From contig JAGVGM010000306.1 in the NCBI GenBank assembly GCA_020057065.1, positions 1 to 41,167 of the forward strand: a DNA stretch of 41,167 nucleotides, given 5' to 3'. Origin of the DNA: Thermodesulfovibrionia bacterium. Lineage in GTDB: Bacteria > Nitrospirota > Thermodesulfovibrionia > UBA6902. The stretch's first letter is position 1; every line of letters starts with the position of its first letter. This document shows, piece by piece, positions 1 to 41,167 of this stretch. Made by a program: the position numbers and the translations under genes. The notes below the pieces were generated by a model. The model saw only the letters and a program-made list of their open reading frames with translations. It searched no databases and was not told the DNA's origin.

Positions 1-103
1 CGGAGCAGAAAGATCAAACATTAGCAAAAAAAGCTGCTTGAAGAATAACAATTAAATGGGAGCCATAAATAAATTTCAACTAAAAACTTGACATCTTCCA
101 TAA

Positions 104-168
104 CAGTGTGACATGACAAAAGCTGCACGAAATTGTCACTGTGCCAGATTTTTATTCAGTCACAGTGA
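104..168. promoter_or_regulatory. Cluster of CACAGTGACA-like dyads, candidate upstream activator sites
   Basis: Three related elements are visible: CAGTGTGACA (104-113), TGTCACTGTG (134-143, inverted) and CAGTCACAGTGA (157-168). Their spacing, 220-280 bases upstream of the sigma-54-like promoter at 387-404, is typical of enhancer-binding-protein sites. The activator identity is unknown; a PrsR-like regulator of PEP-CTERM genes is only a guess. Confidence 0.35.
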
Positions 169-386
169 AAAACAATAATTTTCTCCTCAACGATATTTGC
201 CAATAATTGCTTTTTATGCTTATTAAACAATAAGTTTATCTGGGCCTGTTTTTCTTGACCTTACTTTTCTTAAATAGATATCCCCTTCTTTCATTAATTA
301 CTCTAATAAGGAAAGCATATTCTAAAGAAACAACCCCGAGATCAATTTGCTTCATTAATTCAATACGTTATAATTTCCCAAAAAAA

Positions 387-404
387 TTGGCATACTCTTT
401 GCTT
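387..404 (+). promoter_or_regulatory. Sigma-54-like promoter (-24/-12)
   Basis: TTGGCATACTCTTTGCTT has the -24 GG and -12 GC exactly 12 bases apart, matching TGGCAC-N5-TTGCW with one mismatch in the -24 box. It faces the PEP-CTERM gene at 766, leaving a long leader of about 350 bases. PEP-CTERM genes are under sigma-54 control in several exosortase-bearing bacteria, which fits. Confidence 0.55.
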
Positions 405-614
405 TAAAAAGTACGGGGACACGAAAAGTAATTTTGGGCTATACGATTATCAATACTCTCAACCCCAGCTAACTCTTCTATTTATTCGTGGCTAACGTGT
501 TCCTGACAGTATCAAACATGGAGGGCTTTGATCACAGCTTATGAGAAGACAAGCTGATATCAATTCCTGAAACTATCCTTGATAGTTTTTATATTAAATC
601 AAAATGGAGGGGAC

Positions 615-703
615 ATGACAATCAAAAACAAATCTCAGCCGCTATTCTTTCTATAGTTCTCGCTATAACAACTTTAAGTAGGGGGCAAATCATCAAAGTG
701 TAA
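615..703 (+). pseudogene. Decayed start of a secreted-protein gene (signal-peptide remnant)
   Basis: A strong ribosome site (GGAGGGG, 607-613) precedes ATG at 615, but the frame closes at a TAG after 13 codons. Shifting frame at about 632 gives a hydrophobic run ISAAILSIVLAITTLS, like the core of a signal peptide, ending at TAA 701-703. This looks like a start region plus signal peptide with a one-base frameshift and the rest lost. It lies between the sigma-54-like promoter and the intact secreted protein at 766. Chance similarity is possible. Confidence 0.3.
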
Positions 704-765
704 GATCAGTATTTTACACAATGAAAAACAATTAGCTTTTTATTTTAGAAAGGCAGGGAAACTCA

Positions 766-1350
766 ATGAAAAATCTTCATATTGCTTTAATAGCAACAAT
801 ACTGATATTTGCGCTGAAAGCTCCAGTGCAAGCAAACCTGATAGACAGAGGCAACGGGCTTATATATGATGATGATCTGAATATTACGTGGCTTCAGGAT
901 GCAAACTTGTCAGGCGCTACAATGACATGGCTTGCTGCCACCTCATGGGCAGACACTTTAATGTACCAGGGTTTTGATGACTGGCGGCTTCCTGTATCCG
1001 ATAGTTCATGCACCGGCAACAGTTGCACGGAAAGTGAAATGGGACATATCTTTTACAACGAGGCAATAACTTCAGACTCCAGCGGACTTTTTCAGAATGT
1101 TAAACCTTCAATATACTGGTCGGCTTCTGAATATGAAATTGATCCTTCGCAATCCTGGCGTTTTAGCCTCAAATACGGCACACAAGGGACCAGCAGCAAA
1201 GAGACAACACGATATGCCTGGGCCGTCAGAACCGGTGATGTAGCGCCTCCGGTCGCCCCTGAACCGGTGAGCTCTATACTTTTTCTGACAGGAGGAACTG
1301 TTTTAGCTATAAAACGATATAAAGGCAAAAAACGAACAGTTAATTCATAA
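766..1350 (+). CDS. Secreted DUF1566 (Lcl C-terminal domain) protein with PEP-CTERM sorting tail
   Basis: The 194-residue product starts with a signal peptide (residues 1-23, cleavage after VQA). It then has one DUF1566/Lcl-type domain, shown by GNGLIYDDDLNITWLQDAN near 29-47, FDDWRLP near 70-76 and the YWSASEY and YAWAVRTGD motifs near 117-158. The C-terminus (about 164-194) is a PEP-CTERM signal: the PEP tripeptide in APEPVSS, a hydrophobic helix, then a basic KRYKGKKR tail. Such tails are recognised by exosortase and linked to surface or exopolysaccharide delivery; no exosortase gene is in the window. Start is preceded by AGGGAAACTCA. The gene at 37861-39810 carries two copies of the same DUF1566 domain but no PEP-CTERM tail. 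Ligand and exact role are unknown. Confidence 0.8.
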   Translation: MKNLHIALIATILIFALKAPVQANLIDRGNGLIYDDDLNITWLQDANLSGATMTWLAATSWADTLMYQGFDDWRLPVSDSSCTGNSCTESEMGHIFYNEAITSDSSGLFQNVKPSIYWSASEYEIDPSQSWRFSLKYGTQGTSSKETTRYAWAVRTGDVAPPVAPEPVSSILFLTGGTVLAIKRYKGKKRTVNS

Positions 1351-1380
1351 CGAATCCCATTCAGACAATCGCACATAATG

Positions 1381-1426
1381 GAAGTCTGTGGAAGAATCTA
1401 TTATAGAAATTCTGAAGCAGACTTTC
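1381..1426. terminator. Imperfect hairpin between convergent genes, possible terminator
   Basis: GAAGTCTG at 1381-1388 pairs with CAGACTTTC at 1418-1426, with further pairing inside (GAATCT with AGAAATTC) around an AT-rich loop. It lies between the convergent ends of the DUF1566 gene and rnhB. A short T-rich run follows on the plus strand. Weak evidence from position and dyad only. Confidence 0.3.
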
Positions 1427-1462
1427 ATGTTTTTGAGGGACGTCCAACATCCAGTCCAATTC

Positions 1463-2113
1463 TCAAAGAAGAGACATTGGTGCATCAAATACTTTTCTGA
1501 AGCTTTTTCTGTGAATTGGACATGGGCCATATGAGTTTATACATTCAATATGTTTCTTTGTGGGATATCCTTTGTGCTCCATAAATCCATACACAGGATA
1601 TTTTTCGTGATAATCAAGCATAATGTCGTCTCTTACCACTTTTGCAACAATTGATGCTGCAGCTATTGAAGCGCTTACAGATTCTCCTCTTATTATTGAT
1701 TGCTGCCTGATATCAATGTCTGCAAGTTTAACAGCGTCTATTAATAAGATATCCGGCCCTATTCCAAGGTCATCAACAGCAAGTTTCATTGCAAATTTTG
1801 TTGATTGAAGTATGTTAATCCTGTCAATAACATCAGCCTCAACTATTCCAACACCAACTGAAATGGCGTGATGAACAATTTTCCAGAAAAGACTTTTCTT
1901 TTCACTTTCAGCAACAATCTTTTTTGAATCCCTGATTCCTTCTATAACAAGACCTGCAGGAAATATTACAGCAGCAGCCACGACTGGGCCGGCAAGAGGC
2001 CCCCTTCCGGCTTCATCTATACCTGCAATTATTGGATGTTTCAGGCGAATTTGTTCGTCAAATAAAAAAATAGGCGGTGCAGTTATCTTTCTATCAGATT
2101 TACTGGAGGGCAT
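1463..2113 (-). CDS. rnhB: Ribonuclease HII
   Basis: This 216-residue enzyme cleaves the RNA strand of RNA-DNA hybrids and removes single ribonucleotides from DNA, using a two-metal mechanism. The diagnostic N-terminal motif GIDEAGRGPLAGPVVAAAV (about residues 31-49) supplies the first Asp-Glu pair. RDSKK, LLIDAVKL and SIAAASIVAKVVRD follow in the usual family order, and length is normal (200-220). It is the last gene of the trmD-rplS-rnhB run, the common bacterial arrangement. A 166-base gap separates it from rplS. No good ribosome site is visible in front of the ATG, so the start is less certain than the assignment. Confidence 0.95.
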   Translation of the reverse strand: MPSSKSDRKITAPPIFLFDEQIRLKHPIIAGIDEAGRGPLAGPVVAAAVIFPAGLVIEGIRDSKKIVAESEKKSLFWKIVHHAISVGVGIVEADVIDRINILQSTKFAMKLAVDDLGIGPDILLIDAVKLADIDIRQQSIIRGESVSASIAAASIVAKVVRDDIMLDYHEKYPVYGFMEHKGYPTKKHIECINSYGPCPIHRKSFRKVFDAPMSLL

Positions 2114-2230
2114 AAGAATTTTAAATTTAAAACTTAATGCACAAAAAGGCCGTTCCCGCTTTTTTGAAATCCTTCCTGATGTTAGAATATATTTTCTTAA
2201 AAAAACATGAAAGATTCCGGTTAAGCATGT

Positions 2231-2244
2231 CTGCCGACAGGCAG
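2231..2244. repeat. Small palindrome CTGCCGACAGGCAG in the rplS-rnhB gap
   Basis: A 5-bp stem with a GACA loop, of the CTGCC/GGCAG type often scattered as short interspersed palindromes in related genomes. It is the only obvious structure in the 166-base rplS-rnhB gap and could affect mRNA stability or processing. Confidence 0.4.
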
Positions 2245-2279
2245 GCCCGAATTACAACTCAAATACTATTACTTAAATT

Positions 2280-2648
2280 TCAGACAGTTTTACTTTTTTT
2301 CCCGGAAAAAGCTTTTTCCTTAACCTTTGTGGCGGCCTTACCCTTTTTATCCCTGAGATAATAAAGCTTGGCCCTTCTTACATGACCTTCCTTGATGACT
2401 TTAATGCTTTCAATCAGTGGCGAAAGCATCGGGAATATTTTTTCTACGCCGACGCCGTATGATATTTTTCTTACCATGAAGGTCTCACGTGTGCCGCTTC
2501 CTTTTATTCCTATGACAACACCTGTATAAGCCTGAACTCTCTCTTTATCGCCTTCTTTTATTTTCATGTTCACGGTAATTGTATCGCCAACCCTGAAATT
2601 CTGGATATCCCTTTTATATCCCTCTTCTACTGTTTTTATGGCATTCAT
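2280..2648 (-). CDS. rplS: 50S ribosomal protein L19
   Basis: The 122-residue product matches L19, which sits at the interface of the ribosomal subunits. [20 protein letters not shown] (about 19-38), the central [20 protein letters not shown] and the [17 protein letters not shown] tail are family signatures. It is slightly longer than the usual 113-118 residues because of a lysine-rich C-terminal extension ([15 protein letters not shown]). The start is fixed by AGGAGG eight bases upstream, which lies inside the last codons of trmD, three bases away, so the two are probably translationally coupled. Confidence 0.96.
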
Positions 2649-2651
2649 TAT

Positions 2652-3380
2652 CTATTCCTCCTCTATACTGTTAAGTATTTTTTTATCTATGTCCGTCAGT
2701 TCTAATTTTTCTATAAGATCAGGCCTTATTTTAATCGTTTTCTTTAATGCCTCTTTTCTCCTCCATAACCATATCTCTTTGTGGTTCCCGGAGACAAGCA
2801 CATTTGGAACCGGCATCCCTCTGAATTCCCTCGGTCTTGTATAATGCGGGTAATCAAACAACCCCCAGGAAAATGACTCGTCTTCAGCTGACTTTTCGTC
2901 TCCGAGGGCCCCGGGTATAAGCCTTGTCACCGCATCAATTATAACAAGGGCAGCAAGTTCACCACCTGTTATTACATAATCTCCTATTGAGATTTCCTCA
3001 TCTACCAGTACTTTTACTCTCTCATCAATACCTTCATAACGTCCGCAGATAAATATAAATCTCCGGTCCTCCTTTGCATAAGCCTCGGCCTTAGATTGAT
3101 CAAAAGTCACACCCTGAGGGCTCAGTAGAATAACCTTTCTCGGTTCACCATCTTTTTTAAGATAATCCACTATCCTGAATATAGGCTCCGGCTTAAAAAC
3201 CATTCCGGCCCCTCCGCCGTAAGGACTGTCATCTACTGTCCTGTGGGGGCCTGAAGCAAAGTCACGTATATTATACAGTTTTATGTCAAGTAAATTTTTC
3301 TCACGTGCCCGTTTAATAATACTTTCATTCAGATATGCTGTCAGTATATCGGGGAAGAGCGTCAGGACATCACATTTCAT
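2652..3380 (-). CDS. trmD: tRNA (guanine-37-N1)-methyltransferase
   Basis: TrmD methylates G37 next to the anticodon using S-adenosylmethionine and prevents frameshifting. The 242-residue protein shows the SPOUT-class deep-knot signatures: [16 protein letters not shown] (about 53-68), [13 protein letters not shown] (about 110-122) and [20 protein letters not shown] (about 132-151), plus [14 protein letters not shown]. The usual upstream partner rimM is missing; instead a palindromic repeat ends just before the start. The only ribosome-site-like sequence (GGAG, 10 bases from the ATG) is provided by the edge of that repeat. It is followed tightly by rplS. Confidence 0.96.
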
Positions 3381-3388
3381 TAAAAAAA

Positions 3389-3468
3389 ATCTCCGCAGAT
3401 TACACAGATTTCCACAGATTTTTCTGAAACACTCTACTTTATCTGTGTAATCTGCGAAATCTGCGGAT
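3389..3468. repeat. Imperfect palindrome built of CAGATT units, in the place of rimM
   Basis: The left arm (3389-3420) contains CTCCGCAGATTACACAGATT and the right arm (3440-3468) is its imperfect reverse complement, with repeated CAGATT/AATCTG units. The arms are separated by about 20 bases and could form one long hairpin. It fills most of the 100-base gap between khpA and trmD and ends 8 bases before the trmD start. It resembles interspersed repeats of the same CACAGATT style at 7460-7590. Confidence 0.75.
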
Positions 3469-3487
3469 AAAATTTATAATCATTTTT

Positions 3488-3718
3488 CTATTCCAATATC
3501 TCAAGAACACACCTCTTGCCAAGTTTCGTCCCGGATGCGCTCAGGATAGTTCTCATTGACCGGGCTGTTTTCCCCTGTTTCCCGATTACCTTGCCAAGAT
3601 CAGATGTAGCAACACGGAGTTCATAAACAGTGGTTCTTTCCCCGTCCACTTCTGCCACTGACACCTCCTCCGGTTTATCCACAAGAGCCTTCGCAATTTG
3701 CTCAATGAGTGATTTCAT
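3488..3718 (-). CDS. khpA: KH-domain RNA-binding protein KhpA
   Basis: A 76-residue single KH-domain protein of the KhpA/YlqC family, which binds RNA and is typically encoded directly after rpsP. The core [18 protein letters not shown] carries the GxxG loop (GKQG) that contacts RNA. I place the start at ATG 3718: GGAGG lies five bases upstream, whereas the GTG two codons earlier would overlap that ribosome site. It follows rpsP by 27 bases. rimM would be expected next but is not there. Confidence 0.9.
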
Positions 3719-3745
3719 ATCCACCTCCAGGAATTCGGACTGTTT

Positions 3746-3982
3746 TTAAAGGCCCGAAATTTTCAAAAGTTTCTTCACAACGGAAGTAGGTTGTGCTCCG
3801 CAGCCAAGCCAATACTTGGCCCTTTCCGTGTCTACCTTAATTTCAGAAGGGGTTTTCATAGGATCATATGTTCCAATGATCTCAATAAACGGGCCGTCTC
3901 TTCTCACTTTTGATTCAGCAACGATCACTCTGTAAAAAGGCTTCTTCTTTTTTCCTTTTCTTGTTAATCTTATTTTTACCAA
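3746..3982 (-). CDS. rpsP: 30S ribosomal protein S16
   Basis: The 78-residue product matches S16 (VKIRLTRKGKKKKPFYRVIV, IGTYDP, RAKYWLGCGAQPTSVVKKLL). The best start is TTG at 3982: GGAGG lies seven bases upstream and the protein then begins exactly at the conserved (M)VKIRLTRKG. A frame opening at 4000 would place the ribosome site inside the gene and add six foreign residues. A UUG start on a highly expressed ribosomal gene is uncommon. It sits between ffh and khpA in the classic order. Confidence 0.93.
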   Translation of the reverse strand: MVKIRLTRKGKKKKPFYRVIVAESKVRRDGPFIEIIGTYDPMKTPSEIKVDTERAKYWLGCGAQPTSVVKKLLKISGL

Positions 3983-4058
3983 ATTCTTTCCTCCATACAA
4001 CTAATTTCGATGATAAAGCATACAAAATTTTCAATGTATTTTCAAGTTCTAAATGAAT

Positions 4059-5369
4059 CTAAAACTGCGGCATCCTGAATTTGCCGCTCTTAAATCTCTT
4101 CAGCATTTTCTTCATTTCCAGATACTGTTTAAGCAGCCTGTTCACATCGGCTACGGTCGTACCACTCCCGTCGGCAATCCTCTTTTTTCGGCTGCCGCCA
4201 AGTATAACATAATTTCTTCTTTCCTGTACCGTCATTGAATTGATAATTGCCTCAACCTTGGCAAAAGCGCTATTGTCTATATTAACACCTTTCATTTGCT
4301 TGCCAAGCCCGGGTATCATCCCGAGAATATTTTCAAGAGGCCCCATTTTCTTGAGCTGTTTTAACTGATTTTTGAGATCTTCAAAGGTAAAACTGTCTTT
4401 TTTTAGTTTTTCCTCGAGCTTAAGGGCTTCCTCCATATCAACAGCTTCCTGTGCTTTTTCTACAAGCGATATTACATCACCCATGCCGAGAATCCTCGAG
4501 GCCATCCTCTCAGGATGAAATGTCTCAAGAAATTCGATCTTTTCGCCTACTCCGATCAATTTAATCGGTTTGCCGGTTACGGCAACGATTGATAAAGCGG
4601 CGCCTCCGCGAGCATCTCCGTCCATCTTCGTAAGAATAACTCCGTCAATGTCGAGTCTGTCATTAAAAGACTTCGCAATATTTACGGCATCCTGTCCTGT
4701 CATGGCATCGGCGACAAGCAGAATTTCCTTGGGATTTGCTTCCTTTTTCAGATTTTCAAGTTCCTTCATCAATTGCTCGTCAATATGGAGTCGTCCGGCA
4801 GTGTCAAGTATTAAGACGTCCCTTCCCTCCTGATTTGACTTTTTGAGCGCTTCTGAAAAAATCCTAACAGGTTCATCTCCGGGTCTTGTTGCATAAACCG
4901 GCACATCTATCTGTGCCCCGAGCGCCTTTAACTGATCGATAGCAGCGGGTCGTCCTGTATCAAGGGCGACAAGCATTGGTCTTCTGCCTTCTTTTTTGAA
5001 ATTATTTGCGAGCTTGGCAGAAGTCGTTGTTTTACCCGAACCGTGAAGACCTACAAGCATGATAATTGTGGGAGGATTGGGGGCCAGATTGATCTTACGG
5101 AATCCTCCGCCCATGAGCGCGCAGAGTTCGTCATGAACGATTTTTACAACCTGCTGTCCCGGGGTAATGCTCTCAATTACCTCTTTGCCTGCAGCCCGCT
5201 GCTTTACCTTATCGGTGAAGTCCTTTACCACCTTGAAGTTCACATCGGCCTCAAGGAGCGCCATCCTGATCTCCTTCATGGCTTCGGCAATATCAGCCTC
5301 TTTCAGAAGACCCCGGCCTTTTAACTTCTTAAATATTCCTTCTAATTTTTCTGATAATGATTCGAACAT
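4059..5369 (-). CDS. ffh: Signal recognition particle protein Ffh (SRP54)
   Basis: Ffh binds the 4.5S RNA and signal sequences and delivers ribosomes to FtsY at the membrane. The 436-residue protein has the N domain (1-90), a GTPase G domain with GLHGSGKTTTSAKLA (about 107-121), DTAGRLHID (about 190), TKMDGDARGG (about 247) and GVGEKIEFLE. A methionine-rich M domain follows from about 300, with RNA-binding GSGTTVADVNRLLKQY near 400. Length is typical. It starts the ffh-rpsP-khpA-trmD-rplS-rnhB run, but a palindromic repeat and 160 bases separate it from trxB upstream. Confidence 0.97.
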   Translation of the reverse strand: MFESLSEKLEGIFKKLKGRGLLKEADIAEAMKEIRMALLEADVNFKVVKDFTDKVKQRAAGKEVIESITPGQQVVKIVHDELCALMGGGFRKINLAPNPPTIIMLVGLHGSGKTTTSAKLANNFKKEGRRPMLVALDTGRPAAIDQLKALGAQIDVPVYATRPGDEPVRIFSEALKKSNQEGRDVLILDTAGRLHIDEQLMKELENLKKEANPKEILLVADAMTGQDAVNIAKSFNDRLDIDGVILTKMDGDARGGAALSIVAVTGKPIKLIGVGEKIEFLETFHPERMASRILGMGDVISLVEKAQEAVDMEEALKLEEKLKKDSFTFEDLKNQLKQLKKMGPLENILGMIPGLGKQMKGVNIDNSAFAKVEAIINSMTVQERRNYVILGGSRKKRIADGSGTTVADVNRLLKQYLEMKKMLKRFKSGKFRMPQF

Positions 5370-5408
5370 GTTTAGTTTTTATCTGTTAGCTATTATATTC
5401 TTACTGTT

Positions 5409-5472
5409 GTCATTCCGGCTTGTCCGGAATCTTCCCATTTAATAAAAAGGATTCCCGACAAGCGGGAATGAC
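5409..5472. repeat. Interspersed inverted repeat with compensated arms (trxB-ffh gap)
   Basis: The 23-bp arms at 5409-5431 and 5450-5472 are reverse complements except for two positions. Those two changes preserve the small internal hairpin of each arm (ATTCCGG/CCGGAAT on the left, ATTCCCG/CGGGAAT on the right). This is the GTCATTCC...GGAATGAC type of repeat, also seen as part of the element at 34197-34349 and at the ends of the one at 40021-40155. It may act as a transcription terminator or mRNA stabiliser after trxB. Confidence 0.8.
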
Positions 5473-5529
5473 GTTTGCGATGGTATTTAAATACGTAAAT
5501 CTTAATTGTGCATTACTAATTCTTAATTA

Positions 5530-6453
5530 TCAAAAATTCTCCTCTATATACTTCTCTGCCGCCATTGCCGCCGTTGCTCCGTCACCAACAGCCGTAGCGA
5601 TCTGCTTCAATGGTTTATTTCTTACATCCCCGGCAGCAAATATACCAGGTACCGATGCAGACATATTCTCATCAGTGATAATATAATTGTTTTCATTAAG
5701 AGCCACCAATCCCTTCAGGAACTCTGTATTTGGGTTATATCCTATGTAAATGAACACTCCCTGAACATCAAGAGCGGATTTTTCACCGGTCTTTATATCT
5801 TTTACATGTAATACATTAACGCCAGCGTCATCGCCGTCTATTTTATCTGCGACTGAATTCCAGACAAATTTAATTTTAGGATTTGAAAAAGCCCTCTCCT
5901 GCAATATCTTCTCTGCCCTCAGCTCGTCCCTCCTGTGGATAACATAAACAATTTCGGCAAATTTGGTCAGAAAGATCGCCTCCTGAACAGCAGAATCTCC
6001 CCCGCCTACTACAGCTATTCTCTTTTCTCTGTAAAATGCCCCGTCGCAGGTAGCGCAGTATGAAACCCCTCTGCCTCTGAACTGATTTTCACCTTCTATT
6101 CTTAAAGGACGCGGATGCGCTCCCGTAGCGAGTATAATGCCTTTAGCCTCGTACTGCTGATTGTCTTCAAGGATTATTTTCTTAATGTTGTTATTAAGAA
6201 CAATGCCATATACAGTCCCCTGAATTATTTCCAGTCCAAACCTTACCGCCTGTTTTTCCATCTTCCGGGCAAGTTCAACACCCATAATGCCTTCTTCAAA
6301 ACCGGGATAATTTTCTACCCATTCAGTGGTCGTAACAAGGCCGCCCGGCAAACCTTTTTCAATAAGGAGGCTCTTAAGTCTTGCCCTTGAAGTATAAAGC
6401 CCTGCCGTTAGTCCGGCAGGGCCTCCACCGATGATCACAACATCATATTTCAT
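5530..6453 (-). CDS. trxB: Thioredoxin reductase
   Basis: A 307-residue FAD- and NADPH-dependent flavoprotein that reduces thioredoxin. The FAD-binding GGGPAGLTAGLY lies at about 9-20, the redox-active CATC at 133-136 (followed by DG), the NADPH-binding VVGGGDSAVQEA near 148-159, and the C-terminal FAD site PGIFAAGDVRNKPLKQIATA near 269-288. Length is typical. trxA ends one base before its start, so trxA-trxB form a tight two-gene operon. Confidence 0.95.
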   Translation of the reverse strand: MKYDVVIIGGGPAGLTAGLYTSRARLKSLLIEKGLPGGLVTTTEWVENYPGFEEGIMGVELARKMEKQAVRFGLEIIQGTVYGIVLNNNIKKIILEDNQQYEAKGIILATGAHPRPLRIEGENQFRGRGVSYCATCDGAFYREKRIAVVGGGDSAVQEAIFLTKFAEIVYVIHRRDELRAEKILQERAFSNPKIKFVWNSVADKIDGDDAGVNVLHVKDIKTGEKSALDVQGVFIYIGYNPNTEFLKGLVALNENNYIITDENMSASVPGIFAAGDVRNKPLKQIATAVGDGATAAMAAEKYIEENF

Positions 6454-6454
6454 A

Positions 6455-6778
6455 TCACATCAGAGATTCGATCTTGGACTTAAGCTGAGCCTTCGGAACA
6501 GCCCCGACAACCTGATCCAGAATCTTTCCGTCTTTAAAAAATATAAGCGTAGGAATGCCTCTGATATTATGGCGGCTTGCAAGCTCAGGGTTTTCATCTG
6601 TATTTACCTTTGCAAACGTTACCTTGCCTGCATATTCCTTTGCAAGTTCTTCAATAACAGGACCTATTATCTTGCAAGGGCCACACCATGTTGCCCAGAA
6701 ATCAACCAGTACAAGACTCGGTAATTTTACAGTCTGGTCGAAAGAGTCAGCCGTAAGACTTTTTACTGCTTCTGACAT
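6455..6778 (-). CDS. trxA: Thioredoxin
   Basis: A 107-residue cytoplasmic disulfide reductant. The active site WCGPC lies at residues 31-35 within VDFWATWCGPCK. The buried Asp (VDFW, residue 26) and the cis-proline loop RGIPTLIFF near 73-81 are present. AGGAGG is eight bases upstream of the ATG. It is transcribed with trxB, its own reductase, and is divergent from the unknown gene at 6993; the 214-base AT-rich space between them must hold promoters for both directions. Confidence 0.96.
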   Translation of the reverse strand: MSEAVKSLTADSFDQTVKLPSLVLVDFWATWCGPCKIIGPVIEELAKEYAGKVTFAKVNTDENPELASRHNIRGIPTLIFFKDGKILDQVVGAVPKAQLKSKIESLM

Positions 6779-6992
6779 TAATATATCCTCCTCAACAAAA
6801 GATTTACAGTAAGTAATTATATTCTGCTAAAAAGTTCTTTGTCAATTTTTTGTAGCTTTAATAGTTTATCATGATATGAGCTTTAATAAATATAATTGAA
6901 AAATTCTTGGCACATATATACAATCTGTAACATCTCATTAATTGATAATTGTTAATTTATCATTGTTAAATATTTTTTATCAGGAGGCTTAA

Positions 6993-7379
6993 ATGTCAGA
7001 AATAAGAAGCCGTGAGGACAAACCCTTGCCGGGGATAGAATGCTCTGAAATATTGATACATGATGAAGACAACCTTGGTACAGGCGTTTTCACTACAGTG
7101 CTTGAGCCCGCTGCAATGTCAAAGATCAATCCGATATTAAGCTCAATAATTCATGAACCTGAGTTTCAGTTAATTGTCAATATAAATTCAGCAGAAAATG
7201 AAGTTACCGTTCTGCTTGGAAAGGCTGACAACAGTCCGGCAAGTTCCAGGGAAGTCTTTATACTGCCGGAAAAAATTGATACCTCAAAAGCACATCAGTT
7301 TGACACAATTTTCAAGGACTGGAAGATTACAGAATTGGAAATGAATGGCGAAGGTCTAAGCAAAGCACAATTGAAATAA
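6993..7379 (+). CDS. Conserved-looking protein of unknown function
   Basis: This 128-residue, acidic, soluble-looking protein is not one I recognise. It has no signal peptide, membrane helix or cysteine cluster (a single Cys, residue 18). The start is well supported: AGGAGG lies seven bases upstream. Predicted alternation of strands (FQLIVNINSAENEVTVLLGK, about 67-86) suggests a small alpha/beta fold, but no function is claimed. It is divergent from trxA and alone on its strand; repeat-rich non-coding DNA follows. Confidence 0.65.
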   Translation: MSEIRSREDKPLPGIECSEILIHDEDNLGTGVFTTVLEPAAMSKINPILSSIIHEPEFQLIVNINSAENEVTVLLGKADNSPASSREVFILPEKIDTSKAHQFDTIFKDWKITELEMNGEGLSKAQLK

Positions 7380-7459
7380 TCTCAGTGGAATCTCTCCTAC
7401 TGATTCAATTACAGCCTTCATTTTTCATATGATTTCAATAATCCCATAAAAAGCATTTG

Positions 7460-7590
7460 GCCACAGATAAACACAGATTAACACCGATAGAACAAAAACT
7501 TATATTTATTTTGTGATTCATCCAAAAGGTGAGCTCTGAACTTCTTGTAACTCAATTATAAATCCGCGTAAATCAGTGCAAATCAGTGGC
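7460..7590. repeat. Intergenic element with 29-bp imperfect terminal inverted repeats
   Basis: The left end (7460-7488, GCCACAGATAAACACAGATT...) and right end (7562-7590) match as inverted repeats at 21 of 29 positions. The inner 73 bases are AT-rich and non-coding. This is the common CACAGATTAACACAGAT style of interspersed element; its repeat unit resembles that at 3389-3468. No transposase is present, so it is MITE-like or a folded-RNA repeat. Confidence 0.7.
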
Positions 7591-7647
7591 TAACTGCCGT
7601 TTTTAGAATAATTACAAAAATAGAATCTGTGTGAAACTTGTCAACTT

Positions 7648-7666
7648 AATGACATTTTTTGTCATT
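7648..7666. promoter_or_regulatory. Perfect palindrome AATGACA-N5-TGTCATT, candidate activator site
   Basis: A 7-bp perfect dyad with a 5-base T spacer, 213 bases upstream of the sigma-54-like promoter at 7879. The TGACA/TGTCA half-sites resemble those upstream of the other sigma-54-like promoter (104-168), suggesting the same activator. Confidence 0.4.
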
Positions 7667-7878
7667 TGATAACATTTTCAACTTCATCATGTGACTCCTG
7701 CAAAGGTCATACATTGTTCTTATTGTCATTTCCATAAACCATAGTTCACGGCAAGTTTAAATGTCCTGTAATACCTTAATTTTATTGCATGACTATGATA
7801 AGTTCGGGATGACAGACACTGACATTTAAGGGTTTAGCAAGTTATGAATAATAAAAATTATGATGTTTTTATGTGACC

Positions 7879-7896
7879 TTGGAATAAAATTTGCAA
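7879..7896 (+). promoter_or_regulatory. Sigma-54-like promoter before the lytic transglycosylase
   Basis: TTGGAATAAAATTTGCAA carries GG and GC 12 bases apart with a perfect TTTGCA -12 box; the -24 box is TTGGAA rather than TTGGCA. It is 131 bases upstream of the ATG at 8028. Confidence 0.5.
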
Positions 7897-8027
7897 CTGT
7901 CTATAAAGATATATTTCATTTTTTAATTGTAGAATATTGAATATTTTGATATATTAACTTAATTTTAAATAGTGCCTTGATGATTTTTAATTTATTTTAG
8001 CAGATGTTATCGAAAAGGAGGTGTGTC

Positions 8028-9737
8028 ATGAAAATTGCTTTTTTGAGATATTTATTCTTCTTAACTATTTTCTTAACTATCAGTTGTGCAACGGTAAAAT
8101 CCCCGGTTGTTAACGATACAGGCAAGCTGATCCCGGCTCCATATTATGAAACAAATGTAATTCTCAAAAAGGATGACGCCACTAACATTGTTCCTCTTAT
8201 TAATAAAGATACTGACAATATTCCGGTTCAGGAAATGATACAGGCCGCCGGGAAGGAAAATGCTGACGTATATGTTGAGAACACAGCAATAGAAAAACCT
8301 GTTATTGGTAATGAAGATACTTTCAGTGCACCCGCAGAAACAGAAAACGATACTATAGTTAAAGAAGAAGACCTTCTTGATACCGCTCTGGAATCTTGCA
8401 ATACAGCCCAGGAACTCTGGTCCCAAAACAATCCTGAAAAGGCAATAGAGGCATTGGATGAAGCTTACCAGCTTCTCCTGAAAGTTGATACTGAAAGCCA
8501 TCCTGAGCTTATCCGGCAAACAGAGGACCTAAGATTTATGATCTCTAAACGTATTTTGGAGATATATACCTCCCGTTTTACTACTGTCAATGGCAGCAAT
8601 AAAGAGATTCCACTCACAATGAATGCAAATGTGGAAAGGGAGATCAAGTCCTTTCAGGGTTATGAGCGCGAATTATTTAAAGAAGGGGTCAAACGTTCAG
8701 GCAGATACAGGGAAGCAATGGTAAAGGCGCTGAAAGAGGCGGGAATGCCTGAAGAACTGTCATGGCTGCCGCTTGTTGAAAGCTGGTTTAAGGTAAATGC
8801 ATTATCTCCGGCCCGTGCCCTGGGACTCTGGCAGTTCATTCCTTCCACTGGTTACAGATTCGGGCTAAAGAGAGACACCTGGATAGATGAGAGATTAAGC
8901 CCTGAGAAAGCAACCAAAGCCGCTATTGCATATCTGAAAGAGTTGCATCGGATGTTCGGCGACTGGACCACCGTCCTTGCGGCTTACAACTGCGGGGAAG
9001 GAAACATCCTGAGAGTAATCAGGCAGCAAAAAATTAATTACCTTGATAATTTTTGGGATCTTTATGGGAGACTTCCAAATGAAACCGCGCGATATGTCCC
9101 AAGATTCCTGGCCACATTGCATATTATGCAAGATCCTGCAAAATACGGTTTCTCTTTTGATCAATTAGAAAGTCCTCCCCTTTATGAAAGCATTAACATC
9201 GAAAAACAGGTCCAGCTTAAGACACTTGCAGACTTTATGGGCGCAACTTTTGAGGAATTTTATGCTTTAAATCCCGAACTCCGCAGACAAGCAACACCGC
9301 CTGTAAACTATTCCCTGAATGTACCGGTTGGAATGGGTAATATGCTGCTTTCAAAACTCGAAACCCTGCCATCATGGACTCCGCAGAAAAATGAGTATAA
9401 CGATTATACTTTTTACACCATAAAAAAAGGCGACACGCTGTCACGTATAGCAGCAAAATACCGTACAAACGTTGACTCAATTGTCAAGGCCAACAAGATC
9501 AGCAGGAGACGCAGCCTGAATATAGGACAAAAACTTAGAATACCTCTCGGCCGGGGCAGTGATATGCTCTCATCTACAGATGATACTGTTTCCGATAAGA
9601 AATATCGGGCCAGGAAAGGCGAAACCTTAAAGACTATTGCAAAAAAATTCAATACGAATACGGCACAACTTAAAAAGATCAATAACCTGTCGTCGTCCCT
9701 TCTATATGAAGGTCAGGTACTGCAGTTAACCAAGTAA
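8028..9737 (+). CDS. Lipoprotein membrane-bound lytic murein transglycosylase (MltD-like) with two LysM domains
   Basis: This enzyme cleaves peptidoglycan glycan strands to 1,6-anhydro-muropeptides at the inner face of the outer membrane. The start is ATG 8028, with AGGAGG six bases upstream; an earlier ATG at 8004 would put that site inside the gene. The 569-residue product has a lipoprotein signal ending TISC (Cys20), a long low-complexity acidic linker (20-190), then a Slt-type domain whose catalytic Glu251 sits in LPLVESWFKVNALSPARALG, followed by GLWQFIPSTGYRFGL and VLAAYNCGEGN. Two LysM peptidoglycan-binding repeats end the protein (YTIKKGDTLSRIAAKY near 456 and YRARKGETLKTIAKKF near 520). 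Its stop abuts the stop of the opposing aminotransferase gene. Confidence 0.9.
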   Translation: MKIAFLRYLFFLTIFLTISCATVKSPVVNDTGKLIPAPYYETNVILKKDDATNIVPLINKDTDNIPVQEMIQAAGKENADVYVENTAIEKPVIGNEDTFSAPAETENDTIVKEEDLLDTALESCNTAQELWSQNNPEKAIEALDEAYQLLLKVDTESHPELIRQTEDLRFMISKRILEIYTSRFTTVNGSNKEIPLTMNANVEREIKSFQGYERELFKEGVKRSGRYREAMVKALKEAGMPEELSWLPLVESWFKVNALSPARALGLWQFIPSTGYRFGLKRDTWIDERLSPEKATKAAIAYLKELHRMFGDWTTVLAAYNCGEGNILRVIRQQKINYLDNFWDLYGRLPNETARYVPRFLATLHIMQDPAKYGFSFDQLESPPLYESINIEKQVQLKTLADFMGATFEEFYALNPELRRQATPPVNYSLNVPVGMGNMLLSKLETLPSWTPQKNEYNDYTFYTIKKGDTLSRIAAKYRTNVDSIVKANKISRRRSLNIGQKLRIPLGRGSDMLSSTDDTVSDKKYRARKGETLKTIAKKFNTNTAQLKKINNLSSSLLYEGQVLQLTK

Positions 9738-10862
9738 TTATTCCTTGAGCGCATTTAAAACAACACCTGCGATAAATTCTGCCTTCTCAGTTTCAAGCTC
9801 AGGATAAATCGGGATTGACATAACTTCATTCGCAGCGGACTCGCTCTCCGGCAAAGCGCCTTGCTTGTAGCCAAGGTAGCTGAAAGCCTCCTGTATATGA
9901 AGAGGCACCGGATAATATACCACTGAAGATATACCGTTATCCCTTAGAATAGCTGCAACCTTTTCTCTCTTTTTTGTTCTTATAGTATATTGATGGTAAA
10001 CAGGTGTCCTGTCCTTAAGCTCTATAGGGCATTGTACATTTCCGCCAAGAATTGATGTGTAGATTTTTGCAAGTACACGGCGTTTCTGATTATATTCGTC
10101 AATGTGTCTTAATTTTATTCTCAGGATCGCGGCCTGGATCTCATCAAGCCTGCTGTTATAACCGATGAAACGATGCCGATACGGTGCAACAGTCCCATGA
10201 TTGCGTAGAAGATTAACATTTTCATATATATCGTAATGGTTCGTTATCATCATGCCTCCGTCACCATAAGCGCCGAGGTTCTTGCTTGGATAAAAACTGA
10301 AACAGCCGGCATCACCGATACCGCCGACCGGCCTGTCTTTATATCTGGCCCCGAACGCCTGCGCACAGTCTTCAATAATTTTCAGATTATATTTTTTGGC
10401 AAGCGCTGAAATTTCATCCATATCCGCAGGCTGACCGAACAAATGCACAACTATGATAGCTTTGGTTTTTTGTGTTATTCTTTCCTCTATTTTTGAGACA
10501 TCCATGTTTAATGTAAGTCTGTCAATATCAACAAAGACAGGGGTTGCACCAACATATGTTATTGCCTCAGCGGTTGCGATAAAAGTAAAGGGGGTGGTAA
10601 TTACCTCATCACCCTGTTTAATATTAAGGGCCTTAAGGCAAAGGTACAGGGCATCCGTACCGGAAGCGAGTCCGACAGCATGCTTGATATCATAATATGA
10701 CGCTATTTCCTGTTCAAAGGCCCTGACATTCGGCCCCAATATAAATTGACCGCTGTCTAATATATCCTTTAATGCCTGCTTTATTTCTTCCTTGATCGGT
10801 TCATGCTGCGCTTTAACATCGAGCATGGGGATAACAGCTTTATTTTGTGTTGTATTTATCAT
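9738..10862 (-). CDS. DegT/DnrJ/EryC1/StrS-family PLP sugar aminotransferase (possibly GnnB)
   Basis: A 374-residue pyridoxal-phosphate enzyme that aminates nucleotide-linked keto-sugars. GLASGTDALYLCLKAL (about 64-79) holds the cofactor phosphate, EDCAQAFGA supplies Asp165, and FYPSKNLGAYGDGG contains the Schiff-base Lys184. It follows the Gfo/Idh gene by 16 bases. That pair is known from UDP-GlcNAc 3-amination: GnnA oxidises and GnnB aminates, giving UDP-GlcNAc3N for amide-linked lipid A, or WbpB/WbpE-like O-antigen sugars. No lpxA is nearby, so the final product is an inference. The gene ends directly against the convergent lytic transglycosylase, with no terminator space. Confidence 0.85.
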   Translation of the reverse strand: MINTTQNKAVIPMLDVKAQHEPIKEEIKQALKDILDSGQFILGPNVRAFEQEIASYYDIKHAVGLASGTDALYLCLKALNIKQGDEVITTPFTFIATAEAITYVGATPVFVDIDRLTLNMDVSKIEERITQKTKAIIVVHLFGQPADMDEISALAKKYNLKIIEDCAQAFGARYKDRPVGGIGDAGCFSFYPSKNLGAYGDGGMMITNHYDIYENVNLLRNHGTVAPYRHRFIGYNSRLDEIQAAILRIKLRHIDEYNQKRRVLAKIYTSILGGNVQCPIELKDRTPVYHQYTIRTKKREKVAAILRDNGISSVVYYPVPLHIQEAFSYLGYKQGALPESESAANEVMSIPIYPELETEKAEFIAGVVLNALKE

Positions 10863-10878
10863 CTTTCCCTTTATTTCT

Positions 10879-11805
10879 TTATATCGTTAGGCCCTGGTTA
10901 ACCAAACCGGAAATTTTCAATGCTACATTGAGTGCTTCCCTGCCTTCATGTCCTGAGACTAACGGTCTTCTTCCGCTCTTAACGCATTCTACAAATGAGA
11001 TTAACTGCTCTTTCAACGGTTCTTTAACCTCAGGTCTTCTAATCACCTTTTCTACGTTGCTATTCAGTTTTGTATAACTGACCAATTCCTGTTTTTGATA
11101 ATCCAGATTCAGGAATGAATTATGCTGAAAGACCTTAAGCTGCCTAACCTTCTCATTTGCTATCCTGCTTGTCACGGCTTCGGCAATACAGCCATTTCTG
11201 AATTCAATCCATGCATGGGCAATGTCTATATTTTCAGTCAGGACCCTGGCCCCTGTAGCACGGATATCTGTGATCTCGGAATTAACCAAACTAAGTATTA
11301 TATCTATGTCATGTATCATTAAGTCAAGCGTTACGTCCACATCTGTCCCCCTGCCGAGAAAAGGGGAAAGACGCTGTGATTCTATAAACCTGGGGTTATC
11401 CACCATGGCGCTTATCATGGCAACCCCTGCATTAAACCTCTCCAGGTGCCCCACCTGCAGTATAAGTTTTCTTTTTTCCGCCTCTGCAATAAGGACTTCA
11501 GCCTCCTCAAGAGTTGAAGTAATAGGTTTCTCAATAAGTATGCTTTTATTATGCTTCAGGAAATCAATTGCAACATCGAAATGAAATGTGGTCGGAACAG
11601 CGATGCTGACAGCATCAACAGAATCCATAATTTTCATGTAGTCATAAAATGCCCTGCAATTATATTTCTGTGCAAATTCCTCTGCCCTCGGAAAATCAGC
11701 ATCAACAATTCCGACAAGTTTTACACCTTCAAGGCTTGAAAATATCCTTGCATGATGCTTCCCGATCGATCCAACCCCTATGACGCCAACGTTAATCATG
11801 TTCAT
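10879..11805 (-). CDS. Gfo/Idh/MocA-family NAD-dependent oxidoreductase (possibly GnnA)
   Basis: A 308-residue protein with an N-terminal Rossmann fold (VGVIGVGSIGKHHARIF, about 6-22), the family EKP motif (ILIEKPITSTLEEAE, about 90-104) and the substrate-domain motif DLMIHDIDIILSL (about 161-173). It probably oxidises C3 (or a similar position) of a UDP-sugar for the downstream aminotransferase. This form, with VGHLERFN and HDIDI, looks like the oxidoreductase often found in lipid A gene clusters. Two start codons (11805 and 11799) are possible; neither has a clear ribosome site. Confidence 0.83.
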   Translation of the reverse strand: MNMINVGVIGVGSIGKHHARIFSSLEGVKLVGIVDADFPRAEEFAQKYNCRAFYDYMKIMDSVDAVSIAVPTTFHFDVAIDFLKHNKSILIEKPITSTLEEAEVLIAEAEKRKLILQVGHLERFNAGVAMISAMVDNPRFIESQRLSPFLGRGTDVDVTLDLMIHDIDIILSLVNSEITDIRATGARVLTENIDIAHAWIEFRNGCIAEAVTSRIANEKVRQLKVFQHNSFLNLDYQKQELVSYTKLNSNVEKVIRRPEVKEPLKEQLISFVECVKSGRRPLVSGHEGREALNVALKISGLVNQGLTI

Positions 11806-11834
11806 TTTTCAATATTAAACTAAATAATAATTTT

Positions 11835-12026
11835 ACCACAGAGATCACAGAGAACTTTATTGAAACAAAAAAGAAAATACTATATTTCTCTTTTTACTCT
11901 GTGCACTCTTTTATACAATAGTTATGTTTAAAAATTCTTAAAGTCAAAAATATTGAGAACACGGCGTAGCCTTTTAAAATTAGTGTCTTTTAAAAAACCA
12001 AACCTCATCCCTGTGTTCTCTGTGGT
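11835..12026. repeat. 192-bp intergenic element with 19-bp inverted ends (ACCACAGAGA type)
   Basis: The ends ACCACAGAGATCACAGAGA (11835-11853) and the inverted copy at 12008-12026 agree at 17 of 19 positions. A further internal CTCTGTG copy lies near 11898-11904. There is no coding capacity inside. It fills the gap between the Gfo/Idh and copA genes and belongs to the widespread ACCACAGAGAACACAGAGA class of interspersed repeats. Confidence 0.75.
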
Positions 12027-12090
12027 TTTTTAATATTAATTGTAACTTACTGAAATTCAAATATGAAAGAGGAAAAGTTAGAAGTAGATT

Positions 12091-14583
12091 TTATGTGACC
12101 CTGAACCTTTTCAACCTCAATACATTTGTCACTACAGTAACGGACGACAGACCCATTGCTGCAGCAGCAAGCATCGGGTTCATTAGTATTCCAAAGAAAG
12201 GGAAAAGCGCTCCCGCTGCGACCGGAATGAGAATGATATTGTAAGCGAAGGCCCAGAAAAGATTCTGCTTAATATTTCTGACCGTAGCCCTGGAAAGCGC
12301 TATAGATGCAACAACCCCCCTGAGATCGCCGCCGACCAGTGTTATGTCCGAAGCCTCCAATGCAACATCGGTTCCTGTACCGATCGCGATGCCGATATCG
12401 GCCTGCGCAAGGGCAGGCGCATCATTGATGCCGTCGCCTACCATAGCAACTGTTTTCCCATCCTCCTGAAGCTTTCTTATATTGTGCGCTTTATCTTCAG
12501 GCATAACCTCGGCAAACACCCTGTCTATACCGGCCTTCAATGCGATGGCCTCAGCAGTCCTCTTATTGTCTCCCGTAATCATTACAACCTCTAAACCGAG
12601 TTTGTGAAGGGCTTTAACTGCATCAACGGAATTTTCCTTTAATGTGTCTGCAACGGCAATGACACCTAAAACATTTCCTTCTGATGCAACAAACATCGGG
12701 GTCTTGCCTTCACCGGATAATCGATCAGCTATAAGTACAAATTCAGCTATATTAATATTCTTATCATCCATGAAATTCGAGTTGCCGAGACAGACATCCC
12801 TTTTATCAATTTTCGCCATGATGCCATGACCCGGTACCGCCTGAAAATCCTCAGGCTCAAGCAGGTCTACACCCATTTCCTTTGCTTTATTCACAATTGC
12901 CTCTCCAAGAGGATGCTCGGAGCCCTTTTCAGCAGAAGCAGCAAGTTGCAGAATTTCTTTTTCGCTGACAGCTGACCGCTGATCGCTGACCGCTATTATA
13001 TCTGTTACTTCCGGTTTTCCTTTTGTCAGAGTTCCTGTCTTGTCAAATACAACAGTATTTATTTTATGTGCTGTCTCAAGCGCCTCTCCGCTTCGTATAA
13101 GGATACCGTTCTCAGCTCCCTTCCCGGTCCCCACCATGATCGATGTCGGCGTTGCAAGCCCCAGTGCACACGGACATGCAATAATAAGCACTGCAATAAA
13201 ATTAAGCATTGCATAAGTAAAGGAAGGCACGGGGCCGAAATAGTACCATATTACAAAGGTAAACGTTGCAATTCCGATAACAGCAGGGACGAAGATCGAA
13301 GCTATTTTGTCAGCAAGCCTTGCTATCGGGGGTTTTGAACCCTGCGCCTCCTGGACCATATTGATGATCTGCGACAGCATTGTATCTTTCCCTATTCTGG
13401 CAGCCTCAAATCTGAATGATCCGGTTTTATTGATTGTGGCGCCTATCACTTTGTCTCCGGATTTTTTCTCAACAGGAATCGATTCACCCGATATCATGGA
13501 TTCATCTACTGAAGAATACCCGTCTTTAACTACACCGTCAACAGGGATCTTCTCACCAGGCCTGACGACAACAATATCTCCTATTTCCAACTCTTCAATA
13601 GGGATATCCCTTTCCGTTCCTGCCCTGACAACCCTTGCTGTTTTAGCCTGAAGACCCATGAGTTTTTTAATAGCCTCTGATGTTTTTCCCTTTGCCCTTG
13701 CCTCAAAAAACCTTCCGAGCAGGATAAGAACGATGATGGTCGCCGCTGTATCAAAATAGACATTTGCCGAATATCCCTTTATTTCAAAAACAGACGGGAA
13801 GAATGTTGCTATAACGCTGTAAATGTAGGCAGCAGATGTTCCGACTGCTATCAGGGTGTTCATATTAGTTGCTCTATGTCGAGCAGCAGCAATTGCGCCC
13901 CTGTAAAATTGCCTGCCGACCCAAAACTGAACCGGCGTTGCAAGGGTTAGTTGGATAAGAAAGTTTATCTGAATGGGCAGTCGGGAGATAAAAGAAACCC
14001 CCGTCATGTCTGAGAACGAGAGAAGCAGTAACGGCACGGTTAACAGCGCCCCTGTAACAAGTTTAATTTTTAGTTTTTTAAATTCACTTTCCCTTTCTCT
14101 TTTCTCTTTTTCAACTGCATCCTCTCCTTCTTTTACATCCACAATGTCATAACCCGCAGCCCTGACAATCTTCTTAAATTCCCTGACCCCGGTAAGTCCG
14201 CGGATGTATTCGACAGTTGCCTGTTCGGATGCGAAGTTGACCGATGCCGATATGACTCCACTCAGTGAAGACAGAGCATCCTGCACCCTCTTTACACATG
14301 AGGCGCATGTCATGCCTTTTACCGGTATTGTTATTTTAGAAACAGAAACACCATATCCGAGGTCTTTAATGGTATGTATAAAGACATCAACCGCCGATTC
14401 TGCAGGATCGTAATTTATGGAGGCCTTTTCAGCGGCAAGATTCACCGTTGCACTGCTGACGCCCTTTATTTCTGAGAGCGCTTTCTGCACGCGCGCCGAG
14501 CATGCAGCGCAAGTCATGCCTGTGACAGGCAGGTCTATTCTTTTTGATACATGATCTTTTTCTTTTATTTTTCCTTTAATCAC
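12091..14583 (-). CDS. copA: Copper-exporting P1B-type ATPase
   Basis: CopA pumps Cu(I) out of the cytoplasm at the cost of ATP. The 830-residue protein has two heavy-metal-binding domains, GMTCAAC (Cys25, Cys28) and GMTCASC (Cys93, Cys96). The membrane region carries the transport motif CPC (about 469-471, in [16 protein letters not shown]). DKTGTLTKG holds the phosphorylated Asp (about 513), SEHPLG the nucleotide-site His, and [16 protein letters not shown] the hinge. The start is GTG, with GAGAGG seven bases upstream. A repeat-encoded stretch (SDQRSAVS) is inserted in frame just after the phosphorylation site, between KPEVTDIIA and [10 protein letters not shown]. No copper regulator or chaperone is adjacent; 155 non-coding bases precede it. 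Confidence 0.95.
12964..12994. repeat. In-frame GCTGACAGCTGACCGCTGATC-type repeat inside copA
   Basis: Tandem GCTGA(C/T) units (GCTGACA, GCTGACC, GCTGATC, GCTGACC) encode [10 protein letters not shown] on the minus strand at about residues 530-540 of CopA. Homologous ATPases normally run straight from the KPEVTDI segment to the ELLRLAAS helix here. The same repeat type is found scattered between genes in related bacteria. Confidence 0.65.
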
Positions 14584-14738
14584 ACCTTGACCTCTCTCAT
14601 AAAAGCCGCTGTCTTGATAACAACCTCATGTTTACCATAACAACGAGTCCTTCTGAAAAGCCTCCATTGCTCCCGCTGTGTGTCGCCTTCAGGTGTTAAG
14701 GTTGTAAATTTGTCTTGTCAATACTAAATATTCTGATT

Positions 14739-15443
14739 TCAGGAATAAAACAGATTTTTCAAAACAGCTCTTAATATCCTGTAGCCCACTATTGCTATAC
14801 CCTTTATATTGCCTGTAAACTTTGACTTTCCCGTGCCTTTACGGTAACTGACAGGCACTTCCAGTATCTTGTATCTTTTTCTTACTGCCTTGCACTGCAT
14901 TTCAATAGTCCAACCCAGATTATCATTCATGTCAAGTTCCAGCAGCTTATTAAATTTAATAGCTCTAAAAGGGCCCAAATCAGTATATTTAAAACCATAT
15001 AAAAACCTGATTAATGTAATTGCCAGAAGATTACCGAAACGCACCGGCATACGGAGAGCGCCTTCTTCAACATTCCCCATCGCCCTTGAGCCAAGAACGA
15101 GGTCATAATCTTCACTGATTATGGGAGCAACAAGTTTGCCTATCTCATCCGGATGATCGCTGTAATTCCCATCAACAAAGACTATGATATCCGGATTCTT
15201 TGTTTTCAGGTATTCAATCCCTCTGAGACACGGATATCCATACCCTCTTTTTGATTCAAACAGGAGAGTAGCGCCCTGCTCTTTTGCTATCTCGGCAGTC
15301 CGGTCACTGCTGCCGTTGTCTATAACAACCACTTCATTAACCAGATCCTTCGGCATATCATTGAGAACAAGCGGCAAGGTTTTCTCCTCGTTAAGGACAG
15401 GGATTATAACAGCTATTTTTTTATGATTAACAACTTCAGTCAT
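14739..15443 (-). CDS. GT2 glycosyltransferase, DPM1/polyprenol-phosphate type
   Basis: A 234-residue GT-A-fold enzyme that probably moves a sugar from a nucleotide donor to a polyprenyl phosphate at the cytoplasmic membrane face. KIAVIIPVLNEEKTLPLVL (about 9-27) is the nucleotide-binding start, VVVIDNGSSDRTAEIA follows, and VFVDGNYSDHPDEI (about 88-101) holds the metal-binding acidic residues. VLGSRAMG and YRKGTGKSKF are further family marks. There is no transmembrane tail beyond a weak helix near the C-terminus. Its ATG overlaps the stop of the SNF2 helicase gene (ATGA, 15440-15443), so it is translated with the defence locus even though its known biochemistry is envelope glycan synthesis. 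The lipid-linked sugar could feed the membrane glycosyltransferase at 28311-30389. Confidence 0.85.
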   Translation of the reverse strand: MTEVVNHKKIAVIIPVLNEEKTLPLVLNDMPKDLVNEVVVIDNGSSDRTAEIAKEQGATLLFESKRGYGYPCLRGIEYLKTKNPDIIVFVDGNYSDHPDEIGKLVAPIISEDYDLVLGSRAMGNVEEGALRMPVRFGNLLAITLIRFLYGFKYTDLGPFRAIKFNKLLELDMNDNLGWTIEMQCKAVRKRYKILEVPVSYRKGTGKSKFTGNIKGIAIVGYRILRAVLKNLFYS

Positions 15444-18274
15444 GTTTGGATTCTCTCCACAATCCTCGGCTTCGGCACTATTATCGATAACGACAACACA
15501 TCTACAGGCATTAACGGCTCGACTGATACCTGACCACTCTTAATGGTCTTTCTCACACGCTCATATGATTCCAATAGTGCGTTAGCTCTTTCTCTGGATA
15601 GTTCTCCTAATTTTTTATTTATGGATTCAAAACTATTGAGGGCAGTATTCACCCAATACTTCTTATCAGAATCAGAAATATTTTCAGACGGCGCGGCCTT
15701 TTCAAATATATCCTCTGCTTCCTCTTTTGATATCCAGGTCTCTGAAGCCCCGCTTCCTCGAAAGCCTGCGACTATACATTCCTCTGCAAAAGAAGATTTT
15801 TCAAATTTCTTATCCTTAATTAAGAATCTTATTCTCAGCAATAAAAGCGTAGTAACGGCATCTACATCTCTGGAGCGTATCACACCGCATCTTGCAGCGA
15901 TATTACGGTTTCCCTCAGATTGTAATGCTGAGTTTAATAAATACTCAGCCAGAGTGACTGAAAGGGGATGGTTTCTTGATACGTAAGTTACATCCTCAAC
16001 AGCAAGATGCTCAAATTGTATTTTTGATATTTTATTCCTGGACAATTTGAACTGAACTGCCTGAGGTAACCGTGACACATCGATTAATTGATGCTTACTT
16101 ATCTGTGACAGGGGACTGCCCAGTCTCTGACACGCAATTTTAATAAAGGTCTCTACAACCTCAGAGTTTCCAAGTATAGCCTCTGATACCTTGAGTTCCT
16201 GAGCAACTTCATCAGGCTTGATGGCATGCTGGGCAAAACGAGTACGGCTTTTCTTTTCTTTTTCAACAGCGCTATCCCATTTGCGGTGTACATCAACAAT
16301 CAATTCTTCTGAAGAGAACAGGCTTAGTTGGTCTGCACTATCTTTTCCCCTCAAAAAGAGTGCTTTCAATACCGTTTCCATAACACTTTCACTATCTACT
16401 GGTAACGGTACAGTTATTCCTAAAGTTTTATGTATCTTCTTTGCCTTCCGCAATAAGACATCCAGGACTGCGCCATCGATGGGATTGTCAGCGCCATATA
16501 TAAGAATCGCTTTGACAACCGGCTTTATCTGTCTGAACCTGTCAACTCTTCCTTCCCGCTGTTCCAATCTATTAGGATTCCACGGCAGATCATAATGGAC
16601 AACAGCATTGAAATGTTCCTGGAGATTAATACCTTCACTCAGACAATCAGTTGCAACTAAAACACGCTGGGCAGATTTTGCTAATTCATTTACCCTGATT
16701 TCTCTTTCATCGTCAGAATTTTCACTCGTTACCGCAATAACATGAATATTCTTAAATTTCTGGCTGAGTCTTTTTTGAAGGTATTGTGCAACATATTGCG
16801 CTGTCGAAATATACCGGCAATATACGATCGGGCTGTATCCATCCTTTATTAATTCATTGATTACAGCTTCCGCTTTTAATATTTTTGTATCGCCTTCTTC
16901 CTTGAGAGATTCAGCATCCTTTATGAATTCACGCAATTTTCTTTTTTCAGTCTCAGTAAATGACAATTGGCTTTCATTTACTACATGCGTGGGAACAACG
17001 TCTTCGACATTTTCGACATCAGTTGGATCGAGTATATAAGACGAATAATCAATATCTTCTGTCACTTCAGCCCCTGTCATTTTTTCAATTCTTGCTGAAA
17101 GAGCAGCTGTCGCTGCAGCAGGGCTCGACATAACACATCGCAGCAAGGCAAGCGCAGCCCAGTAGCGAACGCGCTGATGGACTTTATTTTGCGTATCATC
17201 AGATATAACTAACTCCCTGGCAAATTTATATATATTTTCAAAAAGCAGCTTGTATTCTTTTGATAATGTATATGGTTCTTCCGGTGAGTCACGCTCAGGA
17301 AATGCCGTATCAGCGCCCATCCACTGTTTTACGTCTGCCCTGCGGCGCTGGATCAGATGATGTGCCAGTTCCACCCTCTGATTCTCACTTAGCACTTCCA
17401 GGTTTAAATTCTCAAATGCGGGTTTAATGAATCCAAGAAGTGATAGAAAAGATTCTTCTATACCGCTGTGAGGTGTTGCTGTTACGAGAAGAATATGTTT
17501 ATCTTCTTTTCTGGCTAAATCAAAAACAAGCTTATGCCGCTGCTGTTGGGATACTGACTGACCAGCCGGTCGTGAACAGCCATGTGCTTCGTCAACAATA
17601 ACAAACTCCGGACAATGTAGAAGGAATGCGTTATTGTATTTCGCCGACTTAATAAAATCTATGCTTACTATAATGTGAGGATAGTACTGGAATACACTTA
17701 TATCCTGCCGTGGTAGTTTCCTCTCCAGTTTGGCAAGAGTTCTTGTGTTTATTACTTCTGCTGAGATATTGAATTTTATCAATAACTCTCTTTGCCACTG
17801 ATCACAGAGATAAGGCGGACAAACAACCGCGATCCGGCCTATTTCCCCGCGATCCAGTAGTTCTCTGGCAATAAGAGCAGATTCGATAGTTTTCCCAATA
17901 CCAACATCATCTGCTATCAGCATCCGAACAGGGTTTAAGCGGAGAGCCATCAATAAAGGAACAAGCTGGTATGGGCGTGGATAAAATGATAAATGACCCA
18001 TTGATCGGAACGGGCCTGCGCCATGTCTGAGGAGCAAGCGTGCAGCATTGCGAAGCAGGCGTGCTGACTCAAAGTCGCCGATGTCATTGACGGTAGGCCA
18101 TTCTAATTCTGCCGGCTTAAGGTTATTTTGCTCTAATGGAAGATAAAGTCCGCATGTATCATACTCACTGCCGGTTAAAGGATGTAGCGGCAGCACGTCT
18201 TTTTCCATGGAAGGCATAACGACCCATTTTCTGCCGCGAAATTCAACCAATGATCCGACGGTATATGTGCTCAT
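15440..18274 (-). CDS. drmD: DrmD-like SNF2-family helicase (DISARM-type)
   Basis: A 944-residue superfamily 2 helicase/translocase. The N-terminus (YTVGSLVEFRGRKWVVMPS, about 4-22) matches the opening typical of DrmD. Walker A is DDVGIGKT (122-129), the Walker B box is DEAH (228-231, in FVIVDEAH), and TATPHSG is motif III. The C-terminal lobe has ATDCLSEGINLQEHFNAVVH and the arginine-finger motif EQREGRVDRFRQ. The long C-terminal third has no motif I recognise. DrmD marks class 1 DISARM, which restricts phage DNA together with an adenine methylase. Here the gene overlaps the DUF1998 helicase upstream by ATGA (18271-18274), pointing to co-translation and a shared complex. RapA-like or other SNF2 proteins are the alternative. 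Confidence 0.83.
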   Translation of the reverse strand: MSTYTVGSLVEFRGRKWVVMPSMEKDVLPLHPLTGSEYDTCGLYLPLEQNNLKPAELEWPTVNDIGDFESARLLRNAARLLLRHGAGPFRSMGHLSFYPRPYQLVPLLMALRLNPVRMLIADDVGIGKTIESALIARELLDRGEIGRIAVVCPPYLCDQWQRELLIKFNISAEVINTRTLAKLERKLPRQDISVFQYYPHIIVSIDFIKSAKYNNAFLLHCPEFVIVDEAHGCSRPAGQSVSQQQRHKLVFDLARKEDKHILLVTATPHSGIEESFLSLLGFIKPAFENLNLEVLSENQRVELAHHLIQRRRADVKQWMGADTAFPERDSPEEPYTLSKEYKLLFENIYKFARELVISDDTQNKVHQRVRYWAALALLRCVMSSPAAATAALSARIEKMTGAEVTEDIDYSSYILDPTDVENVEDVVPTHVVNESQLSFTETEKRKLREFIKDAESLKEEGDTKILKAEAVINELIKDGYSPIVYCRYISTAQYVAQYLQKRLSQKFKNIHVIAVTSENSDDEREIRVNELAKSAQRVLVATDCLSEGINLQEHFNAVVHYDLPWNPNRLEQREGRVDRFRQIKPVVKAILIYGADNPIDGAVLDVLLRKAKKIHKTLGITVPLPVDSESVMETVLKALFLRGKDSADQLSLFSSEELIVDVHRKWDSAVEKEKKSRTRFAQHAIKPDEVAQELKVSEAILGNSEVVETFIKIACQRLGSPLSQISKHQLIDVSRLPQAVQFKLSRNKISKIQFEHLAVEDVTYVSRNHPLSVTLAEYLLNSALQSEGNRNIAARCGVIRSRDVDAVTTLLLLRIRFLIKDKKFEKSSFAEECIVAGFRGSGASETWISKEEAEDIFEKAAPSENISDSDKKYWVNTALNSFESINKKLGELSRERANALLESYERVRKTIKSGQVSVEPLMPVDVLSLSIIVPKPRIVERIQT

Positions 18275-21200
18275 TTTCTTACTACTCCAAATATATCTTT
18301 ATTTTCTTCTATCTGATCCTCTATCGGTCTGTCATAGCGAATGACAATCACTCTGTGCCCCATATTTCTCAAATCCACACGGACTCTTTCATCTTCTTTC
18401 TTCTGTTTGGGTTCATCATGTGGTGTACCGTCGCAGAAGACACAAACATACCCATTCTCATAATAGAAATCAGGAATCGAATAATAATTTGCAAGAGCTT
18501 TCTGTGCAAAGTCCGGTAAACGCCGTCCTTCTCTGTATAAATGGTCCAAAAATATCTTTTCCAGTTGCGAACGGGTATCTGTCTGCCTCCTGAGCCACTC
18601 GAATTGTTCGTCATACGTGCGATGTTCATATGTCCGGTGTGTCTTGCCCTGAGAAATTTGCAGGAGCAGATCCTTGATGAGGTGACGATGAAGCACAGTA
18701 TGGTCTCTTTGATTTCTGTATGTAAGCAGACAATTGTAGCATGCACGGGCACAGTCAATTTCTTTATTGATCTCTTCACCAGTATTTCTATCAAAATGGC
18801 ATATATCAAGCGCCTCTTGTGCTACACGACTTAAGGCATCGTTATCCTCAACAAGCCTTTGGAGCACTCCAACACCTCCTTCCGCAGCTTCCCAGTACAA
18901 AATACTTCTCTGCTCTTCCTGACCTATTCTCTCGGAGGCAAGCTCTTTTTCATCTATTTGATACACAGCGCATATACCTTTGTGTAATGCGTGCTGAAGG
19001 TTGGCAAGCTGCGCGTCATTACTATCATGATCTGTCTGGATCAGAAGAATGTTTCTTGTATCCTTAACAAATACCTGCACCCCCGTTCGAATGTTCTCCT
19101 GTCCTACTCCCAACGCTGTATCGCTGATATCTCCAGGTCTTTTGTCCCAAACACCGTTTGTCAGATCAAGGTTGAAACCTGACGTACTTCTCCTGCGCCA
19201 CTTTCTATTGATCCGCCACAAGTGGGCAGCCGGACCATATGAGAGTCTCAGGATTGTCTTGCCGTCTTTATCAGAAACCTCACCAGATACCTTACTTATT
19301 TTTCCGTCTTTACTCGAAAATCTGAAGTGTGTTGTTATTTCATAGCCCTTTCTAATGCGCTCATCTTCATTACAGGTAATGCGATCCGTGCGCCATGTTG
19401 ATACAGTCGTCATTTCAAAAAGATGATGGAGATATTCACTGCTGTTCGCATTCAATGTGGTATGACAATATTCACAGAGATCTGACTTAATACTGTCTCC
19501 GATATGAAAGGTTCCGCATTTCTTGCAAATCTTTGTCTGAGTAAAACGTGACTCAGGATCACCAACAGGTATTAAGCTCTTAACAACACTGTATTTGCGT
19601 CCTTCCTGATATATTATGTTTCTCGGACCAAACTCTGATACCGCAAGAAAACGAGGACGTGATATAAAATCACCCTGTCCTATACCCTTTGAGATATATG
19701 CACGAATAGGAAGTCGCGGGAAATTATATCCTGGTAAAAAGCCCTCGCTTGCAAGATACCGATAGGGATAAAAATCTGAATCATCCCGTTTGACCCGGTT
19801 ACACAAGATATCTATTTGATGCAATGCCTCTTTGGCATTGCGATCTGCCTTCTGCCTTTCTTCTGCATTTAATCCCGTAATATGCGCATTCGCCAATTTC
19901 TCCTGTGATTCCCTGAGAAGCCGGTAGGCTACTTTATAAAGTTCTCTCCAACGATTGAATGAATCATCAAATTCTCTCTCAGATGATCTTACGGTCTGCT
20001 CAAGCCATTCCTCTGAGTACCAGTCTGCTGATTTGAGATCAAATTCACACTGTTTAAGAACAGACCGGCAATCCTCGAGACATTTTGTAATTCTATTTTC
20101 AGACAGATGTATATGACGTTTAATATTCTCAACTAACGGCAGGTCTTTTTGCGAAAGATCAATCAGCTCTGTAATTGAACCTTTTAATTCAAGGCCTACT
20201 ATTGCAAACCATATTGAATGAATATGGGATTTCACGAGGTCCTCATTGCCCAGATCAAGCCGTGGAGGCACCACAACGCCTGCAACCATTGAGGCCCTTC
20301 TTCTAAAGAAATACTGGTCATGCCCGCTTCCTGTAGAACAATATGTAGTAATAAAGGCAGACTGTCCTGAACGCCCTGCGCGTCCGCTTCTCTGTGCATA
20401 GTTGGCAGGTGAAGGGGGCACATTCCTTAAATGCACAACATTGAGATCGGCAATATCAATGCCGAGTTCCATTGTGGGGGAACAGAACAGACACGAAAGA
20501 TCACCCTTTCGGAATTTCTTCTCCCGCTCTTCACGGTCTTCGGGTTTTGTCTGACCGGTGTGCTCTCTCCCTTCCAGATGTCCTAACTGTACAGCGCCCT
20601 CTCTATAGAATTGTACAAAGAAGGGATTGGCTTTCCGTTCTAATCGTTGACTGCTCCCTGAAAAACTCAAAGTTCGAACTGGATCAAGCGGCTGAACCAC
20701 TCCTTCTCCCTTTGCCCAGCGTAAAACAATTGTGCGAAGCTGTATCCTGAAATCGTCACCTTTTACTTCTTTATCAAGATATCCTCCACGGTTCAACACA
20801 TCTACTAAAGTTTTCAGCAATTGTTCATATTCTGATTCATTCAGCGGAGAAAATAATTCAGGCCATGCGCGTGATGAACGCAGAAATTTTCCAATGACAC
20901 TTATCAATGCAAGACTCTTGTCCTTCGGTCTCCTGATTCCCCATGCAAACCATATGTTTTCTGCCAATCTTTCATCATCATCAAAATTCCAGGGCTCTTT
21001 TAGTGTATCGTTTACTTTGCGTCTGAGAATTTCGTGATATTCCCCTTTTAAACATCGTGCATTCAGGGCAAGGGAGTGGCGCAGATGGTCAAGAAATGCC
21101 TTTGCCACCTTATAACGGGTTTCAGCGCCTGCTTCAGACAATAAATCATTTTTCCCCCACAGTGAAGTGTCGTTACATACTTCTTTTAATCCCAAATATT

Positions 21201-23388
21201 CTATATTGAGAAGCCCGCACTGTTCGAGATTCGGCTGAATAACACGCCAGCCTCTGCGAAGATCCTGATAAATCCTGTATTCAATATATTCAGTCAATGC
21301 TTCTCTGTTCAGTTGAGGCTGCACTCCGATATCACCGGGGTTTTGCGCATACGCAGCGGCAGGCAGGCCGAGCGTTTTAAAAACTTCAGGAGCAACTGTG
21401 GAGTGATCAAGAGTGCCTGAATCAGGAAGCGCGCGGTATATGGCGCTCCGGAGAAATCCGATCTGAACAAAATCATTAAAATGCCCTGCCTGAAGAGATG
21501 CGTCCTGTCGGTTATCAGTAAAGCTCATTACTTTATTGGCCTCAGGTTCGATATCCTTGTCATGCCGCATCTGGTTCAATTGTGATAAACAGAGAATCGT
21601 GGTGGCGGAACTTCTGCCCTCGCTTGAAAGCTGAGCCAGTTTTGAGAAATCTCTTGTCCTCTGATCATAAGCAATGTTGCATGAAAGACACGTCATAAAA
21701 GGCGCTTTCAGATACCATCCCAAAGCCGCTTCCTCTGCCGGCTTGTTTGAATACGTTCCATCCGGAGATATGTACATTCTTTCCGGGACAAACTCCTTGT
21801 ACTTTGAATCCAGTACAGGCCCTCTATTTGTCTGACGGAACCAGTTTTCAGGTAGTTCAGAAATCCTCTCTTCGCTCCATAGTGGATTGCCCTCTTTTTC
21901 TATTAAGATGTACCCGTCTTTCACTGACTCCTGATCCATTTCAACAACATTGTCCGGAAGACGGGGCGAAATAGTATTGTCAGTTTCATTTTTTGTTACC
22001 TGATAGTATTCCTGTCCGCATATACGGCAAAAAACCATGGGTATAAGAAGCCTGTCTTTTCCTTCTTCTCCTTTTGTGTAATGCTGACCGCTCAGTGTGA
22101 GATGTCTCCTATCAACGGGTTCGAGCGTAGCGTAGACTGAATCCCCTTTCGATATAAACTGGTGAAGGCGGACAGCAAATACCGGCGAGTCTTCAGGAGC
22201 CGGATGGCGTAATTCGTTTCCTTTTTGAAGTAATACACGGATATTATTTTCACAAATATCGTTGTCAATATTGGTCAATTCGTGAAGCTTCTCTGCTCCC
22301 TCCTGAAGGGTAATCGGGATTCTTCTTTTATAAAAGATATCCTCTTTCTGAATGCCGAATGTCTCTTCTATCCAGGAGGTTAATGGATTGTTCACAAATT
22401 CACTGTAATTTTGAGGGAGATCATTGCTCATGCCTTCGATAAGTTTTTGAGCTGTGATATTCCCGCTGTATTGAATAGACTTTTTGAGTTTCTCATCGAT
22501 CACATTCTCATGTAGCACATTAACACCAAAGATTTTACCCGTTACATAGGCAACAGCCTTTCTCTGAGCTTCTCTCGTGCCCCCGGTCACCATGGTAGCG
22601 CTTGTTCCGATACAGAGGAGATTGTCATTTCCGCATCGCTGCCGCAACCTGCGCACCAGCATGCTAACATCAGCGCCTTGCCGGCCTGTGTAAGTATGTA
22701 GTTCGTCAAGTACAAGGAATTCCAGATTAGCAAGGGTGCGATCCAGAAAGACTGCTTCTCTGGGACGGGACATCATCAATTCAAGCATCACATAATTTGT
22801 AAGTAGGATATGAGGAGGATGCTGCTGAAGTTTTGTCTTTTCATCTAATTTTTCCTGCCCCGTATATCTGCCGAATCTTATCGGGCTGTTGCCTTCTCCA
22901 AGATTGTCCAATAAATTCCGAATCTCTGTTGCCTGAGAGTTAATGAGCGCATTCATTGGATATACGATGAGCGCGCGTACCTGTTCAGGTTCTGGATTGT
23001 TTTTTAGTATATGGTCAATAATCGGAATGAGATAAGTCAGGCTTTTGCCTGAACCGGTGCCGGTTGTGAGTATATAATGCTCTTTCCTCGCTGCTGTTCT
23101 TACTGCCTGCTCCTGATGATGATAAAGCTGAAATGACTTATTATCTTTCTTTCTGAAGAATATCTTTTCGCACAATGGATGAAGGAGTCCCTCAGAAACC
23201 AGTTGGGAAACGGTCTTGCCCATTTCATAGGAAGGGTTAAGCTGTACAAGGGGATTGGGCCAGAGGATCCCTGAAGAAAGCTCCTGGCTTACGAATTCAC
23301 GAATCCGCTCGTCCTGAATATTAAGGAAGCTTTCAATATACTGCTGATAGTCATTTATGACATTGTCTCTTAAATTAAAGATATTCAT
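18271..23388 (-). CDS. Giant DEAD/DEAH helicase with DUF1998 and a C-terminal Vsr/DUF559-like domain (DrmA-DrmB-like fusion)
   Basis: A 1705-residue protein. Helicase lobe 1 has Walker A TTGTGSGKS (108-116), DELH (228-231) and GTSAT (261-265). Lobe 2, near 980-1050, has SPTMELGIDIADLNVVHLRN and YAQRSGRAGRSG. Cysteine pairs CRICG, CLSCN and CKKCG...CEYC suggest zinc sites. The DUF1998 signature CARACYNCLLTYRNQRDH lies near 1565. The last 75 residues (PDFYYENGY, then FCDGTPHDEP and DERVRVDLRNMGHRVIVIRY) follow the Vsr/DUF559 nuclease pattern, though the usual Glu before the DG is replaced. In DISARM the helicase (DrmA) and DUF1998 (DrmB) are separate chains whose summed length is close to this one. 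MrfA/YprA and Druantia DruE are the other DUF1998 helicases to consider. No good ribosome site is seen at the ATG. Confidence 0.85.
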   Translation of the reverse strand: MNIFNLRDNVINDYQQYIESFLNIQDERIREFVSQELSSGILWPNPLVQLNPSYEMGKTVSQLVSEGLLHPLCEKIFFRKKDNKSFQLYHHQEQAVRTAARKEHYILTTGTGSGKSLTYLIPIIDHILKNNPEPEQVRALIVYPMNALINSQATEIRNLLDNLGEGNSPIRFGRYTGQEKLDEKTKLQQHPPHILLTNYVMLELMMSRPREAVFLDRTLANLEFLVLDELHTYTGRQGADVSMLVRRLRQRCGNDNLLCIGTSATMVTGGTREAQRKAVAYVTGKIFGVNVLHENVIDEKLKKSIQYSGNITAQKLIEGMSNDLPQNYSEFVNNPLTSWIEETFGIQKEDIFYKRRIPITLQEGAEKLHELTNIDNDICENNIRVLLQKGNELRHPAPEDSPVFAVRLHQFISKGDSVYATLEPVDRRHLTLSGQHYTKGEEGKDRLLIPMVFCRICGQEYYQVTKNETDNTISPRLPDNVVEMDQESVKDGYILIEKEGNPLWSEERISELPENWFRQTNRGPVLDSKYKEFVPERMYISPDGTYSNKPAEEAALGWYLKAPFMTCLSCNIAYDQRTRDFSKLAQLSSEGRSSATTILCLSQLNQMRHDKDIEPEANKVMSFTDNRQDASLQAGHFNDFVQIGFLRSAIYRALPDSGTLDHSTVAPEVFKTLGLPAAAYAQNPGDIGVQPQLNREALTEYIEYRIYQDLRRGWRVIQPNLEQCGLLNIEYLGLKEVCNDTSLWGKNDLLSEAGAETRYKVAKAFLDHLRHSLALNARCLKGEYHEILRRKVNDTLKEPWNFDDDERLAENIWFAWGIRRPKDKSLALISVIGKFLRSSRAWPELFSPLNESEYEQLLKTLVDVLNRGGYLDKEVKGDDFRIQLRTIVLRWAKGEGVVQPLDPVRTLSFSGSSQRLERKANPFFVQFYREGAVQLGHLEGREHTGQTKPEDREEREKKFRKGDLSCLFCSPTMELGIDIADLNVVHLRNVPPSPANYAQRSGRAGRSGQSAFITTYCSTGSGHDQYFFRRRASMVAGVVVPPRLDLGNEDLVKSHIHSIWFAIVGLELKGSITELIDLSQKDLPLVENIKRHIHLSENRITKCLEDCRSVLKQCEFDLKSADWYSEEWLEQTVRSSEREFDDSFNRWRELYKVAYRLLRESQEKLANAHITGLNAEERQKADRNAKEALHQIDILCNRVKRDDSDFYPYRYLASEGFLPGYNFPRLPIRAYISKGIGQGDFISRPRFLAVSEFGPRNIIYQEGRKYSVVKSLIPVGDPESRFTQTKICKKCGTFHIGDSIKSDLCEYCHTTLNANSSEYLHHLFEMTTVSTWRTDRITCNEDERIRKGYEITTHFRFSSKDGKISKVSGEVSDKDGKTILRLSYGPAAHLWRINRKWRRRSTSGFNLDLTNGVWDKRPGDISDTALGVGQENIRTGVQVFVKDTRNILLIQTDHDSNDAQLANLQHALHKGICAVYQIDEKELASERIGQEEQRSILYWEAAEGGVGVLQRLVEDNDALSRVAQEALDICHFDRNTGEEINKEIDCARACYNCLLTYRNQRDHTVLHRHLIKDLLLQISQGKTHRTYEHRTYDEQFEWLRRQTDTRSQLEKIFLDHLYREGRRLPDFAQKALANYYSIPDFYYENGYVCVFCDGTPHDEPKQKKEDERVRVDLRNMGHRVIVIRYDRPIEDQIEENKDIFGVVRK

Positions 23389-23485
23389 ACGCGTCTCATG
23401 ACTCTGTTCATCTTACCCTCCCTAAAGGTAAATAAGAGGACATATCTTTACCTCTGCAAAGGGTAAATTCAATAAACAGCCTGTC

Positions 23486-23538
23486 CTGCGCTTTCAGCGC
23501 AGTAAACCCCGTAGAAGACCTTCGTCCTTCTAACGGGG
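23486..23538 (-). terminator. Two adjacent hairpins between vapC and the giant helicase
   Basis: CTGCGCT-TTC-AGCGCAG (23486-23502) is a perfect 7-bp stem. Five bases on, CCCCGT...ACGGGG (23507-23538) forms a longer imperfect stem with AGAAG/CTTCT arms. They lie in the 156-base gap after vapC on the transcribed strand. A clear U-tract is lacking, so attenuation, RNA processing or a repeat element are as likely as true termination. Confidence 0.45.
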
Positions 23539-23544
23539 TAAATC

Positions 23545-23967
23545 CTATTTAAAGGGGTTTCTGATCGCAACTCCCTTTATGGTCTGTTTATCTGACAGAT
23601 CTTCAGAAAAAATTGTTTTGGCCCCTCCGGCGAGAGCCGCCGCTACTACAAGAGAGTCCCAGAAAGAGTACTTGTATCTTTCATGTAATTCAGTCGCTTC
23701 TATTATTGTGTCTACATTGATTATCACAGTGTCCCATTTTGAAAGTCTCTTGATAGTCTCTCTGGCAAATGGTGCGTCCACCGGCGCAGAGATTTTCTTT
23801 GTTACCGTAACAAAGAACTCTTGCAGGGTCTGGGTGCTTAATAACCCGAGGCCCGATCGCCACAGATCTTTCATAATATCTATGGCGATCTGATGTTTGC
23901 GCCCGGCATCGAGGTCGTAGGCATAGACAATCACATTTGTATCGACAAAGACTTTATCTCCGTTCAT
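23545..23967 (-). CDS. vapC: VapC-type PIN-domain toxin
   Basis: A 140-residue PIN-domain ribonuclease, the toxin of a type II pair. The metal-binding acidic residues are visible: the Asp of VFVDTNVIVYAYD (near residue 8), the Glu of TLQEFF, and the Asp of YSFWDSLVVAAAL, followed by FSEDLSD. I choose ATG 23967, with GAGG six bases upstream, over GTG 23979. It overlaps the end of vapB by 14 bases, the standard antitoxin-toxin coupling. The pair interrupts the methylase-helicase order of the defence locus and could stabilise it by addiction. Confidence 0.88.
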   Translation of the reverse strand: MNGDKVFVDTNVIVYAYDLDAGRKHQIAIDIMKDLWRSGLGLLSTQTLQEFFVTVTKKISAPVDAPFARETIKRLSKWDTVIINVDTIIEATELHERYKYSFWDSLVVAAALAGGAKTIFSEDLSDKQTIKGVAIRNPFK

Positions 23968-24199
23968 GCAGTTCCTCACGCGTGCAGGGCATACGCCCGC
24001 CTGTGCCGAGATGGAGACCCTTTTCCATACGCCTGATTTCAGTATCCATCGCTTCCTTATATCCTGTATCCTTCCTGATCTTCTCTTCGAGGGACTCTCT
24101 GATTAAGGCGCTAAGCGATTTTTCTTCTCTCAATGCCAATGCCTTAGCCTTCTTTATTGTAGCTTTGGGAAGGGATAGTGTTAAATTTTGCCTTTCCAT
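23954..24199 (-). CDS. vapB: VapB-type ribbon-helix-helix antitoxin
   Basis: An 81-residue protein with an N-terminal ribbon-helix-helix: strand QNLTLSLPKATIKKAKALA (about 4-22), then LREEKSLSALIRESLEEKI. The C-terminal half (KEAMDTEIRRMEKGLHLGTG) would wrap around the toxin. AGGAGG lies six bases upstream of the ATG. It probably represses its own promoter through the long palindrome at 24216-24254, alone and with VapC. Confidence 0.85.
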   Translation of the reverse strand: MERQNLTLSLPKATIKKAKALALREEKSLSALIRESLEEKIRKDTGYKEAMDTEIRRMEKGLHLGTGGRMPCTREELHERR

Positions 24200-24215
24200 G
24201 AAAACCTCCTTTTAT

Positions 24216-24254
24216 ATATCACATAACTATGTGTAGCACATATTTATGTGATAT
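24216..24254. promoter_or_regulatory. 39-bp palindromic vapBC operator with overlapping promoter
   Basis: ATATCACATA-AC-TATGTG is followed by TAG and then CACATA-TT-TATGTGATAT: a palindrome that is perfect apart from the AC/TT steps and the centre, made of four CACATA/TATGTG half-sites. It lies 17 bases upstream of vapB. A TTGACA -35 box on the minus strand (24254-24259) abuts it, so RHH dimers bound here would cover the promoter. It shows vapBC has its own promoter within the larger locus. Confidence 0.75.
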
Positions 24255-24266
24255 GTCAAATTATTC

Positions 24267-27200
24267 TCATTTCCCCCCAAACAGCCTGTCCCATGCCTCC
24301 AGCACAAGCCTGCGGGTGCGGTATTCGCCGTATTGGCGGATTTCTTTTTCTTTCAGAACCCGGAAGGTCTCGCCAGGGAAGTCCGGGCCGTAAACGTCTT
24401 GCGGATCGAGGATATAGCGCAGTTCGTCACGCGTAAGTCCGTAAAGCTTTGCGTAATAGGCATCCAGCTCAGCACGCAGCAACGCCCTGCGCTCTTCATC
24501 CCACTTGAACGGTGGGCCGTCATAGTCCATGTCATCAGCAAAGGGTTTCATATCGTGCGCTGTATAGACAAGTTCGAGGACTCTTGCTGAAATGAATTCG
24601 ATATCTTTTTCTGAATAATCATTAGGAGGCAGCGTCGGAAGTTGTTTTAAGATAAAGTAGCTCAATGAAGTACCACCAATTTTTTGTCTTGCCAAATAAT
24701 CAAAAACAAGTCCGTTGACATTTGCAAGGAAACAAGTAACGCGAACTTTTTCAATCAAACTCTGAAAAAAGACTAACGGCTTTTTGTGTCCTACACCAAC
24801 AATTGGAATAACACCAAAAATGGCAGTTCTCTCATTAGTTGCATTTGTAACATCTCGAAAACCTGTTAACCATTTATATGCCCATCCTGAAAGTCTATTG
24901 AATACTTCCGCCTTTTCAACCCAGTAACGCGGTCTTGTTTCATAGTCTGATGACAGCTTCTCATCTAAAAAAACATCACGAGTGTCAGTACCATGTTCTT
25001 TATATGTTCCAAACCGGTGATCAAACTGCCAGATCATCTTTGCTTCATACAATGGCAATCTGTCATCGGCAGGCTCAGTGTAAAAGAGGTGACTATCATT
25101 AGCCATGTGAAACATTGTCATGAACCGAATCCCCCAGGGATTTTCTTTCTTTTTTTCATTCAACAATACCGGAACCCTGCTGTAGATTTTCTTTGTCAGT
25201 TCCGCATCAAATATTGTTCTGAATACGGGTGTGGTGCGTGTGTTGGGATTGATGAGTTCAATATCGTCAGGCGAAAGAGTAAACCGCCTCATGTTATCGT
25301 CAAGATGCTCGGTGCGTGTAAGAAAGAATGCATATTCAGTTTTTTCAATTGAATTGTTGGAAGTAGTAAAGAGACAGAATTTATAACGACTGTCCACGGC
25401 AGGAAACAGTTTCTCTCTGTTTTCAAAATCAAACAAACTTACCAGCGCCTTTTTGTCATTCAGGGTTCCAAAGAATGCCTTGCAGGTATCATCCGTAGCA
25501 ATTCCCGTCGGTACGATGATACCTGCCCGTCCGTGAGGATTAAGAACCCTGCGTGACAGTTCCGCAAATAGGGCGTATGTATTAATATCGCCGACTGCTG
25601 TTAAGGGGAATCGTTCGCAAACTCTTACAAACCTGCTGTCTGATTCAGCATCGTGTTTGGCAGTTTGAAATTCATTAAAGAGGGCAGGATTGTTTTCCGG
25701 GAGTTTTTTTATGAGCTTTTCACGCGCTGCTTTGTTGGGAGCATTTGCTATCTCAGGAGCACGTGTGGCAAAGAATTCCTGCTCCTGAAGTTTTATCCTC
25801 TCCCATGGTGGATTGCCGAGGACAACATCGAACCCACCCTCACCCTGACCCTCTCCCATCAAGGGCGAGGGAACAGAAGAGAAAACCTCTGGAAATTCCA
25901 ATGCCCAGTGAAAAAATCGGTGTTTGGCGGCAAGTGCATTTGCCTTCCCCACAAGCTGCCCATGCGCTGCCTTCGGGCTTTCTATATAGCGCATCAGCCT
26001 TTCATGTGTCGGGATCGCAGGATCATCAAGCCTTGTCAGTGGATAAAAGAATGCGGCAGTCCAGATATTCGCTGCTGTCCAGTCTTTCCACCATCTCTCA
26101 TCTGTCCTGATCTGTTGATACCTCTTATGCTTTTGTTCTACATCCTCCGGCGAATTATCATCAATGGCATCCACATTCCGCGCCTGTTCCGCAAAGCTTT
26201 TCAGGTCTGCATCCAATGATCCCTTTATGTCAAAAGGGAGTCTTGTCTGTCCGCTTTCCCGGTCTCTTCTTTCCTTGCGGTTTATCGCCTTTATCTGTTT
26301 GGCAACCTCTTTGTCATCACCCGTTACCGGTTTAAAGGCATCGTCAGGAATCCCGTCCTTCAAACGCTCCAGTTTGTCCAATCCGATAAGACTGTTGCCG
26401 CATTTAATTCGGTGATCTAAAAAGGTCAGTGGATACCCTTTGTTATGCCCTTCAAGCCAAAGCGCAACCTTGCAAAGGTCTACAGCAAGGGGATTAAGGT
26501 CAACTCCATAGATGCAATGCTGGATAACATCTCTTACTGCTTTGCGAAATTCTGCCGGTGTCGGTTCTTCTTCTCCTGAACGCACTTTCGCCAGTTCTTT
26601 CCCGATGCGTCTTGCGGCTGCGAGAAGGAAATGTCCTGAGCCTGTGGAAATGTCGCATACCTTAAGTGAGAGTAACGTCCGTTCTTTCTCTTCCTTTGTC
26701 TTTGCATTTTTTAAACGCTCTTCGATTACCGGAACGAGGGCGCTCTTGATAAGCTCCTGAACAAGCTCATGACGTGTGTAGTAGGAGCCGGTTGATTTCC
26801 GCTCTGTACCAAAGGCAAGGGTGAATTTAAGGGGAGAATCGGGAGTTATCACCGGATGATAATCGAGCAGGCTTTCATATACAGACCCGAGTTCTTCGAC
26901 ATCGAGATAGGCGTAGTTTATCCGGCGGTGAGTCTTTTCATCCTTGAAAATAGACATGTGAGCAAACCCGTGGAGGAAATCCCGGTTATAAAGAAAAGCA
27001 TTTTCAAGATCGGGCATTGCCTTTGAACCAAAGAGATCCCCGTTCAATGCGGTAACGCCCAGTTTAGAGGCAAGGCTTGAATGGCAATACAATCTGAAAT
27101 TTTGTTTGACCCCTTCCCATAAGTCCCAATATCTTTCTTCAGGATCAACAGGCCTTTCAACCTTTTCCCTGAGTCGTGTGATGCTATAGTATGTTTCATA

Positions 27201-28145
27201 TATCCTGCAGAGATGATCATCCTTCGGATCAGGCCCCACAAGATTACGCTCCTCAGAAACCATCAGAAAGAGAAACCGGTAAATCAAACGGAGAAGCTGC
27301 TGGTAATATGTGAAGGCGTCTATTTTATTTTCAAGGATATGTTGTCTTAATTCACTGTTGTCAGGGTGATTGAGAAATCCATTGCCGAATATCTTGAGAG
27401 CATTTTCAACGCCGTCACGAAGACGCTCTCTTACTCTTCCGCCTGCCTCAATTCCCTGTTGATAATACTGCTCCAATAAACATTCATGAGCAGATTCCAT
27501 ATCCCTCGGCCAGCGGCTGCGATGCACAAGGCGGTAAAAAACCTGAAACTCCGCGAAATGCTCCCCCTCCATTATCTGCTTAAGGTCAAATTCCAGATAG
27601 GTAGGTCGGCTAAGGCGCTCTGAATCGCGCAGAAGCCGTAATTGATATCCATTGGTAACAATACCCCAGAGATGTTCTGTGCGATTAAGATATTCCTGAA
27701 CAAGCGCATGAGGAGAGATCCGGGGACGTCCTGTCGGTGGCCGTGTGTCTATATTGATATTGGCGCCTTCAATATGTATCGGCAGGCCCTCATCGCCGCC
27801 GCCGAGACGGTGCGATATTGCATATGTCTGCCCGCCCGCTTGCGCCGCACTTTTTGTAAAGGTTATCTTGTCAAACCCCAGCGTCCTGAACAGGGGAAGT
27901 ATCCACTGCTCTCTTGTCTGAGTCGCCCCGGTTTCGCCTTCTTTAATCCTGCCAAGCCCATGCTGAAATGCCTCCCAGTAAGCCTTTGCATCCGACCAGC
28001 AGGCTGCTATCTCGTCAATCAGGCGGATTTTGCCGTTAAGCCCGAAGTCCGAAGACTTCTGCCCGACCGCTTCCCCGGTCTGAACTTGTGCCAACAGATC
28101 AGCCGTTATCAGCGAGCCTTCAGAATGGATAGTTTGAAAGTTCAT
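24267..28145 (-). CDS. Eco57I-type adenine-N6 DNA methyltransferase, DrmMI/PglX-like
   Basis: A 1292-residue protein expected to methylate adenine in host DNA and mark it as self. The SAM-binding motif DISTGSGHFLLAAARRIG begins at 498, YGVDLNPLAVDLCKVALWLE follows at about 546, and the catalytic NPPW is at 778-781 (FDVVLGNPPWERIKL). The C-terminal part (800-1290) would hold target recognition. The N-terminal 200 residues look like the nuclease position of type IIG enzymes, but I see no convincing D-ExK set, so cleavage activity is doubtful. A repeat-encoded insert (VPSPLMGEGQGEG) lies just before NPPW. It is the first gene of the defence locus, 32 bases after a small membrane protein. No pglZ, brxC, hsdS or hsdR is present. 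Confidence 0.87.
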   Translation of the reverse strand: MNFQTIHSEGSLITADLLAQVQTGEAVGQKSSDFGLNGKIRLIDEIAACWSDAKAYWEAFQHGLGRIKEGETGATQTREQWILPLFRTLGFDKITFTKSAAQAGGQTYAISHRLGGGDEGLPIHIEGANINIDTRPPTGRPRISPHALVQEYLNRTEHLWGIVTNGYQLRLLRDSERLSRPTYLEFDLKQIMEGEHFAEFQVFYRLVHRSRWPRDMESAHECLLEQYYQQGIEAGGRVRERLRDGVENALKIFGNGFLNHPDNSELRQHILENKIDAFTYYQQLLRLIYRFLFLMVSEERNLVGPDPKDDHLCRIYETYYSITRLREKVERPVDPEERYWDLWEGVKQNFRLYCHSSLASKLGVTALNGDLFGSKAMPDLENAFLYNRDFLHGFAHMSIFKDEKTHRRINYAYLDVEELGSVYESLLDYHPVITPDSPLKFTLAFGTERKSTGSYYTRHELVQELIKSALVPVIEERLKNAKTKEEKERTLLSLKVCDISTGSGHFLLAAARRIGKELAKVRSGEEEPTPAEFRKAVRDVIQHCIYGVDLNPLAVDLCKVALWLEGHNKGYPLTFLDHRIKCGNSLIGLDKLERLKDGIPDDAFKPVTGDDKEVAKQIKAINRKERRDRESGQTRLPFDIKGSLDADLKSFAEQARNVDAIDDNSPEDVEQKHKRYQQIRTDERWWKDWTAANIWTAAFFYPLTRLDDPAIPTHERLMRYIESPKAAHGQLVGKANALAAKHRFFHWALEFPEVFSSVPSPLMGEGQGEGGFDVVLGNPPWERIKLQEQEFFATRAPEIANAPNKAAREKLIKKLPENNPALFNEFQTAKHDAESDSRFVRVCERFPLTAVGDINTYALFAELSRRVLNPHGRAGIIVPTGIATDDTCKAFFGTLNDKKALVSLFDFENREKLFPAVDSRYKFCLFTTSNNSIEKTEYAFFLTRTEHLDDNMRRFTLSPDDIELINPNTRTTPVFRTIFDAELTKKIYSRVPVLLNEKKKENPWGIRFMTMFHMANDSHLFYTEPADDRLPLYEAKMIWQFDHRFGTYKEHGTDTRDVFLDEKLSSDYETRPRYWVEKAEVFNRLSGWAYKWLTGFRDVTNATNERTAIFGVIPIVGVGHKKPLVFFQSLIEKVRVTCFLANVNGLVFDYLARQKIGGTSLSYFILKQLPTLPPNDYSEKDIEFISARVLELVYTAHDMKPFADDMDYDGPPFKWDEERRALLRAELDAYYAKLYGLTRDELRYILDPQDVYGPDFPGETFRVLKEKEIRQYGEYRTRRLVLEAWDRLFGGK
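25832..25872. repeat. In-frame CCCTCACCCTGACCCTCTCCC repeat inside the methylase
   Basis: CACCCTGACCCTCTCCC followed by ATCAAGGGCGAGGG is the widespread GAGGG/CCCTC interspersed repeat, normally found between genes. On the coding strand it gives SPLMGEGQGEG (about residues 760-770), placed between FPEVFSS and GGFDVVLGNPPW. The reading frame is kept. Confidence 0.75.
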
Positions 28146-28177
28146 TGCCTCTACTTTCTAATTCAATACTGTTTTTC

Positions 28178-28321
28178 TCACTCCCAAAACTCCTTCCACC
28201 ACTTTATCTGATTTTCAAGAAAAAACGATCTCTCCGGAACCGTGAAATAAATGACTGCCATTATCAGTACAACAAGTATAAACAATACATAAAATATGTC
28301 ATCCCCTGATTTAGACTTCAC
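28178..28321 (-). CDS. Small one-helix membrane protein (47 aa)
   Basis: A GTG-started frame runs to a TGA at 28178-28180. The product has a short polar start, one hydrophobic helix (IFYVLFILVVLIMAVIYF, about 9-26), then a charged, tryptophan-rich tail with KWWKEFWE. GTG 28321 overlaps the last 11 bases of the membrane glycosyltransferase gene, and AGG lies nine bases upstream, so coupled translation is likely. Small single-helix proteins are common next to membrane glycosyltransferases in surface-glycan loci. I do not recognise a family with certainty. Confidence 0.55.
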   Translation of the reverse strand: MKSKSGDDIFYVLFILVVLIMAVIYFTVPERSFFLENQIKWWKEFWE

Positions 28322-30389
28322 TTTCTATAACCTGTGCAATCTTGTAATTTTCATCTGAGAATAGTGTTTTAAATTTCACTCCCGGCTGGTCAGACTGTCC
28401 GGAAGAGGATATATTTCCACCTCCCTGGATCCATCTGTCTTCACCCGAATTTTTTCTGATTAATACATATGTCACCTTATGTTCACCGAGTTTTCTCAGC
28501 CATTGTTTATAATCGTCAGCCTTTATATAAACCATCTTATTGGAAAATGCACTATTCCACATAGGAGATAAAAACAGCGGTTCATATGTATATGCAAGTG
28601 TTTCCCCCTGTGAAATGTTCCTGTTTATCCACGTCCAGTATCCGTAGTCCTGTCTCGCATATAGATCGATATTAAACGGAGCATGCGCGGCAATTATTCG
28701 TTCAGCCGCCGGTAATTGTATGAACTTTTTGATCTGTTTAGGGGTAACACAAGGTGAATTTGAGATCAAGAAAGTATATCCTGCAAGAAGAATTGCAATA
28801 ACCCTGAATATATCATTTCTTTTCTGAAATTTATCAAAAACAAGTCCGAACGAGAGCGCACCAAGCCCGATAATGAAAATAACGTATCGCGGATTCCAGT
28901 TCCTTGGATACATAAGAAATGCAGAGGCAACAATTATCAATAACAAAATGAACCTGTAGCGCCTTTTCATTAATGCATAAACAAACGACAACACAATGCT
29001 CGGAAGAAACAATATAAACCATATGGGGCCGAACCCACCCAACCTTGAATCATAGAGGTAATATTCCACTTTATCCAACCATACATATAACGGCCTTGTG
29101 AACGGATGCAATTTATTGATAATCTCGGGGGCCGGTTCTATTATACCCTGATATAGTCCCTTAAAGATTGTATTATTTAAAATAGATATTTCCATGGGAT
29201 AAACAGGGTTGCCGTAAATTATCCAGTTCTTTATGTACCAGTAACCGCCCATAAAAAGAACCGGGATGAAAAAATAGAAAAAATAAAGTTGAAAAGTTTT
29301 TGTCGCCATTTTCTTCCATCTCAATAGTCCTGACTCACAAGCATTAGATCGTCCAGGAAATTCCCGAATAATGACTACAGCCGACAATAGAGCAATAAAT
29401 AAAGGCCCCGAGCCTTTTGAACCAAGTAAAATACCAGCCGTCAGTCCGGCCATTACAGTCGTGATATTTCGTTTCTGAAAACACGTCCCTCCCGCATCAC
29501 CTTCGTAGGGGCGGGTTTCAAACCCGTCCTTACATGGCATATCATCCATAAGAAAATTTAAAGCCACAAGAAACAGCACAGAAACAGCAACATCCACATA
29601 GTTCGTTGTAGATTGCAGGATGACTATTGGAGTAAAGAAAAACAAAAGTGACGAATATATTGCAGCTCTTTCTTTAATATTCAACTTGACGGCGATGCTG
29701 TATATTGCAAGAACTCCGGCTATTGTGAAAAGAAGCTGGCTGAGGTCCGTTATAATATCATTCTTGAGAAAAATAATGTTCCAGATAAAGAACAGCTCAA
29801 TATTTTTGGGAAAGATATTGATAAACTGCTCTATAAATGAGTTGTTGGGGATTTCCTGAATGGCGCCGCTCTGCATTATATAACCTGCGATCGGGAGGTG
29901 ATACCATAAAGCATCCCAGGTATAAGAAGGAAAAAGATATCCTGAAAATATTATCCAGCAGACTGACATAAAGAAAAGCATAAAAATGAAGAACAATATC
30001 AGATCGCTCTTAATTACTGTCCAAAACCAGGCAGCCTTGCCTGAAATCTCCGTTAGAATATCTTTTAATACAAGCTGTCCACGGGATATTTTCTCACCCC
30101 CCCACTTGCTAAAGAGGGGCGAAGGAAAGATAATTGTCTTGCCGGTTGATATTGAACAACTCAGAACAACCAACGACACAGAAACATTAATCCAGAAAAG
30201 CTGCGCTGCATAAAGTTTCTTTAACACGACGCCCAGGAGCATCTCAGTCGCTATTATCTGCGTTAAGCCAAGGATAAATGTACTTATTGTCCTGTCAACA
30301 AAAGATAAGAGCTCCTTTTGTCTGAAAAGAAAAACATACCAGGAAGCAAATAAAAGAATATTTACTATTATGTAGGCAATGATATTCAA
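28311..30389 (-). CDS. Multi-pass membrane glycosyltransferase (GT39/PMT-like)
   Basis: A 692-residue integral membrane protein with about ten or more hydrophobic helices and a soluble C-terminal part. After the second or third helix comes YTWDALWYHLPIAGYIMQSG (near 155-175), the acidic loop typical of GT39/ArnT-like enzymes, which use a polyprenyl-phosphate-linked sugar on the outer face. It could accept sugars loaded by the DPM1-like enzyme at 14739-15443. Two repeat-derived inserts are in frame: FPSPLFSKWGGEK (about 88-100) and a GFETRPYEGDAGG stretch (near 287-299). Both lie in loops between hydrophobic segments. The TPR gene ends directly before its start (30390 and 30389), so the two form an operon. 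Confidence 0.82.
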   Translation of the reverse strand: MNIIAYIIVNILLFASWYVFLFRQKELLSFVDRTISTFILGLTQIIATEMLLGVVLKKLYAAQLFWINVSVSLVVLSCSISTGKTIIFPSPLFSKWGGEKISRGQLVLKDILTEISGKAAWFWTVIKSDLILFFIFMLFFMSVCWIIFSGYLFPSYTWDALWYHLPIAGYIMQSGAIQEIPNNSFIEQFINIFPKNIELFFIWNIIFLKNDIITDLSQLLFTIAGVLAIYSIAVKLNIKERAAIYSSLLFFFTPIVILQSTTNYVDVAVSVLFLVALNFLMDDMPCKDGFETRPYEGDAGGTCFQKRNITTVMAGLTAGILLGSKGSGPLFIALLSAVVIIREFPGRSNACESGLLRWKKMATKTFQLYFFYFFIPVLFMGGYWYIKNWIIYGNPVYPMEISILNNTIFKGLYQGIIEPAPEIINKLHPFTRPLYVWLDKVEYYLYDSRLGGFGPIWFILFLPSIVLSFVYALMKRRYRFILLLIIVASAFLMYPRNWNPRYVIFIIGLGALSFGLVFDKFQKRNDIFRVIAILLAGYTFLISNSPCVTPKQIKKFIQLPAAERIIAAHAPFNIDLYARQDYGYWTWINRNISQGETLAYTYEPLFLSPMWNSAFSNKMVYIKADDYKQWLRKLGEHKVTYVLIRKNSGEDRWIQGGGNISSSGQSDQPGVKFKTLFSDENYKIAQVIESEV
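29505..29533. repeat. 29-bp GTAGGGGCGGGTTTC palindrome, copy 1, inside the membrane glycosyltransferase
   Basis: Near-perfect palindrome centred on GGGTTTCAAACCC, with GTAGGGGC and GTCCTTAC ends. On the coding (minus) strand it reads DGFETRPYE in frame. It matches the copies at 36463-36491 and 37336-37364. Confidence 0.88.
30095..30125. repeat. In-frame CCCCACTTGCTAAAGAGGGG repeat inside the membrane glycosyltransferase
   Basis: A CCCC...GGGG hairpin of the TCCCCCTTTGCTAAAGGGGGA class usually found between genes. On the coding strand it gives FPSPLFSKWGGEK at about residues 88-100 without breaking the frame. Confidence 0.65.
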
Positions 30390-30923
30390 TTAATCAAAAC
30401 AGTTCCAGAACCTCCTGAAACCGCAGTCTGTCATTTCATGGTAATATTTGAACCGTTCCTCTGCCTTGTCTTTCATTCCCATTTTTTCATAGGCGACGCC
30501 GATATCCCATAATGCAAAACGATGAGAAGGTTCTATCTCAAGCGCTTTTTCATACTCCAAAAGCGCCTTTTCATATTGTCCGCTATCCCGGTAAATATTA
30601 CCGAGCGCATGATGCATATGGACATTCTCAGGAAGGACTTCCAGGGCTTTCTTACACAGTAACAATGCATCTTCATACCGCTTCTTCTCGATATAAATAT
30701 TCCCCAGATCAAAATAGGCATAGGGATGGGAAGGGGAGATTTCCAGCAATTTTTTATATGCCTTCTCAGCCAGGTTCAATTCTTTCCTGTCCTTATATAA
30801 CAATCCAAGCTGATAAAATGCATAAGCATCCCGCGGATTGGCTTCAGTCGCTTTTATAAACTCATTAATTGCTTTATCTTCTGATTTAACGGTTTGATAG
30901 AAGATCGCAAGGAGGGTGTGCAT
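30390..30923 (-). CDS. TPR-repeat protein, N-terminus frameshifted
   Basis: 177 residues of tetratricopeptide repeats: DAYAFYQLGLLYKDRKELN, HPYAYFDLGNIYIEKKRYE, NVHMHHALGNIYRDSGQYE and HRFALWDIGVAYEKMGMKD are spaced by 34 residues. Such arrays hold protein partners together. The visible start (MHTLLAIFYQ) is not natural. The same sequence continues upstream as a hydrophobic anchor if one base is added to an A9 run at 30986-30994 (see next entry). With it the protein would be periplasm-facing and membrane-anchored, a sensible partner for the glycosyltransferase gene that follows directly. Confidence 0.8.
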   Translation of the reverse strand: MHTLLAIFYQTVKSEDKAINEFIKATEANPRDAYAFYQLGLLYKDRKELNLAEKAYKKLLEISPSHPYAYFDLGNIYIEKKRYEDALLLCKKALEVLPENVHMHHALGNIYRDSGQYEKALLEYEKALEIEPSHRFALWDIGVAYEKMGMKDKAEERFKYYHEMTDCGFRRFWNCFD

Positions 30924-31003
30924 GTTCTGAAATATATACGAAGATAATATTACTGCAAAGAAAACAGCAAGGATTAGAGTAACAATTTTTTTTTATGCTT
31001 CAT
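30924..31003 (-). pseudogene. Out-of-frame signal-anchor segment of the TPR gene (A9 homopolymer)
   Basis: ATG at 31003 starts MKHKKK, then in the reference frame hits a stop three codons after the A9 run. In the shifted frame it reads IVTLILAVFFAVILSSYIF and joins the TPR frame without a stop. This is the hydrophobic anchor the TPR protein lacks. An AGGG lies about nine bases before the ATG. The break is either a sequencing or assembly error at the homopolymer, a real mutation, or slippage-controlled expression. Confidence 0.6.
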
Positions 31004-31089
31004 TGTTTCGGATCCCTGTTTTCACAGAAATGTATGTCAACTCACTGTTGCTTATGCGTATTTAGCAAAGCAAAAAGCAATCTCTCAGG

Positions 31090-32070
31090 CTAATTCACAT
31101 ATATCAGGTTAATAGCATAAGTTTTTCCGAGTGCATTATTGCTTGTCTTATAATAGCCGACACCCGAGAGATCCCTGCTGTAAGATACTGATGTTTGCCA
31201 TTTCGGTGTTAAATTAAATTGAAGCCCTATAGTTCCGTTCAAAGCGTCTTGTTCGAGCGTCAATGTATCCCTTATAAGTCTATTTCTTGATTTTGATCCT
31301 TTTTTATTCCCTGTTGTATAATATCTTTCAAGCATTTCGTCGGAAACTTCTGCATTGCCTACCGAATCTTTCCAGCTCAAGCCTCCCGTTAGTGACAACC
31401 ATGATGTAATGGCATAACCGCCTGAAAATGTCATCTTAAACTCGTCTGACGGCTTAAATGTCTCTGGATCAAATTCATCGTTCTCGAACCTGTATTTGTA
31501 GCCTATATTAAATACTGCGTATCCTTTTCCAAGACCTCTGCCGAACTGAAGCAGCAATGTTGTATCATATTGACCGTCTCCCTGACTTAAATAAAAAAGA
31601 GGATGATCATAATCATATGCCTCTGGTATTTTTACTTCTGCCTGTACCGACATCAGTGCCCCTGACCCCAAAAGGTTTTGGGAAAGATTATACCTTAGAC
31701 CAAGGGTAATATCACCTATCCCGCTCGGGCCGTCCTCATTTGCATATTTCTTGGTATCATTAGAATGCTGCCAATCCCACCAGAAAGAAGTAACACCAGT
31801 AAGTGTATCTGTAATACCGTATTCACCGTAATAACCGATCTTGGTGGAATTAAATTCCTCTTGCTGTTCATTGTAAGTTTTACCGCTTGTAGTAGTTACA
31901 ACATCATCTTCCGTATGCAAAGTAGTAAATTTCTGTGTGGTCTTGTAATAACTGAGCCCCAGTGAATTGTATGAATGACCTTTTGCCTGTGTCCAAGCCG
32001 CAAAAACCTCGTGTGAAATAAAAACACTTCCGCATAAAATCAATAATACTGCAAATATTCTTCTTTTCAT
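31090..32070 (-). CDS. Outer-membrane beta-barrel protein
   Basis: A 326-residue protein with a signal peptide (1-24, cleaved after VFA). The rest alternates polar and apolar residues with many aromatic residues (GEYGITDTLTGVTSFWWDW, GDITLGLRYNLSQNLLGSG, YAVFNIGYKYRF, FSGGYAITSWLSLTGGLSWKD), the pattern of a barrel of about 12 strands; it ends with strand KTYAINLIYVN. It resembles the 'phenol-degradation meta-pathway' outer-membrane channel family, but the substrate cannot be deduced. GGAG lies nine bases upstream of the ATG. It lies between the GT2 gene and the TPR/glycosyltransferase genes, all on the same strand. Confidence 0.75.
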   Translation of the reverse strand: MKRRIFAVLLILCGSVFISHEVFAAWTQAKGHSYNSLGLSYYKTTQKFTTLHTEDDVVTTTSGKTYNEQQEEFNSTKIGYYGEYGITDTLTGVTSFWWDWQHSNDTKKYANEDGPSGIGDITLGLRYNLSQNLLGSGALMSVQAEVKIPEAYDYDHPLFYLSQGDGQYDTTLLLQFGRGLGKGYAVFNIGYKYRFENDEFDPETFKPSDEFKMTFSGGYAITSWLSLTGGLSWKDSVGNAEVSDEMLERYYTTGNKKGSKSRNRLIRDTLTLEQDALNGTIGLQFNLTPKWQTSVSYSRDLSGVGYYKTSNNALGKTYAINLIYVN

Positions 32071-32133
32071 TGGGCAGACTCCTTTTTTAATAAATTAAAT
32101 TTATTAGATTTTAATCTATCTTACTTTATTGCA

Positions 32134-33654
32134 TTATGCAGTTATAATATCTTCAGTATTCCACTTTGAGATTATATAGCGTGCAATCCGGTTCGAAAAA
32201 ATTCCTCTCAATATTACTTGATAAAGCGATAAAAAAGCAACATAAAAATATCCAACCTGAAAAATCACCAAAAACGGTATTGACACATAGATTTTGTTTG
32301 CATATGCGAAGTATATATTGAAAGTAAAATAAATCCCTAAAAACAGTTCCAACAGTACCATAGAATTTATTTCTCCTCTATATTTCTTGCCAACCCAACT
32401 GTCTTTTTTCTCTTCGATTTTATACTTAGGGGTCCTTGTAAATTCTGTCTCCTTATTGAACAGGGCCTCTAATACTCCTTTTGCATTATTTACAGAAAGC
32501 CCTATTCCAAGAGACATCAGCATAGGCATATAGAACAATCGCGTCTTCCAGTCCTTATAAGCCTCTCTCTGTGAACAGAGATAAAAAAAAGAAATGCCCA
32601 CTGTCGCAACTATAAGGAAAGGCACATCCGTGACAAGCATCTGAAACCACCCTATATTAATCCTGGCTATCATTGACGGGTACATCAGCAGAGAAAGCAA
32701 TAACATGAGCAGATAGGATACATTATTTGTCAGATGAAAGAACGCCTCTACTTTTACCTTTAAAGGAAGGTCGCTCTTCATGATCTGCAGAAGCAGTTTC
32801 TTGGCCGTCTGGATCGAGCCCTTGGCCCATCTGCTCTGCTGGCTTTTGAAGGCATTTATATCTACCGGGATCTCTGAAGGAGATGTTTCATCCTTTAAAA
32901 ATACAAATTTCCATCCCTTAAGCTGCGACCTGTAACTGAGATCAAGATCTTCAGTAAGTGTATCATGCTGCCATCCTCCTGCGGTCTCTATAGCCTCTCT
33001 CCTCCAGATGCCTGCAGTACCGTTAAAATTAAAAAACCGGCCTGACCAGTTTCTTGCAGTATGCTCTATCACAAAATGTCCGTCAAGCATGATAGCCTGT
33101 ATCTTTGTCAAAAATGAATAATCTCTGTTTAAATAGGTCCATCTTGTCTGCACCATGCCTATTTTTTGATCAGCAAAATAATGGATCGTCTTTTTCAGTA
33201 TTTCCTTCTGCGGGACAAAATCAGCATCAAACACCACGATAAATTCACCTTTTGCCGATCTCAATCCGTTTTCAAGCGCACCGCTTTTAAACCCTACCCT
33301 GTTATCGCGATGGACGTATTGTATATCATATCCTTTCTTTTGAAACTCACCTACACATTCCTGGGCGATAACTGCCGTCTCATCTGTAGAATCATCAAGC
33401 ACCTGAATATCAAGAAGCTCTATGGGATAATTTATATCACACGATGCAGTAATTAATCGCCTTACAACATACATTTCATTGAATATGGGGAGCTGGATGG
33501 TAACACGCGGCAAGCGCTCCAATTTTCCCTTTAGTAATGGTTTGTTCTTTTGATTTTTGTAGTAGAGATATACCATATAATAACGATGGGACGCATATAT
33601 AAAAACAGTGAACAGCACAAAGAAATATATTATTAAAAATAAATAAAGTAACAT
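32134..33654 (-). CDS. Processive GT2 glycosyltransferase, cellulose/mannan-synthase-like
   Basis: A 506-residue membrane enzyme that should polymerise a beta-linked polysaccharide and thread it through the membrane. An N-terminal helix (1-24) precedes the catalytic domain, with LDDSTDETA (about 85-93), VFDADFVP (about 139-146), the TED of LTEDLDLSYRS (near 233) and QQSRWAKGS (near 274, the QxxRW motif). Four or five helices follow from about 315. The length and QQSRW form resemble plant CslA-type glucomannan synthases and their bacterial relatives more than BcsA, because there is no PilZ domain. GAGG lies seven bases from the ATG. It is divergent from the ArsR gene, which may regulate it. 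Confidence 0.85.
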   Translation of the reverse strand: MLLYLFLIIYFFVLFTVFIYASHRYYMVYLYYKNQKNKPLLKGKLERLPRVTIQLPIFNEMYVVRRLITASCDINYPIELLDIQVLDDSTDETAVIAQECVGEFQKKGYDIQYVHRDNRVGFKSGALENGLRSAKGEFIVVFDADFVPQKEILKKTIHYFADQKIGMVQTRWTYLNRDYSFLTKIQAIMLDGHFVIEHTARNWSGRFFNFNGTAGIWRREAIETAGGWQHDTLTEDLDLSYRSQLKGWKFVFLKDETSPSEIPVDINAFKSQQSRWAKGSIQTAKKLLLQIMKSDLPLKVKVEAFFHLTNNVSYLLMLLLSLLMYPSMIARINIGWFQMLVTDVPFLIVATVGISFFYLCSQREAYKDWKTRLFYMPMLMSLGIGLSVNNAKGVLEALFNKETEFTRTPKYKIEEKKDSWVGKKYRGEINSMVLLELFLGIYFTFNIYFAYANKIYVSIPFLVIFQVGYFYVAFLSLYQVILRGIFSNRIARYIISKWNTEDIITA

Positions 33655-33804
33655 TTTACAACCTCTACAGTTTTAAATATTAGAAAGTCAAGGATTTTTT
33701 TGACAATGCATTGTAACATACTGGAATACGGTGAGGCAATTAGAAATTTTTATAAATCAATTATGGAAAACCTTGCAATAAAGTTTTAAAGGTCATATAT
33801 TATT

Positions 33805-34143
33805 ATGTATATGCAGCAGCGCAGTAAATCCTACAATAAATCCTCACCAAAGTGGACATCAATATTAAAAGCCCTCGCAGATGAAAACCGCCTGCAAATT
33901 ATCCATGAACTTTTAAGACATGAGTTGTCTGTCCGGGATTTATCTGACACTCTCAATATGAAGGATTACAACATGTCAAAACATCTCAAAATTCTGGAAG
34001 CAACAGGGCTCGTAAAAAAGAAAAAAGATGGTGTTCACAGGATATACCATATTACGAAAAATTTCAGTTCACGTCTGTCCAAAAACAATCAGGTACTGGA
34101 TCTGGGATGCTGCAAGTTTATTTTTAATGGTTCAAAAAAGTAA
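33805..34143 (+). CDS. ArsR-family winged-helix transcriptional regulator
   Basis: A 112-residue DNA-binding protein. The ArsR winged-helix signature is clear: WTSILKALADENRLQIIHEL (about 17-36), LSVRDLSDTLNMKDYNMSKHLKIL (recognition helix, about 42-65), then GLVKKKKDGVHRIYHI (wing). It ends in LDLGCCKFIF, a tail with adjacent cysteines common to a subset of ArsR proteins, which might sense metal or redox state. It lacks the ELCVCDL metal site. Starts at ATG 33805 and ATG 33811 are both possible. It is divergent from the polysaccharide synthase with 150 bases between. Confidence 0.87.
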   Translation: MYMQQRSKSYNKSSPKWTSILKALADENRLQIIHELLRHELSVRDLSDTLNMKDYNMSKHLKILEATGLVKKKKDGVHRIYHITKNFSSRLSKNNQVLDLGCCKFIFNGSKK

Positions 34144-34196
34144 AACCAGTTCATCCCCCTTTAAACTTATGGAATAAAATCTACTATATTCTGAGG

Positions 34197-34349
34197 CTCT
34201 TGCAAAAGTCTTTATTCGTCATTCCCGTGCTTAACCTACTGTTGGAGGTCTTTATCGGGAATCCAGTATTCTTTAAAACCAAATACTTCTGGGTACCCGC
34301 CTTCGCGGGTATGATGGCAAACGCGATTTCCTCTATTCTTTTGCAAGAG
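34197..34349. mobile_element. 153-bp MITE-like element with 12-bp perfect inverted ends
   Basis: CTCTTGCAAAAG (34197-34208) and CTTTTGCAAGAG (34338-34349) are exact inverted repeats. Inside lie an ATTCCCG...CGGGAAT pair and a CCCGCCTTCGCGGG hairpin. No open frame. This CTCTTGCAAAAG...CATTCCCG composite is a known style of interspersed element in deltaproteobacteria-like genomes. It sits directly upstream of the molybdopterin oxidoreductase gene. Confidence 0.8.
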
Positions 34350-34403
34350 GCTCTTCTTTATCTCAAATTTCACAAAATAACAGATTGTTTAGTAATATAA
34401 TTT

Positions 34404-37400
34404 ATGGCAAAACAACAGAAAAGATACGGGATGCTGATTAACCTTAACAAATGCATAGGTTGTTATGCCTGTCAGGTAACATGCAAGGCCGAGTACAATA
34501 TTCCTTTTGGAACATTCCGGTGCAGGGTTGAAACATATCAGTCAGGGAGTTACCCGGATATCAGAAAGTTTTTTCTGCCCCGCCTTTGTAACCATTGCGA
34601 CATCGCTCCATGTATTGAAGAATGCAAAGAAAAAGCGCTCTATAAAAATCAGGACGGCGTCGTGGTTTCAAACAGCAGTAACTGCATTGGCTGCAAAATG
34701 TGCATTGATAAATGTCCATATAATGCCATCGAGATAAATCCCGCAACCGGAAAATCTGAAAAATGCGACTTTTGTTACGAAAGGACAGCAAAAAAACTTC
34801 TTCCTGTATGCGTGCAAAGTTGTATGGGAAAGGCGATTCTGTTCGGTGACATCAATGATCCCAAAAGTGCAATATCCTTAGAATTGACAAAGCATCAGTT
34901 AAAGGTTTTAAATCCCGAATTCGGAACAAGTCCTTCAGTTTTTTACATTTCAAGAGATGATACAGGAAGTAGCGCATTGAAAGACCATGTAATTACTACA
35001 GGACCCTCCACACGCCGTATCAAGGTAAAACAATCACCCGAACCATTGCTGAATAACACCAAATTAGTATATACATCTGACGCCATGTGCCCTTCTGAAT
35101 GCGGCATATCCGTGGCTGTAGAAAACGGTATTGCAAAGAAGATATACGGCAATCCGCACACACTTATTAATAATGGAACATTCTGTGCAAAAGGCGCATC
35201 CGGCCTTCAGCTCACATATTCCCCGCACAGGATAAAAACTCCGTTAATGCGGATCGGCGAAAGAGGAGAAGACAAATGGAAGGAACTCACATGGGAAGAG
35301 GCTTCCGATCATATCGCAAAAAAACTGATATCTATAAAACACAAATATGGCCCTGAGTCTGTATTTCTTGATTGTGGTGATGTGACTGACAGAGAGGCCT
35401 TTTACAGACTGTTTCACGCATTTGGAACTCCAAACACATACAATCATGGAAGCATCTGCGATCCAAACCGCAGATGGGGACATGGCATTATGACAGGCGA
35501 TGAAAGACCTTTGCCTGATGTTCAGAGGCCCGTGCTTATGCGAAATGACGACGGCGGGATGTATCTAAAAAAATCACACGATGCAAAGCTTATTTTGAAT
35601 ATAGGCTCAAACCCATTTGTGGCAACAAGATATAATTATATGTCAAACGGTATTGCGGCGGCTAAAGAGGAAAACGGATGCTTATACATTGTAATCGATC
35701 CTGCATATACCAATTCCGCTGCTAAAGCTGATATATGGCTTCCCGTAATACCCGGAACCGACGCCGCCCTGCTTGCGGGAATGCTTTATTATATTATCCG
35801 GAACGATTCAGAGCAAAGATACATAGCTCACGATTTCATAAATAACTACACTGGCCATTGGGAGGAGTTTAAAGATGCATTCCTCGCTTGCTCTAAAACA
35901 GTAGACCCTTCAAATGGTTTACACTTCTTCACTACAGAATGGGCCTCGGAAAAAACAGGCATTTCCATAGAGAACATCATGAAAATATCTCACCTTTTCG
36001 GCAGCACAAAGCCTGCTTCAATAGAGGTAGGAATGCACGGCACTTCACATCATACAAACGGAGATATCACCTCTATACTTTCCACAACGCTCTGCATAAT
36101 AACAGGCAATGTTGAGGTACCGGGCGGACTGGTATTCACTGAATCTCTGAAACCGAAAAGAGGAACCGGCACTATCGGAAAAGCATTTCTTGACAAGGTT
36201 GTCAGCAGAAAGATCAACGATGTAAATATTAAGGGGAAACTTTATGAGCTGCATAAAGACCTTTACGGCGACTTCCCGGCCGCATGGAAAGGAGTGCTTA
36301 CTGATCTGCCGCAAAAAATAAGGAAGGGAATAAAACTGAATCACGGGCCCTTTAAAGATTATCACTATCCTGTCAAAGCTTTTATAACACGGGCAGGAAA
36401 TCCTGTCATTACTGCAGGCAGCACCCCTGACTGGATCGATGCAGTAACTTTGAAAAATGAACGTAAGGGCGGGTTTAAAACCCGCCCCTACCAAGAAGGG
36501 AATGCAGGGCTATTCTCAGACGAATACCAGCTTGAACTAATGGTCTTTATAGACACTCATATAACAGACACCGGGAAATTTGCTGATATTATCCTTCCTG
36601 AAGCAGGATTTCTCGAAAGAATGGGGGTGAGCGATGTTTATACTATGAGCCCTGAAATAGCTATCAGGGATCAGGTAATAAAGCCGCTTTATGAGTCAAA
36701 GACGCCTTTTGAAATTATGATGATTATGTCTGATGCATTAGTAAAAAATGGCGATCAGGATATCAAAGCAGAGGATTTCAGTCATAAATATTCGAACGAG
36801 GGAAATTTCATAAATGAGATCCTTTCTGAAACTCCGGGAATCCATAATATTGGAAATCCTCTCCCATATCCTGACCTTCCCGAAGGATGCCTTCTGGTCG
36901 GGACACCTGATAATCCAACAGCGGTGTGGGGAAAGAAGATAATAAAACATGGAGAACTCCTTACGGTTGACTGGCTCAGAAAACATAACGGCGTTGCGAC
37001 CTGGCCGGCAAGCTATCACAGATACAAAAGATCAGATGGTTCACCGTCCGGTATATATCCTAAAACCGGTTCAAAGAAGTTTGAATTTAAATTCAGTTAC
37101 CTTGAGAACATCAATAATAAGTTCGGTACGGATTTCCCGGTCACATTCTACTGGAATGATTGCAAGTGGAATCCCAAAAACTCATTATTCAAAGAATTAA
37201 GCAAAGAATATCCATTCCAGTTGATCAGTGGAAGGGTTCACTATGCAATGACCATGACAATAATCTGTCAATATCTTGCTGAGACGGAGACGGAGTGCAT
37301 GAAGCGTCTCAATGATGCATTCACGTATACGATGTGTAGAGGCGGGTTTGAAACCCGCCCTTACGAAGAGCCTAAAGAATGTGGTAAATTTTATGGTCTT

Positions 37401-37757
37401 CCACAAGATCAGGAGATACATTTTGCTTCTGGAACTGTCTCTATTCCAGTCTTTGCAATTAATAGAACCGATGGAGCTCGTTTATATATAAGAACAGGGG
37501 ATATCGTTATTCTCGAAACACCTTTCAAAAAGCGGATAAAAGGGAAGGCTTTTCTGACAGAAGAAATAATGCCAGGGGTTATTAAAACCGCCTTCGGCCC
37601 CGGAGGACAAAAGGCTTCGGGCCTGGGCTTTCAGAACAATCTCTCTGAATACACTCCGAACATCAACGAATGCTGTGACCCTGACAACATTTCCCCATTG
37701 ACCGGCATGCCGGGATTTGGAGACATTATGGTGAGGGTCATTAAAGGATCAGTTTAA
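34404..37757 (+). CDS. Fused 4Fe-4S ferredoxin and molybdopterin oxidoreductase (complex iron-sulfur molybdoenzyme)
   Basis: A 1117-residue fusion. Residues 1-195 are an NrfC/PsrB-type electron-transfer subunit with four cysteine clusters (CIGCYACQVTC from Cys17, CNHCDIAPCIEEC, CIGCKMCIDKC, CDFC...CVQSC). From about 220 follows the catalytic bis-MGD subunit: CPSECG (Cys229, Cys233), FCAKG (Cys261), the likely Mo-ligand Cys352 in HGSICDPN, and a C-terminal cofactor-binding region near 970-1117. The first cysteine of the proximal cluster is Asp226. No Tat signal, so cytoplasmic. It resembles PsrA/PhsA/SoeA-type sulfur enzymes, but the substrate cannot be stated. No membrane anchor subunit or maturation chaperone is adjacent. 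Two palindromic repeats are inserted in frame (GGFKTRPYQ near 690, GGFETRPYE near 980). No ribosome site is obvious. Confidence 0.85.
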   Translation: MAKQQKRYGMLINLNKCIGCYACQVTCKAEYNIPFGTFRCRVETYQSGSYPDIRKFFLPRLCNHCDIAPCIEECKEKALYKNQDGVVVSNSSNCIGCKMCIDKCPYNAIEINPATGKSEKCDFCYERTAKKLLPVCVQSCMGKAILFGDINDPKSAISLELTKHQLKVLNPEFGTSPSVFYISRDDTGSSALKDHVITTGPSTRRIKVKQSPEPLLNNTKLVYTSDAMCPSECGISVAVENGIAKKIYGNPHTLINNGTFCAKGASGLQLTYSPHRIKTPLMRIGERGEDKWKELTWEEASDHIAKKLISIKHKYGPESVFLDCGDVTDREAFYRLFHAFGTPNTYNHGSICDPNRRWGHGIMTGDERPLPDVQRPVLMRNDDGGMYLKKSHDAKLILNIGSNPFVATRYNYMSNGIAAAKEENGCLYIVIDPAYTNSAAKADIWLPVIPGTDAALLAGMLYYIIRNDSEQRYIAHDFINNYTGHWEEFKDAFLACSKTVDPSNGLHFFTTEWASEKTGISIENIMKISHLFGSTKPASIEVGMHGTSHHTNGDITSILSTTLCIITGNVEVPGGLVFTESLKPKRGTGTIGKAFLDKVVSRKINDVNIKGKLYELHKDLYGDFPAAWKGVLTDLPQKIRKGIKLNHGPFKDYHYPVKAFITRAGNPVITAGSTPDWIDAVTLKNERKGGFKTRPYQEGNAGLFSDEYQLELMVFIDTHITDTGKFADIILPEAGFLERMGVSDVYTMSPEIAIRDQVIKPLYESKTPFEIMMIMSDALVKNGDQDIKAEDFSHKYSNEGNFINEILSETPGIHNIGNPLPYPDLPEGCLLVGTPDNPTAVWGKKIIKHGELLTVDWLRKHNGVATWPASYHRYKRSDGSPSGIYPKTGSKKFEFKFSYLENINNKFGTDFPVTFYWNDCKWNPKNSLFKELSKEYPFQLISGRVHYAMTMTIICQYLAETETECMKRLNDAFTYTMCRGGFETRPYEEPKECGKFYGLPQDQEIHFASGTVSIPVFAINRTDGARLYIRTGDIVILETPFKKRIKGKAFLTEEIMPGVIKTAFGPGGQKASGLGFQNNLSEYTPNINECCDPDNISPLTGMPGFGDIMVRVIKGSV
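36463..36491. repeat. 29-bp GGGCGGGTTTAAAACCCGCCC palindrome, copy 2, in frame
   Basis: Perfect centre GGGCGGGTTTAAAACCCGCC with GTAA/CTAC ends. It encodes KGGFKTRPY in the molybdopterin oxidoreductase, just after VTLKNER and before a loop followed by QLELMVFIDTHITDTGK. Confidence 0.9.
37336..37364. repeat. 29-bp GGCGGGTTTGAAACCCGCC palindrome, copy 3, in frame
   Basis: Second copy in the same gene, encoding RGGFETRPY between FTYTMC and EEPKECGKFYG. Same reading frame as the other two copies. Confidence 0.9.
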
Positions 37758-37860
37758 ATCAAACCCTCCTACCGGAAAATCGGCACAACGGGGCATAAAA
37801 TTTCACTTTAATGAAAGCTGGGATCCAACACATTATTATTCCAGCTTGATGAATTTGTGA

Positions 37861-39810
37861 TCATTTCTTCACCCTTACTTTCTCCCTTGATGCCCTGCAA
37901 TTATTATCTTCGTTAGTCTCTTCCAAATCATTCCTCTTGTCTGCACAGACTTTTACATAGTACCTGCCGGGAGGGGTATCAATTCCTATATTGACCGTTA
38001 TCGTTCTTTTTGAACTTGCCCCGGCAAGCAATGATGACACAAAAACATCTCCGGCAAGTAAAATATCCGCCTCTTTATTAATTAGTTTATCCCTGTTCTT
38101 TGACAGATAACACCCTGCAATAAATTCTTTATCCGCAGATGCATTCCCTTGATTTTTAACTATAGCTTTAATGTTAAAACTTTTTCCGCGTTTCCTTGCA
38201 TTAGGAGGATTACTTACAGATTTCACAATTAAATCAGGCCGCGCATAACAATCCAGATCAGCTGAATCAATGAAGCTGTCACAGTCATTGTCTTTTCCAT
38301 CGGTGCATGTCGCATTTTTGTATGGTCCCTCATGTTGTGGCGGTACCGGCATGCATGTGTTGTTACCCCAAACTCCACCGGTACATGTTTCGGTCCCTAT
38401 ACTCGCACATTCGCCAACTCCACACAAAGATGGACGGGTAAGGTCCTCATCTACAGAACCATCACAGTTGTTGTCTAATCCATCACATTCCTCAAAAGCT
38501 CCCGGATTAACCAAGGGCACATTGTCATCACAATCATAACCTGGCGCCGTCTGACATCCTGTCGGCACACAATCAATTCCTGTGCAATTCCCATCTATTG
38601 ATGAGTCTATATAATTATCATTATCATCATCACAATAATAATCAAATGACTCAATCGGTCCGAAACGTACCGGCCAGACATAGTTACTGTCGTTGACCTT
38701 ATTGCCATAGCTTAGAGCGCCATCCCACATAGCAAAGACGCTGTTACTATAGTAGGGGATAGTGGTAGAAGACCAGTAGTAATCAAACTGCACATTTGTG
38801 AACGGATTATCTGCAGGCAAGGCAGCGTTTTCATTTGAATAATCAACCAGGCTGTAAAGCTCTTTTCTGTTTGGAAGATGCCAGTCGCTATAACCTCTAC
38901 CGCAGTCCGGGTATGTGCCATTGTTTATCCTCTCAATAAAATCAAGCGCTTGCTGCCAGGTTACATCGCCATAACCTGATAAACCGATTGAAGGATATTT
39001 TGTGCCGATACAATTGGCATCCTTAAGCCACATGATCCCTGTGAGCTTGTCCTTTACAACCCCGTTGCCATTATCAACAAATCTTGGGACAGGTATTGTA
39101 ACACCTTTTTGCAATTCTCCATCCTGACCTGTGCCTGAACAAAAAATCACATTGCCTGATGAGTCAAAACATCTCGTCTGTCCTGTTTTCCATATATTAG
39201 CAGGATATAAAGGGTCAGAATCACCGGATGGTCCTGAACGCACCGGCCAAATATAATAATAGTCAAAGCTCTTGTAGCTGCTGTATACGTAGCCTTGCCA
39301 CATATCTACAACCCATGCGTAGCTTGTGCCGCCTGTATAAGTAGTAGAAGACCAGTAGTAATTCGACTGCACATTATAAAAACCCCGGGTATTAAGCCAT
39401 ACGGCAGTATTTGTCACAGCAGCATTTACAAGGCTTTCAAGCTCATTCACATTCGGCAGACGCCAGTCTGGGAATCCACATAAACTTAAGCTGCCGGCAT
39501 AGTCCAGTGCAGCGGACCAGGTCACAGATCTATTCAAATAACCATTCCTCGGCCACATCAATCCTGTGAGATTATCTGTTATGCAATCAGACTGAGAGCC
39601 TGTTCCTAAAGTGAACCTCGTTTCAGGCCACGGCGCTCCTGCCCGAATCTCTCCATCCTGCCCCGTGCCTGCACAGTAAGTCACTGTACCTGTCGGGGTA
39701 TAACACTTCGTCTGTCCTGTCTGTGGAAGTAATATAACACCACCGGCATAACAGGTTGAATCAAAAAAAGACAAAACCAGAAATGACCAAAACATCACTT
39801 TATGTATCAC
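37861..39810 (-). CDS. Large secreted protein with two DUF1566 domains, a MopE-type metal-binding motif and CARDB
   Basis: A 649-residue extracellular or surface protein. After a signal peptide (1-22), two DUF1566 (Lcl C-terminal) domains follow at about 28-195 and 205-385, each opening TGQT(K/R)C and carrying DWRLP or DWHLP, YYWSST and WPVR(S/F)G motifs. A MopE-type segment (about 425-456: CDDNVPLVNPGAFEECDG, then LDNNCDGSVDED) probably binds calcium or copper. A CARDB domain (about 524-649: RPDLIVKSVSNPP...) ends the chain and may mediate adhesion. The start is GTG with AGGAGG five bases upstream. It has no PEP-CTERM tail. The two copies and the DUF1566 gene at 766 suggest local expansion of this fold. 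Confidence 0.82.
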   Translation of the reverse strand: MIHKVMFWSFLVLSFFDSTCYAGGVILLPQTGQTKCYTPTGTVTYCAGTGQDGEIRAGAPWPETRFTLGTGSQSDCITDNLTGLMWPRNGYLNRSVTWSAALDYAGSLSLCGFPDWRLPNVNELESLVNAAVTNTAVWLNTRGFYNVQSNYYWSSTTYTGGTSYAWVVDMWQGYVYSSYKSFDYYYIWPVRSGPSGDSDPLYPANIWKTGQTRCFDSSGNVIFCSGTGQDGELQKGVTIPVPRFVDNGNGVVKDKLTGIMWLKDANCIGTKYPSIGLSGYGDVTWQQALDFIERINNGTYPDCGRGYSDWHLPNRKELYSLVDYSNENAALPADNPFTNVQFDYYWSSTTIPYYSNSVFAMWDGALSYGNKVNDSNYVWPVRFGPIESFDYYCDDDNDNYIDSSIDGNCTGIDCVPTGCQTAPGYDCDDNVPLVNPGAFEECDGLDNNCDGSVDEDLTRPSLCGVGECASIGTETCTGGVWGNNTCMPVPPQHEGPYKNATCTDGKDNDCDSFIDSADLDCYARPDLIVKSVSNPPNARKRGKSFNIKAIVKNQGNASADKEFIAGCYLSKNRDKLINKEADILLAGDVFVSSLLAGASSKRTITVNIGIDTPPGRYYVKVCADKRNDLEETNEDNNCRASREKVRVKK

Positions 39811-40341
39811 AATGCCTCCTCATACCGATGCTTTACTGTATGGTGTAATTCCTCAATGATTTCATATTCGTTTTGGGAGTTTTTGACAGTATTCTCTGTT
39901 ATTTTCATGATCGTTGACTGCAAAAATTCTTATTCCCTGATTACTTCTAACAGTTTTTTTGAAAGAAGGTTTTTCGTGACAGATTATTTAGAATCTGTTT
40001 TTAAATACGGTTTGACTGTCTGTCATTCCGGCAGTCCTTAAGCTTGCCCTCGAAGGTCGTAATCGGGGACCGGGACCCACTTTTTTCAATATCTTCTCTA
40101 TACCCGATTAGAGACCCCCGCTTACGACATGCGAGGGCAGGCTTCGGGCATGACAAAAATAAAAAATGGCAATTTATGCACAGACACTATTTATTAGTAA
40201 ACCAGCAATAATCAGTCGTTGTCAAGAGAAAAATTAAATTCGGGAAAATCAAACAACAATTTTTCGCTGTTCTATGCCCCTTATGATCCTGAATTTATCT
40301 TCAAAAATAAACGAAATTAAGAACGTTCCCAAAGTCCATTT
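39811..40341. other. Intergenic region, repeat-bearing, no gene seen
   Basis: This 530-base stretch has no supportable coding frame. It holds the inverted-repeat element at 40021-40155 and AT-rich flanks. Near 40318-40333 the sequence TTAAGAACGTTCCCAAAG runs into the truncated Rhs gene and may be a scar of an insertion. Confidence 0.6.
40021..40155. repeat. Long imperfect inverted-repeat element starting TGTCATTCC
   Basis: The left arm from 40021 (TGTCATTCCGGCAG...TTGCCCTCG...GTCGTAATCGGGG) and the right arm ending 40155 (CCCCGCTTACGAC...GCGAGGGCAG...CATGACA) are imperfect inverted repeats of about 50 bases around a short T-rich centre. Intergenic; related in its ends to the GTCATTCC repeats at 5409-5472. 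Confidence 0.7.
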
Positions 40342-41088
40342 TTAATCGTATGTCAGCGTCCTGCCCGCCCCTGATATCATATTGCCGTTTGCGTCATAAG
40401 TGTATGTGTCCGCTCCTGCCTGTGTCACTGCATGTTTATGAAGGGGATCACCATAGACATAGTTTCCATACCTGCTGTTGTACGTCATATTGCCTATCTT
40501 ATCATACTGCCATGTCAGCGTTCCGCCGTATGATGTGCTGGTTGCCGACGTAAGCCTGTCAAGATCATCATAAACATAAGTCCTGGTCTTTGTGTTGTCC
40601 AGATAATCTGTTATGCCTGTGATGTTGCCTGCATTGTCATAGGCGTATGAGAGATTCATAAATCCCGTACTTTGCCTGCTTGTCGTTATGGAGAACAGAC
40701 GGTTGTTTTCTGTGTAGTACTGATACTGCGTGGTCACCCCATTGCCATATGTTACCAAAAGCGGACTGCTGACAGCATTGTAGCTGTTGTAGTCTGCATA
40801 TGTCTGTGTCCCTGATCTGATGTCTTTGATGTTTCCGTTCCCGTTATAAGTATAATCAACTCCCGCATTGTCAGGATATATTATCTTCTTTACCCGCCCA
40901 AGAGCATCGTATTGCGTCTGCGTTGTATAGGTCGAGCCGTCAGATGCTATTGTCTTGATCGAACTCGTGATCTGTCCCATTGAGTCATAGTTGGATTTTG
41001 TCGTGCCTGAGGAATCGCTTAAGGTTGTAAGCCTGCCTTTGGGATTGGTGTATAATGTTTCATCATACGAGCCACTTGCAAAAGTCAT
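40342..41088 (-). pseudogene. Rhs/YD-repeat protein fragment
   Basis: 248 residues of YD repeats (YDSMGQITS, YDALGRVKKIIYPDN, YTYNGNGNIKDI, YAYDNAGNITGITDY, YVYDDLDRLTSATS, WQYDKIGNMTY, YTYDANGNMISG), as in Rhs and teneurin-like shells that enclose toxins. It has no signal peptide, no ribosome site at the ATG, no RHS core (PxxxxDPxG) and no toxin tip. It stops mid-repeat at RTLTYD. It therefore looks like an internal fragment of a much larger gene. Upstream bases to the window edge (41089-41167) hold no further YD repeats. Confidence 0.75.
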
Positions 41089-41167
41089 AAAATGAAAGGA
41101 ATTTAATAAGGTAAATTAGCTCTCCATCTGTTAAAATTTATTGTTACAAAAATCCAACAAAAAAGGA

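Follow-up and report, generated by a model that had tools for sequence, protein, structure and literature searches.

ARMADA is described as a set of YprA, BrxHII-like and PglX-like genes, in which a Vsr-type nuclease is fused to the YprA protein; according to the main text of the preprint, Type I lacks ArmD (Bell et al. 2025, September 2025, PMC12458937). The same text places the ARMADA YprA protein nearer to Druantia than to DISARM, and treats the YprA family as usually one chain, DISARM being a branch that is split into two genes. Two gene orders are given there for Type I, YprA-SNF2-methylase or SNF2-methylase-YprA, and the order is said to be a general one in Type I, being strictly kept in Type II alone. 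The phage tests in that text concern Type II of E. coli NCTC 12900: protection was abolished when any of the four genes was deleted, and equally by mutation of the Walker motifs of ArmA and ArmC, of ArmD Walker A and of ArmB NPPW, while ArmD Walker B and ArmB SAM-motif mutants showed a partial loss, and the defence was not abortive (PMC12458937). Anti-phage activity of Type I may be expected by extrapolation from these Type II results. A 2026 review counts ARMADA, in the part that treats it, among systems restricting by unknown mechanisms (PMC12904381), and a passing mention is found in PMC13192584. The E. coli plasmid NZ_CP026578 carries a Zorya-Druantia-ARMADA array.

DISARM class 1 contains a related SNF2 helicase and methylase as well as a DUF1998 module, and is exemplified here by the locus on Pseudanabaena galeata plasmid NZ_CP112875, with drmD, the methylase gene, drmC, the gene of a DUF1998 protein and drmA. 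In the text of PMC9142583 that concerns its activation, 5'-overhang DNA activates DrmAB, and DrmC appears non-essential and did not co-purify. Druantia III consists of DruH and of DruE with PLD-like domains, with no methylase or SNF2 genes in its description in the main text of PMC12458937 and in PMC13192584.

The window, i.e. the whole 41,167-nucleotide stretch of Thermodesulfovibrionia DNA that was analysed, very probably contains a complete, apparently intact predicted ARMADA Type I anti-phage system (Table 1). This assignment is made because of the three-gene association, the clade in the tree, the single chain, the C-terminal nuclease, the one zinc module, and since no ArmD was found. The locus shares with the described Type I systems a YprA protein with a fused Vsr-type nuclease, a BrxHII-like SNF2 protein, a PglX-like methylase and one OB-region zinc module, whereas its order, methylase-VapBC-YprA-SNF2, matches neither of the orders given in the main text of PMC12458937. 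With Type II it shares homologous ArmA, ArmB and ArmC, and it differs in having no ArmD, in its weak similarity (232 summed BLASTP bits between its YprA protein and ArmC of E. coli ARMADA II) and in a separate clade.

Table 1. Features of the predicted ARMADA Type I locus, in window coordinates.
Feature	Coordinates	Strand	Size and evidence
Methylase, PglX/YeeA-like adenine DNA methylase (ArmB-like)	24267..28145	(-)	1292 aa; Eco57I Pfam, PADLOC DrmMI, BLASTP
24-nt inverted repeat	24210..24260		arms 24210-24233 and 24237-24260, 88% complementary, 3-nt spacer
VapB-like ribbon-helix-helix antitoxin	23954..24199	(-)	81 aa; DUF6364 2.8e-8, RHH_1 1.4e-4
VapC-like PIN-domain toxin	23545..23979	(-)	144 aa; PIN 1.6e-10, 42 bits; gene overlaps antitoxin gene
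YprA-family helicase-nuclease (ArmC-like)	18271..23388	(-)	1705 aa; profiles, tree, models, BLASTP
Predicted DUF559/Vsr-type nuclease domain, YprA C-terminus	18274..18615	(-)	E1610, D1640, D1653, H1657, D1666
SNF2/BrxHII-like helicase (ArmA-like)	15440..18274	(-)	944 aa; PDLC02853, NCBIfam DrmD, BLASTP

The genes are transcribed from the minus strand in the order methylase, VapB-like ribbon-helix-helix (RHH) protein, PIN protein, YprA helicase and SNF2 helicase, with 67 nt between the methylase and VapB genes, 156 nt between the VapC and YprA genes, and a 4-nt overlap of the SNF2 start with the YprA stop. The YprA, SNF2 and methylase genes form one co-directional cluster, as in ARMADA Type I. 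Pfam finds Eco57I (73 bits) in the methylase, DEAD, Helicase_C and MZB in the YprA protein, and SNF2-related and Helicase_C domains in the SNF2 protein, MZB (36 bits) being the DUF1998 zinc domain. The arrangement is a real neighbourhood and not a product of chance, and all five open reading frames (ORFs) are confirmed at the places and sizes in Table 1; the first-pass annotation of this DNA, which had placed an Eco57I-type methylase, VapBC, a DUF1998 helicase and an SNF2 helicase at 15440-28145, with helicase and DUF1998 in a single chain, agrees in coordinates, sizes and Pfam domains. It had also noted that no PLD gene is present, and Pfam scans of 25 different ORFs of the window (of 69, the remainder being mostly short or antisense) listed no phospholipase-D domain and nothing that corresponds to DrmC; among the same 25, no ArmD (a UvrD-like helicase with a RelE-like domain) was found. 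Rfam gave no match in the window. The 156-nt gap between the VapC and YprA genes is structured (z -6.1); it resembles a leader RNA, but its first 44 nt are a dispersed hairpin repeat of the genome and its relatives. The window also carries L19, TrmD-type, RNase HII and SRP54 genes, which points to a bacterial host; three matches to sigma-70 region 2 occur in the genome, whose assembly is rated 6% contaminated. An archaeal host was considered and rejected, as searches for archaeal SSU and for McrA also gave no match.

The methylase matches Eco57I at 3.8e-20 in Pfam, and PADLOC ranks DrmMI first (258 bits), followed by type IIG models. Its translation has NPPW and also DISTGSGH, which we take to be motif I. 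It aligns at 36% across 1444 columns (BLASTP) with its counterpart from a Natrinema locus of the order SNF2-methylase-YprA, and its summed bits are 168 against the methylase of a real DISARM and 188 against that of E. coli ARMADA II. The SNF2 protein scores 650 bits with PADLOC PDLC02853 over residues 3-934 and 298 bits with DrmD; the NCBIfam DrmD model gives 321 bits, about half of its cut-off of 610, and a Deinococcus radiodurans homologue aligns over its full length at 42% (BLASTP).

The three genes are found together in many genomes. Eighty loci of named genomes were kept from 544 relatives among the matches listed; in 38 of them the YprA gene is flanked by 5 kb or more in each direction, and among the matches listed SNF2 and methylase genes are present in all 38. 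The orders among the 80 loci listed, where many contigs end early, are YprA-SNF2-methylase (43), SNF2-methylase-YprA (9), YprA-SNF2 (12), YprA alone (12), methylase-YprA (2) and others (2). When 100 loci are taken, including the window, methylase-YprA-SNF2 as such occurs in the window only, and a single one of the 99 others (L137) has this order, followed by a second methylase gene. The first-pass annotation was right in reading a defence-type locus, and co-occurrence of its three genes in other genomes is widespread. In a genome of the same class (G047), the order is seen as decayed traces: a methylase tail of 74 residues (93% identity), unrelated genes, and then one ORF that matches YprA residues 1-310 (84%) and SNF2 residues 616-938 (63%). 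Within the phylum the distribution is patchy, with matches at E 1e-30 or better in 13 of 395 genomes, the window's own included. Two features of this locus may be new: the methylase-YprA-SNF2 order, and the presence, within the operon, of a VapBC pair and a palindrome.

VapB and VapC most likely form an independent addiction module, which came to lie between the methylase gene and those of the helicases. Just upstream of the antitoxin gene, within the operon, lies the 24-nt inverted repeat, which is likely a putative VapB autoregulatory operator. Inserts of various kinds also separate the core genes at other loci: an unrelated PIN protein partnered by one of 81 aa (L052), PIN with XisHI (L063), DUF2283 with a weak DUF4258 (L061), TumE (L072), HicAB (L084), a weak HicA (L076) and Fic (L112), as well as the nuclease families PDDEXK_3 (L065 and L070), PDDEXK_13 (L120) and REase-ARP (L121). 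It is also conceivable that VapBC is a working part, i.e. a guard that would stop the cell if ARMADA were blocked, or a regulator that governs helicase expression through its operator. In favour of this are the operator-like palindrome ahead of VapBC, the RelE-like toxin domain on ArmD of ARMADA II given in the main text of PMC12458937, and the recurrence of toxin-antitoxin families between ARMADA core genes, which is about 11/55 inserted ORFs vs 2/54 flanking ORFs (Fisher p 0.015) in a post hoc tally made by hand from family lists, with ORFs that are not independent, sets from partly different loci, and an inside tally from the best 25 of 35 families, among which the window's RHH protein is not shown. 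Both sets consist of co-directional ORFs of 60-400 aa, the inside ones from loci with a gap above 150 bases and the flanking ones being the nearest in loci with all three genes; the families counted are PIN (3), HicA (2), HicB-like (2), TumE, Fic, AbiEii and DUF2283 (1 each) inside, and HEPN and MqsA (1 each) in the flanks. Against it, the insert families and their positions vary by locus, as independent insertions would, neither VapB nor PIN has a match in the remnant of the close relative G047, and most loci are without a toxin-antitoxin insert. A working part is therefore unlikely, and we would likewise give little weight to the wider proposal that RNase-type toxin-antitoxin modules of ARMADA I are not passengers and form a guard or second stage, with the VapB operator controlling the helicase genes here. 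The word 'VapC' is absent from the main text of PMC12458937, and no other paper on toxin-antitoxin modules in ARMADA operons appeared in the accessible text of the literature searched. The DISARM locus of P. galeata likewise holds an RHH-PIN pair, together with a BrnTA pair, and on a Pseudanabaena plasmid Phd and VapC genes lie with the gene of a 'helicase-related protein' on one side and that of a large hypothetical protein on the other.

On sequence comparison, the 1705-aa protein is a one-chain YprA-family helicase. In it RecA1 is followed by a long insert, where two CxxC pairs are conserved, and then by RecA2, an OB-CON-DUF1998 canopy and a DUF559/Vsr-type nuclease, the names of the insert's sub-domains being borrowed from the main text of PMC12458937 and not from homology here. 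A model of residues 1-1100 (mean pLDDT 89.6) has MrfA as its best structural match; in it predicted helices (313-392) come after RecA1, a helical stretch that may correspond to the BrxA-like insert of Type I. The model of residues 1040-1705 (pLDDT 90.6) matches both MrfA (E 3.5e-9) and DrmB (E 8.5e-5) in Foldseek, and therefore the DUF1998 canopy appears to be real. Conservation was read from 79 rows, the window and those loci, 78 out of 87, whose YprA ORF is 1600-2150 aa long. K115 and D228-E229 are kept in 79/79 homologues, the cysteine pairs 454/457 and 567/570 in 75-76 of the 79, and the DUF1998 cysteines 1546, 1550 and 1553 in 74-75. C1288/C1291 and C1305/C1308 are nearly invariant in 69 sequences (an alignment of 69 out of 78 available rows; another alignment used 60 out of 79) and form one predicted zinc module, placed in the OB region from the order along the chain.

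The chain ends in a predicted active DUF559/Vsr-type nuclease, with the five residues of Table 1 in its last 110 residues, so that the C-terminal nuclease-like domain proposed in the first-pass annotation is present. Positions 1610, 1640 and 1653 are all acidic in 69 of the 79 homologues, the window included; since these acids are absent in 10 of the 79, the fused nuclease is not universal. When six of the 69 acid-bearing proteins were set aside and the tails of 40 of the remaining 63 were scanned at E up to 1, DUF559 was found in 38 and MTES_1575 in 32; the window's own tail matches DUF559 at E 0.00093 (19.5 bits), just below the Pfam cut-off of 20.6. Against the PDB, the tail profile matches the endonuclease-like 3hrl at E 0.0018 and Vsr (1cw0) only at E 0.31. 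Vsr is absent among the best 50 Foldseek rows for the whole 1040-1705 model, and therefore the nuclease call rests on sequence profiles and conserved positions.

In a tree of 53 rows, the window protein falls inside a 37-row clade (SH-aLRT 100), outside which stand three ARMADA II and three Druantia III proteins, DrmA on a very long branch, MrfA, a second YprA protein encoded by the genome, and seven other rows. The window protein is thus outside the ARMADA II, Druantia III, DISARM and MrfA branches of this quick tree, which was rooted for drawing only, has many long branches flagged, has a clade whose members were gathered by similarity, and is built without the Type I reference WP_108720193.1 and the Druantia I and II, Dpd, BRIGADE and TALON helicases. 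The clade fixes the group only, as the position of the window protein within it lacks resolution. The Natrinema locus falls outside the clade though its order fits archaeal Type I, and the edge of ARMADA Type I is therefore unsettled here. Over its whole length the window protein aligns at 39% with a D. radiodurans plasmid homologue (BLASTP), and its summed bits are 209 with DruE3 and 114 with an MrfA-like protein. A sequence search of the PDB puts 9tu7 (a 2108-aa DEAD/DEAH-box helicase), 9wae (a 1970-aa helicase) and MrfA 6znp at the top, and from their size we take 9tu7 and 9wae to be Druantia-type proteins.

The first-pass annotation had read the locus as a class 1 DISARM variant with DrmA and DrmB fused and DrmC lost. 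The other two proteins do score as DrmD-like and DrmMI-like, and the C-terminal half of the YprA chain fits the DrmB fold. However, the MrfA match is the stronger one, and the DUF1998 fold is common to the whole YprA family, where a single chain is usual according to the main text of PMC12458937. In PADLOC the chain scores 328 bits with DruE3, its best family, and 45 bits with DrmA, and it has no BLASTP match at E 1e-3 to DrmA or DrmB of P. galeata DISARM, which are separate proteins accompanied by the PLD nuclease DrmC; tested against both pairs, it matches MrfA and DruE-type proteins and not DrmA plus DrmB. With DrmA outside the clade and the DrmD score far below its cut-off, the fused DISARM is rejected as very improbable. 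A search of 295 phylum genomes with the DrmA model PDLC02569 gave no match, nor did any control match, and it is uninformative. Still less credible is a Druantia-type system, a DruE with a methylase, since, although no helicase family in the PADLOC copy used comes nearer than DruE3, and 9tu7 ranks first in the PDB sequence search, the 328 bits here compare with 2692 for a genuine DruE3 against a DruE3 model, which makes the window protein a DruE relative and not a DruE, the tree separates it from the three DruE3 proteins, no DruH-like match is listed for the nine ORFs scanned with PADLOC (best 25 families per protein), and its nuclease is DUF559/Vsr-like as opposed to the PLD-like domains given for Druantia III in the main text of PMC12458937. 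ARMADA Type I, a system catalogued under another name, was foreseen in general terms by the first-pass annotation, and its reading as a whole is partly supported.

A mechanism for this ARMADA Type I locus can be potentially described as follows, with enzyme motifs observed in its proteins and steps drawn from the structures of MrfA and DISARM and from genetic work on Type II. The methylase, judging from its family and motifs, would mark host DNA at adenines. Phage DNA that enters or replicates without the mark would then be the joint target of the SNF2 and YprA helicases. The SNF2 protein would probably remodel or feed this DNA, and YprA, as has been reported for MrfA, would translocate 3'-5' along single strands beneath its OB-CON-DUF1998 canopy. 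Cutting of the strand would fall to the fused DUF559/Vsr-type domain, and therefore a separate DrmC would not be needed. The helicase genes downstream may now be driven in part from the VapBC operator-promoter. In the best-supported scheme, self-marking would thus be combined with the loading of helicases on phage DNA that is unmarked or single-stranded, which the fused nuclease would then cut.

PADLOC (2023) and NCBIfam (2026) label parts of such a locus as DruE, DpdE, DrmD and DrmMI, so that it can be misread as a broken DISARM or Druantia. The survey points to a robust three-gene unit across many phyla, with a gene order here that is uncommon. The repeated insertion of toxin-antitoxin and nuclease genes inside the operon offers leads on the backup or rewiring of such systems. 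If the toxin-antitoxin modules were indeed a guard or second stage, their RNase-type toxins would be the Type I counterpart of the RelE-like domain of ArmD, which may have this role in Type II.

The SNF2 helicase of the window fits the PADLOC model PDLC02853, which is labelled DpdE, over its whole length (650 bits), and it scores 209 bits against the NCBIfam DpdE model, which is under the cut-off of 500. This mismatch between the two DpdE models is a likely source of misannotation. In YprA-SNF2-methylase loci the methylase gene comes after the SNF2 gene, whereas in the window a glycosyltransferase ORF is found at that place. On the other side of the locus, the 692-aa protein had no matches in Pfam, NCBIfam or PADLOC.

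The VapC-YprA gap begins with a hairpin; this hairpin is a dispersed repeat, with six further matches listed in the window's genome, and the gap sequence has 16 matches in the genome of a relative (G040). The palindromic G-rich repeat, which encodes PSPLMGEGQGEG, has two more near copies in the genome, each with two mismatches.

Features of the window and of compared loci (L numbers, each with its own coordinates)
Feature	Position	Remark
SNF2 helicase	15440-18274	
Glycosyltransferase ORF	14739-15443	4-nt overlap with SNF2 stop
692-aa protein	28311-30389	upstream of methylase
Hairpin	23501-23544	
Palindromic G-rich repeat	25837-25871	in frame within methylase gene
Second YprA helicase	L044:9194-14107	contig C205, window's genome
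Decayed locus	L168:10976-17848	G047
ARMADA I-type cluster	L151:10001-21497	Deinococcus radiodurans pMP1
DISARM locus with RHH-PIN and BrnTA pairs	L159:24874-27149	Pseudanabaena galeata
xisH and xisI	L063:7399-8135	methylase-YprA interval
PDDEXK_3 gene	L065:10449-10823	separate gene, SNF2-methylase interval
PDDEXK_3 gene	L070:10239-10667	separate gene, SNF2-methylase interval

Another YprA helicase of the defence type (1637 aa; DruE3, 600 bits) is encoded in the window's genome, and its match to the DruE3 model ends short of the C-terminal part of that model; the adjoining 700-aa protein had no matches in a Pfam scan. In G047, a genome of the same class, a decayed relative contains genes for a metallophosphoesterase, an SMC-like ATPase and a DUF4143 ATPase flanked by two methylase-tail matches, after which comes an ORF with matches to the YprA and SNF2 ends.

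In the D. radiodurans cluster the methylase is annotated as two ORFs. Between the genes of the genuine DISARM locus of P. galeata lie two pairs, RHH-PIN and BrnTA, and a cyanobacterial SNF2-methylase-YprA locus carries xisH and xisI. Of the 55 inserted ORFs from all loci together (co-directional, 60-400 aa, between ARMADA core genes in loci with a gap of more than 150 bases), 2 have a match to XisH and 2 to XisI.

In two ARMADA I-type loci, L065 and L070, the nuclease acids are lost from the YprA tail. A separate PDDEXK_3 gene, of the PD-(D/E)xK type, is present in both, and the two loci suggest a nuclease swap.
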